From contig NZ_AOMC01000152.1 in assembly GCF_000336695.1 (NCBI RefSeq), forward strand, positions 80,538-119,952: a stretch of 39,415 nucleotides of DNA, given 5' to 3'. This document shows positions 1 to 39,415 of this stretch, piece by piece. A program made the translations under genes and the position numbers. The notes beneath the pieces were generated by a model that made no database searches, was not told where the DNA came from, and worked only from the letters and a program-made list of their open reading frames with translations. Numbering within the stretch: the first letter of the stretch is position 1; the number at the start of each line of letters is the position of its first letter. The stretch is from Halococcus morrhuae DSM 1307. GTDB lineage: Archaea; Halobacteriota; Halobacteria; Halobacteriales; Halococcaceae.

Positions 1-607
1 GCATGTCCTTCGTGTAGTCGACCTCGCCGTCGACCAGCATGAACAGCCGTTCGAGGTTGTTCGTGGGTTTGCCCATCTCCTCGCGCAGCTCACCCATCGC
101 GAGCTCCGCAGCACCCGATTCGACGATCACCGACATCGCCAGGCTCCCCTCTTCGAGCCCGTGCTCGTGCTCGACGATCGTGATGAACTCGTCGGCTTTC
201 TTCCAGTCGTCGATCCCACCCACCTCGGGGATCACGAACCCATCCAGGTTCTCGACGGCCCCTTTTTCCGGGTCGGCGATCGACAGCATCCGCTTGAGCC
301 CCTGATGGCGCGTCTCGGGGCTGTCGCGATGCCAGACCACCCGCGGGTGGATCTCGCCGGGGAACTCGTCACCGTTCTCCGAGAGCACCTCGACGATGTT
401 CGCTGCACCCTCGTCGCGCATCGACGGTGCGGTCGCGTCCTCGTTGTCCGGCACCCACACGTCCGGTGCCTGCATTCCGCGCAGCTCGCTCGCGCTGCGG
501 ATCATCTTCGCCGAATCATCCTCACCTTCGACCGCCGTCGGCGAGGTGAAAAACGTCCGCACGAACTGTCGCTCGTGGAGTCGCTTGTCGTGTTCTTTTT
601 GTGTCAT
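1..607 (-). CDS. aceB: Malate synthase, haloarchaeal type (5' part only)
   Basis: This gene condenses glyoxylate with acetyl-CoA to malate, the second step of the glyoxylate bypass. The ATG is at 607, and 202 codons read leftward without a stop until the window edge, so the C-terminal half is missing. The N-terminus (MTQKEHDKRLHERQFVRTFF) and the downstream VWVPDNEDATAPSMRDEG and GFVIPEVGGIDDW stretches match my memory of the distinct haloarchaeal malate synthase rather than bacterial AceB or GlcB. It lies 141 nt downstream of aceA on the same strand, the usual haloarchaeal order, so co-transcription is likely. A TATA-like stretch at 649-659 in the gap could give it a second, weaker promoter. 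The identification rests on sequence recognition and the aceA neighbour. Confidence 0.9.
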   Translation of the reverse strand, partial: MTQKEHDKRLHERQFVRTFFTSPTAVEGEDDSAKMIRSASELRGMQAPDVWVPDNEDATAPSMRDEGAANIVEVLSENGDEFPGEIHPRVVWHRDSPETRHQGLKRMLSIADPEKGAVENLDGFVIPEVGGIDDWKKADEFITIVEHEHGLEEGSLAMSVIVESGAAELAMGELREEMGKPTNNLERLFMLVDGEVDYTKDM

Positions 608-748
608 ATCAGTAGATGGCTGTATCGCCGCCGGGCGTCGCTGGCTGGCTATACATGCATTCGCTGCCACGTCGCATGGACAGTTACCCAGTGGACCGAT
701 GGGGTACTGTCTGTTTCGATCCGACGACGCGAACGCCGTTCGTGGCGT

Positions 749-1804
749 TCAGTCGTCGTCGCCGTCGGCCTCGGCCGTCAGCGGATCACGTTCGTCCTCG
801 GAGAAGCCCTCCGACCCCTCGATGCGCGAGCGCGCCTCGGGGTCGAACTCCATCTCGATCTCCTGGAACTTGTCGACGAAGGAGAGCTCGTGATGGCTCT
901 CGGTCTCGTGGCCGAGATACTTCTCCTCCAGGTCGAACTGACCCTGCTCGGCGTTCTCCGCGAGGTTCTTCATGTCCTCGTAGGCGGCGTGCGCCCCCGA
1001 ATGCAGCGCGAACAGCGTGATGAACAGGTAGCTGTAGCCCAGATCACCGAGTTCCTGGAACGTGAGCGGATCGTCCTGTTCGGACCACGCGAACGAACTG
1101 GAGTAGTTGAACGCCAGATCGAGCTCCGGATGGGTCTCGTGGATCGTCTCGGCGTAGTCGACGGCGTCCTCACGGCTCGGATCGGGCATCTCGGGCCAGA
1201 CGATGTCGACGCCGGCGTCGGCGTACAGCCGGCCGCGTTCGAGATGTTCCTCCCAGTCGCCGTTCGCCGAGCCGTAGGCGTCCGTGCGCGCGATGATCAC
1301 CGTGTCGTCGCTCTGCTTGGCGTCGACGGCCGCCTCGAAGCGCGCCTGTGCGTCCTCGCGCGAGACGATCTGCTTGCCCGCGATGTGGCCACAGCGCTTC
1401 GGCGTCACCTGATCCTCGATGTGGATCGCCGCGACGCCGGCCTTCTCGTACTCGCGGACGGCGCGCCGGACGTTGTGGATGCCACCGTAGCCGGTGTCGC
1501 AGTCGGCGATCACCGGGAGATTGGTGGCCTCGACCATTCGTTTGGCGTTCTCGACCATTTCGGTCATCGTGACCATCTCCAGGTCGGGGAAGCCGAACTG
1601 GCCCAGAACGGTCGAATAGCCGCTCATGTAGGCGGCGTCGTGGTCGGCCATCTCCGCGAGCCGGGCGTCGAGGGCGTGATACATCCCCGGTGCGAAGACG
1701 TAGTCCTGTTTGTCCAGCATTTCGCGCAGCTCGCGGGCTGCGGGGTTGTCGACGTCCTTCGTGAAGACGTCCGTGTCTCCGATGAGTTCCGTTGGCGTTG
1801 GCAT
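749..1804 (-). CDS. aceA: Isocitrate lyase
   Basis: Isocitrate lyase splits isocitrate into glyoxylate and succinate, allowing growth on acetate or fatty acids. The protein has 351 residues from the ATG at 1804. The signature KRCGH is at residues 136-140 with catalytic Cys138, and the metal-binding region DCDTGYGG is at 101-108. The frame stays open upstream to 1951, but that extension is arginine- and cysteine-rich and unlike the family; [14 protein letters not shown] is the natural start. The closest good TATA-like sequence lies about 90 nt before the ATG, implying a 5' leader of roughly 60-65 nt, unusual among the mostly leaderless genes here and possibly regulatory. The acidic tail ending in DGDDD is typical of halophiles. 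aceB follows on the same strand. Confidence 0.96.
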
Positions 1805-1888
1805 GGTTGGTCTCGTGGCGGCGAGCGGACCCCAGGCGGGGACGGCGCGACCCGCTCGCCGACCGCATCGGCACCGACAGCGAGGAGG

Positions 1889-1898
1889 GTAAAAACTG
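1889..1898 (-). promoter_or_regulatory. Putative aceA promoter element
   Basis: On the minus strand this reads CAGTTTTTAC, the best TATA-like match upstream of aceA. It would start transcription about 60-65 nt before the ATG. The adjoining 1899-1930 stretch is unusually AT-rich for this window and holds ATGAT twice (1902-1906 and 1912-1916), which may be operator sequence. Another candidate TATA lies within 1915-1925. Confidence 0.35.
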
Positions 1899-2073
1899 TT
1901 ATGATCTTTCATGATAATATTCATTAGATACTTTCTCGATGCGGAAGGCATCTAGCAGATATAAATGTCGGACGGTAGCATGGGGTAGGGCGATGGACCA
2001 AAAGGTGATCGACGGAGAGGCGCGGCCGGCACGGATGCCCGGACTTTTTCGTCCCGTCGACCGAGGGCCGGAC

Positions 2074-2484
2074 ATGCACAGGGCGCTGCGTGCGATCACC
2101 GGCGGCCTCGTCGGGACGATGGTGTTGGGCGGATTCCTGCTCGTTCTCGACACACAGGCGCGGGGCACGCTGTCGGTCGCAGCCGTCGTCGGCCGTTTTC
2201 TCGGCATCGATGGCCGGCCACTGATCGCCATCGCGCTGTTCGCGATCGTCACCGTCGTCGTCTGGCCGGCGCTGTTCGTCGCCATCGAGGAGTATCTCCC
2301 GTTCGGTCCCGACCCCGCAGCCCAGGCGGTGGCCTTCGCCGCCGTCATCGGGATCGTGTTCGTCGTCGTCGGCCGGGGCTCGATCACGGGGCCGATCCTC
2401 GTCATCTACGTCGGCTTTTCCGTGCTCGCCCATCTCGCCTACGGTTTCGCGTTCGGCAGCATCTACGGTCGGCTCGCTGGCTGA
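2074..2484 (+). CDS. Small four-helix membrane protein (DUF6789-like)
   Basis: A 136-residue, very hydrophobic protein with about four predicted transmembrane segments and no catalytic motif. It resembles haloarchaeal DUF6789 proteins that are often found next to cytochrome oxidase subunit I; the family name is from memory. The open frame begins at 1939, and ATGs at 1993 and 2074 are both possible. I chose 2074 because MHRALRAITGGLVGTMVL is the typical family N-terminus and a T-rich box at 2044-2049 lies 27 nt before it. A better-looking TATA (1959-1965) would instead suit the ATG at 1993 and add 27 residues. It sits 113 nt ahead of cox1 and may help in oxidase assembly, which is inferred only from position. 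Confidence 0.75.
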   Translation: MHRALRAITGGLVGTMVLGGFLLVLDTQARGTLSVAAVVGRFLGIDGRPLIAIALFAIVTVVVWPALFVAIEEYLPFGPDPAAQAVAFAAVIGIVFVVVGRGSITGPILVIYVGFSVLAHLAYGFAFGSIYGRLAG

Positions 2485-2526
2485 ACGGTTGGCGATGAAA
2501 CCGGTCAAACCAACGGGTGAACTTAC

Positions 2527-2534
2527 GTTTATAC
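2527..2534 (+). promoter_or_regulatory. TATA box of the cox1 transcript
   Basis: GTTTATAC is centred about 26 nt before the ATG at 2557, the spacing seen at leaderless genes in this window. It therefore predicts a transcript that starts on the mini-ORF at 2557 rather than on cox1 itself. Confidence 0.55.
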
Positions 2535-2556
2535 ACGGGGGCCGAGTAGGCGAGCC

Positions 2557-2601
2557 ATGGTTCCGGATCGACGACCGGCAGCTGTGGAGGAACGGCCATG
2601 A
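2557..2601 (+). CDS. 14-codon leaderless mini-ORF overlapping the cox1 start
   Basis: An ATG at 2557 opens a frame encoding MVPDRRPAAVEERP, and its TGA (2599-2601) overlaps the cox1 ATG (2598) as ATGA. The ATG lies where the TATA box at 2527-2534 predicts the 5' end, so the transcript would begin with this ORF. A strong ribosome-binding sequence for cox1, GGAGG at 2586-2590, lies inside it. This suggests that cox1 is translated by coupling or re-initiation. The peptide itself may have no function. No expression evidence can be seen from sequence; a chance ORF remains possible. Confidence 0.4.
   Translation: MVPDRRPAAVEERP
2586..2590 (+). promoter_or_regulatory. Shine-Dalgarno site of cox1
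   Basis: GGAGG sits 7 nt before the cox1 ATG at 2598. Clear ribosome-binding sites are rare among the mostly leaderless genes here, so this supports both the chosen start and initiation inside an mRNA that already carries upstream sequence. Confidence 0.6.
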
Positions 2602-4364
2602 TCGGAGGTGGTGTCGTGCTGGCGATCATCGCCGTTCTGCTGGTTGCACTCGGGACACGGTTCCTGCAAACCAAGGGCTGGTCATCGCCGATCCCACGCC
2701 CCGACGGCGGCTATCTCTCCGGCGGCGAAACCGACACCGAACACGCCGAGAAACAGTCGGGCCTGTTGCGCTGGCTGACGACCGTCGACCACAAGGACAT
2801 CGGCATCCTCTATCTCGTCTTCGGCACCGTGGCGGCGCTGTGGGGCGGTACGGAGGCGATGATGATCCGGACCGAACTGCTGACGCCGACGGCCGACGTC
2901 TGGACCGCAGCCACCTACAACGGTCTGTTCACCACCCACGGCATCACGATGCTGTTTTTCTTCGTCACACCCGTCTTCTTCGGCATCGCCAACTACTTCC
3001 TGCCGCTCTTGCTCGATGCCGACGACATGGCGTTCCCGCGGATCAACGCCATCGCCTTCTGGATGCTGCCGCCGTCGCTGCTGCTCTCGCGGGCGGGACT
3101 GCCCGCCGATGCGCTCGGCAAACTCCTCTCGACGGTCGGCGTGAAGATCCCGTTTCTCGAAGCGCTCCATCCCCCGGAGACCGGCTGGACGCTGTACGCA
3201 CCGCTCTCGATTCAGAGCGGAAACCCGCAGGTCGACCTACTCCTCCTGGGCCTGCATCTGAGCGGTATTGCAACCACCCTCGGCGCGATCAACTTCATCA
3301 TCACCGTCGTCTCCGAGCGCGGCGACGACATCGGCTGGCCCGACATCGACATCTTCAGCTGGACGATGCTCTCGACCAGCGGCATCGTCCTGTTCGCCTT
3401 CCCCCTGCTCGGCAGCGCCGTCATCATGATGCTGCTCGATCGCAACTTCGGGACGACGTTCTATCTCGTCGAGGGCGGTGGCCCCATCCTCTGGCAACAT
3501 CTGTTCTGGTTCTTCGGCCACCCGGAGGTGTACATCATCTTTCTGCCGGCCACGGGGCTGGTGAGCACGATCCTCCCGAAGTTCTCCTCGCGCAAACTGT
3601 TCGGCTTCAAGTTCATCGTCTACTCGACGCTGGCCATCGGCGTGCTCTCCTTCGGCGTCTGGGCACACCACATGTTCTCGACCGGCATCGACCCGCGCGT
3701 GCGGGCGAGTTTCATGTTCGTCTCGCTCGCGATCGCCGTCCCGAGCGCCGTCAAGGTGTTCAACTGGATCTCGACGATGTACGACGGCCGGATCCGTCTG
3801 ACCGCGCCGATGATCTTCGCCGTCGGCTCGATCGGGACGTTCATCCTCGGCGGCGTCACGGGCGTCTTCCTGGCGGCGATCCCCATCGATCTCGTGGTGC
3901 ACGACACCTACTTCGTCGTCGGCCACTTCCACTTCATCGTCATGGGAATCATCCCGATGATGATGTTCGCGGCGAGCTACTACTGGTATCCGATCATCAC
4001 GGGGCGAATGTACGACACGCTCCTCGCACGGCTGCAGGCGGTGCTCACCATCATCGGCGTCCCGATAACGTTCGGCTCGATGCTCATCATGGGCGCGCTC
4101 GGCCTGCCACGGCGATACGCCAACTACCCAGAACAGTTCGCCATGCTCCAACAGGTCGCCTCCGTCGGCGCGTTCATCATCGGCATCGGCGTGTTGCTCT
4201 GGCTGTGGAACATGGTGCAGTCCTATCGCGTCGGCCCGCGCGTCCGCGACGCCGACGTCTGGAAGCTCAAACGCGACGACGCCTTCACCCGGGAGTGGCA
4301 GTGGTTCGAGCAGAAACTCGCCGACCGCTACGGCACCGACGGCGGCGAATCAGACGACGACTGA
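2598..4364 (+). CDS. Heme-copper oxidase subunit I (A-type)
   Basis: This is the catalytic membrane subunit of a terminal oxidase that reduces O2 to water and pumps protons. It has 588 residues and an extra N-terminal helix (5-20). The low-spin heme ligands are His114 and His445 and the high-spin heme ligand is His443 (in VGHFHFIV). The CuB ligands are His308, His357 and His358. GHPEVY supplies Tyr312 for the His-Tyr crosslink and the D-channel glutamate of the A1 subfamily. Asp143 in DDMAFPR and Lys386 in AVKVFNW match the D- and K-channel positions. No subunit II (CuA) gene is adjacent, so its partner must be elsewhere or unconventional. The C-terminus is charged and acidic. It converges on the next gene with a 1-nt gap. 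Confidence 0.95.
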   Translation: MIGGGVVLAIIAVLLVALGTRFLQTKGWSSPIPRPDGGYLSGGETDTEHAEKQSGLLRWLTTVDHKDIGILYLVFGTVAALWGGTEAMMIRTELLTPTADVWTAATYNGLFTTHGITMLFFFVTPVFFGIANYFLPLLLDADDMAFPRINAIAFWMLPPSLLLSRAGLPADALGKLLSTVGVKIPFLEALHPPETGWTLYAPLSIQSGNPQVDLLLLGLHLSGIATTLGAINFIITVVSERGDDIGWPDIDIFSWTMLSTSGIVLFAFPLLGSAVIMMLLDRNFGTTFYLVEGGGPILWQHLFWFFGHPEVYIIFLPATGLVSTILPKFSSRKLFGFKFIVYSTLAIGVLSFGVWAHHMFSTGIDPRVRASFMFVSLAIAVPSAVKVFNWISTMYDGRIRLTAPMIFAVGSIGTFILGGVTGVFLAAIPIDLVVHDTYFVVGHFHFIVMGIIPMMMFAASYYWYPIITGRMYDTLLARLQAVLTIIGVPITFGSMLIMGALGLPRRYANYPEQFAMLQQVASVGAFIIGIGVLLWLWNMVQSYRVGPRVRDADVWKLKRDDAFTREWQWFEQKLADRYGTDGGESDDD

Positions 4365-4365
4365 A

Positions 4366-5541
4366 TCAGGACTCCTCGGAGACGCCGCCGAGCACGCTCG
4401 AAATCCGTTCACGCCACTCCTCGATCTCCTCGACGTCCGACCGGAGCTCCGCGACCGACTCCTGGGTCGTATCGATGGCACCCTCGGTGTCGTCGATGTT
4501 CTCGTCGAGCGCCGCGATGTCGTCGGCGTTCGTCTCGACGGCCGCGTCGAGGCGCTCGATGGCCGCTTCGGTCTCGCTCGTCCGCTCGTCGAGCGCCGCG
4601 AGCTCGTCCTCGATCGTCGCGACCTGATCGGTCAGATCCTCGATGAGCTGGCGGGCCGGTCCGTTTTCATCGATGAACTCCTCCAGCGCATCGGTGTAGG
4701 CTTCGAGATCGCTGATCCGCGACTGGAGATGGGTGAGACGCACCTCGCTTCCGGCGTCGTCGGTGTCGAGTTCCTCGGCGAGTAGCTCGCGATCGGCCGC
4801 CGAGAGGTCGTCATCGCGGAGTTCGGCCGCCAGCGCCGCCCCGACGGTGCCCTCGGTGATGCCGCCATCGCCCGTATCGGCCTCGCCGTCGCGTGGCTGG
4901 CCACCTGCCGTGTTCGTTCCGCCGGATTCTCCGGCCCCGTCCGCCGCAGCCGCCTCGGCTCCCGAGATGTCGACCTCCTCGATGGCATCGTCGCCATCGG
5001 GATCCGCAACGTCGCGATCGCCGGCGATGACGTCGCGGGCGGCCTGACTGCTGTCGCGACCCGACGTGGCGGCCGAATCCTCGGTGTCGTCGCCATCCGA
5101 TCCGTCGGTAGCGGGTTCGGGAGCGGTGTCGTCGGTATCGGTTCCACCCTCGGCGTCGGCCACTTCGGTAGTCGATGTCTCGCCGTCGGAGTTGCCGATC
5201 TCGACCGTCGGATCGGTCATGAACCGTTCGGGGTCGTGATCGTCGGTTCGCACGCCGTAGACGGTTCGATACTCCTCGTCGGCCGCGAGGCGGTGCTCGA
5301 AGACCGCGCTGTCGCCCTCGACGGTCCAGTCGTCGCCACCGTAGTCGGGATGGAAGCCGAGATCCGCCGCCGGAACGCCCTCGGGGATGGTATCGACCAG
5401 TCGGACCATCGCCTCGTCGTCGCGCTCCGAACGGAGGCGGAAGTCGACCGTCGGGACGGGGAACTCGTCGGTCTCGTACGATTTCGTGAGCGTGATCCCG
5501 TCCTCGGTGATCGTCCGTCCATCCGTGTCAGAATCACTCAT
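4366..5541 (-). CDS. Acidic protein with C-terminal coiled coil, unknown function
   Basis: A 391-residue protein that I cannot assign to a named family. Residues 1-110 look like a compact beta-rich domain with conserved-looking stretches (TVDFRLRSERDDEAMVRL, LGFHPDYGGDDWTVEG). Residues 115-235 are a low-complexity Asp/Gly/Thr/Glu linker. From about residue 260 to the end there are repeated heptads (LEAYTDALEEFID, IEDELAALDERTSETEAAI), predicting a long coiled coil. There is no signal peptide or membrane segment. A TATA-like CTTAAAC at 5565-5571 lies 27 nt before the ATG. A scaffold or chromosome-associated role would fit the architecture, but this is a guess. Confidence 0.8.
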   Translation of the reverse strand: MSDSDTDGRTITEDGITLTKSYETDEFPVPTVDFRLRSERDDEAMVRLVDTIPEGVPAADLGFHPDYGGDDWTVEGDSAVFEHRLAADEEYRTVYGVRTDDHDPERFMTDPTVEIGNSDGETSTTEVADAEGGTDTDDTAPEPATDGSDGDDTEDSAATSGRDSSQAARDVIAGDRDVADPDGDDAIEEVDISGAEAAAADGAGESGGTNTAGGQPRDGEADTGDGGITEGTVGAALAAELRDDDLSAADRELLAEELDTDDAGSEVRLTHLQSRISDLEAYTDALEEFIDENGPARQLIEDLTDQVATIEDELAALDERTSETEAAIERLDAAVETNADDIAALDENIDDTEGAIDTTQESVAELRSDVEEIEEWRERISSVLGGVSEES

Positions 5542-5594
5542 ACCGAACGATCGGCCACGATCCTCTTAAACGTTCAGCGCCGTATCACCGGTTC

Positions 5595-6425
5595 TCAGAG
5601 TTCGATGCGATCGCCGATTTCGGCAATTTCGAGATCCGAGGGATAATCGTAGCTTCGAGCGTGGTGAGACAGCGCCGTCGGGTCGGCCGTCAGTCCCTTC
5701 CACATGTCCCAGTGCGTCGGGACGAGTCGGTCGATTCGGAGCTGTCCGGCGGCTTCGACGATCTCGTTTTCGTCGCAGTACCAGCGTTTTTCGGTCAGTT
5801 CGCCGGTCTGTTTGTCGGGAAGCAGCCCGGTCGAACCGAACGCGAGCACGCCGAGGTCGATGTCGTGGCGCTTGCCGACGGGTTCGAGGCTCGCGTCGGG
5901 TTTCGTATCGCCGCCGTGGAAGAAGGTCCCCGCCGGGTGATCGACGACGTAGCTCACCGGCTGGGTGGCGTCGGGATCGTGTGCCGTCTCGACCGTGACG
6001 GTGAATTCACCGAGTTCGACGGTGTCTTCGACCGCCAGTTCGACGAGCTGATCGGCTGCAACGTCCCACTCGTCGGTCCAGGATTCCCCCTCGCGCGCGA
6101 CCGCGATGCTGTCGGCAGGGCCGTAGAACGTGGCGTCGGTGCGTTCGAGAATCGGAGCCTGCGAGGGGCCGTGGACGTGATCGGTGTGTTCGTGCGTGGC
6201 GAAGATCGCGTCGGCTGTCCTGACGTCGCTCGGCGCGAACGGGACGGGGATCATGCGCACGGTTCGTGGCGGGTCGCCCGTACCGAGATAGGGGTCGATG
6301 AACAGTGTCGTCGCGCCGTCCGTGATCGCGAAGCCGTTGCAGCCGAGATACCAGAGCGCGACGCCGTCGGGATCGGCGGCGTCGATCTCGCGGACGAGCC
6401 AGTCGTCCCAGTCGCTATGGACCAT
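5595..6425 (-). CDS. Metallo-beta-lactamase-fold hydrolase (UlaG-like)
   Basis: A 276-residue protein of the UlaG-like branch of the metallo-beta-lactamase fold. The zinc motif HEHTDH is at residues 78-83, preceded by LFIDPYLG. Later metal-site features are TAHDPDATQP, the FFHGGDTKPD loop and the C-terminal PTHWDMWKG with its conserved His. UlaG relatives open the lactone ring of L-ascorbate-6-phosphate, but many archaeal members have unknown substrates and I would not assign that reaction. A TATA-like box at 6449-6456 lies 28 nt before the ATG at 6425, so it is probably transcribed alone and leaderless. Confidence 0.88.
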   Translation of the reverse strand: MVHSDWDDWLVREIDAADPDGVALWYLGCNGFAITDGATTLFIDPYLGTGDPPRTVRMIPVPFAPSDVRTADAIFATHEHTDHVHGPSQAPILERTDATFYGPADSIAVAREGESWTDEWDVAADQLVELAVEDTVELGEFTVTVETAHDPDATQPVSYVVDHPAGTFFHGGDTKPDASLEPVGKRHDIDLGVLAFGSTGLLPDKQTGELTEKRWYCDENEIVEAAGQLRIDRLVPTHWDMWKGLTADPTALSHHARSYDYPSDLEIAEIGDRIEL

Positions 6426-6472
6426 ACCGACACCGGGCGAGCGAGTCGCCTAAAACTCCCGGTCCGCCCGGA

Positions 6473-7096
6473 TCAGACCGGGAACCGTGAGATACGATGA
6501 TCGCCACGGACGCAGCGCCCGCGGCGGTCGTGGCCGTGGCGTTCGAGATGGATGCCGTCGAGACCGGCGTTCCACGCCGCACCGACGTCGTGGGGCCCGT
6601 CGCCGACGAGGACGCCGTCGTCGCCGGTGACACCCATTCGCTCGATCGCCAGACGGACGGGTTCGGGATCGGGTTTCCAGCCCAGGTCGCTCGTACAGCA
6701 GACGACCGTCTCGAACCGGCCGTGCAGATCGAGTTCGGAGAGAACCGGCTCGACGAGATAGCGCTGGCAGTGGGTGACGATCCCGACCGGGACGTCGAGC
6801 GACGCGAGGAACGCGGCGGCGTCGTCGTAGACGAAGGTCGCCGCCGCGCGGGCGCTCGGGTCTTCGATCGCGTGGAGCGTCGACCAGAAGCGCTCGGCGT
6901 CGAGACCCCACTCACGGAGCTGTTCGTCGCGGAACCCGCCGAGACCGTTCCAGAGCGTGTGTGCCTCGCGGTCGTCGAAGCTGTAGCCGAGGCGCTCGCC
7001 GACGCGGTCGAACAGCCGACGGACGTACGTCCATTCGACGTCGACGAGCGTGCCGTCGAGGTCGCACAGCCAGAAATCGTACTGGGGTAGCTCCAT
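6473..7096 (-). CDS. HAD-superfamily phosphatase
   Basis: A 207-residue HAD hydrolase. Motif I is DLDGT with nucleophile Asp12 and Asp14. Motif II is the Thr in GIVTHC, motif III the Lys in GWKPDPEP, and motif IV GDGPHDVGAA. The helical cap inserted after motif I (roughly residues 20-80) places it with phosphoglycolate phosphatase/beta-phosphoglucomutase-like members. The frame is open to an ATG at 7129, but MELPQYDFWLCDLDGT (ATG 7096) is the usual spacing to motif I. It follows the pterin dehydratase gene by 63 nt on the same strand, so they may form an operon. The substrate cannot be told from sequence. Confidence 0.9.
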   Translation of the reverse strand: MELPQYDFWLCDLDGTLVDVEWTYVRRLFDRVGERLGYSFDDREAHTLWNGLGGFRDEQLREWGLDAERFWSTLHAIEDPSARAAATFVYDDAAAFLASLDVPVGIVTHCQRYLVEPVLSELDLHGRFETVVCCTSDLGWKPDPEPVRLAIERMGVTGDDGVLVGDGPHDVGAAWNAGLDGIHLERHGHDRRGRCVRGDHRISRFPV

Positions 7097-7159
7097 CGGA
7101 CTTATCGGGTACGCGCGCGCGATCCTCATAGCTGTTCTGCCGGCAGCACGCGTCGGTTC

Positions 7160-7435
7160 TCAGCGTGCGTCGTCGAAATGCTCGGCCATCTGGATGTCCT
7201 GATCGGTGACGCCGCCCTCCTCGTGGCTCGTCAGCGCGATCGCAACCTCGTCGTAGCGGATCGTGATTTCGGGATGGTGGAACTCCTCGTCGGCGATCTC
7301 GGCGGCCTCGCTCGCGAATTCGACCCCGTCGAGATACTCGTCGAACTCGTAGGTACGGACGATCTCGTCGCCCTCGTGATGCCATCCCTCCGGCGCGCGG
7401 TCGTCGATCTCCTCGTCGGACAGGACGTCTGCCAT
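7160..7435 (-). CDS. Pterin-4a-carbinolamine dehydratase
   Basis: A 91-residue protein of the PCD/DCoH family, which dehydrates 4a-hydroxytetrahydropterin during recycling of the cofactor used by aromatic amino-acid hydroxylases. The catalytic histidines are His53 and His54 in FHHPEI and His71 in LTSHEEGG, with the 17-residue spacing of the family. The ATG at 7435 is chosen over the open upstream extension because a TATA-like box at 7459-7466 lies 27 nt before it and the family normally starts here. No aromatic amino-acid hydroxylase lies in the window, so in this organism the protein may act in other pterin chemistry. Confidence 0.9.
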   Translation of the reverse strand: MADVLSDEEIDDRAPEGWHHEGDEIVRTYEFDEYLDGVEFASEAAEIADEEFHHPEITIRYDEVAIALTSHEEGGVTDQDIQMAEHFDDAR

Positions 7436-7458
7436 GGTCGGAGATGGAAGAGGAGAGG

Positions 7459-7466
7459 AATAAACG
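7459..7466 (-). promoter_or_regulatory. TATA box of the pterin dehydratase gene
   Basis: The minus strand reads CGTTTATT, centred about 27 nt before the ATG at 7435. It predicts a leaderless transcript and fixes the start. Confidence 0.6.
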
Positions 7467-7617
7467 TTGGCCGTTGGGGTGCAACGACCGACATACGTCG
7501 GACGGAGAGGGGGCATGGCGGTAGGTATATCCGTTCAGGCGGGCGAGTACGAAACGTATCAGTGTCGCAGTTCATTACGATCACAAACCGACCCCGACAG
7601 GGGAACACCACTCAGAT

Positions 7618-9048
7618 ATGGAGGATACGGACAAATACCTGATCCATGCGGACGTCACCGCCGACGGGGTCGTCGAGCGCAACGACGTCGTCGGTGCGAT
7701 CTTCGGCCAGACGGAGGGACTCTTGGGCACCGATCTCGACTTACGGACGCTCCAACAGTCCTCGAAGGTCGGCCGGATCGACGTCAGCATCAATTCGCAG
7801 AACGGCCAGTCGTTCGGTCGCATCACCATCGCCAGCGGGCTCGACAGGGTCGAGACTGCGATTCTCGCTGCATCGCTCGAAACGATCGATCGCATCGGCC
7901 CCTGTCGTTCGACGGTCGACGTCGAGCGCATCGAGGACGTCAGGGCTGCAAAGCGCCGCGAGGTCGTCGAGCGTGCGAAAGGGCTCCTGGGGGCCTTCGA
8001 GGAGAGCACGATGAGCTCGGCCGAACTCGTCGAACAGGTCCGCGAGAGCGCACGCACCGGCGAAGTCGCCGAGTACGAAGGATTACCGGCCGGCCCACGG
8101 GTGGCCGACGGCGACGCGATCACCGTCGTCGAGGGGCGCGCGGACGTACTCGTTCTCCTCGAATACGGCATCAAGAACGCCATCGCCGTCGAGGGGACCA
8201 ACGTGCCCGACGCGGTCGCGGCGCTCACGACCGAGCGCACGACGACGGCGTTTCTCGACGGCGACCGCGGCGGCGATCTCATCCTGAAGGAGCTCGCCCA
8301 GGTCGGCGAGGTGGAGTACGTCGCGGTCGCTCCCGCGGGCAAGAGCGTCGAGGACCTCTCGCGCGAGGAGGTCCACGAGGCGCTGCGCGGGAAGGTCGCC
8401 CACGAGCTCGTCGCCGAGGCGGGCAACCCCCGCGAGGCCGTCGCCGCGACCGACGGCAGCGCACGACCCGCGCCCGCGACCGACCGCATCGCACCCGCGA
8501 CGGCCGAGCCAACAGTTTCGGAACCGGGAGAAACGACGACCACCGAGGGCGAGCCATCACCCGCTCGCCCACCCCCGACGGACGCCGGGAGCGTACCATC
8601 CGACACGGCAGCCGTCGAGTCGGCCGTCGAACCGACCGGCGAGCCATCGGTCGAACCGACCGAATCGATCGGTGGAAACGAAGTCGAGGGCGACGAGAGC
8701 GAGAGTTCGGAGGAGGTAACCGAAGGGGGCGACGGTACCGACGAACCGGCGACGCTCGGCGCACACGTTCGGAACATCATCGACGACGAAACCGATCAGG
8801 CACGGCTGCTCGACGGCGATTTTACCGTCATTGCGACCATCGAGGCCGCGGAGACGTTCGACGCCATCGCGGAGGCGTCAGCGGTGCCCGTGGCGGTGGT
8901 GATCGACGGCGAACTCGATCAGCGCGTGCTCGACGTGGCTGCCCAACGCGGTGTCGAGCAGATCGTCGCGCGCTCGACCGGCGAGTTCGTCAAACGGCCG
9001 ACCGACGTGCGCGTGCGGACCGCCGATCAACTTCGATCGTCGGACTGA
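7618..9048 (+). CDS. dnaG: DnaG-type primase (archaeal)
   Basis: A 476-residue archaeal DnaG. The TOPRIM domain spans about residues 165-245, with the catalytic Glu172 in VVEGRADVL and Asp214/Asp216 in FLDGDRGGD. The N-terminal domain (1-160) is the archaeal version and lacks the bacterial CHC2 zinc finger. Residues 275-385 form a Pro/Thr/Glu-rich linker, and a C-terminal domain (about 395-476) follows. Archaeal DnaG primes DNA in vitro and also associates with the RNA exosome, so both roles are possible; archaeal replication mainly uses PriS/PriL. Its 3' end overlaps the convergent acetyltransferase gene by 22 nt. Confidence 0.95.
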   Translation: MEDTDKYLIHADVTADGVVERNDVVGAIFGQTEGLLGTDLDLRTLQQSSKVGRIDVSINSQNGQSFGRITIASGLDRVETAILAASLETIDRIGPCRSTVDVERIEDVRAAKRREVVERAKGLLGAFEESTMSSAELVEQVRESARTGEVAEYEGLPAGPRVADGDAITVVEGRADVLVLLEYGIKNAIAVEGTNVPDAVAALTTERTTTAFLDGDRGGDLILKELAQVGEVEYVAVAPAGKSVEDLSREEVHEALRGKVAHELVAEAGNPREAVAATDGSARPAPATDRIAPATAEPTVSEPGETTTTEGEPSPARPPPTDAGSVPSDTAAVESAVEPTGEPSVEPTESIGGNEVEGDESESSEEVTEGGDGTDEPATLGAHVRNIIDDETDQARLLDGDFTVIATIEAAETFDAIAEASAVPVAVVIDGELDQRVLDVAAQRGVEQIVARSTGEFVKRPTDVRVRTADQLRSSD

Positions 9049-9443
9049 TACACCATCGCCACGCCGTCGCCGTGTTCGTAGTGGTCCGGGAGGAAACGAT
9101 CGACTCGGAAGCCGTGGCGCTCGTAAAACCGTCGCGCGCGCTCGTCGTCCGCGCGTGCGGTGAGCCGACAGTCGTCGCCGTCGTCGAGGATGGCCTTCAG
9201 CAGCGCCGAGCCGCGGCCCGCGTTGCGGTGGCCGGGCGCGACGGCGAGTTCGGCAAGATGTGTCGGATCGCTGCTGACCGCGAGCGCGTAGCCGACTGCC
9301 GTGTGACCCGAAACGAGCACGCGTCCCGGCCCATTGATCGCCGTTTCGAGCAATTCGGGCCAGGTCGATGCGAGCGATGCCGATTGGATGGCGAGCAGGC
9401 GGGGGCGGTCGGCGGGCGTCGCCGGCCTGATCCGGTGGCTCAT
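9027..9443 (-). CDS. GNAT-family N-acetyltransferase
   Basis: A 138-residue single-domain GNAT protein that would transfer an acetyl group from acetyl-CoA. The acetyl-CoA pyrophosphate-binding motif is GHRNAGRGSALL (R/QxxGxG/A), preceded by the strand LAELAVAPG and followed by ARRFYERHGF of motif B. It looks like the RimI-type subgroup, but the substrate cannot be read from sequence. The ATG overlaps the stop of the upstream DUF92 gene as ATGA (4 nt), so the two are translationally coupled. Its C-terminal 22 nt overlap the end of dnaG on the other strand. Confidence 0.88.
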   Translation of the reverse strand: MSHRIRPATPADRPRLLAIQSASLASTWPELLETAINGPGRVLVSGHTAVGYALAVSSDPTHLAELAVAPGHRNAGRGSALLKAILDDGDDCRLTARADDERARRFYERHGFRVDRFLPDHYEHGDGVAMVYQSDDRS

Positions 9444-10804
9444 AGCGCCGCGAGACCGGTGGCCGCGGCGAGCGCTGCACAGACCAGCGCGGCCGCGAGC
9501 GTGGCGAGGAAGTTCACCGTCTGATTGCCGATACGGCGATCGGCGAACGCGAGACCGGCGAGCGCCCCGGCAAACAGCTCGCCGACTGCTCGATTCTCAA
9601 AGCGTGCACCGAGCAGGCTGTCGACGACCATGCCGGCGACGCCCGCGAGCGTGATCGCGATCGCGCCCGCCAGCGAGAACGGGAGGAAGAGGAGGCCGAG
9701 CACGGCGATGAGCAGCGCGCCGAACAGGCCGGCGACGGCACCCTGCCACGTCACGCCGCCGTCGGTGCCCGGTGGGACTGGTTCGAGCGTCGTGATGAGC
9801 CGCGGCGTGTCGAACAGCCCGCCGATCTCGCTCGACAGCGTGTCGGCCATCGCTGCGGCGAGCGAGCCGGCGAAGGCGAACACGAAGGGGCTGTCCGTGA
9901 GCGGCAGCATCGGGCTCGCGGCGTAGCCCAAGACGGCACCGAGCGCGACCGCGGAGTTCGCGAGCACGTTGGCGCTGCCGCGCGCGCCGTCGTTGCCCTC
10001 GGCGAGCCCGCGTTTTCGTTTCCGATCGTAGCGGAACTTGCCGGCGAGCCCGCCGCCGCCGAAGAAGGTGATGAGCAGCGCGAACCAGCCGAACCCGCCG
10101 AGAACGACCATCAGCAGTCCCGCGAGCACGCCCGTCACCATCCCGGTGATCGACGCGGTGTCGAGCGCGTAGGCGAGCGCACCGAAGCCAGCGGTGACGA
10201 GGAGTGCGAGCGCGATACCGACCGGGGCGATCGTCGGTTCGAGCGCGGCGAGCAGCCAGAGCAGCAAGCCCATCGAGAACAGCACGAGCGGGTCGTCGCG
10301 GACGAACAGCGCGAGGCGAACCAGCGCGCCGAGCAACGCTGCGCTCGCGGCGAAAAAGACCGCGAGTGCGGGCGTCGGTGCCGGGGCGGCGAGTCCGACG
10401 ACGAGCTGGCCGAGCACGCCGGCGAACGTCCCGCCGACGGTGAACGCGACCGTGGCGGCGACGGGTTCGTGTCGGCGCTGGCGGACCGCCGCCTCGGCGA
10501 GGTTGCCACCGGAGAGCACGAGGACGCTTGCGACGAAGACGAAAACCGGCATGCCGAACAGGGGGACGAACAGCGCGAGGCCGGCCGCCGCAAGCGCGAA
10601 GCCCGCCAGCCCGTAGAGCGCGCGCTCCTCGTGATCGCCGGGCCGGGCGAACAGTTCGAAGGCCGGCCCGTCATCGACGACGAACGCCGCGAGCGCGGCG
10701 ACGACCACGAAGGGAGCGGCGGCGGCCGGTCCCAACAGCGGGGCGGCGAGCGAGAGCGCGCCGACGAGCGCGAACGCGCCCGCCCGCCGGAGAGGCCACG
10801 TCAC
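9440..10804 (-). CDS. DUF92 (TMEM19-like) integral membrane protein
   Basis: A 454-residue membrane protein with about twelve hydrophobic segments. The DUF92 hallmarks are in the C-terminal half: a cytosolic GKFRYDRKRKRGLAEGNDG loop, AAAMADTLSSEIGGLF and GMVVDSLLGARFEN. DUF92 includes the plant phytyl-phosphate kinase VTE6, so a role in isoprenoid-alcohol phosphorylation is plausible, and two polyprenyl synthase genes lie just beyond. That link is inference. The start is GTG at 10804, supported by a TATA-like CTTAAC at 10829-10834, 27 nt upstream. The N-terminal 190 residues are a second hydrophobic region beyond the core DUF92 domain. Confidence 0.9.
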   Translation of the reverse strand: MTWPLRRAGAFALVGALSLAAPLLGPAAAAPFVVVAALAAFVVDDGPAFELFARPGDHEERALYGLAGFALAAAGLALFVPLFGMPVFVFVASVLVLSGGNLAEAAVRQRRHEPVAATVAFTVGGTFAGVLGQLVVGLAAPAPTPALAVFFAASAALLGALVRLALFVRDDPLVLFSMGLLLWLLAALEPTIAPVGIALALLVTAGFGALAYALDTASITGMVTGVLAGLLMVVLGGFGWFALLITFFGGGGLAGKFRYDRKRKRGLAEGNDGARGSANVLANSAVALGAVLGYAASPMLPLTDSPFVFAFAGSLAAAMADTLSSEIGGLFDTPRLITTLEPVPPGTDGGVTWQGAVAGLFGALLIAVLGLLFLPFSLAGAIAITLAGVAGMVVDSLLGARFENRAVGELFAGALAGLAFADRRIGNQTVNFLATLAAALVCAALAAATGLAAL

Positions 10805-10828
10805 TGCCCGTCGTTTCCCCGATAGCTA

Positions 10829-10834
10829 CTTAAC
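10829..10834 (-). promoter_or_regulatory. TATA box of the DUF92 gene
   Basis: The minus strand reads GTTAAG, centred about 27 nt before the GTG at 10804. It supports that non-ATG start and a leaderless transcript. Confidence 0.5.
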
Positions 10835-11112
10835 GCTCCCGAAGCCGCCAGCGACCGCCCGTCAGCCATCCCCAACCGAAATCAACCCCGTGGCGCGCGA
10901 TGAATCCGGCCGGAGGCCGGAGAACGTGCGAGGGATGAGCACCACAGCGAGCGAAGCGAGCGAGGAGCGCAGTCGGTTGGGGAGGTATGTGGGCTGTGCG
11001 GGGCGGGTGCGGTCCTTCATTGTCGTCTGCATTCGGTTGTCGCTACTGCGATAACCCACTCAAAAACGGATCCCGAGAGCGATCGATGATCGTTCGTCGA
11101 CGAAACGTGAAG
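10835..11112. other. Intergenic region with GAGCGAAGCGAGCG-type repeat
   Basis: No gene can be supported between the divergent DUF92 and cis-prenyltransferase-like genes. The stretch holds GGCCGGAGGCCGG (about 10910-10922) and GCGAGCGAAGCGAGCGAGG (about 10951-10969), a low-complexity sequence of a kind common between haloarchaeal genes; related sequence recurs after ahbAB and after hemA. Past 11020 it becomes more AT-rich toward the promoter of the next gene. Confidence 0.5.
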
Positions 11113-11119
11113 GCTTAGG
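11113..11119 (+). promoter_or_regulatory. TATA box of the cis-prenyltransferase-like gene
   Basis: GCTTAGG, preceded by CGAAAC, is centred 27 nt before the GTG at 11143. It decides in favour of that start over the in-frame GTG at 11119, which lies inside the box itself. Confidence 0.5.
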
Positions 11120-11142
11120 TGAATCAACCGCTCCGTTCCACC

Positions 11143-11751
11143 GTGGGACTGTACGACCGCTATCTCGCCACTCGTATTCGCCGCACCGAGGCCCCGCTGC
11201 CGGGCTGTGTCGCGGTCGTCATCGCCGAGCGCGATCTGCTCGAAGACGGTGCCTATCGAACGGTCGAGGAGTTCTTCGAGTGGGCCTTCGAGTACGACGC
11301 CGACTGCGTGCTGGTCTACGTGAGCGTGCTCGATACGGGCGCGGTGCCGGCCATCCGCCGGGTGTTCGAGCGCTGTGACGCCCCGCGCGAGCTCGCCGTT
11401 CGCGGCCCGGATGACGACGAGCGCGCCGACGCACCGATCAACGTGAGCATCGGTCTCGGCGGCAAACACGAGTTCGCGGCGGCCGTTCGTGGCGCGGCCA
11501 CCGCCGTCGAGGCCGGTACGCTCGCACCCGAGGAGATCGACGCCGAGACGATCGAGGAGCGACTCGTCTTTCCGACCGCCCCCGATCTCGTCATCAAGAC
11601 TGGTGCCGAACGGCTCTCGGACTTCATGATCTGGCAGTCGGTCTACTCCGAACTGTACTTCACCGACGTGAACTGGCGGGATTTCCGCAAACGCGAGTAT
11701 CTCCGCGCGCTGCGGGATTATCAGAACCGACAGCGCCGCTACGGGCAGTAA
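11143..11751 (+). CDS. Degenerate cis-prenyltransferase homolog (putative NgBR-like subunit)
   Basis: A 202-residue relative of undecaprenyl diphosphate synthase. The C-terminal half aligns with the family (DLVIKTGAERLSDFMIWQ against DLIIRTGGDERTSNFLPW of the neighbour). The catalytic DGNRR loop is absent: the equivalent stretch reads VVIAERDLLEDG (residues 25-36). The protein ends in RRYGQ, giving an R-x-G motif at 199-201, as in the non-catalytic NgBR/Nus1 subunit of eukaryotic enzymes. The convergent uppS 20 nt away has the reverse pattern. A heteromeric enzyme making the dolichol or polyprenyl glycan carrier is therefore likely. The start is GTG at 11143; GTG 11119 is less likely. Confidence 0.85.
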   Translation: MGLYDRYLATRIRRTEAPLPGCVAVVIAERDLLEDGAYRTVEEFFEWAFEYDADCVLVYVSVLDTGAVPAIRRVFERCDAPRELAVRGPDDDERADAPINVSIGLGGKHEFAAAVRGAATAVEAGTLAPEEIDAETIEERLVFPTAPDLVIKTGAERLSDFMIWQSVYSELYFTDVNWRDFRKREYLRALRDYQNRQRRYGQ

Positions 11752-11771
11752 CTCGGATAGCTGTCGTTGAC

Positions 11772-12701
11772 TCAGTCGGCCGTTGTCGGTTCAGTCTCGT
11801 TCGTGTTGCTCTCGACACCGTCGAGTTCGCCGCGCGGGAGATACTCGCGAAAGCGCTCGACGATAGCGCGTGCCTCGTCGAGTTCCGCACCACCCACTGC
11901 ACGGACCAGTGCGAGCGCGCGGCGCGCGCGGGTGCGACGCCACGACTGTTCACGGGATTCGTAGGTGCGGATCGCGCGCAGAAAGTCCTTCTTCGCGAAG
12001 GCGGGCCAGTAGGGAGTGCAGAAGAAGACTGCCGCCTCGTTGCCGTTGGCGTGCCACGGCAGGAAGTTCGAGGTGCGCTCGTCCCCTCCCGTGCGGATGA
12101 TGAGGTCCACGTCGCGGGCAGGACCGGCGTAGAGGCGACGCTCGATCGTTTCGGCGTCGATGTCGGCTGGAGTAGTATCACCGGTTTCGACCGTGCGCGC
12201 GACGTCGCGGGCCGCGCTCAGCAGTTCGGCGCGGCCGCCGTAGGCGAGCGCGATGTTGAGCTGGAGCGCGTCGTAGTCGGCGGTCTTCGTCTCGGCGTAG
12301 TCGATGGCGTCGCGGAGATCGTCGGGCAGCCGGTCGGTCTCGCCGATGGCGCGGATCCGCACTTCGCGTTCGTGGACGCGCTCGGCGTCGGCGAACTCGC
12401 GGAGTTTCTCTTCGAGCAGCGAGAAGAGGTGGTCGCGCTCGTCGGCCGAGCGGTCGAAGTTCTCCGTCGAGAACGTGTAGAGGGTGAGCTCCTCGACGCC
12501 GATCTGTGCACACCAGTCGAGCACCGCCTCGGTGGTTTCGGCACCGGCACGGTGGCCGTCGGCGGCGTCCTGGCCGTGTTCGTTCGCGTAGCGTCGGTTG
12601 CCGTCCTGGATGACGGCGACGTGTGTGGGTGCGCCGTCGATCTCGCGTTCGAGAAGGCGCTCGTAGGCTCGATTCAGCAGGCTGTGCGTGCGCGAAGCCA
12701 T
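11772..12701 (-). CDS. uppS: cis-Prenyltransferase (polyprenyl diphosphate synthase), catalytic type
   Basis: This enzyme extends allylic diphosphates with isopentenyl diphosphate in cis, making the lipid carrier for N-glycosylation. It has 309 residues. The catalytic motif QDGNRRYAN is at 32-40 with Asp33, followed by TFSTENF (76-82), LNIALAYGGRAE and DLIIRTGGDERTSNFLPW. The frame opens at 12743, but MASRTHSLLNRAYERLLERE (ATG 12701) is preceded by a TATA-like box at 12726-12734, 28 nt upstream. The R-x-G motif that homodimeric bacterial enzymes carry near the C-terminus is not seen here (SREQSWRRTR instead). An acidic tail of about 50 residues follows. Confidence 0.93.
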   Translation of the reverse strand: MASRTHSLLNRAYERLLEREIDGAPTHVAVIQDGNRRYANEHGQDAADGHRAGAETTEAVLDWCAQIGVEELTLYTFSTENFDRSADERDHLFSLLEEKLREFADAERVHEREVRIRAIGETDRLPDDLRDAIDYAETKTADYDALQLNIALAYGGRAELLSAARDVARTVETGDTTPADIDAETIERRLYAGPARDVDLIIRTGGDERTSNFLPWHANGNEAAVFFCTPYWPAFAKKDFLRAIRTYESREQSWRRTRARRALALVRAVGGAELDEARAIVERFREYLPRGELDGVESNTNETEPTTAD

Positions 12702-12791
12702 TCGTAGCTCATAACTGGGGGGCTGAAATGAATCTTCTGGCACGCGGACGGATCGTGTGACGGCGGGACATGCCGGGCGGCCATTGCGCAG

Positions 12792-12800
12792 GTTTTTATG
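12792..12800 (+). promoter_or_regulatory. TATA box of the cold-shock gene pair
   Basis: GTTTTTATG lies about 30 nt before the ATG at 12826. It would drive both cold-shock genes, as no second box is possible in the 2-nt gap between them. Confidence 0.55.
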
Positions 12801-12825
12801 TTACCGGTGCATCCCATCGAGTGCA

Positions 12826-13020
12826 ATGGCGTCAGGTACGGTTGACTTCTTCAACGACACGGGCGGCTATGGGTTCATCGAAAGCGACGACGCGGACGAG
12901 GACGTCTTCTTCCATATGGAAGACGTCGGCGGCCCCGACTTGGAGGAAGGACAGGAGGTAGAGTTCGACATCGTGCAGGCTGACAAGGGACCGCGGGCGG
13001 AGAACCTGGAGCGGCTGTAA
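12826..13020 (+). CDS. Cold-shock domain protein (first tandem copy)
   Basis: A 64-residue single cold-shock domain that binds single-stranded RNA or DNA and acts as an RNA chaperone. RNP1 is GGYGFIE (residues 13-19) and RNP2 is the VFFHMEDV stretch (25-32). The frame extends upstream to 12757, but ATG 12826 gives the standard CspA length and has a TATA box 30 nt before it. The next gene, 2 nt downstream, encodes a protein identical at 59 of 64 positions, so this is a recent or concerted tandem duplication. Confidence 0.95.
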   Translation: MASGTVDFFNDTGGYGFIESDDADEDVFFHMEDVGGPDLEEGQEVEFDIVQADKGPRAENLERL

Positions 13021-13022
13021 AC

Positions 13023-13217
13023 ATGGCCGAAGGACAAGTGGACTTCTTCAACGACACGGGGGGCTACGGCTTCATCGAGACCGACGAAGCCGACGAGGAC
13101 GTCTTCTTCCACATGGAAGACGTCGGCGGCCCCGACCTCGAAGAAGGCCAAGACGTCGAGTTCGACATCGTGCAGGCCGACAAGGGCCCGCGCGCCGAGA
13201 ACCTCGAACGACTGTAA
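13023..13217 (+). CDS. Cold-shock domain protein (second tandem copy)
   Basis: A second 64-residue cold-shock protein, differing from the first only at positions 3 (S to E), 5 (T to Q), 20 (S to T), 22 (D to E) and 44 (E to D). RNP1 and RNP2 are intact. It starts 2 nt after the stop of the first copy, so both must be on one transcript. The DNA differs more than the protein, mainly at synonymous third positions, which suggests purifying selection on both copies. Confidence 0.95.
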   Translation: MAEGQVDFFNDTGGYGFIETDEADEDVFFHMEDVGGPDLEEGQDVEFDIVQADKGPRAENLERL

Positions 13218-13292
13218 ACGACAGACGACTTTTCGGCTCCTCGGCGCAGCGGCGACCGGGGAGCGTATCTTTATCGGGTGCGAGCGACGGGT

Positions 13293-13688
13293 ATGAGCGA
13301 GACGCTCGACGACGAGCTCAGGCGACGGACCGAAGCGCTGCTCGAACCCGGAGAGATCGAGTTACAGGGGCTGATCGTCCACACCGAGTACGATTCGAAC
13401 CAGGAGAGCATGCTCCACCGTGCGACCATCGAGGTCGGCAACACGATCGCCGCCCACGCCGAGGCCGACGACACCTACGTCTACTCCGGCACCGACGACC
13501 CCGATTTCGGCCTCAATCAGCATCAGGGACTCACCATCGAGAACGACGAGTTCGTCTGGGAGTGCCAGCAGCTCCTCCGCGAGGGAACCTACGACGTCGT
13601 GTTCTATTACGAGGCGAGCGCCGACCACGAGGCTATCGTCGACGATCTCCAGGCGGAGGGCTACACGGTAACCGGCGTTCCGGAGTAG
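13293..13688 (+). CDS. Haloarchaeal hypothetical protein (DUF5778-like)
   Basis: A 131-residue soluble acidic protein without recognisable catalytic motif. It resembles haloarchaeal DUF5778 proteins, recalled from memory only. Visible features are an N-terminal helix (DDELRRRTEALLEPGE), a beta-rich middle (ELQGLIVHTEYDSNQESM) and a final alpha/beta part (DVVFYYEASADHEAIVDDL). The ATG at 13293 is preferred to 13278 because a TATA-like TCTTTATC at 13267-13274 lies upstream at leaderless distance. It lies 36 nt ahead of ahbAB, which has its own TATA box, so a functional link to heme synthesis is not shown. Confidence 0.8.
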   Translation: MSETLDDELRRRTEALLEPGEIELQGLIVHTEYDSNQESMLHRATIEVGNTIAAHAEADDTYVYSGTDDPDFGLNQHQGLTIENDEFVWECQQLLREGTYDVVFYYEASADHEAIVDDLQAEGYTVTGVPE

Positions 13689-13694
13689 CGGGGC

Positions 13695-13700
13695 GTTTAT
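13695..13700 (+). promoter_or_regulatory. TATA box of ahbAB
   Basis: GTTTAT is centred 27 nt before the ATG at 13725, in the short gap after the DUF5778-like gene. It predicts a leaderless transcript for the heme block. Confidence 0.55.
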
Positions 13701-13724
13701 GGCCGCCGCGAGCCGAGAGTCGGT

Positions 13725-14855
13725 ATGACGAACGCGGACGCGCCGGTCGCGCTCAACGAGCGCGAGCGCGCCATCATCAACGCTTTCCAGGGGGGTTTTC
13801 CCGTCGTCGAACGCCCGTTCGAGCCGGCCGCACGCGCCCTCACCGAACGCGGCATTGACATTACTGCCGACGAACTGCGCGATGAAATCCGACGACTCGA
13901 CGAGGAGGGAACGCTCTCACGATTTGGCGCACTCATCGACGCCGAGGCGATCGGCGGGACGGCGACTCTGGTGGCGATGCACGCGCCCGAGGAGCGCTTC
14001 GACGAGATCGCCGAGCAGGTGAACGCCCACCGCGAGGTCGCGCACAACTACGAGCGCGAGCATCCCCATCTCAATATGTGGTTCGTCGTCTCGGTCGCCG
14101 GCGAGGCGCGAAGCACCTCGGATGCGAGCGGTGGAACCGCGAGCGAGAACGTCGAAGGGGTACTCACGGCCATCGAGAACGAGACCGGACAGGAGACCTA
14201 CAACCTCCCGAAACAGCGCGAGTTCCGCGTCGAGGCGAAGTTCCTGCTCGACGGGCCGATTTCGGATGGCGACCTCGATCTGTCGGAGCCCGGTCCCGAC
14301 GTCGAACCCAGTGGACGGGGATCGCTGACGCCGGCCGAGCGCGATCTCGTCATCGAACTTCAGGGCGGATTGCCGCTCACCGAGACACCCTACGCGGACG
14401 TCGCCGGCGCGATTGGCCAGGACGTCGAGTGGGTCGTCGAGACGATCAACCGGTTTCTCGCGGAGGGGAAACTCCGGCGCGTCGGCGTCGTGCCGAACCA
14501 CTACGCGCTCGGCTACACCGAGAACGGCATGACAGTCTGGGACGTGCCCGACGAACTCATCTCGGAGGTGGGACCGGCGATCGCCGAACTGGAGTTCGTC
14601 ACTCACTGTTACGAGCGCCCGCGCCACGAGGGCGTCTGGCCGTACGACTTCTTCGCGATGACGCACGGCCGCTCCGAAGCGGAGAGCGAGCGCCGGATCG
14701 AGCAGGTGCGAGAACGGATGGGCGACTTCTTCGACGTCGGTGACGAGGACTGGGACACGCTGTTCTCGACGCGCATCCTGAAGAAGACGGGCATCAGGAT
14801 GGACGAGCGCGTCGCAGCGAACACCGACGCAGCATCCGAGGAAAACGAATTGTGA
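13725..14855 (+). CDS. Siroheme decarboxylase, fused AhbA-AhbB type
   Basis: Siroheme decarboxylase removes two acetate carboxyls from siroheme to give didecarboxysiroheme in the alternative heme pathway. The 376-residue protein contains two Lrp/AsnC-like halves. The first (about 8-170) has an HTH-like region, LSRFGALIDAEAIGG and the NYEREHPHLNMWFVV stretch. The second (about 195-350) starts LTPAERDLVIELQGGLPL and has LRRVGVVPNHYALGYTENGM and HCYERPRHEGVWPYDFFAM. The paired YER/HP and YERPRHEGVWPYD blocks typify AhbA/AhbB rather than true Lrp regulators. In many archaea the two are separate genes; here they are fused. sirC and hemA downstream support the role. Automated annotation could miscall it as a transcription regulator. 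Confidence 0.88.
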   Translation: MTNADAPVALNERERAIINAFQGGFPVVERPFEPAARALTERGIDITADELRDEIRRLDEEGTLSRFGALIDAEAIGGTATLVAMHAPEERFDEIAEQVNAHREVAHNYEREHPHLNMWFVVSVAGEARSTSDASGGTASENVEGVLTAIENETGQETYNLPKQREFRVEAKFLLDGPISDGDLDLSEPGPDVEPSGRGSLTPAERDLVIELQGGLPLTETPYADVAGAIGQDVEWVVETINRFLAEGKLRRVGVVPNHYALGYTENGMTVWDVPDELISEVGPAIAELEFVTHCYERPRHEGVWPYDFFAMTHGRSEAESERRIEQVRERMGDFFDVGDEDWDTLFSTRILKKTGIRMDERVAANTDAASEENEL

Positions 14856-14878
14856 ATCGTCACCGTCCAGTGTGCAGT

Positions 14879-14900
14879 GCGGTCGAAGTACTTCGACCGC
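14879..14900. repeat. 22-bp perfect palindrome after ahbAB
   Basis: GCGGTCGAAGTACTTCGACC plus GC reads the same on both strands and begins 23 nt after the ahbAB stop. It could be a hairpin stabilising or ending the transcript, or a dimeric protein-binding site. Confidence 0.6.
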
Positions 14901-14930
14901 GAGCGAGGTCCGACAGGACGAGCGAGCGGC

Positions 14931-14951
14931 CTTTTTTGGACCAGATTTTTT
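14931..14951 (+). terminator. Two T6 runs after ahbAB
   Basis: Two runs of six T (about 14932-14937 and 14946-14951) follow the ahbAB stop. Archaeal RNA polymerase terminates at such T-runs, so part of the transcription probably ends before sirC. Confidence 0.5.
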
Positions 14952-14998
14952 GGCGGGGTTTGAGGCGAGCGCAGCGAGTCGAGGACCCCGCCAAAAAA
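14946..14998. repeat. T/A-flanked inverted repeat, copy 1 (before sirC)
   Basis: Perfect 14-bp arms, TTTTTTGGCGGGGT at 14946-14959 and ACCCCGCCAAAAAA at 14985-14998, enclose a 25-nt loop rich in GCGAGCG. A related element lies in opposite orientation after hemA. The right arm ends 11 nt before the sirC start, so folding in RNA could affect sirC translation. Confidence 0.65.
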
Positions 14999-15009
14999 GG
15001 TGGGAGTGA

Positions 15010-15669
15010 ATGATTCCGCTGCTGCACGACTTCAGCGAGGAAGCAGTACTGATCTTCGGTGGCGGGCCGGTCGGCGCGCGCAAGGCCCGCCGGTTTGCGC
15101 GCGAGGCACGGGTCGTAGTGGTGAGTCCGGCGTTCGCCGACGCCGAGTTCGGCGATGCGGAGCGCGTGCGTGCCGCGCCATCGCCCGACGACGTCTCCGA
15201 GTGGTTCGAGCGGATCGAGCCGGCGCTCGCGGTCGCGGCGACGAGCGACGAAGCGGTGAACGACGCCGTGGCACGGGTCGCGCGTGAGCGCGGAACCCTC
15301 CGTAATCGGGCCGATCGAAGCGGTGGGGCCGGCGAGCGGAGCCATCTCGACGTGACCGTGCCGGCGACGGTCCGTGACGATCCCGTCCTCCTAGCGATCG
15401 CCACCGGAGGAACGAGTCCGGCGCTCAGTCGATATCTGCGCGAGCGCTTCGAGGAGGAGTTCGCCGACGCGGGCGCGATGGCGACGCTCACGGGGGAGCT
15501 ACGCGAGCAGTTGCGCGAGGACACGCCGGCCGAACAGCGCCGGGCGGCCGTCCGGGCGGTCGTGCGCTCCGATCGGGTTTGGAAGGCTTTAGGTGATGGA
15601 ACCCATACCCCGGATCAAGAGGCCCAATCGGTGATCAGCGACGTGCTCTCGGGGATGAACGAACGATGA
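15010..15669 (+). CDS. Precorrin-2 dehydrogenase (SirC/Met8-like)
   Basis: This enzyme oxidises precorrin-2 to sirohydrochlorin with NAD+, on the route to siroheme, and some relatives also insert iron. The 219-residue protein has an N-terminal Rossmann domain with GGGPVGARKARRF (residues 17-29), the AVAATSDEAVNDAV stretch, and a C-terminal helical domain with LLAIATGGTSPALSRYLRE. It ends in a 4-nt ATGA overlap with hemA, so translation is coupled. The ATG is close behind the inverted repeat at 14946-14998. I cannot tell from sequence whether the protein also has ferrochelatase activity. Confidence 0.9.
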   Translation: MIPLLHDFSEEAVLIFGGGPVGARKARRFAREARVVVVSPAFADAEFGDAERVRAAPSPDDVSEWFERIEPALAVAATSDEAVNDAVARVARERGTLRNRADRSGGAGERSHLDVTVPATVRDDPVLLAIATGGTSPALSRYLRERFEEEFADAGAMATLTGELREQLREDTPAEQRRAAVRAVVRSDRVWKALGDGTHTPDQEAQSVISDVLSGMNER

Positions 15670-17000
15670 CTGTCGCCACGGGGATCATTTCCGGCGTGAG
15701 CATCGCCCATCAACGCGCGAGCGTCGAACAGATCGAGACGGCCTGTGCCCGGGACGAGCGCGATCTCGTCGAGGCACTGCTCGATCACGAGGGCGTTCGC
15801 GAGGCGTTCTCGCTCCAGACGTGTAATCGTGCGGAGCTGTACGTCGTCGCCGACGATCCCGACCACGGCCGCGAGAGTCTTTCGTCGATCGTCGCCGACA
15901 GTCCCGACGAAGTCGTCCGCGAGCTCGGCCACGAGGAGAGCCTCCGCCATCTCATGCGGGTTGCCTGCGGGCTGGAATCGCTCGTGCTCGGCGAGGACCA
16001 GATCCTCGGCCAGTTGCAGGACGCCTACACGAACGCCCGCGCGGTCGGCGGGATCGGCCCGATCTTCGAGGAGGGCATCCAGAAGGCCATCCACGTCGGC
16101 GAGCGCGCACGCACCGAGACCGCCATCGACGAGGGCGTGGTCTCGCTCGGCAGCGCCGCCGCACGGCTCGCCGACGAGGAGCGAACGCTCGCCGACGCCA
16201 CGGGGCTGGTCGTCGGCGCGGGCGAGATGGGGACGCTCGCCGCCCAGTCGCTCGATCGCTCGGTCGCACAGCTGTTCGTCGCCAACCGTACCGAGGAAAA
16301 GGCCGCTCACGTCGCCGACCAGATCGAGGCCGACGGCGCGGCGCTCGATCTCGACGACCTTCCCGAGGCGCTCTCGCTCGCCGACGTCGTCGTCTCGGCG
16401 ACGAGTAGCCCCGTCCCCGTGCTCGATCGCGAAGCGCTCGCAACCGCCGGCGAAACCCTGCTCATCGACATCGCCCAGCCACGCGACGCGACACAGGCCG
16501 CCGCCGAACTCCCGAACGTCACCCACTACGATCTCGACGCGCTCGAATCCGTCACGGAGGCGACGCGCGAACGCCGACAGGAGGCCGCCGAGCGCGTCGA
16601 GGCGATGATCGACCGCGAGTTCGACAACCTGCTCGCCCGCTACAAGCGCCAGCGCGCCGACGCCGTCATCGCTGCGATGTACGAGAACGCCGAACGGATG
16701 AAAGAACGCGAGCTCTCGCGGGCGCTCTCGAAGCTCGACACCGACGGGATGACCGACGACCAGCGCGCCGTCGTCGAATCGCTCGCCGACACGCTCGTGA
16801 GCCAGCTGCTCGCCGCACCCACCAAGAGCCTGCGCGACGCCGCCGAAGTCGACGACTGGGCGACGATCAACAGCGCGCTCCGGCTGTTCGACCCGTCGTT
16901 CGACGCCGACGACACGCCGGCGACCCTCGGCACGAACGACGTTCCTCAAGAAACGCAGTACGCGCTCGCCTCGGCCGTCCGCGAACATCTCGACGACTAA
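15666..17000 (+). CDS. hemA: Glutamyl-tRNA reductase
   Basis: Glutamyl-tRNA reductase converts Glu-tRNA to glutamate-1-semialdehyde with NADPH, the first committed step of tetrapyrrole synthesis by the C5 route. The 444-residue protein carries catalytic Cys53 in SLQTCNRAELY, the signature GLESLVLGEDQILGQ, the NADPH motif VVGAGEMGTLA and a C-terminal dimerisation helix region (from about 310). The start at 15666 overlaps the sirC stop by 4 nt. Together with ahbAB and sirC this places the entry step, the siroheme branch and the first decarboxylation of the alternative heme route in one locus. A T6 run 10 nt after the stop is a probable terminator. Confidence 0.97.
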   Translation: MTVATGIISGVSIAHQRASVEQIETACARDERDLVEALLDHEGVREAFSLQTCNRAELYVVADDPDHGRESLSSIVADSPDEVVRELGHEESLRHLMRVACGLESLVLGEDQILGQLQDAYTNARAVGGIGPIFEEGIQKAIHVGERARTETAIDEGVVSLGSAAARLADEERTLADATGLVVGAGEMGTLAAQSLDRSVAQLFVANRTEEKAAHVADQIEADGAALDLDDLPEALSLADVVVSATSSPVPVLDREALATAGETLLIDIAQPRDATQAAAELPNVTHYDLDALESVTEATRERRQEAAERVEAMIDREFDNLLARYKRQRADAVIAAMYENAERMKERELSRALSKLDTDGMTDDQRAVVESLADTLVSQLLAAPTKSLRDAAEVDDWATINSALRLFDPSFDADDTPATLGTNDVPQETQYALASAVREHLDD

Positions 17001-17009
17001 CAACCCCAC

Positions 17010-17015
17010 TTTTTT
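17010..17015 (+). terminator. T6 run after hemA
   Basis: TTTTTT starts 10 nt after the hemA stop codon, a typical archaeal termination signal. It is also the 5' edge of the inverted repeat copy 2. Confidence 0.55.
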
Positions 17016-17067
17016 AGACGGGGTCCTCCCTCGCGCCTGCGGCGCTCGGTCGAACCCCGTCCAAAAA
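17011..17067. repeat. T/A-flanked inverted repeat, copy 2 (after hemA)
   Basis: GACGGGGT (17017-17024) pairs with ACCCCGTC (17054-17061), flanked outside by T5 and A5 with one mismatch. The reverse complement of this element resembles copy 1 at 14946-14998 in stem, loop and flanks, so the pair brackets sirC-hemA in opposite orientation. Confidence 0.6.
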
Positions 17068-17287
17068 CCTGGACTAAAAACGTCTGCTCGCTCACGTTCG
17101 TTCGCTCGCAGTGAACCGCGCTCGTTCCACTCGCGCGGAGAGCAACGCCACCTACGACGCACCGCAACCGCCGAAGCCCTCGGCGCGCTCCGCGCGCCTC
17201 GCCCTTCATCCGCCAGGAAACCGCGGCCGCACCCGCACGGCGGCCGCACCGCACCCGCCCCGTGGCTGCCGGCCGCACATCGCTTTC
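17068..17287. other. GC-rich intergenic stretch, no gene seen
   Basis: Between the hemA hairpin and the promoter of the tRNA-binding protein gene I see only low-complexity GCTCGCTC / GTTCGTTCGCTCGC and GGCGCGCTCCGCGCGCC sequence. An open frame crossing it encodes an Arg/Pro/Ala-rich product that lacks a halophilic acidic character, so I do not call it a gene. Confidence 0.5.
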
Positions 17288-17322
17288 GCTAAAGTGATGC
17301 CTGCTGCACGTCCAACGATGAC

Positions 17323-17664
17323 ATGGGCATCGACGAACCCGATATCGATCCTGAACGCTTTCTCGACGACATCGAAATGCGCATCGGCGAGATCGTCGCC
17401 GTCGAGGCGTTCCCCGAAGCCAGAAAGGACGTCTACAAGCTCGACGTGGAGTTCGGCAACGAGACACTCCGATCGGCCGCCGGGTTGACGATGTACGAGC
17501 GCGAGGAACTGCTCGGCCGGCAGGTGGTCGCGGTCGTGAACCTCGGCACGGTCTCGATCGCAGGCTTCGAGAGCCAATGTCTCGTGACCGGTGTCGACGG
17601 CGACGAGGGCGTGATCCACCTCCAGCCGGAGCGCCCGGTCGAAAACGGCACGCGCGTCTACTGA
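17323..17664 (+). CDS. tRNA-binding (OB-fold) domain protein, CsaA/MetRS-beta-like
   Basis: A 113-residue stand-alone tRNA-binding OB-fold of the type found in CsaA and at the C-terminus of methionyl-tRNA synthetase. Landmarks are IEMRIGEIVAVEAFPEA (strand 1), KLDVEFGNETLRSAAGL, a VVAVVNLGTVSIAGFESQ region matching the family's VVVNLKPRKLMGVESQGM block, and the closing VIHLQPERPVENGTRVY. It probably binds tRNA or acts as an export chaperone in the manner of CsaA; neither role is proven in haloarchaea as far as I know. A TATA-like GCTAAAGTG at 17288-17296 lies about 31 nt upstream. Confidence 0.87.
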   Translation: MGIDEPDIDPERFLDDIEMRIGEIVAVEAFPEARKDVYKLDVEFGNETLRSAAGLTMYEREELLGRQVVAVVNLGTVSIAGFESQCLVTGVDGDEGVIHLQPERPVENGTRVY

Positions 17665-17703
17665 GGCAAAGCAGGTCGCGCATGGCGATTCGACTCGACA
17701 ACC

Positions 17704-17709
17704 CTTATT
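17704..17709 (+). promoter_or_regulatory. TATA box of the DUF6293 regulator
   Basis: CTTATT is centred about 26-27 nt before the ATG at 17733. It supports that start over the long open extension to 17577, which runs back into the preceding gene. Confidence 0.55.
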
Positions 17710-17732
17710 CGTGGTTCACCGATAGGACGGGT

Positions 17733-18617
17733 ATGCAGACCCACATCGTGCCGGTCGGCTTCGATTACGACCGGCTCATCGCGCCGCTCGTCCGGGACAA
17801 ACGCGACGTCGACAGGGTAATTCTCCTCGAAGGCGCGGTCGGGAGCGAGGCGAACGTCGAATACTCGCGCAAGCTCGCGGCAAAGCTCGAACAGGATTTC
17901 ACGAACCTGCTCGGCGCGGAGACCGAGCGGTTCGTCGTCGAGGACGTCTACGACTACGACGGGGCCTTCGAGCAGGCCTACGCGCTCATCAACGACGAGC
18001 TCGACGCCGGCCACGGGGTCTGGGCGAACGTCAGCGCGATGCCCCGAACCGTGAGCTTCGCCTTCGCCACCGCCGCCCACTCGATCGGCGTCGAGCGAAG
18101 CGAGGACCGCGAACGCATCCACACCTACTACACGATCCCCGAGAAATACCTCGAAACCGAACTCGCCGAGGAACTCCGCCAGCAGATCGACCTGCTCGCC
18201 GATCTCGACGATGACGACGAGCGTATCGACGAACGGCTCCAAAGCGCGCGGGACCTGCTTGCGGAGTTCGACGAGCGCGGGACGACGATCGGCGCGAAGG
18301 CGATCGACGGCGAACACATCCTCGAAATCCCCGTGGCGTCGTTCTCGAACGTCAAACCGTTTGAAGAACTCATTCTGTTCAAACTCGGCGAGGACAGTCC
18401 CTTCGAGAGCGTCTCGGAGCTCGCCCAGGCGCTCGCGCGCGAACTGAGCGAGGAGTACACCGACAGTTTCCGCTCGAAGGTCATCTACAACGTCGACAGA
18501 CTCGGTCCGGGCGGCAAGGGGTACATCGAGCAGGACGCCCACGGGAAATCCCACCGGACGCGCCTTTCGCGTATCGGCGAACTCTGGGTGCGTTCGCACG
18601 CCGACAGGGAGACGTGA
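17733..18617 (+). CDS. HFX_2341/DUF6293-family regulator with CARF-like domain
   Basis: A 294-residue protein that looks like a ligand-sensing transcription factor. Residues 1-140 form a Rossmann-like domain: strand MQTHIVPVGFDYDRLIAPLV, strand VDRVILLEGAVGS, and GVWANVSAMPRTVSFAFA, which matches the N-x-S/T strand-loop of CARF domains as in Csa3. A charged helical linker (about 150-195) precedes a winged-helix-like C-terminus (about 225-290: SVSELAQALARELSEEY, RSKVIYNVDRLGPGGKGYI, RLSRIGELW). CARF domains bind cyclic oligoadenylates in CRISPR systems, but no CRISPR genes are near, so the ligand is unknown. DUF6293 assignment is from memory. Confidence 0.83.
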   Translation: MQTHIVPVGFDYDRLIAPLVRDKRDVDRVILLEGAVGSEANVEYSRKLAAKLEQDFTNLLGAETERFVVEDVYDYDGAFEQAYALINDELDAGHGVWANVSAMPRTVSFAFATAAHSIGVERSEDRERIHTYYTIPEKYLETELAEELRQQIDLLADLDDDDERIDERLQSARDLLAEFDERGTTIGAKAIDGEHILEIPVASFSNVKPFEELILFKLGEDSPFESVSELAQALARELSEEYTDSFRSKVIYNVDRLGPGGKGYIEQDAHGKSHRTRLSRIGELWVRSHADRET

Positions 18618-18650
18618 GCGGAGTGAGCCGGCGGATCGGACTGTCGTCGA

Positions 18651-19700
18651 TCAGCCCCACTCCAGCCCGCGCGGCGACGACGGCGGGGTGAGTGGGCTCG
18701 TCGGGAGGCCTCCACTCGGGTTCGGGTCGTTGTACGCCCGCGGGGCAACGTCGTTCGGACCATCGGGGTAGAACAGTGACGCGAGCGCGTGAATATGCTC
18801 GCGACCGACGCCGAGTTCGAACTGTCCACCGCCGTACATCGAAATATTGTTCTCTCGACAGTGATCGATGGTGTCGAGCACGGACTCTATTGAACCGAAC
18901 CGTGAGGGTTTGATATTGAGCCAGTCAGGTTCCCAAGAGAGTTCTTCGACCGTCTCGACGCCCTGGATCGGGTAGTCCCACGTCACGCGCGCCTCGTGAC
19001 CCGCGAACAGCTCTCGTGTCTCGTCGGTCAGCGCCGGGTCCTCGATGAGCGCCTCGGGAAACCCCTGGATGATCCGCTCGTAGAGGTCGGGATCGGGTGG
19101 CTGATCGACCATCGTTCCGTGATACTGGCCCTTGAGATCGAGAATCCGAACGGCATCGGTCGCGGCCAGCCGTTCGACGACATCGGCGGACCAGTCCGAC
19201 GTGGGATCGAGTTTGAACTCGAGCGCCGAGTTCCGATCGAGCCAGTCGTCGACGCGCTCGCCGGTCGGTGGCTCCGCCAGCCGTGTGCTCACGACGAACC
19301 GAACGGGATCGTACGATCGACCGAGGCGGTTGGCGAGGTTCGTCCCGGCCTGTTTCAGCGCGAGATCGAGCGCTGCGCTCTCGAACGCCCACCGACGGTA
19401 GTCGTGCGCGGTCGGCTGGTCGGGTTCGTCGTCGGGGAAGAGGTCGATTTCGGCCAGCCGCTCAGAGAACGAGTCAAGCGTGTAGTCGCCCGCAACGGGG
19501 AACGTCTCCGTCGAGTCACGGAGCGCGTAGTGGACTTCGTTGTCGTAGATAACGTCCTCACCCTGTCCGGTCTCGCCGTCGCCGTGCAGCGAGACGACGG
19601 TCGTCGTTCGGGTGAAGCCGCTCGACGTGTCCCGTTCGCGGTGGGCCAGCTCGTAGCCATTGATTGTGAGATCGAGATCGGCAACCCGGTCGTAGAGCAT
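18651..19700 (-). CDS. Enolase-superfamily (mandelate racemase/muconate lactonizing-like) protein
   Basis: A 349-residue member of the enolase superfamily, whose enzymes remove a proton alpha to a carboxylate. The N-terminal capping domain covers about 1-120. The barrel supplies candidate Mg ligands Asp188 (DLKGQYHG), Glu220/Asp221 (IEDP) and Asp242 (TWDYP), and acid/base lysines Lys163 (FKLDP) and Lys264 (NIKPSRFG). This Lys/Lys arrangement suits the muconate lactonizing enzyme / o-succinylbenzoate synthase subgroup rather than mandelate racemase. No menaquinone or sugar-acid genes adjoin, so the substrate is unknown. A clear TATA box TTTAAAT at 19724-19730 lies 27 nt before the ATG. Confidence 0.85.
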   Translation of the reverse strand: MLYDRVADLDLTINGYELAHRERDTSSGFTRTTTVVSLHGDGETGQGEDVIYDNEVHYALRDSTETFPVAGDYTLDSFSERLAEIDLFPDDEPDQPTAHDYRRWAFESAALDLALKQAGTNLANRLGRSYDPVRFVVSTRLAEPPTGERVDDWLDRNSALEFKLDPTSDWSADVVERLAATDAVRILDLKGQYHGTMVDQPPDPDLYERIIQGFPEALIEDPALTDETRELFAGHEARVTWDYPIQGVETVEELSWEPDWLNIKPSRFGSIESVLDTIDHCRENNISMYGGGQFELGVGREHIHALASLFYPDGPNDVAPRAYNDPNPSGGLPTSPLTPPSSPRGLEWG

Positions 19701-19723
19701 GCCTGCGGTACGCCCACCGACTA

Positions 19724-19730
19724 TTTAAAT
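19724..19730 (-). promoter_or_regulatory. TATA box of the enolase-superfamily gene
   Basis: ATTTAAA on the minus strand, centred 27 nt before the ATG at 19700, is one of the best TATA matches in the window and predicts a leaderless transcript independent of the upstream DUF1405 gene. Confidence 0.65.
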
Positions 19731-19766
19731 CCGCCTCGGGCCGAGCGGTTGCCGGCGACGACGCAC

Positions 19767-20486
19767 TCAGGCCCGTGCTTCGAGCTTCTTCACCCGCGTT
19801 GCGAGCGCGAGAAAGGTCGCGAGCAGCGTCAGCGCGAGCGCGCCCGCCGCGACGTACTGGTGGGCGGGCACGACGTGCTCGATGACGCCATCGACGATCG
19901 GCTGGATGGGAAGTGTCGTGTGGTGGTACGTGCCGACGACGGGGACGAAGTAATCCACGAGATCATTGAGGCCGTACCACGCGAGCGCGACGGCGACCGC
20001 CCACACGGGAAAATCGGAATAGCGGTGGATCACGAACCCTTCGAGCGCCATCGCGAGATGGCTGAAGAAGAGGAAGAGGTAGAGCCACAGCGGGGTGCTC
20101 GCGAGGAACGCATCCTGAAAGACGAGCAGGGTGTAGGGGGTCCAGAGCCCGAGCTTGAGACAGCCGAAGAAGGCGAGCGCGTCAAGCCACTCCCTGGAGT
20201 GGCCGAGCTTCCAGCCCGCGATCGATAGCGCGATGAACAACGTCGCCACCGGGCTATCGGGGACGAACGGCCACGCGAGAGCGGGTTCGAGACCGAACTG
20301 GAACCGGTAGTACCAGAAGCCAAAGGCCGTGCCAGCGAGGTTGATCGCGACGACGAGCCAGCCGAGCCGTAGCCCCAGATCCTCGATCGCTTTCGGCACC
20401 GGCGCGACGTACCGCGGCAGCGCCTCGCGGTCGGGCACCGCCCCGTCGAGCAGGCGACGGAGCGGGCCGACCCGTCGTTCGGCCAT
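19767..20486 (-). CDS. DUF1405-family membrane protein
   Basis: A 239-residue integral membrane protein of the DUF1405 type found in archaea and Bacillus relatives, function unknown. About six to seven hydrophobic segments are visible, and polar landmarks include WYYRFQFG, WKLGHSREWLD, FVIHRYSDFPVW and GTYHHTTLPIQPIVDGVIEH. The frame opens at 20546, but the ATG at 20486 is supported by a TATA-like box at 20510-20517, 27 nt upstream. It lies 66 nt before the enolase-superfamily gene, which has its own promoter. Confidence 0.85.
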   Translation of the reverse strand: MAERRVGPLRRLLDGAVPDREALPRYVAPVPKAIEDLGLRLGWLVVAINLAGTAFGFWYYRFQFGLEPALAWPFVPDSPVATLFIALSIAGWKLGHSREWLDALAFFGCLKLGLWTPYTLLVFQDAFLASTPLWLYLFLFFSHLAMALEGFVIHRYSDFPVWAVAVALAWYGLNDLVDYFVPVVGTYHHTTLPIQPIVDGVIEHVVPAHQYVAAGALALTLLATFLALATRVKKLEARA

Positions 20487-20686
20487 TGGCCGAGGGTCGG
20501 CCGGCCGCGACAAAACGGTGCTGATCGGTCGAGGAGGGAACGACACACGATGACGAGCGAAGAGGGAGAGCCGTTCGTCGACCGTTCGATGATCACGGCT
20601 TCAGTTGAATCACAAACAAAAACGACATCTAAGACTAGCTTTTCAACCACATACATCGTCGTCCAGTGAAATGTATCAAAGACGGG

Positions 20687-20693
20687 TGTTAAG
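20687..20693 (+). promoter_or_regulatory. TATA box of pdxS
   Basis: TGTTAAG is centred about 27 nt before the ATG at 20717. The preceding 100 nt (20590-20690) are notably AT-rich for this window, without any ORF, and may hold regulator sites. Confidence 0.55.
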
Positions 20694-20716
20694 TGGGTCC
20701 GGATCCAACCCGAAAC

Positions 20717-21625
20717 ATGGCCGATGAGACGGATTTGGAGGAGCTGAAACGCGGTACCGAACTCGTCAAGCGCGGGTTCGCGCGGATGCAGCAGGGCGGC
20801 GTCATCATGGACGTCGTCAACGCCGAACAGGCCCGCATCGCCGAGGACGCGGGTGCGGTCGCCGTGATGGCGCTCGAAGCCGTGCCGGCCGACATCAGAA
20901 AGCGCGGCGGCGTCGCACGCATGGCCGACCCCGCCGACATCACCGAGATCATCGAGGAGGTCTCGCTCCCGGTGATGGGGAAATCACGGATCGGTCACAC
21001 CAAAGAGGCACAGATCCTCGAAGCCACGGGTGTCGACATGATCGACGAGTCCGAAGTGCTGACGCCCGCCGACGACGACTACCACATCGACAAGCGCGAG
21101 TTCACCGCGCCGTTCGTCTGTGGCGCGCGCGATCTCGGCGAGGCCCTCAGAAGAATCGGCGAGGGCGCGGCGATGATCCGGACGAAGGGTGAGGCGGGCA
21201 CCGGCGACGTGAATCAGGCCGTCTTCCACCAGCGCAACATCCGCGGCGCGATCCGCAAGCTGGAGGGAATGACTCACGAGGAGCGCGAGGCCTACGCCCG
21301 CGAGATCGAGGCCCCGGCCGAACTGGTCCACGAGACCGCCGACGCCGGCCGTCTCCCGGTCGTGAACTTCGCCGCCGGCGGCATCGCGACGCCCGCCGAC
21401 GCCGCGCTCATGATGCATCACGACTGTGACGGGATCTTCGTCGGCTCGGGTATCTTCGGTGCCGAGAACCCCGAAGCGATGGGCGAGGCGATCGTCGAGG
21501 CGACCAACAGCTGGGACGATCCCGAGAAACTCGCGGCCATCGCGACGAACGCCGGCTCGGGCATGAAGGGCGACGCGAACGCCGACCTCCCCGAGGAAGA
21601 GAAGCTCCAGGGTCGCGGCGTCTGA
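20717..21625 (+). CDS. pdxS: Pyridoxal 5'-phosphate synthase subunit PdxS
   Basis: PdxS builds pyridoxal phosphate from ribose 5-phosphate, glyceraldehyde 3-phosphate and ammonia delivered by PdxT. The 302-residue protein has Asp32 in [10 protein letters not shown], the active-site Lys89 in VMGKSRIGH and Lys157 in [13 protein letters not shown], plus the phosphate-site [26 protein letters not shown]. The ATG at 20717 is preferred to the one at 20693 because a TATA box lies 27 nt before it and the family starts here. The glutaminase gene pdxT is not adjacent. Confidence 0.97.
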
Positions 21626-21633
21626 ACGGTCGA

Positions 21634-21638
21634 TTTTT
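21634..21638 (+). terminator. T5 run after pdxS
   Basis: TTTTT 8 nt after the pdxS stop is a minimal archaeal termination signal, in the short gap to the convergent MFS gene. Confidence 0.35.
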
Positions 21639-21654
21639 CACACGCTCGATTCCT

Positions 21655-22881
21655 CTACGCGCGCGTTCGTGCCGGAAGGAAGACGTAACAGACGACCGCG
21701 AGCGCCGTGAGCGCCGCGAGCACGACGAACGATTCGTCGGCGAGTCCGGCGTCGAAGAAGAGTCCGACCACGGTCGAGCCGGTCGCAGCGATCAGGAAGA
21801 ACGTCGTGCGGAAGAACCCCCAGGCCGTGCCCTGGACCGCGCTCGGGACGACGGCGATGATGTAGGCGTTACTCACCGGGTTGATCGCGAGCCGCGAGCC
21901 GAGCAGGACCGTGAGCAACGCGACAGGGACGATTCCCTGGACGAACGGCAGCGCGAGCAGCGGGAGCACGCCGAAGCCGGCGGTCGCGAGCAACACCGTG
22001 CGATCGCCGTAGTAATCGGCGGCGTTGCCGGCGACCAACTGGGCGAGCGCCCCGCCGACGAAGAAGAGCGCGAACAGGGCGGCGGCGCGCTCCTGGGAGA
22101 ACCCCTTGACCGCGATGAAGTAGGTCGGCAGAAACGAGGTCAGCCCCTGCATCACGAACAGCGAGAGCGTGGCGGCGCTCACCGCCGTCACCGTGCGCCG
22201 CGAGACCGCGGTCCAGAGCGCGCGCAGGAGACCGCGAACCGAGGGGCGACCCGACGGGCTGGCGGTCGGCGTGCGCCGCGAAAGCACTCGTCGGATGGCG
22301 ATGGCGACGGCGAGGTAGGGGATCGCGAGCAACACGACGGTCGTCTGCCAGCCCAGCGGGCCGACAAGCACGCTGGCGGCGAACGGCAACAGCGCCGAGC
22401 CGACGCTGCCCGCCGCGAGCGTGAGGCCGATGGCGGTGCCGTCGTGCTCGCCGAACGTCGCCGAGAGGGCGGTCCCGCGCGCCGGACCGTACAGTCCGGT
22501 TCCGAAACCGAACAGCGCACACCCGCCGAGAAACAGCACGAACGTCGGCGCGAGACTCACCGCGACGACTGCGACCGCCGAGACCGCGAGACTCGTCCCG
22601 AGCAGCGCGCGCTCGCCGAAGCGGTCGGTCAGCATGCCGGCCGGGAACTGCATCAGCGCGTAGGCCGCCCAGACGGTCGTGACCGCCACGCCCGCCGTCG
22701 CGTTCGAGACCGCGAAGAACTCCTTGACCTGCGGGAGGATCGCCGGAAAGAGATAGCGCCCGCCGAGCACCGTCAGCCAGCCGGCGGCCACGACTGCGAG
22801 CGTCCAGCCGCGCCCGTCGCCGCGCAGCACCCGGCTCGTCCGTCGCACGCGGTTTCTGAGCGATTCGAACGACGCCTCCAT
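21655..22881 (-). CDS. MFS transporter
   Basis: A 408-residue Major Facilitator Superfamily protein with twelve hydrophobic segments in two halves separated by a cytosolic loop (about 200-225, with RRVLSRRTPTASPSGRPS). The characteristic loop between helices 2 and 3 is seen as GMLTDRFGERALL, and the second-half copy as GNAADYYGDRTVLL. The substrate cannot be inferred; neighbours give no hint. The N-terminus is positively charged (RNRVRRTSRVLRGDGRG), as expected for a cytosolic end. A TATA-like element at 22907-22914 lies about 29 nt before the ATG. Confidence 0.92.
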   Translation of the reverse strand: MEASFESLRNRVRRTSRVLRGDGRGWTLAVVAAGWLTVLGGRYLFPAILPQVKEFFAVSNATAGVAVTTVWAAYALMQFPAGMLTDRFGERALLGTSLAVSAVAVVAVSLAPTFVLFLGGCALFGFGTGLYGPARGTALSATFGEHDGTAIGLTLAAGSVGSALLPFAASVLVGPLGWQTTVVLLAIPYLAVAIAIRRVLSRRTPTASPSGRPSVRGLLRALWTAVSRRTVTAVSAATLSLFVMQGLTSFLPTYFIAVKGFSQERAAALFALFFVGGALAQLVAGNAADYYGDRTVLLATAGFGVLPLLALPFVQGIVPVALLTVLLGSRLAINPVSNAYIIAVVPSAVQGTAWGFFRTTFFLIAATGSTVVGLFFDAGLADESFVVLAALTALAVVCYVFLPARTRA

Positions 22882-22995
22882 TCGGCCTCAACTGGGAGAG
22901 ATCGCCGTATGAACGTGGTGATACGGCTGTCGCGATGAACGGCAACGGGTGGGGAAGAATATTTCTGTGTTGCATCCGATGAGGAAATCGGAGAA

Positions 22996-23487
22996 ATGAG
23001 CGATGAGGATGGCGGCGAAGCCGACTGGTCGAGCAAACGCCGTCAGATCGCGTATCAGGAATCGCGTGCGGCGTTGAACGCCCAACAGGCAGCTCTCACG
23101 CAGATCGACAACAAGGCCATCGAGAACGTCAGGATCACGGCGATACTGCTCGGTGTGTTCGTCTCCGCCGTCAAAATCTCCGGCTTCAGTTTCGAACCGA
23201 TCACTGGTATCATCGGTGGGGTCGCCCTCGCTATCTCGTTGGGCGCAGGCATCTTCACGTACAACGAAACGGATCCGTATCTCGGGCTGAATCAGGACTA
23301 CATCGACGAACTGATCGCCGACGAGTTCACGCGAAGCGAGACGTGGGAGAAGGATCTCCCGGAGCTCCTCGCCGGGTTCGTTGACGATAACGCGGACGAC
23401 ATCGAGTTCAACGGCGCGGCACTAACCGTCGCACAGACGTGTCTGTTCGTTGGTGTCGTCCTCGTTGCACTATCCGCAGTCATTTAG
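22996..23487 (+). CDS. Small three-helix membrane protein, SLATT-like architecture
   Basis: A 163-residue protein not assigned to a named family. An N-terminal cytosolic helix (15-45, QIAYQESRAALNAQQAALTQ then IDNKAIENVR) leads into helices at about 46-63 and 70-89, a soluble acidic segment (90-140) and a last helix at about 142-162. The layout, with a charged helix entering a short helical hairpin, resembles SLATT-type and other 2TM effectors of nucleotide-signalled defence systems, but no nucleotide cyclase or sensor gene adjoins. Third codon positions appear more A/T-rich than in neighbours, hinting at accessory origin. A TATA-like AGAATATTT lies at 22956-22964. A 45-codon ORF follows after 1 nt. 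Confidence 0.75.
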   Translation: MSDEDGGEADWSSKRRQIAYQESRAALNAQQAALTQIDNKAIENVRITAILLGVFVSAVKISGFSFEPITGIIGGVALAISLGAGIFTYNETDPYLGLNQDYIDELIADEFTRSETWEKDLPELLAGFVDDNADDIEFNGAALTVAQTCLFVGVVLVALSAVI

Positions 23488-23488
23488 T

Positions 23489-23626
23489 ATGTGGAGTGGC
23501 TTACGTTCGAGTATGGCGAAGAGCAAAGAGGAACTGGAGCGATACGGGCAACGGAGCAAACAGACCCCGGCTCTGTTCACCAAGCTCTTCCGACGAGGCG
23601 ACAGCGAACGCGACGATAGCGACTGA
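23489..23626 (+). CDS. Small basic/acidic ORF following the membrane protein
   Basis: A 45-codon ORF (starting MWSGLRSSMAKSKEELERYG) begins 1 nt after the stop of the membrane-protein gene. An internal ATG at 23513 would give 37 residues. The product has a charged helix (SKEELERYGQRSKQ), a short hydrophobic-basic stretch (PALFTKLFRR) and an acidic end (GDSERDDSD). It has no recognisable family. The tight spacing and an amphipathic charge pattern suggest a real companion gene, but an ORF this short could be chance. Confidence 0.5.
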   Translation: MWSGLRSSMAKSKEELERYGQRSKQTPALFTKLFRRGDSERDDSD

Positions 23627-23718
23627 ATCCCCTCTTGTTTCGCGTCCGATTCACCGTGGCACACGAGACACGTCTTGAGACGGCAGTCAAACGTTCGCGG
23701 CGAAATCCGGATCGAGAA

Positions 23719-24711
23719 CTACGCTAGCGGCGTCCGCTCGACCACGGTGCCGTCGGCGGTCGGATACTGCTCGACGATCTCGCCCCTGTTCACGTCGCCC
23801 TCGTCGATCATCTCCTCGAGGAGCCACCAGGCGAGTTCGACGTGTTCGGATTTCTGGCTGTAGAACTGCTCGGGAACGCCGAGCTCCGCCAGTCGGTCGC
23901 CGCTCTCCCAGGCCTTGCCGTAGACGAGGGTGCCGTCGTCGGTCACCTCGTCGAACTCGCGCCTGATGACCTTCGCCATCCGCTTCAAGCGGTTGCGGTG
24001 CTGGGCGGCGTCCTTGAACACGCTCGTACAGAAGTAGACCTTCTCGTGGTCGCCCATCGCATCGAGGATGTCGTGGGAGCCCTCGACGGCGCTCATGTGG
24101 CCTTCGCGGCGCTCGAAGCCCTGCTCCTGCATCCGTTCGTAGTTGCCATCGCTCATCTCGAATTCGTTGATGTTGCAGAAGTCGGCCGCGCCCTCGTCGA
24201 GGAACTCGATGAACTCCTCCTCGGCGCGGATGCCCGGAATCTCGAACGCCGGGGTGAGTCCTTCCTCGCGCGCGATGTAGAGGATCTCCTCCCATTCGGT
24301 GCCGTGCATGTCTCCCCACAGTTCGTAGGGCGGATGGAAGCGGATCTCGTCGAGACCCGCTTCGGAGAGCCGGCGCATGTTCTCGCGCCCGCCGGTGATG
24401 CCCGTGTAGAGGTGCGTGTGGTGGTCCGCGCCGAACTCGTCTTTGAGCATCGAGAGATAGCGGCAGGTCTTCGCCATCGCTTCTTGGGGCTCGCCGCCGG
24501 TGATCGACGTTCCCAGTGCCTCCATCCGGTGGGCCTCCTCGATCACGTCGCTGTCGTCCTCGACGAGGCGCTCGTTGGCGTAGACGTCGGTGACGTTTTT
24601 CCGGTTCTCGCCGAGCGGACAGTAAAAGCAGTCGCGCTGGTCGCAGTAGCCGTAGACGAACAGCACCATCTTCCCACCCTTGGCGCACTGTTCACAGCCC
24701 TTCGAAATCAT
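23719..24711 (-). CDS. Radical SAM protein with CX4CX2C motif
   Basis: A 330-residue archaeal radical SAM protein. The cluster motif is in VYGYCDQRDCFYCPLGENR, where four residues separate the first two cysteines instead of the usual three. Two more cysteines (CEQC, residues 6 and 9) precede it, so an auxiliary cluster or zinc site is possible. SAM-binding landmarks are ITGGEPQ, HLYTGITGG and the DEIRFHPP strand. The C-terminus (from about 230) is helical, with WWLLEEMIDEGDVNRG. The start at 24711 gives the natural N-terminus MISKGCEQCAKGGKMVLF. Substrate unknown; no modification partner is adjacent. Confidence 0.88.
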   Translation of the reverse strand: MISKGCEQCAKGGKMVLFVYGYCDQRDCFYCPLGENRKNVTDVYANERLVEDDSDVIEEAHRMEALGTSITGGEPQEAMAKTCRYLSMLKDEFGADHHTHLYTGITGGRENMRRLSEAGLDEIRFHPPYELWGDMHGTEWEEILYIAREEGLTPAFEIPGIRAEEEFIEFLDEGAADFCNINEFEMSDGNYERMQEQGFERREGHMSAVEGSHDILDAMGDHEKVYFCTSVFKDAAQHRNRLKRMAKVIRREFDEVTDDGTLVYGKAWESGDRLAELGVPEQFYSQKSEHVELAWWLLEEMIDEGDVNRGEIVEQYPTADGTVVERTPLA

Positions 24712-24849
24712 TCGTTGAAACGACTGGGGGCGCAGTCCTGAAAAGACGTACGACTCGGATCGGCTCTCGGGAGCAGCAGTACCGCACGCACTTTCGGATC
24801 GACTGTCGCTACCGTGGCTGCCGAGGGACCCGACAGTCGGGAACGACTG

Positions 24850-25026
24850 CTACTCCCGATATCGATCGGGCAGTCGGTGACTCAACACCATCTCCTCGCG
24901 GAAGCGTCGCGCGTCGGTTCGGTCGTCGGAGTCGTTGCGAGTGATCTCGGGCACCATCGGCGCGCCGGTGTTCTCGATATCCGTGTACATCTGTTGTCCT
25001 GCGAACGACGGCGACGGGTGCGCCAT
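24850..25026 (-). CDS. 58-residue hypothetical protein
   Basis: A short ORF starting MAHPSPSFAGQQMYTDIENT and ending RFREEMVLSHRLPDRYRE. Its third codon positions are overwhelmingly G or C, like real genes here, and it is balanced in Asp/Glu and Arg. A TATA-like CAATAAAT lies at 25059-25066, implying a leader of about 10 nt. No family is recognised. A competing frame over the same DNA (24809-25081) encodes an Arg-rich product and was rejected. Confidence 0.55.
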   Translation of the reverse strand: MAHPSPSFAGQQMYTDIENTGAPMVPEITRNDSDDRTDARRFREEMVLSHRLPDRYRE

Positions 25027-25142
25027 CGTTCGACACGAACCACTGATCCGGGCCGCCCCAATAAATGTAATGATAGAACATGTAATACTACTCCTGTGTG
25101 GGTTAGGACGTATTAGGAGCGTGGCGGCCAGCACCGAAAGCA

Positions 25143-25148
25143 GTTAAC
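25143..25148 (+). promoter_or_regulatory. TATA box of the DUF373 gene
   Basis: GTTAAC is centred about 25-26 nt before the ATG at 25171, predicting a leaderless transcript. Confidence 0.55.
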
Positions 25149-25170
25149 GGCGGGTCGCGTAGCCGGCCGC

Positions 25171-26253
25171 ATGCTGCTGGTGCTGTGCATCGATCTCGAC
25201 GACGACCTCGGACGGAAGGCCGGCGTCGAGACACCCGTCGTGGGCAGGGAGGCCGTCGAGAGCGCCGCCGTCGCGCTCGCCACGACCGATCCGGAGGACT
25301 CCGACTCGAACGTACTCTTCGAGGGGTTGCACATCCACGACGACATCACCGACGAGCAGGTCGAAGTCGCGGCCGTCACCGGCGTCGAGAGCGGCGGCGT
25401 CGCGGCCAACAGGAAGGTCGGCGAGGAGATCGACCACATCCTCGCGGGGCTGACCACCGGCGAGGACGTTCACGCACTGGTGGTCACCGACGGCGCACAA
25501 GACGAATCGGTGATCCCGGTGATCCGTTCGCGACTGCCGATCGACGGCGTCCAGCGGGTCGTCGTCCGCCAGGCACAGAACCTGGAGTCGATGTACTACA
25601 CGATGAAGCAGGTGCTCGACGACCCCGAGACGAGGGGGACGATCCTCGTCCCGCTCGGCATCCTCCTGCTCATCTACCCGCTCGCCGAGATCGCCGGCCA
25701 GCTCGGCGTGCCCGGCGCGGCGGTGTTCGGTCTCATCTCGGCGCTGCTCGGGCTCTACGTTCTCTTTCGCGGGCTTGGCCTCGAACGCGCCATCGACGAG
25801 GCTGTCGCACGGGCGCGACGCGGCCTCTACGCCGGCCGGGTGATGCTCATCACGACGGTGGTCGCGGCGGCGCTGCTCGCCATCGGCGGCGTCCGCGGGA
25901 TGACGACGTTCGACGCCCACAGCGTCGCGGCGGCGCTCAGCCCCGTCGAGACGGTCGCCGCCTTCATCGTCGGCGCGACGCCCTGGTTCGCGGCCGCGGG
26001 CATCACCAGCAGCGTCGGCCGCATCACCGACACCTATCTCGCCGAGCGCTTTCGCTGGCGGTATCTCAACGCACCGTTCTACGTGCTCGCCATCGCGGCC
26101 GTTCTCTACGCGGTCAGCGCGTTCCTCCTCGGCGAGGTTGGGCTGACCTACATGGCGGTCGCGCTCACCGCCGGCACGCTGTTGGGGCTCGCCAGCACGC
26201 TCGCGTTCGCCATCGTCGAATCACGCTTCCCGAGCACTCCGGAACCGGTCTGA
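25171..26253 (+). CDS. DUF373-family membrane protein
   Basis: A 360-residue archaeal DUF373 protein. Residues 1-140 form a soluble alpha/beta domain beginning LLVLCIDLDDDLGRKAGVETPVVGRE, which carries the family's conserved DxDDD/GxxTPxxGR pattern. Five or so transmembrane segments follow from about residue 155. Function is unknown; the family is widely conserved in archaea. Transcription is probably leaderless from the TATA box at 25143-25148. It precedes the sugar nucleotidyltransferase gene by 83 nt on the same strand, but that gene has its own promoter. Confidence 0.93.
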   Translation: MLLVLCIDLDDDLGRKAGVETPVVGREAVESAAVALATTDPEDSDSNVLFEGLHIHDDITDEQVEVAAVTGVESGGVAANRKVGEEIDHILAGLTTGEDVHALVVTDGAQDESVIPVIRSRLPIDGVQRVVVRQAQNLESMYYTMKQVLDDPETRGTILVPLGILLLIYPLAEIAGQLGVPGAAVFGLISALLGLYVLFRGLGLERAIDEAVARARRGLYAGRVMLITTVVAAALLAIGGVRGMTTFDAHSVAAALSPVETVAAFIVGATPWFAAAGITSSVGRITDTYLAERFRWRYLNAPFYVLAIAAVLYAVSAFLLGEVGLTYMAVALTAGTLLGLASTLAFAIVESRFPSTPEPV

Positions 26254-26308
26254 GGGCCGTCCTCGTCGGATGATGGCGACCGTCACCGGAGTGGGCAATG
26301 GAAAGGGA

Positions 26309-26314
26309 CTTATC
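26309..26314 (+). promoter_or_regulatory. TATA box of the nucleotidyltransferase gene
   Basis: CTTATC is centred 25-26 nt before the ATG at 26337 and supports that start over the upstream ATG at 26298. Confidence 0.5.
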
Positions 26315-26336
26315 CGGCCGCCGAGAGCGAATTTGC

Positions 26337-27302
26337 ATGGATGCAATCGTACTCGCCGGAGGCTACGCGACACGTCTCTGGCCGATTACGAAACACCGCC
26401 CGAAGATGTTCCTGCCGGTCGGCGGGGCTGACGTCATCGACCGGATCTTCGACGAACTGGAGACCGACGACCGTATCGAGGACGTCTACGTGAGCACGAA
26501 CGAGCGCTTCGCCCCGGAGTTCGAGCGCCACATCGCGGAGAGCGGGTTCACGAAACCGCGCCTCAGCGTCGAGGAGACCACCGACGAGGACGAGAAGTTC
26601 GGCGTCGTCGGTGCGCTCGCCCAGCTCGTCGAGCGCGAGGGGATCGACGACGACCTGCTGGTGATCGCCGGCGACAACCTCATCAGCTTCCCGCTCAGCG
26701 ACTTCGTCGACGAGTTCGAATCCCGCGGCGCGCCGACGATCGCGGCCTACGACGTCGGCTCGAAGGAGCGCGCGAGCTCCTATGGCCTGGTCGAGCTCGA
26801 CGGCGATCAGGTCGTCGACTTCCAGGAAAAACCCGACGAACCGAACAGCACCCTCGTCTCGATCGCCTGCTACGCCTTCCCCGCCGAAGCGCTCGCCTTC
26901 GATGAGTATCTCGCGGGCGACAACAACCCCGACGAGCCGGGCTGGTTCATCCAGTGGCTCCAGGCGACCCGCGCGGTCTACGCCTACACCTTCGACGGCG
27001 CGTGGTTCGACATCGGCACGCCCGAGAGCTATCTCGAAACCGTCGCGTGGGCGCTCGACGGCGATGCCGCGATCGACGCCGAGGCCACGGTCGAAAACAG
27101 CGAGATCGGCAGCGGCGTCCACGTCATGGGCGGTGCAGTCGTGCGGAATTCGACGATCGAGCGCTCGGTCGTCTTCCCGAATACCACCGTCGAGGACTGC
27201 ACGGTACGGGACTCGATCCTGGACGAGGAAGTCGATGTCGCCGGCACCGACCTCACGGACGCGCTCGTCGGCGCGCACACGAAACTGCCCGACGGCGACT
27301 GA
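26337..27302 (+). CDS. Sugar-1-phosphate nucleotidyltransferase
   Basis: A 321-residue enzyme that joins a sugar 1-phosphate to a nucleotide, probably feeding surface-glycan or N-glycan synthesis. The N-terminal Rossmann-like domain starts MDAIVLAGGYATRLWP, with the catalytic Arg and downstream KHRPKMFLPVGG. The metal-binding Asp is in VIAGDNLISF, and VDFQEKP and WFDIGTPESYLE are further landmarks. The C-terminal end (about 245-305) is a left-handed beta-helix of hexapeptide type (SEIGSGVHVMGGAVVRNSTI). It resembles haloarchaeal AglF-like or RmlA-like enzymes; the specific sugar cannot be read. Start 26337 is chosen from the TATA box and the family N-terminus. Confidence 0.92.
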   Translation: MDAIVLAGGYATRLWPITKHRPKMFLPVGGADVIDRIFDELETDDRIEDVYVSTNERFAPEFERHIAESGFTKPRLSVEETTDEDEKFGVVGALAQLVEREGIDDDLLVIAGDNLISFPLSDFVDEFESRGAPTIAAYDVGSKERASSYGLVELDGDQVVDFQEKPDEPNSTLVSIACYAFPAEALAFDEYLAGDNNPDEPGWFIQWLQATRAVYAYTFDGAWFDIGTPESYLETVAWALDGDAAIDAEATVENSEIGSGVHVMGGAVVRNSTIERSVVFPNTTVEDCTVRDSILDEEVDVAGTDLTDALVGAHTKLPDGD

Positions 27303-27364
27303 CGCTCGCCGATACGGACACGGCTGACCGTAGCCCTCTTTTGCACCGCCGTCCTCGCACGGGT

Positions 27365-27493
27365 ATGGCATCGCGTTCGACGAAACTCGTCACGGGTATC
27401 GCACTGCTGATCGCCGTCTCGTTCGCCGTCCACTACGCGCTGTTCGGGTCGCTCCCGGTCGGCAAGCCCGCGCTGCTCGACAGCGACGAATAG
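27365..27493 (+). CDS. 42-residue single-helix membrane peptide
   Basis: MASRSTKLVTGIALLIAVSF opens a 42-residue product with one hydrophobic helix (about 8-27) and an acidic end. A TATA-like CTCTTTT at 27336-27342 lies 26 nt before the ATG. Small single-helix proteins of this kind are common in haloarchaea and usually uncharacterised. It converges on dph6 with a 4-nt gap. Confidence 0.65.
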   Translation: MASRSTKLVTGIALLIAVSFAVHYALFGSLPVGKPALLDSDE

Positions 27494-27497
27494 CTCG

Positions 27498-28205
27498 TCA
27501 GGAATCGCCGAGCCACGCATCGGTGATGCGCAACCGCCCGCGCACGCCGTCCCATTCGGTTTCGTACTCGAGCTTCAGCGGCCGCTCCATCTGCGGGCCA
27601 TCGGTCACGAGCGTCTCGAACCCGCCACCCTCGCCGAGGAGGTGGACGCCGTAGTCGTCGTTGAGCCCTTCGAGTTCGTCGAAGGCCTCGGCGTCGAGCG
27701 TGCGTCCGAGCCAGGACTCGTCGAGGCCGGCAGCCGCCACGGCGATCACACGGATCTCGAAGCCGGCAGCGAGCATCGCGTCGGCGAGCGCTCGGGGATC
27801 GCGCTGCCAGAGCGGGGCGAACAGGTCGATGTCGAGGCGTTCACACATCGCCTCGATCCGGCTGGTCTGGAACTCGCTCTCGATTGCACCCGCGACGACG
27901 CCCGTGAGTCCGCCATCGATGTCGGCGTCGAGCTCACGCAGTGCGCGTTCGAGCGGTTCGAGCTCGGCATCGCCGCGCGCACTGGAATCGGTTCCCTCGT
28001 GGCCGCTCGACTCGACTTCGAGCAGTTCGATGCCGATGCTCTCGGCGGCCAGCCCCGCGAGCTCGGTCGCCGGGACGTGATAGAGAAACGAGTCCTCGTC
28101 GGGATGGACGGTGACAAGCCGAGCGACCGACAGTCCGTCGTCGAGCGCGCGATGGAGCGCCCACGCCGAGTCCTTCCCGCCGGAGAACAGGCTCACCCAC
28201 GCCAT
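27498..28205 (-). CDS. dph6: Diphthine--ammonia ligase (Dph6)
   Basis: Dph6 amidates diphthine to diphthamide on elongation factor 2, using ATP and ammonia. The 235-residue protein opens MAWVSLFSGGKDSAWALHRA with the PP-loop SGGKDS at residues 8-13. Family blocks follow: SFLYHVPATELAGLAAESIGI, GVVAGAIESEFQTSRIEAMC, FAPLWQRDP and GVHLLGEGGGFETLVTDGP. The frame opens at 28283, but ATG 28205 matches the family and has a TATA-like GCTAAACG 25 nt upstream. Its 3' end nearly meets the small membrane-peptide gene. Confidence 0.95.
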   Translation of the reverse strand: MAWVSLFSGGKDSAWALHRALDDGLSVARLVTVHPDEDSFLYHVPATELAGLAAESIGIELLEVESSGHEGTDSSARGDAELEPLERALRELDADIDGGLTGVVAGAIESEFQTSRIEAMCERLDIDLFAPLWQRDPRALADAMLAAGFEIRVIAVAAAGLDESWLGRTLDAEAFDELEGLNDDYGVHLLGEGGGFETLVTDGPQMERPLKLEYETEWDGVRGRLRITDAWLGDS

Positions 28206-28299
28206 GCCAGAGGTATCGTGCCGTCGGCTAAACGCGCTCCGATCCGGGCGGCGTCGTGGACCCGAACGTTCAGGAGCCCGCACGAGTTACGTGGGGGCG

Positions 28300-28716
28300 A
28301 TGAACGGACATCGTTCGGGGAAACGCCCGCTGCTCGCCGCCGCGCTGGCGCTGCTCTACCCGGGACTCGGCCATCTCTACCTGCGCGAGTGGCTGCGTGC
28401 GCTCACCTGGTTCGGGCTGACGTTCGCGACCGTCGCGATCGCACTGCCGGCCTCGGCGATCCCCGAGACCAGTGCGGGGTTCAGCCTCGATGCGGTCATG
28501 CAGGCGAGCGAGGCGCTCCCGATGGAGGCCGAGATCGCGATCTTCGTCCTCTTCGTGCTCAACACGATCGACGCCTACCGCATCGCCCGGGGCTCCCGAA
28601 CCAAGCAATCGACCGTCGCCGACGGCAAGCAGCGCTGTCCGAACTGCGGGCGCGAGACCGACGCCGATCTCGAGTTCTGCCAGTGGTGTACCGAGCCGCT
28701 CGCGGCCGACGAATGA
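28300..28716 (+). CDS. Membrane protein with C-terminal zinc ribbon
   Basis: A 138-residue protein with two to three hydrophobic segments (about 10-60 and 80-100) that begin RPLLAAALALLYPGLGHLYL, a motif typical of TM2-like proteins. A C-terminal zinc ribbon has CPNCGRETDADLEFCQWC (two CxxC pairs). The topology suggests a cytosolic ribbon anchored to the membrane; function unknown. The ATG at 28300 follows the family pattern; a GTG at 28291 would add three residues. It is followed by the DUF5810 gene after 37 nt. Confidence 0.85.
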   Translation: MNGHRSGKRPLLAAALALLYPGLGHLYLREWLRALTWFGLTFATVAIALPASAIPETSAGFSLDAVMQASEALPMEAEIAIFVLFVLNTIDAYRIARGSRTKQSTVADGKQRCPNCGRETDADLEFCQWCTEPLAADE

Positions 28717-28753
28717 GCGCGGGATAGAAGCGCGTCGAGAGTCAAGAAAAGAT

Positions 28754-29203
28754 ATGGGCTATGCCTGTCCCGTCTGTGAGACGCCGCAGGCCGACGCACG
28801 CCACCTCGCTAACCACCTCGCGTTCACCGCGCTGCTCGGCGACGACGAGCACGAGTCATGGCTCGACGAGCACGCACCGGGCTGGGAGCAATCCGGCGAG
28901 GACGAGCTCGCCGAACGAGTCGAGGAGGGTGCTGCGGAGGTCGAGTTCCCCCAGGTCTTCGAGGACACGACCGGTCACGACCATCACCACGGCGACGAGC
29001 CGCGATCGGGCGAACTGTTCGACGATCGACCAACGCGCGGGCCGTCGAAGGAGGGGAGCCTCGACGCCGAGACCGCCGCCGCGGTCGAGCAAGCGCGCGC
29101 GATGACCGAGGACACACGTGACGAGAACGAGACGGCTGGTGGGAATGCAGCGGGCGACGAGAGCGATGAAAGCAACGATGGCAACGCGGACGAAAACGAG
29201 TAA
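28754..29203 (+). CDS. DUF5810-family protein with C2H2-like zinc finger
   Basis: A 149-residue haloarchaeal protein. The N-terminus has a C2H2-type finger, CPVCETPQADARHLANHLAF, with Cys5, Cys8, His17 and His21. The middle carries a His-rich GHDHHHGDEP stretch and the C-terminal 40 residues are disordered and Asp/Glu/Asn-rich. It lies 24 nt before the DUF5809 gene, a pairing I recall as conserved in haloarchaea. A nucleic-acid or metal-binding role is plausible from the finger, not shown. Confidence 0.87.
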   Translation: MGYACPVCETPQADARHLANHLAFTALLGDDEHESWLDEHAPGWEQSGEDELAERVEEGAAEVEFPQVFEDTTGHDHHHGDEPRSGELFDDRPTRGPSKEGSLDAETAAAVEQARAMTEDTRDENETAGGNAAGDESDESNDGNADENE

Positions 29204-29227
29204 CCGTCCGCCGGGCGAACCGCTCGT

Positions 29228-29647
29228 ATGCACACGGTTGGACGGTTCGCGCCCAGTACCGAGGAAGCCGCCCGCGAGCGCTACGAGGCGCTCGGTCCGA
29301 CGGCTCAGACCGTCGTTCGGGAGGTCGCGACCGCGATGGAGTTCGACAAACCGGAATACGACGAGCGCGTGACGAGCACGGTCGTCGAGCGGGCGCGCAA
29401 CGCACTATTCGCGTCCGGGCTCGAAGTCTCGGTCAGCCAGCGCGAGGCCTTCGACGACTGGCAGACTGAACATTCCGAATACGAGATCCACGTCATCGGC
29501 AACGAGAACGTCCCCCGGATCGCCTGGCACGCCGCACCCTTTTCGGAACAGGCCGTCGCAGCGACGTTCGCAAACGAGGAGCGCGCGGCCATCGAAACCC
29601 TGCGCCGGCAGGCGTTCGGCCGGCTCTATCGCGATCTCGTCGAATAG
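29228..29647 (+). CDS. DUF5809-family protein
   Basis: A 139-residue soluble protein of the haloarchaeal DUF5809 type (name from memory). It is mostly helical, with APSTEEAARERYEALGPTAQ near the start, a central MEFDKPEYDERVT and a C-terminal RIAWHAAPFSEQAVAATF. No catalytic motif is seen. It lies 24 nt downstream of DUF5810, probably in the same transcript, and its stop is 9 nt from the convergent CCC1-like gene. Confidence 0.85.
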   Translation: MHTVGRFAPSTEEAARERYEALGPTAQTVVREVATAMEFDKPEYDERVTSTVVERARNALFASGLEVSVSQREAFDDWQTEHSEYEIHVIGNENVPRIAWHAAPFSEQAVAATFANEERAAIETLRRQAFGRLYRDLVE

Positions 29648-29656
29648 AATTCCGGA

Positions 29657-30238
29657 TCAGCCAGGGAGGAAGACGTTGAGAACGGCGACGACGATGCCGG
29701 CGAGCCCCATCCGGATGCCGGCGATATACCAGCGCTGGCGGGAGATCGAGGCCATGTACGCCCCGAACGAGAAGAGGATCCCGACGGCCATCGCGACGGA
29801 GACGAGCGTCGCCTGGAGCAGCGAGAAAGCCGTGCCCTCGAACAGGAACGGCGTGAGCGGGACGATGAGCCCGAGTAGTGGGCCGAGACCGCTCATGAGT
29901 GCGTTGACGACCTGATTGCTCATCTTGTCGCGTTCGATGCGGGTATCGCTCAGATCGGCGAGCATCGCCTCCTCGGTCTCCTGGATCTCGGCGCGCATCT
30001 CCGCGCGCTCGATCTCCCAGACGCTCCAGACCCCGGAGGTGGTGAGACCGACGGCCGCTGCGAGACCGAGGCTGATCACCGTGAGTCCGTCGGAGATGCC
30101 CGAGAGATAGGCTCCGACGGTGACGCCGACGCCGGTGAGCGCGCCGTCGAAACCATTTGAAACGAAATACCGGCGGGCGATCGGGCCCACCATGTCGGTG
30201 TCGATCCGGTCGGTCAACGACGTTTCGTCGTCGGCCAT
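29657..30238 (-). CDS. CCC1/VIT1-family membrane protein
   Basis: A 193-residue membrane protein of the VIT1/CCC1 fold, whose members move Fe2+ or Mn2+. An N-terminal RRYFVSNGFDGALTGVGVTVGAY block matches the first helix of the family, followed by helices at about 50-70, 110-130, 135-155 and 168-190. A charged cytosolic segment (75-105, EIERAEMRAEIQETEEAMLA) corresponds to the metal-binding helices, but has fewer glutamates than VIT1. It overlaps the DUF211 stop by 1 nt, so both are translated together. Confidence 0.85.
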   Translation of the reverse strand: MADDETSLTDRIDTDMVGPIARRYFVSNGFDGALTGVGVTVGAYLSGISDGLTVISLGLAAAVGLTTSGVWSVWEIERAEMRAEIQETEEAMLADLSDTRIERDKMSNQVVNALMSGLGPLLGLIVPLTPFLFEGTAFSLLQATLVSVAMAVGILFSFGAYMASISRQRWYIAGIRMGLAGIVVAVLNVFLPG

Positions 30239-30525
30239 CAGTCCTGTGCCGTCGGGCTGTCTTCGACGATGTACTCGCCGCAGGCGACCCGATCGACCGA
30301 GTGGATTCGTGCGCCGGTGTCCTCGACCGTCGCGTTCACCGTCTCGAAATCGATATCCGTGCCTTCGATGGTGAACTTGATGTTACGGACCTCCTCGTCC
30401 ATCTCCAGGAGCACGGCGTTGACGCCATCGACGCCATCCAGATCGGCGATCTCGTCGGCGACCGCAAGCATGGTCGGCTCGTGGGGCTTGAGAACGTCGA
30501 TGACGAGTTGGCGAATGGTGGCCAT
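30238..30525 (-). CDS. DUF211 protein
   Basis: A 95-residue archaeal DUF211 protein with a ferredoxin-like fold expected. Landmarks are RQLVIDVLKPHEPTMLAVAD, GVDGVNAVLLEMDEEVRNIK and FETVNATVEDTGARIHSVDR. Function is not known to me. The overlap with the CCC1/VIT1 gene suggests the two act together, perhaps with DUF211 as a regulatory subunit or metal sensor. A TATA-like GGTAAGGG at 30549-30556 lies 27 nt before the ATG. Confidence 0.9.
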   Translation of the reverse strand: MATIRQLVIDVLKPHEPTMLAVADEIADLDGVDGVNAVLLEMDEEVRNIKFTIEGTDIDFETVNATVEDTGARIHSVDRVACGEYIVEDSPTAQD

Positions 30526-30631
30526 CCCGCATTCGTACGATGCAGGGCGGTAAGGGTGTGTTGGTATGTCGTCCGTCCGGTCAACGATCGGTTCGATTCA
30601 GTCGAGGATTCGATCGAAGAGGGGCGGTCGC

Positions 30632-32560
30632 TTAGGCCGACGAGTCGTCGGCCTCGTCCTCGCCGTCGATATCGACGTCCTCGAAGTCGGCGTCAACGTA
30701 CTCCTCGTCGTCACCGTCGCCGCCAGCGCCACCCATGTCGCCCATGCCACCGGGGCCGGCACCCGCCGTGCCTGCCCCGCCAGCGCCGCCCGCACCGCCG
30801 GCGGCCTGCTGTGCGGCCTCCTGCTGTTCGTACATCTGCTTGCCGATCTCCTGAAGCTCCGTCGAGAGCTCCTCGGTGGCGTCCTGGAGCTCCTCGGTCG
30901 TCGCGTCCTCGTCCTCCAGAACTGCTTCGACGTCCTCGATGGCATCCTCGATGTCAGCCCGGAGGTCGTCTTCGACTTCCTCCTCGTTCTCCTCTAGGAG
31001 CGAGTTCGCGCGCTGGACCGAGCTCTCGGCCTCGTTGCGCGCCTCGATGCGCTCGCGGCGCTGCTCGTCCTCCTCGGCGTACTCCTCGGCCTCCTCCTGC
31101 ATGCGGTCGATCTCGTCGTCCGAGAGCCCCGCACCGCCCTCGATGGTGATCTCCTCGGAGTTGCCCGAGCCCTGGTCGTGGGCCTCGACGTTGACGATGC
31201 CGTTCTCGTCGATGTTGAACGTCACCTCGATCTGGGGCGTTCCGGCGGGCGCGGGCGGGATACCCGAGAGCTGGAACTCGCCGAGGAGTTCGTTCTCGTC
31301 GGCGATCTCGCGCTCACCCTGGAACACGCGTACCTGAACCTGGGTCTGATTCGCGGCCGCGGTCGTGAACACCTTCGACTCCTCGGTCGGGATCGTCGTG
31401 TTCTTGTCGATGAGACGCTCGAAGAGGCCACCCTTGACCTCGATGCCCAGCGAAAGCGGCGTCACGTCGAGCAGCACGATATCGTCGACGTCGCCCGCGA
31501 GCACGCCGCCCTGGATGGCCGCGCCGAGGGCGACGGCCTCGTCGGGGTTGACGTTCTTCTGGGGGTCCTGACCGACGATCTCCGAGACCTGTTCTTGGAC
31601 CTGAGGCATCCGCGTCGACCCGCCGACGAGGATCACCTCGTCGATGTCGTCGGCGTCGTAGTCCGCGTCGTCGAGCGCTTGCTGGGTCGGGTCGACAGTT
31701 CTGTCGATCAGGTCGGAGGTAAGCGACTCGAACGTCGCGCGAGTGAGTTTCTCCTCCAGATGGACTGGTCCCGAATCCGTCGCGGTGATGAACGGGAGGT
31801 TGATCGTCGTCTCCTTCCGGTTGGAGAGTTCGATCTTGGCCTCCTCGGCGGCGTCCTTCAGCCGCTGGAGCGCCTGGCGGTCCTCGCGGAGATCGAAGCC
31901 GTGCTCTGACTCGAACTCCTCGGCGAGGTGGTCGATGATGGCCTCGTCCCAGTCGTCGCCACCGAGGTCGTTGTCGCCGTTCGTGGCGACGACCTCGTAG
32001 ACGCCGCCACCGAGATCGAGAACGGAGACGTCGAAGGTCCCCCCACCGAGATCGTAGACCATGACGGTCTGGTCGGAGTCGTCGTCGAGCCCGTAGGCCA
32101 TCGACGCCGCGGTCGGCTCGTTGATGATGCGCTCGACGTCGAAACCGGCGATCTCGCCGGCGTCCTTCGTCGCCTGGCGCTGGCTGTCGGAGAAGTAGGC
32201 GGGGACGGTGATCACGGCTTTCTCGATCTCGTCGCCGAGATACTCCTCGGCGTCGCGCTTGATCTTGCCGAGGATGAGCGCCGAGATCTCTTCGGGCGTG
32301 TAGTCCTCGCCGTCGATCTCGACGGTGTGGTCCTCGCCGATGAACCGTTTGATCGACTCCACAGTTCGATCGGGGTTCTGGATCGCCTGGTTCTTCGCGG
32401 GTTTGCCGACGAGACGCTCGTCGTCGGTGAACGCCACCACGGAGGGTGTGGTGCGGTCGCCCTCGCCGTTGACGATGATCTCAGGATCGCTGCCTTCCAT
32501 CACTGCGAACGCCGAGTTCGTCGTCCCGAGGTCGATACCGAGGATCTTGTTGCTCGCCAT
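30632..32560 (-). CDS. dnaK: Hsp70 chaperone DnaK
   Basis: DnaK folds proteins with GrpE and DnaJ in an ATP cycle. The 642-residue protein has the ATPase motifs [11 protein letters not shown] (near residue 8), [13 protein letters not shown], and [14 protein letters not shown], then the substrate-binding domain from about 365 and a helical lid. The tail is Gly/Ala/Gln-rich and then acidic, ending DEADDSSA, as in haloarchaeal DnaK. The start [16 protein letters not shown] is ATG 32560, not 32572. A TATA-like GTTAAAAG at 32589-32596 lies 32 nt upstream. grpE lies upstream on the same strand, separated by a DUF2071 gene on the other strand. Confidence 0.98.
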
Positions 32561-32588
32561 TGTTGGCCCCAACTATCGCTTTGGGCCG

Positions 32589-32596
32589 GTTAAAAG
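32589..32596 (-). promoter_or_regulatory. TATA box of dnaK
   Basis: CTTTTAAC on the minus strand lies 32 nt before the dnaK ATG. Between box and start, GGCCC and GGGCC (32565-32587) form a short inverted repeat that might serve heat-shock regulation. Confidence 0.55.
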
Positions 32597-32756
32597 TTGC
32601 TAGATACGCCGACTCATCCCACCGCGCGCTGGTCTCCCCTGCTGCGGTTTTCGGGCCATCCCTGCTTGCGACCCACGGCGTATAAATCGGACCGCAACAC
32701 GACCGCTCGTCCGACCCAGCGGAAAGGGCCAAGCCGCTCGCCGCCCTCGATCGGGT

Positions 32757-33464
32757 ATGGTTGTCGCGCTCGCGATGGAGTGGCGAGAGCTCCTGTTCGC
32801 CAACTGGCCCGTGGATCCTGACATCGTCTCGGCACACCTCCCCGACGCGCTCGCCGTCGATAGCCACGACGGCAGCGCCTGGCTCTCGGTCGTGCCGTTC
32901 ACCAACGCCGCCGTCCGCCCGCGCCGGCTGCCGAGCCGACTCGGGATCGACCTCCCCGAACTCAACCTCCGCACCTACGTCACCGTCGATGGCACGCCCA
33001 GCGTCTACTTCTTCAGCCTCGACGCCGAGGGACTCCTCGGCGTGATCGGCGCACGACTGTTCCATCACCTCCCGTACTACTACGCACGCATGCGCCACGG
33101 GCGCGACGGAAACGGCCGCAACCGCTTCGAGAGCCGACGCCTGCATCCCGGAGCCAGACCCGTGGAGTTCCAGGCGAGCTACGAGCCTGCCGGCGAACGA
33201 CTCGATCCATCACCCGACTCGCTGGCGACGTTCCTCACCAAGCGCTACCGGTTCGACACCGAAGCGCCGGACGGGAGCGTTCGCTACTCGAACGTGAACC
33301 ACGATCCCTGGTCGCTGTATCCCGCCGACGTGACGATCGAGGAAAATTTTCTCTTTCGCGCGAACGGGTTCGCCGATCCGCCCGGGGAGCCGGTCTGTTA
33401 CTACAGCCCCGGCGTCGACATCACCGCGTCGCCGAGTCGAGCACGGGACGACGCTACTCGCTGA
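32757..33464 (+). CDS. DUF2071 (YqjF-like) protein
   Basis: A 235-residue DUF2071 protein, function unknown. Characteristic blocks are MEWRELLFANWPVDPDIVSAHLP near the start, AWLSVVPFTNAAVRPR, LPELNLRTYVTVDGTPSVYF and the C-terminal LFRANGFADPPGEPVCYYSPGVD. It lies between dnaK and grpE but on the opposite strand. Its 3' end overlaps that of grpE by 11 nt. An ATG at 32775 is an alternative start. A TATA-like GTATAAAT at about 32681-32688 lies further upstream and would give a leader of about 45 nt. Confidence 0.87.
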   Translation: MVVALAMEWRELLFANWPVDPDIVSAHLPDALAVDSHDGSAWLSVVPFTNAAVRPRRLPSRLGIDLPELNLRTYVTVDGTPSVYFFSLDAEGLLGVIGARLFHHLPYYYARMRHGRDGNGRNRFESRRLHPGARPVEFQASYEPAGERLDPSPDSLATFLTKRYRFDTEAPDGSVRYSNVNHDPWSLYPADVTIEENFLFRANGFADPPGEPVCYYSPGVDITASPSRARDDATR

Positions 33465-34080
33465 CGGTGATCTGTGCCGGGCGGAGCACCTTCTCACCCA
33501 TCTCGTAGCCCGGACGATAGAGCTCGGCGATCGTGTCTTCGGGCTGGTCGCTGTCGACGCGCAGCATGACCTCGTGGCGCTGCGGATCGACCGCATCGCC
33601 CGCGTCGGGTTCGATCGCCGTGACGTTCTCCTCGTCGAGGATCCGGTCGAACTCCTCCAGCGTGCTCTCGACGCCCGGGCGGATGTCCGCGTCCTCGTCC
33701 TGCGAGAGCGCCCGCGAGAGATTGTCGCGCACGTCGAGCAGACGCCCGACGAGGTCCTCGGTGGCGCGCTCGCGCAGTTCCTCCTGCTGGCGCTCGGTGC
33801 GCTGCTTGTAGTTCTGGAAGTCCGCCTGTTTGCGCGTCAGTTTCGATTCGAGCTCGTCGATCTCTTCGTCCCGTTCCTCGACGCTCCGCTCGGCGTCCGC
33901 GGCGCGCGCGCGCAGCGTACGCACCTCGTCTGCGAGTTCGTCGGTCGTCGCCTCCTCGATGCGCGCTTCGAGGCTCTCGAACCCCTCTTCGTCCTCGGTC
34001 ACGCCGTCGGTGCCCGCGTCCTCGTCGTCGACTGGCGCTTCGGCGGCCGACTCGTCGACCCCGACGTCGTTGTCGCTCAT
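33454..34080 (-). CDS. grpE: Nucleotide-exchange factor GrpE
   Basis: GrpE releases ADP from DnaK. The 208-residue protein has an acidic disordered N-terminus (1-45), a long coiled-coil helix (about 50-125, with ELESKLTRKQADFQNYKQRT) and a C-terminal beta domain ending with AELYRPGYEMGEKVLRPAQI, the family signature. The frame opens at 34107, but ATG 34080 has a TATA-like ACAAAAG at 34104-34110, 27 nt upstream. It overlaps the convergent DUF2071 gene by 11 nt. Confidence 0.96.
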   Translation of the reverse strand: MSDNDVGVDESAAEAPVDDEDAGTDGVTEDEEGFESLEARIEEATTDELADEVRTLRARAADAERSVEERDEEIDELESKLTRKQADFQNYKQRTERQQEELRERATEDLVGRLLDVRDNLSRALSQDEDADIRPGVESTLEEFDRILDEENVTAIEPDAGDAVDPQRHEVMLRVDSDQPEDTIAELYRPGYEMGEKVLRPAQITVSE

Positions 34081-34120
34081 GCTCGAACCGAGTCGATACA
34101 CGGACAAAAGGATTCAGAAA

Positions 34121-34136
34121 GCCGCTGCGCAGCGGC
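34121..34136. repeat. 16-bp perfect palindrome between grpE and xpb
   Basis: GCCGCTGCGCAGCGGC is identical on both strands and lies between the divergent TATA boxes of grpE and xpb, so it may be a shared operator. Confidence 0.5.
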
Positions 34137-34151
34137 GAGCGGATGGACAGC

Positions 34152-34158
34152 GATTAAC
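34152..34158 (+). promoter_or_regulatory. TATA box of xpb
   Basis: GATTAAC is centred 26 nt before the GTG at 34181, supporting that non-ATG start over the open extension to 33830 within grpE. Confidence 0.55.
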
Positions 34159-34180
34159 GACGCGCACCCGTACGGCGGCC

Positions 34181-35569
34181 GTGGCGGACGTCACGCTCAG
34201 CTTCGAGGACGGCACCATCCGCGTCGCGGGCGGTGCCGATCTCGATCTCCCCGTCGAACGCGATCCGCGATCGAAGACCGGTCGTGCGCCCGCCGTGCGC
34301 TACGCGGCGCTGGTCGCGGCGCTCGACGGTCGCGACGTCGACTACGATGACCGTGTGCTGGCTGCGCCGGCGCTCGACGGTCGCGACGTCGACTACGATG
34401 ACCGTGTGCTGGCTGCGCCGGCGCTCGACGTCGCCTCGGCGTACGAACTCCGAGAATATCAGCAGACGGCGCTCGACGCGTGGCGGGCGAACGACGACCG
34501 GGGCTGTCTCGAACTCCCGACGGGCAGCGGGAAGACCGTCATCGGCATCGAAGCCATCGAGAAATTGAGGACCGCGGCGCTGGTCGTCGTCCCCACGATC
34601 GATCTTCTGGAGCAGTGGCGACGCGAGCTCGAAACCGAGTTCGGGATCCCGATCGGCCAGCTCGGCGGCGGCGAGCAGCGTGTCGAGGCGCTCACCGTCG
34701 CGACCTACGATTCGGCGTACCTGCGTGCCGAGGACATCGGCGATCGCTTCGGGCTCGTCGTCTTCGACGAAGTCCACCACCTCGGCAGTGAAGGATATCG
34801 CGACATCGCTCGCCTGCTCGCCGCACCCGCCAGACTGGGTCTGACGGCGACCTTCGAGCGACCCGACGGCGCACACGAGGCCATCGAGGCACTCTGTGGC
34901 CCGCTCGTCCACCGCATCGCGCCCGACGAGCTCGCCGGCGACCACCTCGCGGCCTACGACATCAAGCGACTCGACGTCGCGCTCTCCGACGAGGAACGGG
35001 CGGAGTACGACGAACATCGCGAGACGTTCACGAACTATCTCGCACAGTCGAACCTCGACATGCGAAGCGGCAGCGACTACCGAAAGCTCGTCATGCGTTC
35101 GGGCTCCGATCCGGCGGCGCGCGAGGCGCTGCTCGCGAACCAGCGCGCCCGTGAGGTGATGATGAACGCCGACGCCAAGGTCGCAACCCTCGCCGACCTG
35201 CTCGATCGCCACCAGGGGGATCGGATCATCGTCTTCACCGCGCACAACGACTTGGTCTATCGCCTCTCGGAACGGTTCCTCCTGCCGGCGATCACCCACC
35301 AGACGGGGGCGAGCGAGCGCCGCGAGATACTCGAAAAGTTCCGAAGCGGGAGCTACTCGCGGGTCGTCACGGCGAACGTCCTGGACGAGGGCGTCGACGT
35401 GCCGGACGCGAACGTCGCGATCGTCCTCTCGGGTAGCGGTTCCGAACGGGAGTTCACTCAGCGCCTCGGCCGGGTGTTACGCCCGACCGAGGACGGCGGG
35501 CGGGCGCTGCTCTACGAGGTCGTCACCGAAGCGACCGCCGAGGAGCGCGTCGCCGAGCGCCGACACTGA
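34181..35569 (+). CDS. xpb: XPB/Rad25-family DNA helicase
   Basis: Archaeal XPB is a superfamily 2 DNA helicase that works with the Bax1 nuclease, probably in repair. The 462-residue protein has a Q-motif-like ELREYQQTALDAW (89-101), Walker A LPTGSGKT (112-119, Lys118), motif II DEVHH (196-200), motif III GLTATFERPDG and motif VI QRLGRVLRP (427-435). The start is GTG 34181, supported by a TATA box. Residues 48-64 and 65-81 are an exact duplicate of 17 residues, just before the helicase core; without it the length is the usual ~445. bax1 follows 39 nt later. Confidence 0.95.
   Translation: MADVTLSFEDGTIRVAGGADLDLPVERDPRSKTGRAPAVRYAALVAALDGRDVDYDDRVLAAPALDGRDVDYDDRVLAAPALDVASAYELREYQQTALDAWRANDDRGCLELPTGSGKTVIGIEAIEKLRTAALVVVPTIDLLEQWRRELETEFGIPIGQLGGGEQRVEALTVATYDSAYLRAEDIGDRFGLVVFDEVHHLGSEGYRDIARLLAAPARLGLTATFERPDGAHEAIEALCGPLVHRIAPDELAGDHLAAYDIKRLDVALSDEERAEYDEHRETFTNYLAQSNLDMRSGSDYRKLVMRSGSDPAAREALLANQRAREVMMNADAKVATLADLLDRHQGDRIIVFTAHNDLVYRLSERFLLPAITHQTGASERREILEKFRSGSYSRVVTANVLDEGVDVPDANVAIVLSGSGSEREFTQRLGRVLRPTEDGGRALLYEVVTEATAEERVAERRH
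34322..34423 (+). repeat. Perfect 51-bp tandem duplication inside xpb
   Basis: Two identical 51-bp units (34322-34372 and 34373-34423) lie head to tail, keeping the frame. Each encodes LDGRDVDYDDRVLAAPA. The next 7 nt begin a third copy. Zero differences between units implies a very recent event or an assembly artefact. Confidence 0.95.
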
Positions 35570-35579
35570 GGACGAGGGC

Positions 35580-35586
35580 GTTTTGG
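35580..35586 (+). promoter_or_regulatory. TATA-like box of bax1
   Basis: GTTTTGG is centred 26 nt before the GTG at 35609, so bax1 may have its own leaderless transcript in addition to read-through from xpb. Confidence 0.4.
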
Positions 35587-35608
35587 CCATCGCCGCCCGA
35601 ACGACCCT

Positions 35609-37183
35609 GTGCTCACGAAGGACCTCCTCCGGGTGTCGCGGGCGGGCGGTGGCTACCACCCGCAGTTCACAGCCAGGGAAGATCGCCCGCTCGCGGCACG
35701 GGTCATCGGGGTCTATCAGGGCCACGTCGGCCGGTCGCGCGCCGATCTCGACGACGCGCTCGCGGCTCTCGAAGGGGAGGCCGACGATTTCAAACTCGTT
35801 CGCGGGTTCGCCAAACTCCTGGAGCGCGAGGCGACCTTCGAGACGCGCAGCGAGCTGGCCCCCGAGCGTGCCCGGAGCACGGCGTTCGCGGCTGCCGAAT
35901 CCGTTGGCGTCGTGACCGAAGACGACCGCGAGCGCGCGCTGTCGCGGGCCGCCGATCGGCTCGATGCCACGTCGGGGACGGTTGCGGGCTCGCTGTACGC
36001 CGATCTCGACGAGCGACAGATTCTCGTCGACCTCGACGTTCCCTGGGATCCCGAGGAGCTCTGCGCCCAGTACGACCTCTCGCTGGCACAGACAGCTCTG
36101 TTCGACGCGACCGAGCTGCGCGTGCGGAGTTCCGATCCGAAGGCGCTCGTCTCGGCGGTCAAACGGCTGCGACTGCTCTACGAGATCCGGAAGACGGGCG
36201 AGTCGGGGGCGGCACTCTCCGAGCGGGAAGTCCACGTGACGGGCCCCGATAGCCTCTTTCGCCGGACGAGGCGCTACGGCACTCGATTCGCCCGACTGCT
36301 CAGGAGCGTCACGAAAGCGGGCGAGTGGGAGCTCGCGGCGACGATCGACGACCGCGGGACCGAGCGCGAACTCCGGCTCACACAGGCCGATCTCCAGCCG
36401 CCGGGAACCGAGCCGGTGGTCGAAATCGACTACGACAGCCAGGTGGAGGCCGACTTCGCCGCGCGGTTCGACGCGCTCGATCTCGACTGGGAGCTCACCC
36501 GCGAGCCCGAGCCGCTCGAAACCGGCGCGCGGGTGATGATCCCTGATTTCGCCTTCGAGTGGCAGCATGGGGTTCCCGATGTCGCCGCCAGTGACTCGGA
36601 AGCAGGGAAGACGACGACTTCCCGTGATTTTCGTGTCTTCTTCGAGATCATGGGGTTCTGGACGCCAGACTACGTCCAGAAGAAGCTCGGCCAGATCGAG
36701 GGCCTGGAGGCGGTCGAGCTCGTCGTCGCGGTCGACGAGTCGCTCGGCGTCGGCGAGGAGCTCGAAGCCCGTGATGCCCGTGCGATCCCGTACACCGGAT
36801 CGGTGCGGGTGCGTGACGTCCGCGATGCACTCCGAGAGTACGAGAACCGATTGAACGCGGAGAGTGCGGCGGCGCTGCCCGACGAGCTCGTCCCGGAGGA
36901 CGACGCGATCTCGCTGGCGGCGCTCGCCGCCGAGCATGGCGTGAGCGAGAGCGCTATCGAGGAGAAACGGTTTCCCGAACACGAACTGGTCGGCCGAACG
37001 CTCGTTCGCCCGTCCGTTCTCTCGGCGCTCGACGCCGATATCGAACCGGAGATGGCGTTCTCGACGGTCGAAGAACGGATCGCCGAGGCGGGGATCGACG
37101 ACGCGAGCGCGGTGCTTTCATGGCTCGGCTATCGCGTGGAGTGGGAAGGATTGAGCGGTGGGACGGTGCGCGAGAAGGACTGA
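35609..37183 (+). CDS. bax1: Bax1, DUF790 nuclease partner of XPB
   Basis: A 524-residue DUF790 protein. This family includes Bax1, a structure-specific nuclease that binds archaeal XPB. The N-terminus starts MLTKDLLRVSRAGGGYHPQF. The putative PD-(D/E)XK nuclease core is at about 285-400: EIDYDSQVEADFAARFDALD, VMIPDFAFEW with a candidate metal-binding Asp, and FFEIMGFWTPDYVQKKLGQI with Glu and Lys. The C-terminus (from about 430) carries a helix-turn-helix-like ISLAALAAEHGVSESAIEEK. The start is GTG at 35609. Synteny with xpb strongly supports the assignment. Confidence 0.93.
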   Translation: MLTKDLLRVSRAGGGYHPQFTAREDRPLAARVIGVYQGHVGRSRADLDDALAALEGEADDFKLVRGFAKLLEREATFETRSELAPERARSTAFAAAESVGVVTEDDRERALSRAADRLDATSGTVAGSLYADLDERQILVDLDVPWDPEELCAQYDLSLAQTALFDATELRVRSSDPKALVSAVKRLRLLYEIRKTGESGAALSEREVHVTGPDSLFRRTRRYGTRFARLLRSVTKAGEWELAATIDDRGTERELRLTQADLQPPGTEPVVEIDYDSQVEADFAARFDALDLDWELTREPEPLETGARVMIPDFAFEWQHGVPDVAASDSEAGKTTTSRDFRVFFEIMGFWTPDYVQKKLGQIEGLEAVELVVAVDESLGVGEELEARDARAIPYTGSVRVRDVRDALREYENRLNAESAAALPDELVPEDDAISLAALAAEHGVSESAIEEKRFPEHELVGRTLVRPSVLSALDADIEPEMAFSTVEERIAEAGIDDASAVLSWLGYRVEWEGLSGGTVREKD

Positions 37184-37384
37184 GTCATCCGTTTCGTTCC
37201 GTGTCGATGCATTGGACCGATCGTCTCGATAGCACTGTCCCGCTCCCTCGCCGTTTTTTAGATAGTACTAATCCTATACTTAGACAGAAACAACTAAATG
37301 GATGGATAGCTCGTGTCCAATCGAAATGGTCGACGAACGATCGGCTGCCCACACCGCGGCGTGGGCGTCACTGCGAGGGGTATC
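37184..37384 (+). promoter_or_regulatory. AT-rich upstream region of the multicopper oxidase gene
   Basis: This gap contains one of the most AT-rich stretches of the window (37254-37300), with TTTTTTAG and CTATACTTA (37274-37282) as a likely TATA region. The transcript would start near 37305, leaving a leader of about 80 nt before ATG 37385. GAGGGG at 37375-37380 is a candidate ribosome-binding site. The region could hold metal-responsive regulator sites. Confidence 0.45.
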
Positions 37385-38704
37385 ATGCCATCGATGAACG
37401 AAGACGACGCGGCGTCGATGACCGAGCAGCTCGAAACCAGGCTGGTCGATTCCATCGAAGACCACGAGGGCGTCTCGCGCCGCACGGTGCTTGGCGGTCT
37501 CGCTCTCGCCGGTGGCTCGGCCATCACGGGCATCGGAGCCGCGCAATCGGGCAACGAAAGCGGCGGCAACGCGACCGCCGGCCACGATGCCAGCTTCGGG
37601 ACGCCCGGGAAATACACCGAGAAGAATTTCGATCCACACGGCTATCTCCGTGAGTTCAACACCGGCGACTCGACAAACAAGCGTGACGCGATCTTCGGCA
37701 AGAAGGACGATCTGAACGCCGGGGTCTCACAGGAGAACGGACAGACCGTTCGCGAGTTCAACCTCACCGCGGTCCCCGAAGAGATCGAGATCGCCCCCGG
37801 CGTCACCTTCCCCTCGTGGATGTACAACGGGCAGGTTCCTGCGCCGACGCTCCGTGTCGAAGAGGGCGATCTCATTCGGATCAATTTCACGAACGGGTTC
37901 GCCGATATGGCGCACACGATCCACCCACACGTCCAGAACCTCAACCCGGCAATGGACGGGGTGCCACAGAACGGACCCGGGGCGATCAAACCCGGCGAGA
38001 CGTTCACCTACGAGTGGCAGGCCCGACCCGCCGGCACCCATCTCTACCACTGCCACATGCTCCCGCTGAAGGCGCACATTCACCGGGGCATGTACGGTAC
38101 GATCATCATCGACCCGAAACCCGAGAACGTCCGGGAGAACCCTCGGGATTACATCGATTATCACGGACCGATCACCGACGAGGTGCGTGAGATGGCCGTC
38201 GAGCGCGCGAAGAGTCGGAACATGATCTCACACGCCGACTACGTTCCCGACGGCTACGACGATATCGACGAGATGGTGATAATGATGAACGGCTTCGATA
38301 CCAACTTCGATGCCGACAACGAAGTCTACGCGGCCAACACCCGCGCGTTCGCCTACGCACCGGCGAAGACGGAAAAGTACAACGGCGAGTGGGAAGGCGG
38401 CAAGACGAAACATCCCATCGAGATCAAGAAGAACAACCTCCAGCGAGTGCACGTGATTCAGACGCTCGAATACGACTTCATCAACTCGTTCCACACCCAC
38501 TCACAGTTCTTCGATTACTACGACGCCGGGACGACGCTGTTCCCGAACCGGAGCACCATCGACACCGTGATGATGTGTCAGGCCCAGCGCGGCCTGTTCG
38601 AGATCGACTACAGCGACCACCAGCCGGGACTGTTCATGTTCCACGGCCACCAGTCCGAGTTCGCCGAGCAGGGCTGGATGAGTTTCTTCGAGGTGACCGA
38701 ATGA
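37385..38704 (+). CDS. TAT-exported two-domain multicopper oxidase
   Basis: A 439-residue multicopper oxidase-like protein exported folded by the TAT pathway: SRRTVLGGLALAGGSAITGI starts at residue 31. The first cupredoxin domain has HTIHPH (177-182) and the copper block YHCHMLPLKAHIHRGMYG with Cys223, His224, His231/233 and Met236. The second domain has HTHSQFFDYY and FMFHGHQSEFAEQGWMSFFE near the end. The domain count resembles copper nitrite reductase, but I do not see the exact NirK signature. Several starts are possible (GTG 37313, ATG 37385, 37394, 37418). The stop overlaps the next gene by 4 nt (ATGA), so it is coupled to a transporter. Confidence 0.85.
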   Translation: MPSMNEDDAASMTEQLETRLVDSIEDHEGVSRRTVLGGLALAGGSAITGIGAAQSGNESGGNATAGHDASFGTPGKYTEKNFDPHGYLREFNTGDSTNKRDAIFGKKDDLNAGVSQENGQTVREFNLTAVPEEIEIAPGVTFPSWMYNGQVPAPTLRVEEGDLIRINFTNGFADMAHTIHPHVQNLNPAMDGVPQNGPGAIKPGETFTYEWQARPAGTHLYHCHMLPLKAHIHRGMYGTIIIDPKPENVRENPRDYIDYHGPITDEVREMAVERAKSRNMISHADYVPDGYDDIDEMVIMMNGFDTNFDADNEVYAANTRAFAYAPAKTEKYNGEWEGGKTKHPIEIKKNNLQRVHVIQTLEYDFINSFHTHSQFFDYYDAGTTLFPNRSTIDTVMMCQAQRGLFEIDYSDHQPGLFMFHGHQSEFAEQGWMSFFEVTE

Positions 38705-39415
38705 CGGGCGCACCGAAATCCGACGGCGGCGTTGCACGACGGCAGAAACAGCCCTTCGGCCTTCCACGGTGGGTCATGGGAGTCATCCCGATCGTGTTGC
38801 TCGTGCTGCTCGTCGGCGGGTTCGTGATGACGACACCGTTGGCCGGGCTTCAAACCGGTGAGCCTCTTCCGGACGTGGGAATCAGCCAGACGTCGCTGCC
38901 GAACGACCACACGATCCGTCTCCAAGTGACGAACAACGCCCCCGAACCGATAACGATCTCACAGGTTCGGATCGACGAGGCCAACTGGGGCTTCTCGATG
39001 AGCGGGGGTGACAACACGCTCGCCCCGCGCGAAAGCGCCACGATCGACATTCCCTACAACTGGATGGAGGGATACGACTACGACGTGGGGCTGATAGCGG
39101 CTGACGGGACGACGTTCCCGGTAACCATCGAAGCGGCCCAACTGACGACCGGGCTGACCGGACAGGTCGTCGGGACGCTCGCGTTCGTCGGGTTCCTGAT
39201 CGGCGTCGTTCCCATCGCGCTCGGAATGTTGTGGTTCCCGTTCATGCAGTCGATGAGCGAGAAGTGGCTCAACGCCGTGCTCGCGTTCTCAGCCGGCGTG
39301 CTCGGCTTCCTCATCTTCGACGCCGGCTTCGACGTGTTCGAAAGCGCCGGGGACGTGCCATCGGTCTTCTCGGGATCGATGATCGCCGTCCTCGGGATCG
39401 CCGGGTCGTGGCTGG
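38701..39415 (+). CDS. ZIP-like metal transporter with extracytoplasmic domain (partial)
   Basis: The first 238 residues of a membrane protein that runs off the window. A first helix (about 25-47, VMGVIPIVLLVLLVGGFVMT) precedes an extracytoplasmic beta domain (50-155, TIRLQVTNNAPEPITISQVR) probably of immunoglobulin type. Helices then begin: GTLAFVGFLIGVVPIALGML and EKWLNAVLAFSAGVLGFLIF, followed by DAGFDVFES, which recall ZIP transporters. The start overlaps the multicopper oxidase stop as ATGA. The family call is from recognition of the fragment and of the pair in haloarchaea; only part of the transport domain is visible. Confidence 0.7.
   Translation, partial: MTGAPKSDGGVARRQKQPFGLPRWVMGVIPIVLLVLLVGGFVMTTPLAGLQTGEPLPDVGISQTSLPNDHTIRLQVTNNAPEPITISQVRIDEANWGFSMSGGDNTLAPRESATIDIPYNWMEGYDYDVGLIAADGTTFPVTIEAAQLTTGLTGQVVGTLAFVGFLIGVVPIALGMLWFPFMQSMSEKWLNAVLAFSAGVLGFLIFDAGFDVFESAGDVPSVFSGSMIAVLGIAGSWL

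Follow-up and report, generated by a model that had tools for sequence, protein, structure and literature searches.

A convergent gene pair of Halococcus morrhuae predicted to encode a two-subunit cis-prenyltransferase

Results and discussion

Two cis-prenyltransferase genes lie tail to tail

The window, by which we mean the whole analysed stretch of 39,415 nucleotides, carries two convergent genes whose products belong to the cis-prenyltransferase (cPT) family (Table 1). Both proteins matched PF01255 above the Pfam cut-off: the catalytic protein with 236.9 bits over positions 1-216 of the profile, and the partner with 92.9 bits in a match limited to positions 115-219. These two are the only PF01255 genes in the Halococcus morrhuae genome. 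The conserved homology of the partner starts at VGLYDRYLA; it has neither DGN nor FSxEN, and of the motif set of the family only the C-terminal half remains. Past the catalytic gene, positions 13278..15669 of the window hold a DUF5778 gene, a siroheme-decarboxylase-like gene and an apparent siroheme synthase gene, the first two of which also recur near the catalytic gene in many haloarchaea.

Table 1 Genes and features at the cis-prenyltransferase locus (positions in the window)
Feature	Position	Strand	Remark
DUF92 integral membrane protein gene (PF01940)	9440..10804	-	divergent neighbour of the partner gene
Partner cis-prenyltransferase subunit, NgBR-like, predicted non-catalytic	11143..11751	+	202 aa from GTG at 11143
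Partner, alternative start	11119	+	in-frame GTG, giving 210 aa
AERDLL in the partner, at the place of catalytic QDGNRR	11224..11241	+	pyrophosphate-binding loop lost
RRYGQ in the partner	11734..11748	+	C-terminal RxG and exactly one residue, then stop
Gap separating the two convergent stop codons	11752..11771		20 nt
Catalytic cis-prenyltransferase subunit	12701..11772	-	309 aa from ATG at 12701
Catalytic subunit, alternative start	12743	-	in-frame GTG, giving 323 aa
DGNRR catalytic motif of the catalytic subunit	12605..12591	-	
C-terminal extension of the catalytic subunit, replacing the RxG tail	11772..11936	-	AlphaFold2 model, Foldseek

Catalytic motif and RxG tail are divided between two protein sets

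Homologues were gathered from whole genomes and a named-genome scan of the phylum Halobacteriota, and 118 catalytic and 135 partner sequences were aligned with E. coli UppS, which served as the anchor, and human DHDDS. The catalytic Asp was present in all 117 catalytic sequences having letters at that column. It also appeared in 9 of the 135 partners, where the alignment is uncertain, and none of the nine has the whole DGN, which was confined to the catalytic set. The catalytic sequences keep the D, G, N and next R of this motif, the S, N and R of FSxENxxR, and the R, R and S of the IPP site, apart from a single truncated row and single-residue changes at other motif positions. At the aligned position, the RxG glycine was found in 135/135 partners versus 0/118 catalytic sequences, and in every partner it stands exactly one residue before the stop. 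The partner tail follows the pattern R[RK][FY]G plus one residue, with the RxG Arg changed to K in one partner. Some catalytic C-terminal tails contain chance RxG strings, none of which aligns with the motif. DGN and RxG thus never occur on the same chain, unlike in the homodimeric UppS. A chance motif match was ruled out, as 253 homologous sequences conform to the split.

An earlier sequence-only reading of this DNA had ascribed DGNRR without a C-terminal RxG to the minus-strand protein and an RRYGQ end without DGNRR to the plus-strand protein, and had likened this to the division between DHDDS and NgBR. The full-length PF01255 match of the former and the family alignment bear out both descriptions, and the same two features are divided as in the human pair; the convergent orientation and the 20-nt gap were also as described.

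The catalytic C-termini vary. In the Archaeoglobi-like and Methanomicrobia-like families (labels inferred), the proteins extend only a few residues beyond the last core helix, and those of haloarchaea and others carry a helical extension. Highly diverged partners on very long branches (L194:425-1060 in G293 and L190:2-1039 in G218) still end in RERRYG plus one residue. A third, divergent cPT homologue, with DGHRRYA, was seen in the haloarchaeal genome G002 (L191:911-2779).

Co-occurrence and gene order

Both genes were present in 71/71 haloarchaeal genomes sampled and in 48/48 sampled genomes from other Halobacteriota classes, nearly always with one copy of each. When one family, recognised as Methanosarcinaceae from its named members, was sampled more widely, Pfam matches to both genes were found in 49 of 51, one of the two shortfalls being a contig end. 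Both genes were in readable form in 158 of 161 distinct genomes, and the remaining three are drafts, one of which has the missing gene truncated at a contig end. The draft G072 lacks the catalytic gene and the draft G304 the partner, and nothing was found to explain either; in G299, the catalytic gene is fragmented and interrupted by in-frame stops. Further apparent exceptions were assembly effects, namely a split between contigs (G236), a cut at a contig end (G205 and G290) and a run of N (G184). No single RxG-bearing homodimeric enzyme replacing the pair was found among the sampled Halobacteriota genomes.

The sequence-only reading had held that haloarchaea share the split and that the genes pair up, and had set independent phylogenetic profiles of the two genes against its proposal. 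The first statement is upheld by the haloarchaeal counts, the split being strict across Halobacteriota. Pairing was confirmed for most haloarchaea and failed in genus g7 (probably Halorubrum) and Methanosarcinaceae. Independent occurrence was ruled out by the phylum-wide profiles, in which the genes co-occur even where they lie far apart.

In three partly overlapping samples, every pair lying within 5 kb was convergent, with 52/52 in haloarchaea, 15/15 in the other classes and 49/49 at named loci, and convergence also holds for pairs that are several kilobases of other genes apart. The pair is unlinked, with both genes kept, in genus g7 and in families f12 (Methanosarcinaceae) and f14. Since the sampled genomes are related, the order counts are not independent events, and the conserved gene order looks like inherited synteny. 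The convergent 3' ends overlap in two families, by 27 nt (L138:1713-1739) and 20 nt (L144:1025-1044).

Additional copies were seen in a few genomes. G195 (L008/L071/L083) carries on contig C39 a second, co-directional catalytic/partner pair, possibly acquired by transfer, whose partner is 78% identical to that of the window. Two or three catalytic paralogues accompany one partner gene in six genomes (G061, G068, G105, G148, G226 and G255), resembling yeast, where Rer2 and Srt1 share Nus1. The extra catalytic copies that were read also lack the RxG tail.

These distributions bear on whether the genes encode one enzyme or two. If the enzymes were separate, the catalytic protein would act as a homodimer and the partner would be an unrelated regulator or a decaying paralogue, a reading that could draw on the unlinked genes of several lineages and on the departure of some cPTs from the RxG tail, yeast Nus1 having Asn in its place (PMC7839719). 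However, in a decaying paralogue RxG plus one residue would not persist in 135/135 sequences while its own DGN loop is lost, and both genes are retained phylum-wide even if unlinked. Separate enzymes are, in our estimation, very improbable. Against a single heteromeric enzyme count G072 and G304, each with one of the two genes, and the several genomes with extra catalytic copies and one partner.

Structure models

The AlphaFold2 model of the partner (pLDDT 86, pTM 0.82) kept the cPT fold and lacked the long helices between the second and following strands, where the substrate tunnel is built. In the model of the catalytic protein (pLDDT 81, pTM 0.77), the core elements are joined by a C-terminal helical extension, in which the last core helix is prolonged and short helices follow, at a position resembling that of the DHDDS helix-turn-helix. 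Foldseek aligned 310-318 columns of this model with DHDDS versus about 228 with UppS, the orientation of the extension in the superposition being uncertain (rmsd 11-13 Å). The two models would fit an active subunit and a helper in which the helices of the substrate tunnel have been lost. No hydrophobic N-terminal segment was seen by eye in the partner of 202-210 aa, which by this inspection may differ from NgBR in having no N-terminal transmembrane anchor.

A probable heteromeric enzyme with a tail predicted to act in trans

In human DHDDS/NgBR, the tail of NgBR reaches across the dimer interface, the backbone atoms of its RxG bind the phosphate of the IPP site, and the carboxylate of its terminal residue contacts two DHDDS arginines; given its helix-turn-helix, DHDDS could not supply such a tail itself (PMC7573591). 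The archaeal pair has the pieces of this complex in the same places, including the fixed distance of one residue from RxG to the C-terminus. As in human DHDDS/NgBR (6z1n, 6w2l), the motifs are divided between two chains, the partner ends in RxG plus one residue, and the catalytic chain has a helical C-terminal extension.

It is very probable that the two genes encode one heteromeric cis-prenyltransferase, which produces the polyprenyl diphosphate from which haloarchaeal dolichyl phosphate derives and whose active site is completed by the partner tail. The motif split and its strictness, the co-occurrence, synteny, fold and phylogeny on which this reading is based were all computed here. The minus-strand protein would bind the allylic primer and IPP and elongate the chain. 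The plus-strand protein would be a pseudo-enzyme that dimerises with it via the dimer face shared by cPTs, and in this physical complex the C-terminal Arg-Tyr-Gly-Gln tail would cross the interface to complete the active site of the catalytic subunit, as NgBR does for DHDDS. Either subunit alone would be inactive, and the product would serve as a long lipid carrier for protein glycosylation. The DHDDS/NgBR-like enzyme proposed in the sequence-only reading thus gains inferential support from the motif split, co-occurrence, predicted fold and phylogeny.

The partner could instead be a structural stabiliser or membrane adaptor whose tail stays outside the active site, and the disorder of the tail in the monomer model (pLDDT <50, residues 208-210) is what such a role might leave. 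That disorder is, however, expected when the other subunit is missing from the model, and the invariant Arg and Gly (apart from the single K) with their fixed C-terminal distance match the active-site role of NgBR (PMC7573591), so that we regard a purely structural role as very unlikely.

As a heteromeric enzyme, the pair would be the likely dolichol-chain synthase of haloarchaea, an obligate two-gene enzyme. Labelling either gene 'UppS' in databases would then misdirect pathway modelling, knock-outs and heterologous expression. Genetically tractable pairs from haloarchaea or methanogens could be simple models for the active site of human DHDDS/NgBR and for the disease position in its RxG.

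Relation to known enzymes

A heteromeric archaeal cPT is already known in kind. In PMC8131916, MM_0618/MM_1083 of Methanosarcina mazei are described as a heteromeric cPT with C45-50 products, probably for a glycosyl carrier (Emi et al. 2019, cited there), and M. mazei is reported to have three cPT genes. The sequence-only reading therefore rated the novelty too high; what is added here, namely the occurrence in haloarchaea and the deep synteny, is modest. The M. mazei enzyme is likewise archaeal and built from two cPT paralogues, and Methanosarcina genomes carry a catalytic subunit and an RxG partner homologous to the window pair. The Methanosarcina sequences, all from congeners of M. mazei, group with the others in the same two clades. 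The Methanosarcina-like genomes G294 and G301 have exactly three cPT genes, namely the catalytic gene, the RxG partner and an MM_0014-like third. Since Methanosarcina-like genomes carry the same two subunits, the window pair is, on homology, a haloarchaeal member of the M. mazei heteromeric kind, with putative orthology resting on the congeners. The two differ in that the genes are unlinked in Methanosarcinaceae and convergent neighbours in the window, and in the C-terminal extension of the haloarchaeal catalytic subunits, which differs from the M. mazei type. No paper on the haloarchaeal pair was found in the literature searched, most subscription journals lying outside its reach.

Archaeoglobus fulgidus, a member of the same phylum, reportedly has a heteromeric, two-subunit cis-prenyltransferase as well. 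Archaeoglobi-like genomes (f19, label inferred) hold the same pair, and their catalytic subunits lack the C-terminal extension, unlike that of the window. Bacterial UppS (E. coli, 1jp3) shares the fold, DGN and substrate residues with the catalytic subunit, and a YSELYFTD-like strand and RRFG with the partner; in the homodimeric UppS both features sit on one chain, whereas the archaeal pair has them split over two chains.

Age and origin of the split

In the phylogenetic tree, the catalytic and partner sequences formed two separate clades, with SH-aLRT values of 93 and 100, respectively. As the groupings inside each clade follow taxonomy, the tree indicates that catalytic and partner lines separated once and early, no later than the base of the phylum. 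DHDDS fell outside the catalytic clade, joining near the base on a long branch, and the tree therefore leaves an origin shared with the eukaryotic split neither shown nor excluded. The catalytic family profile matched human DHDDS best (236.3 bits, E 3e-69), practically on a par with E. coli UppS (236.0 bits). The partner profile matched bacterial UppS with E of about 1e-33 versus about 2e-10 for NUS1/NgBR; by this comparison the partner is not nearer kin to NUS1 than to UppS, and lies nearer to the latter.

The archaeal and the eukaryotic DHDDS/NgBR splits could be the same event, which would be compatible with the heteromeric enzyme proposed here and with the level scores of the catalytic profile. 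The far better match of the partner profile to bacterial UppS and the long-branched position of DHDDS speak against it, and the authors of the A. fulgidus study are said to have favoured convergence. We consider a common origin doubtful. With the phylum-wide set, it can be asked whether eukaryotes inherited their split or evolved it on their own.

The DUF92 neighbour

In 59 of the 80 named loci (L200-L279), the partner gene has a DUF92 (PF01940) gene as its head-to-head neighbour. We take its product to be a relative of dolichol and phytyl-phosphate kinases. An earlier comparative study connected the DUF92 family (arCOG02245) with uppS and with a step of isoprenoid metabolism that resembles a kinase reaction (PMC5898192), and the DUF92 gene is probably in the same pathway as the pair. 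It is conceivable, if unlikely, that DUF92, partner and catalytic subunit make up one ancient membrane module, in which DUF92 would hold the soluble partner at the membrane, as the transmembrane anchor does in NgBR, and process the polyprenyl product. BLAST found no DUF92 near the partner in Methanosarcina, Methanolobus and Methanohalophilus loci. The linkage of DUF92 and partner was seen also in Methanothrix loci without the catalytic gene in the fetched flank, and in some lineages this head-to-head linkage outlasts that between partner and catalytic gene.
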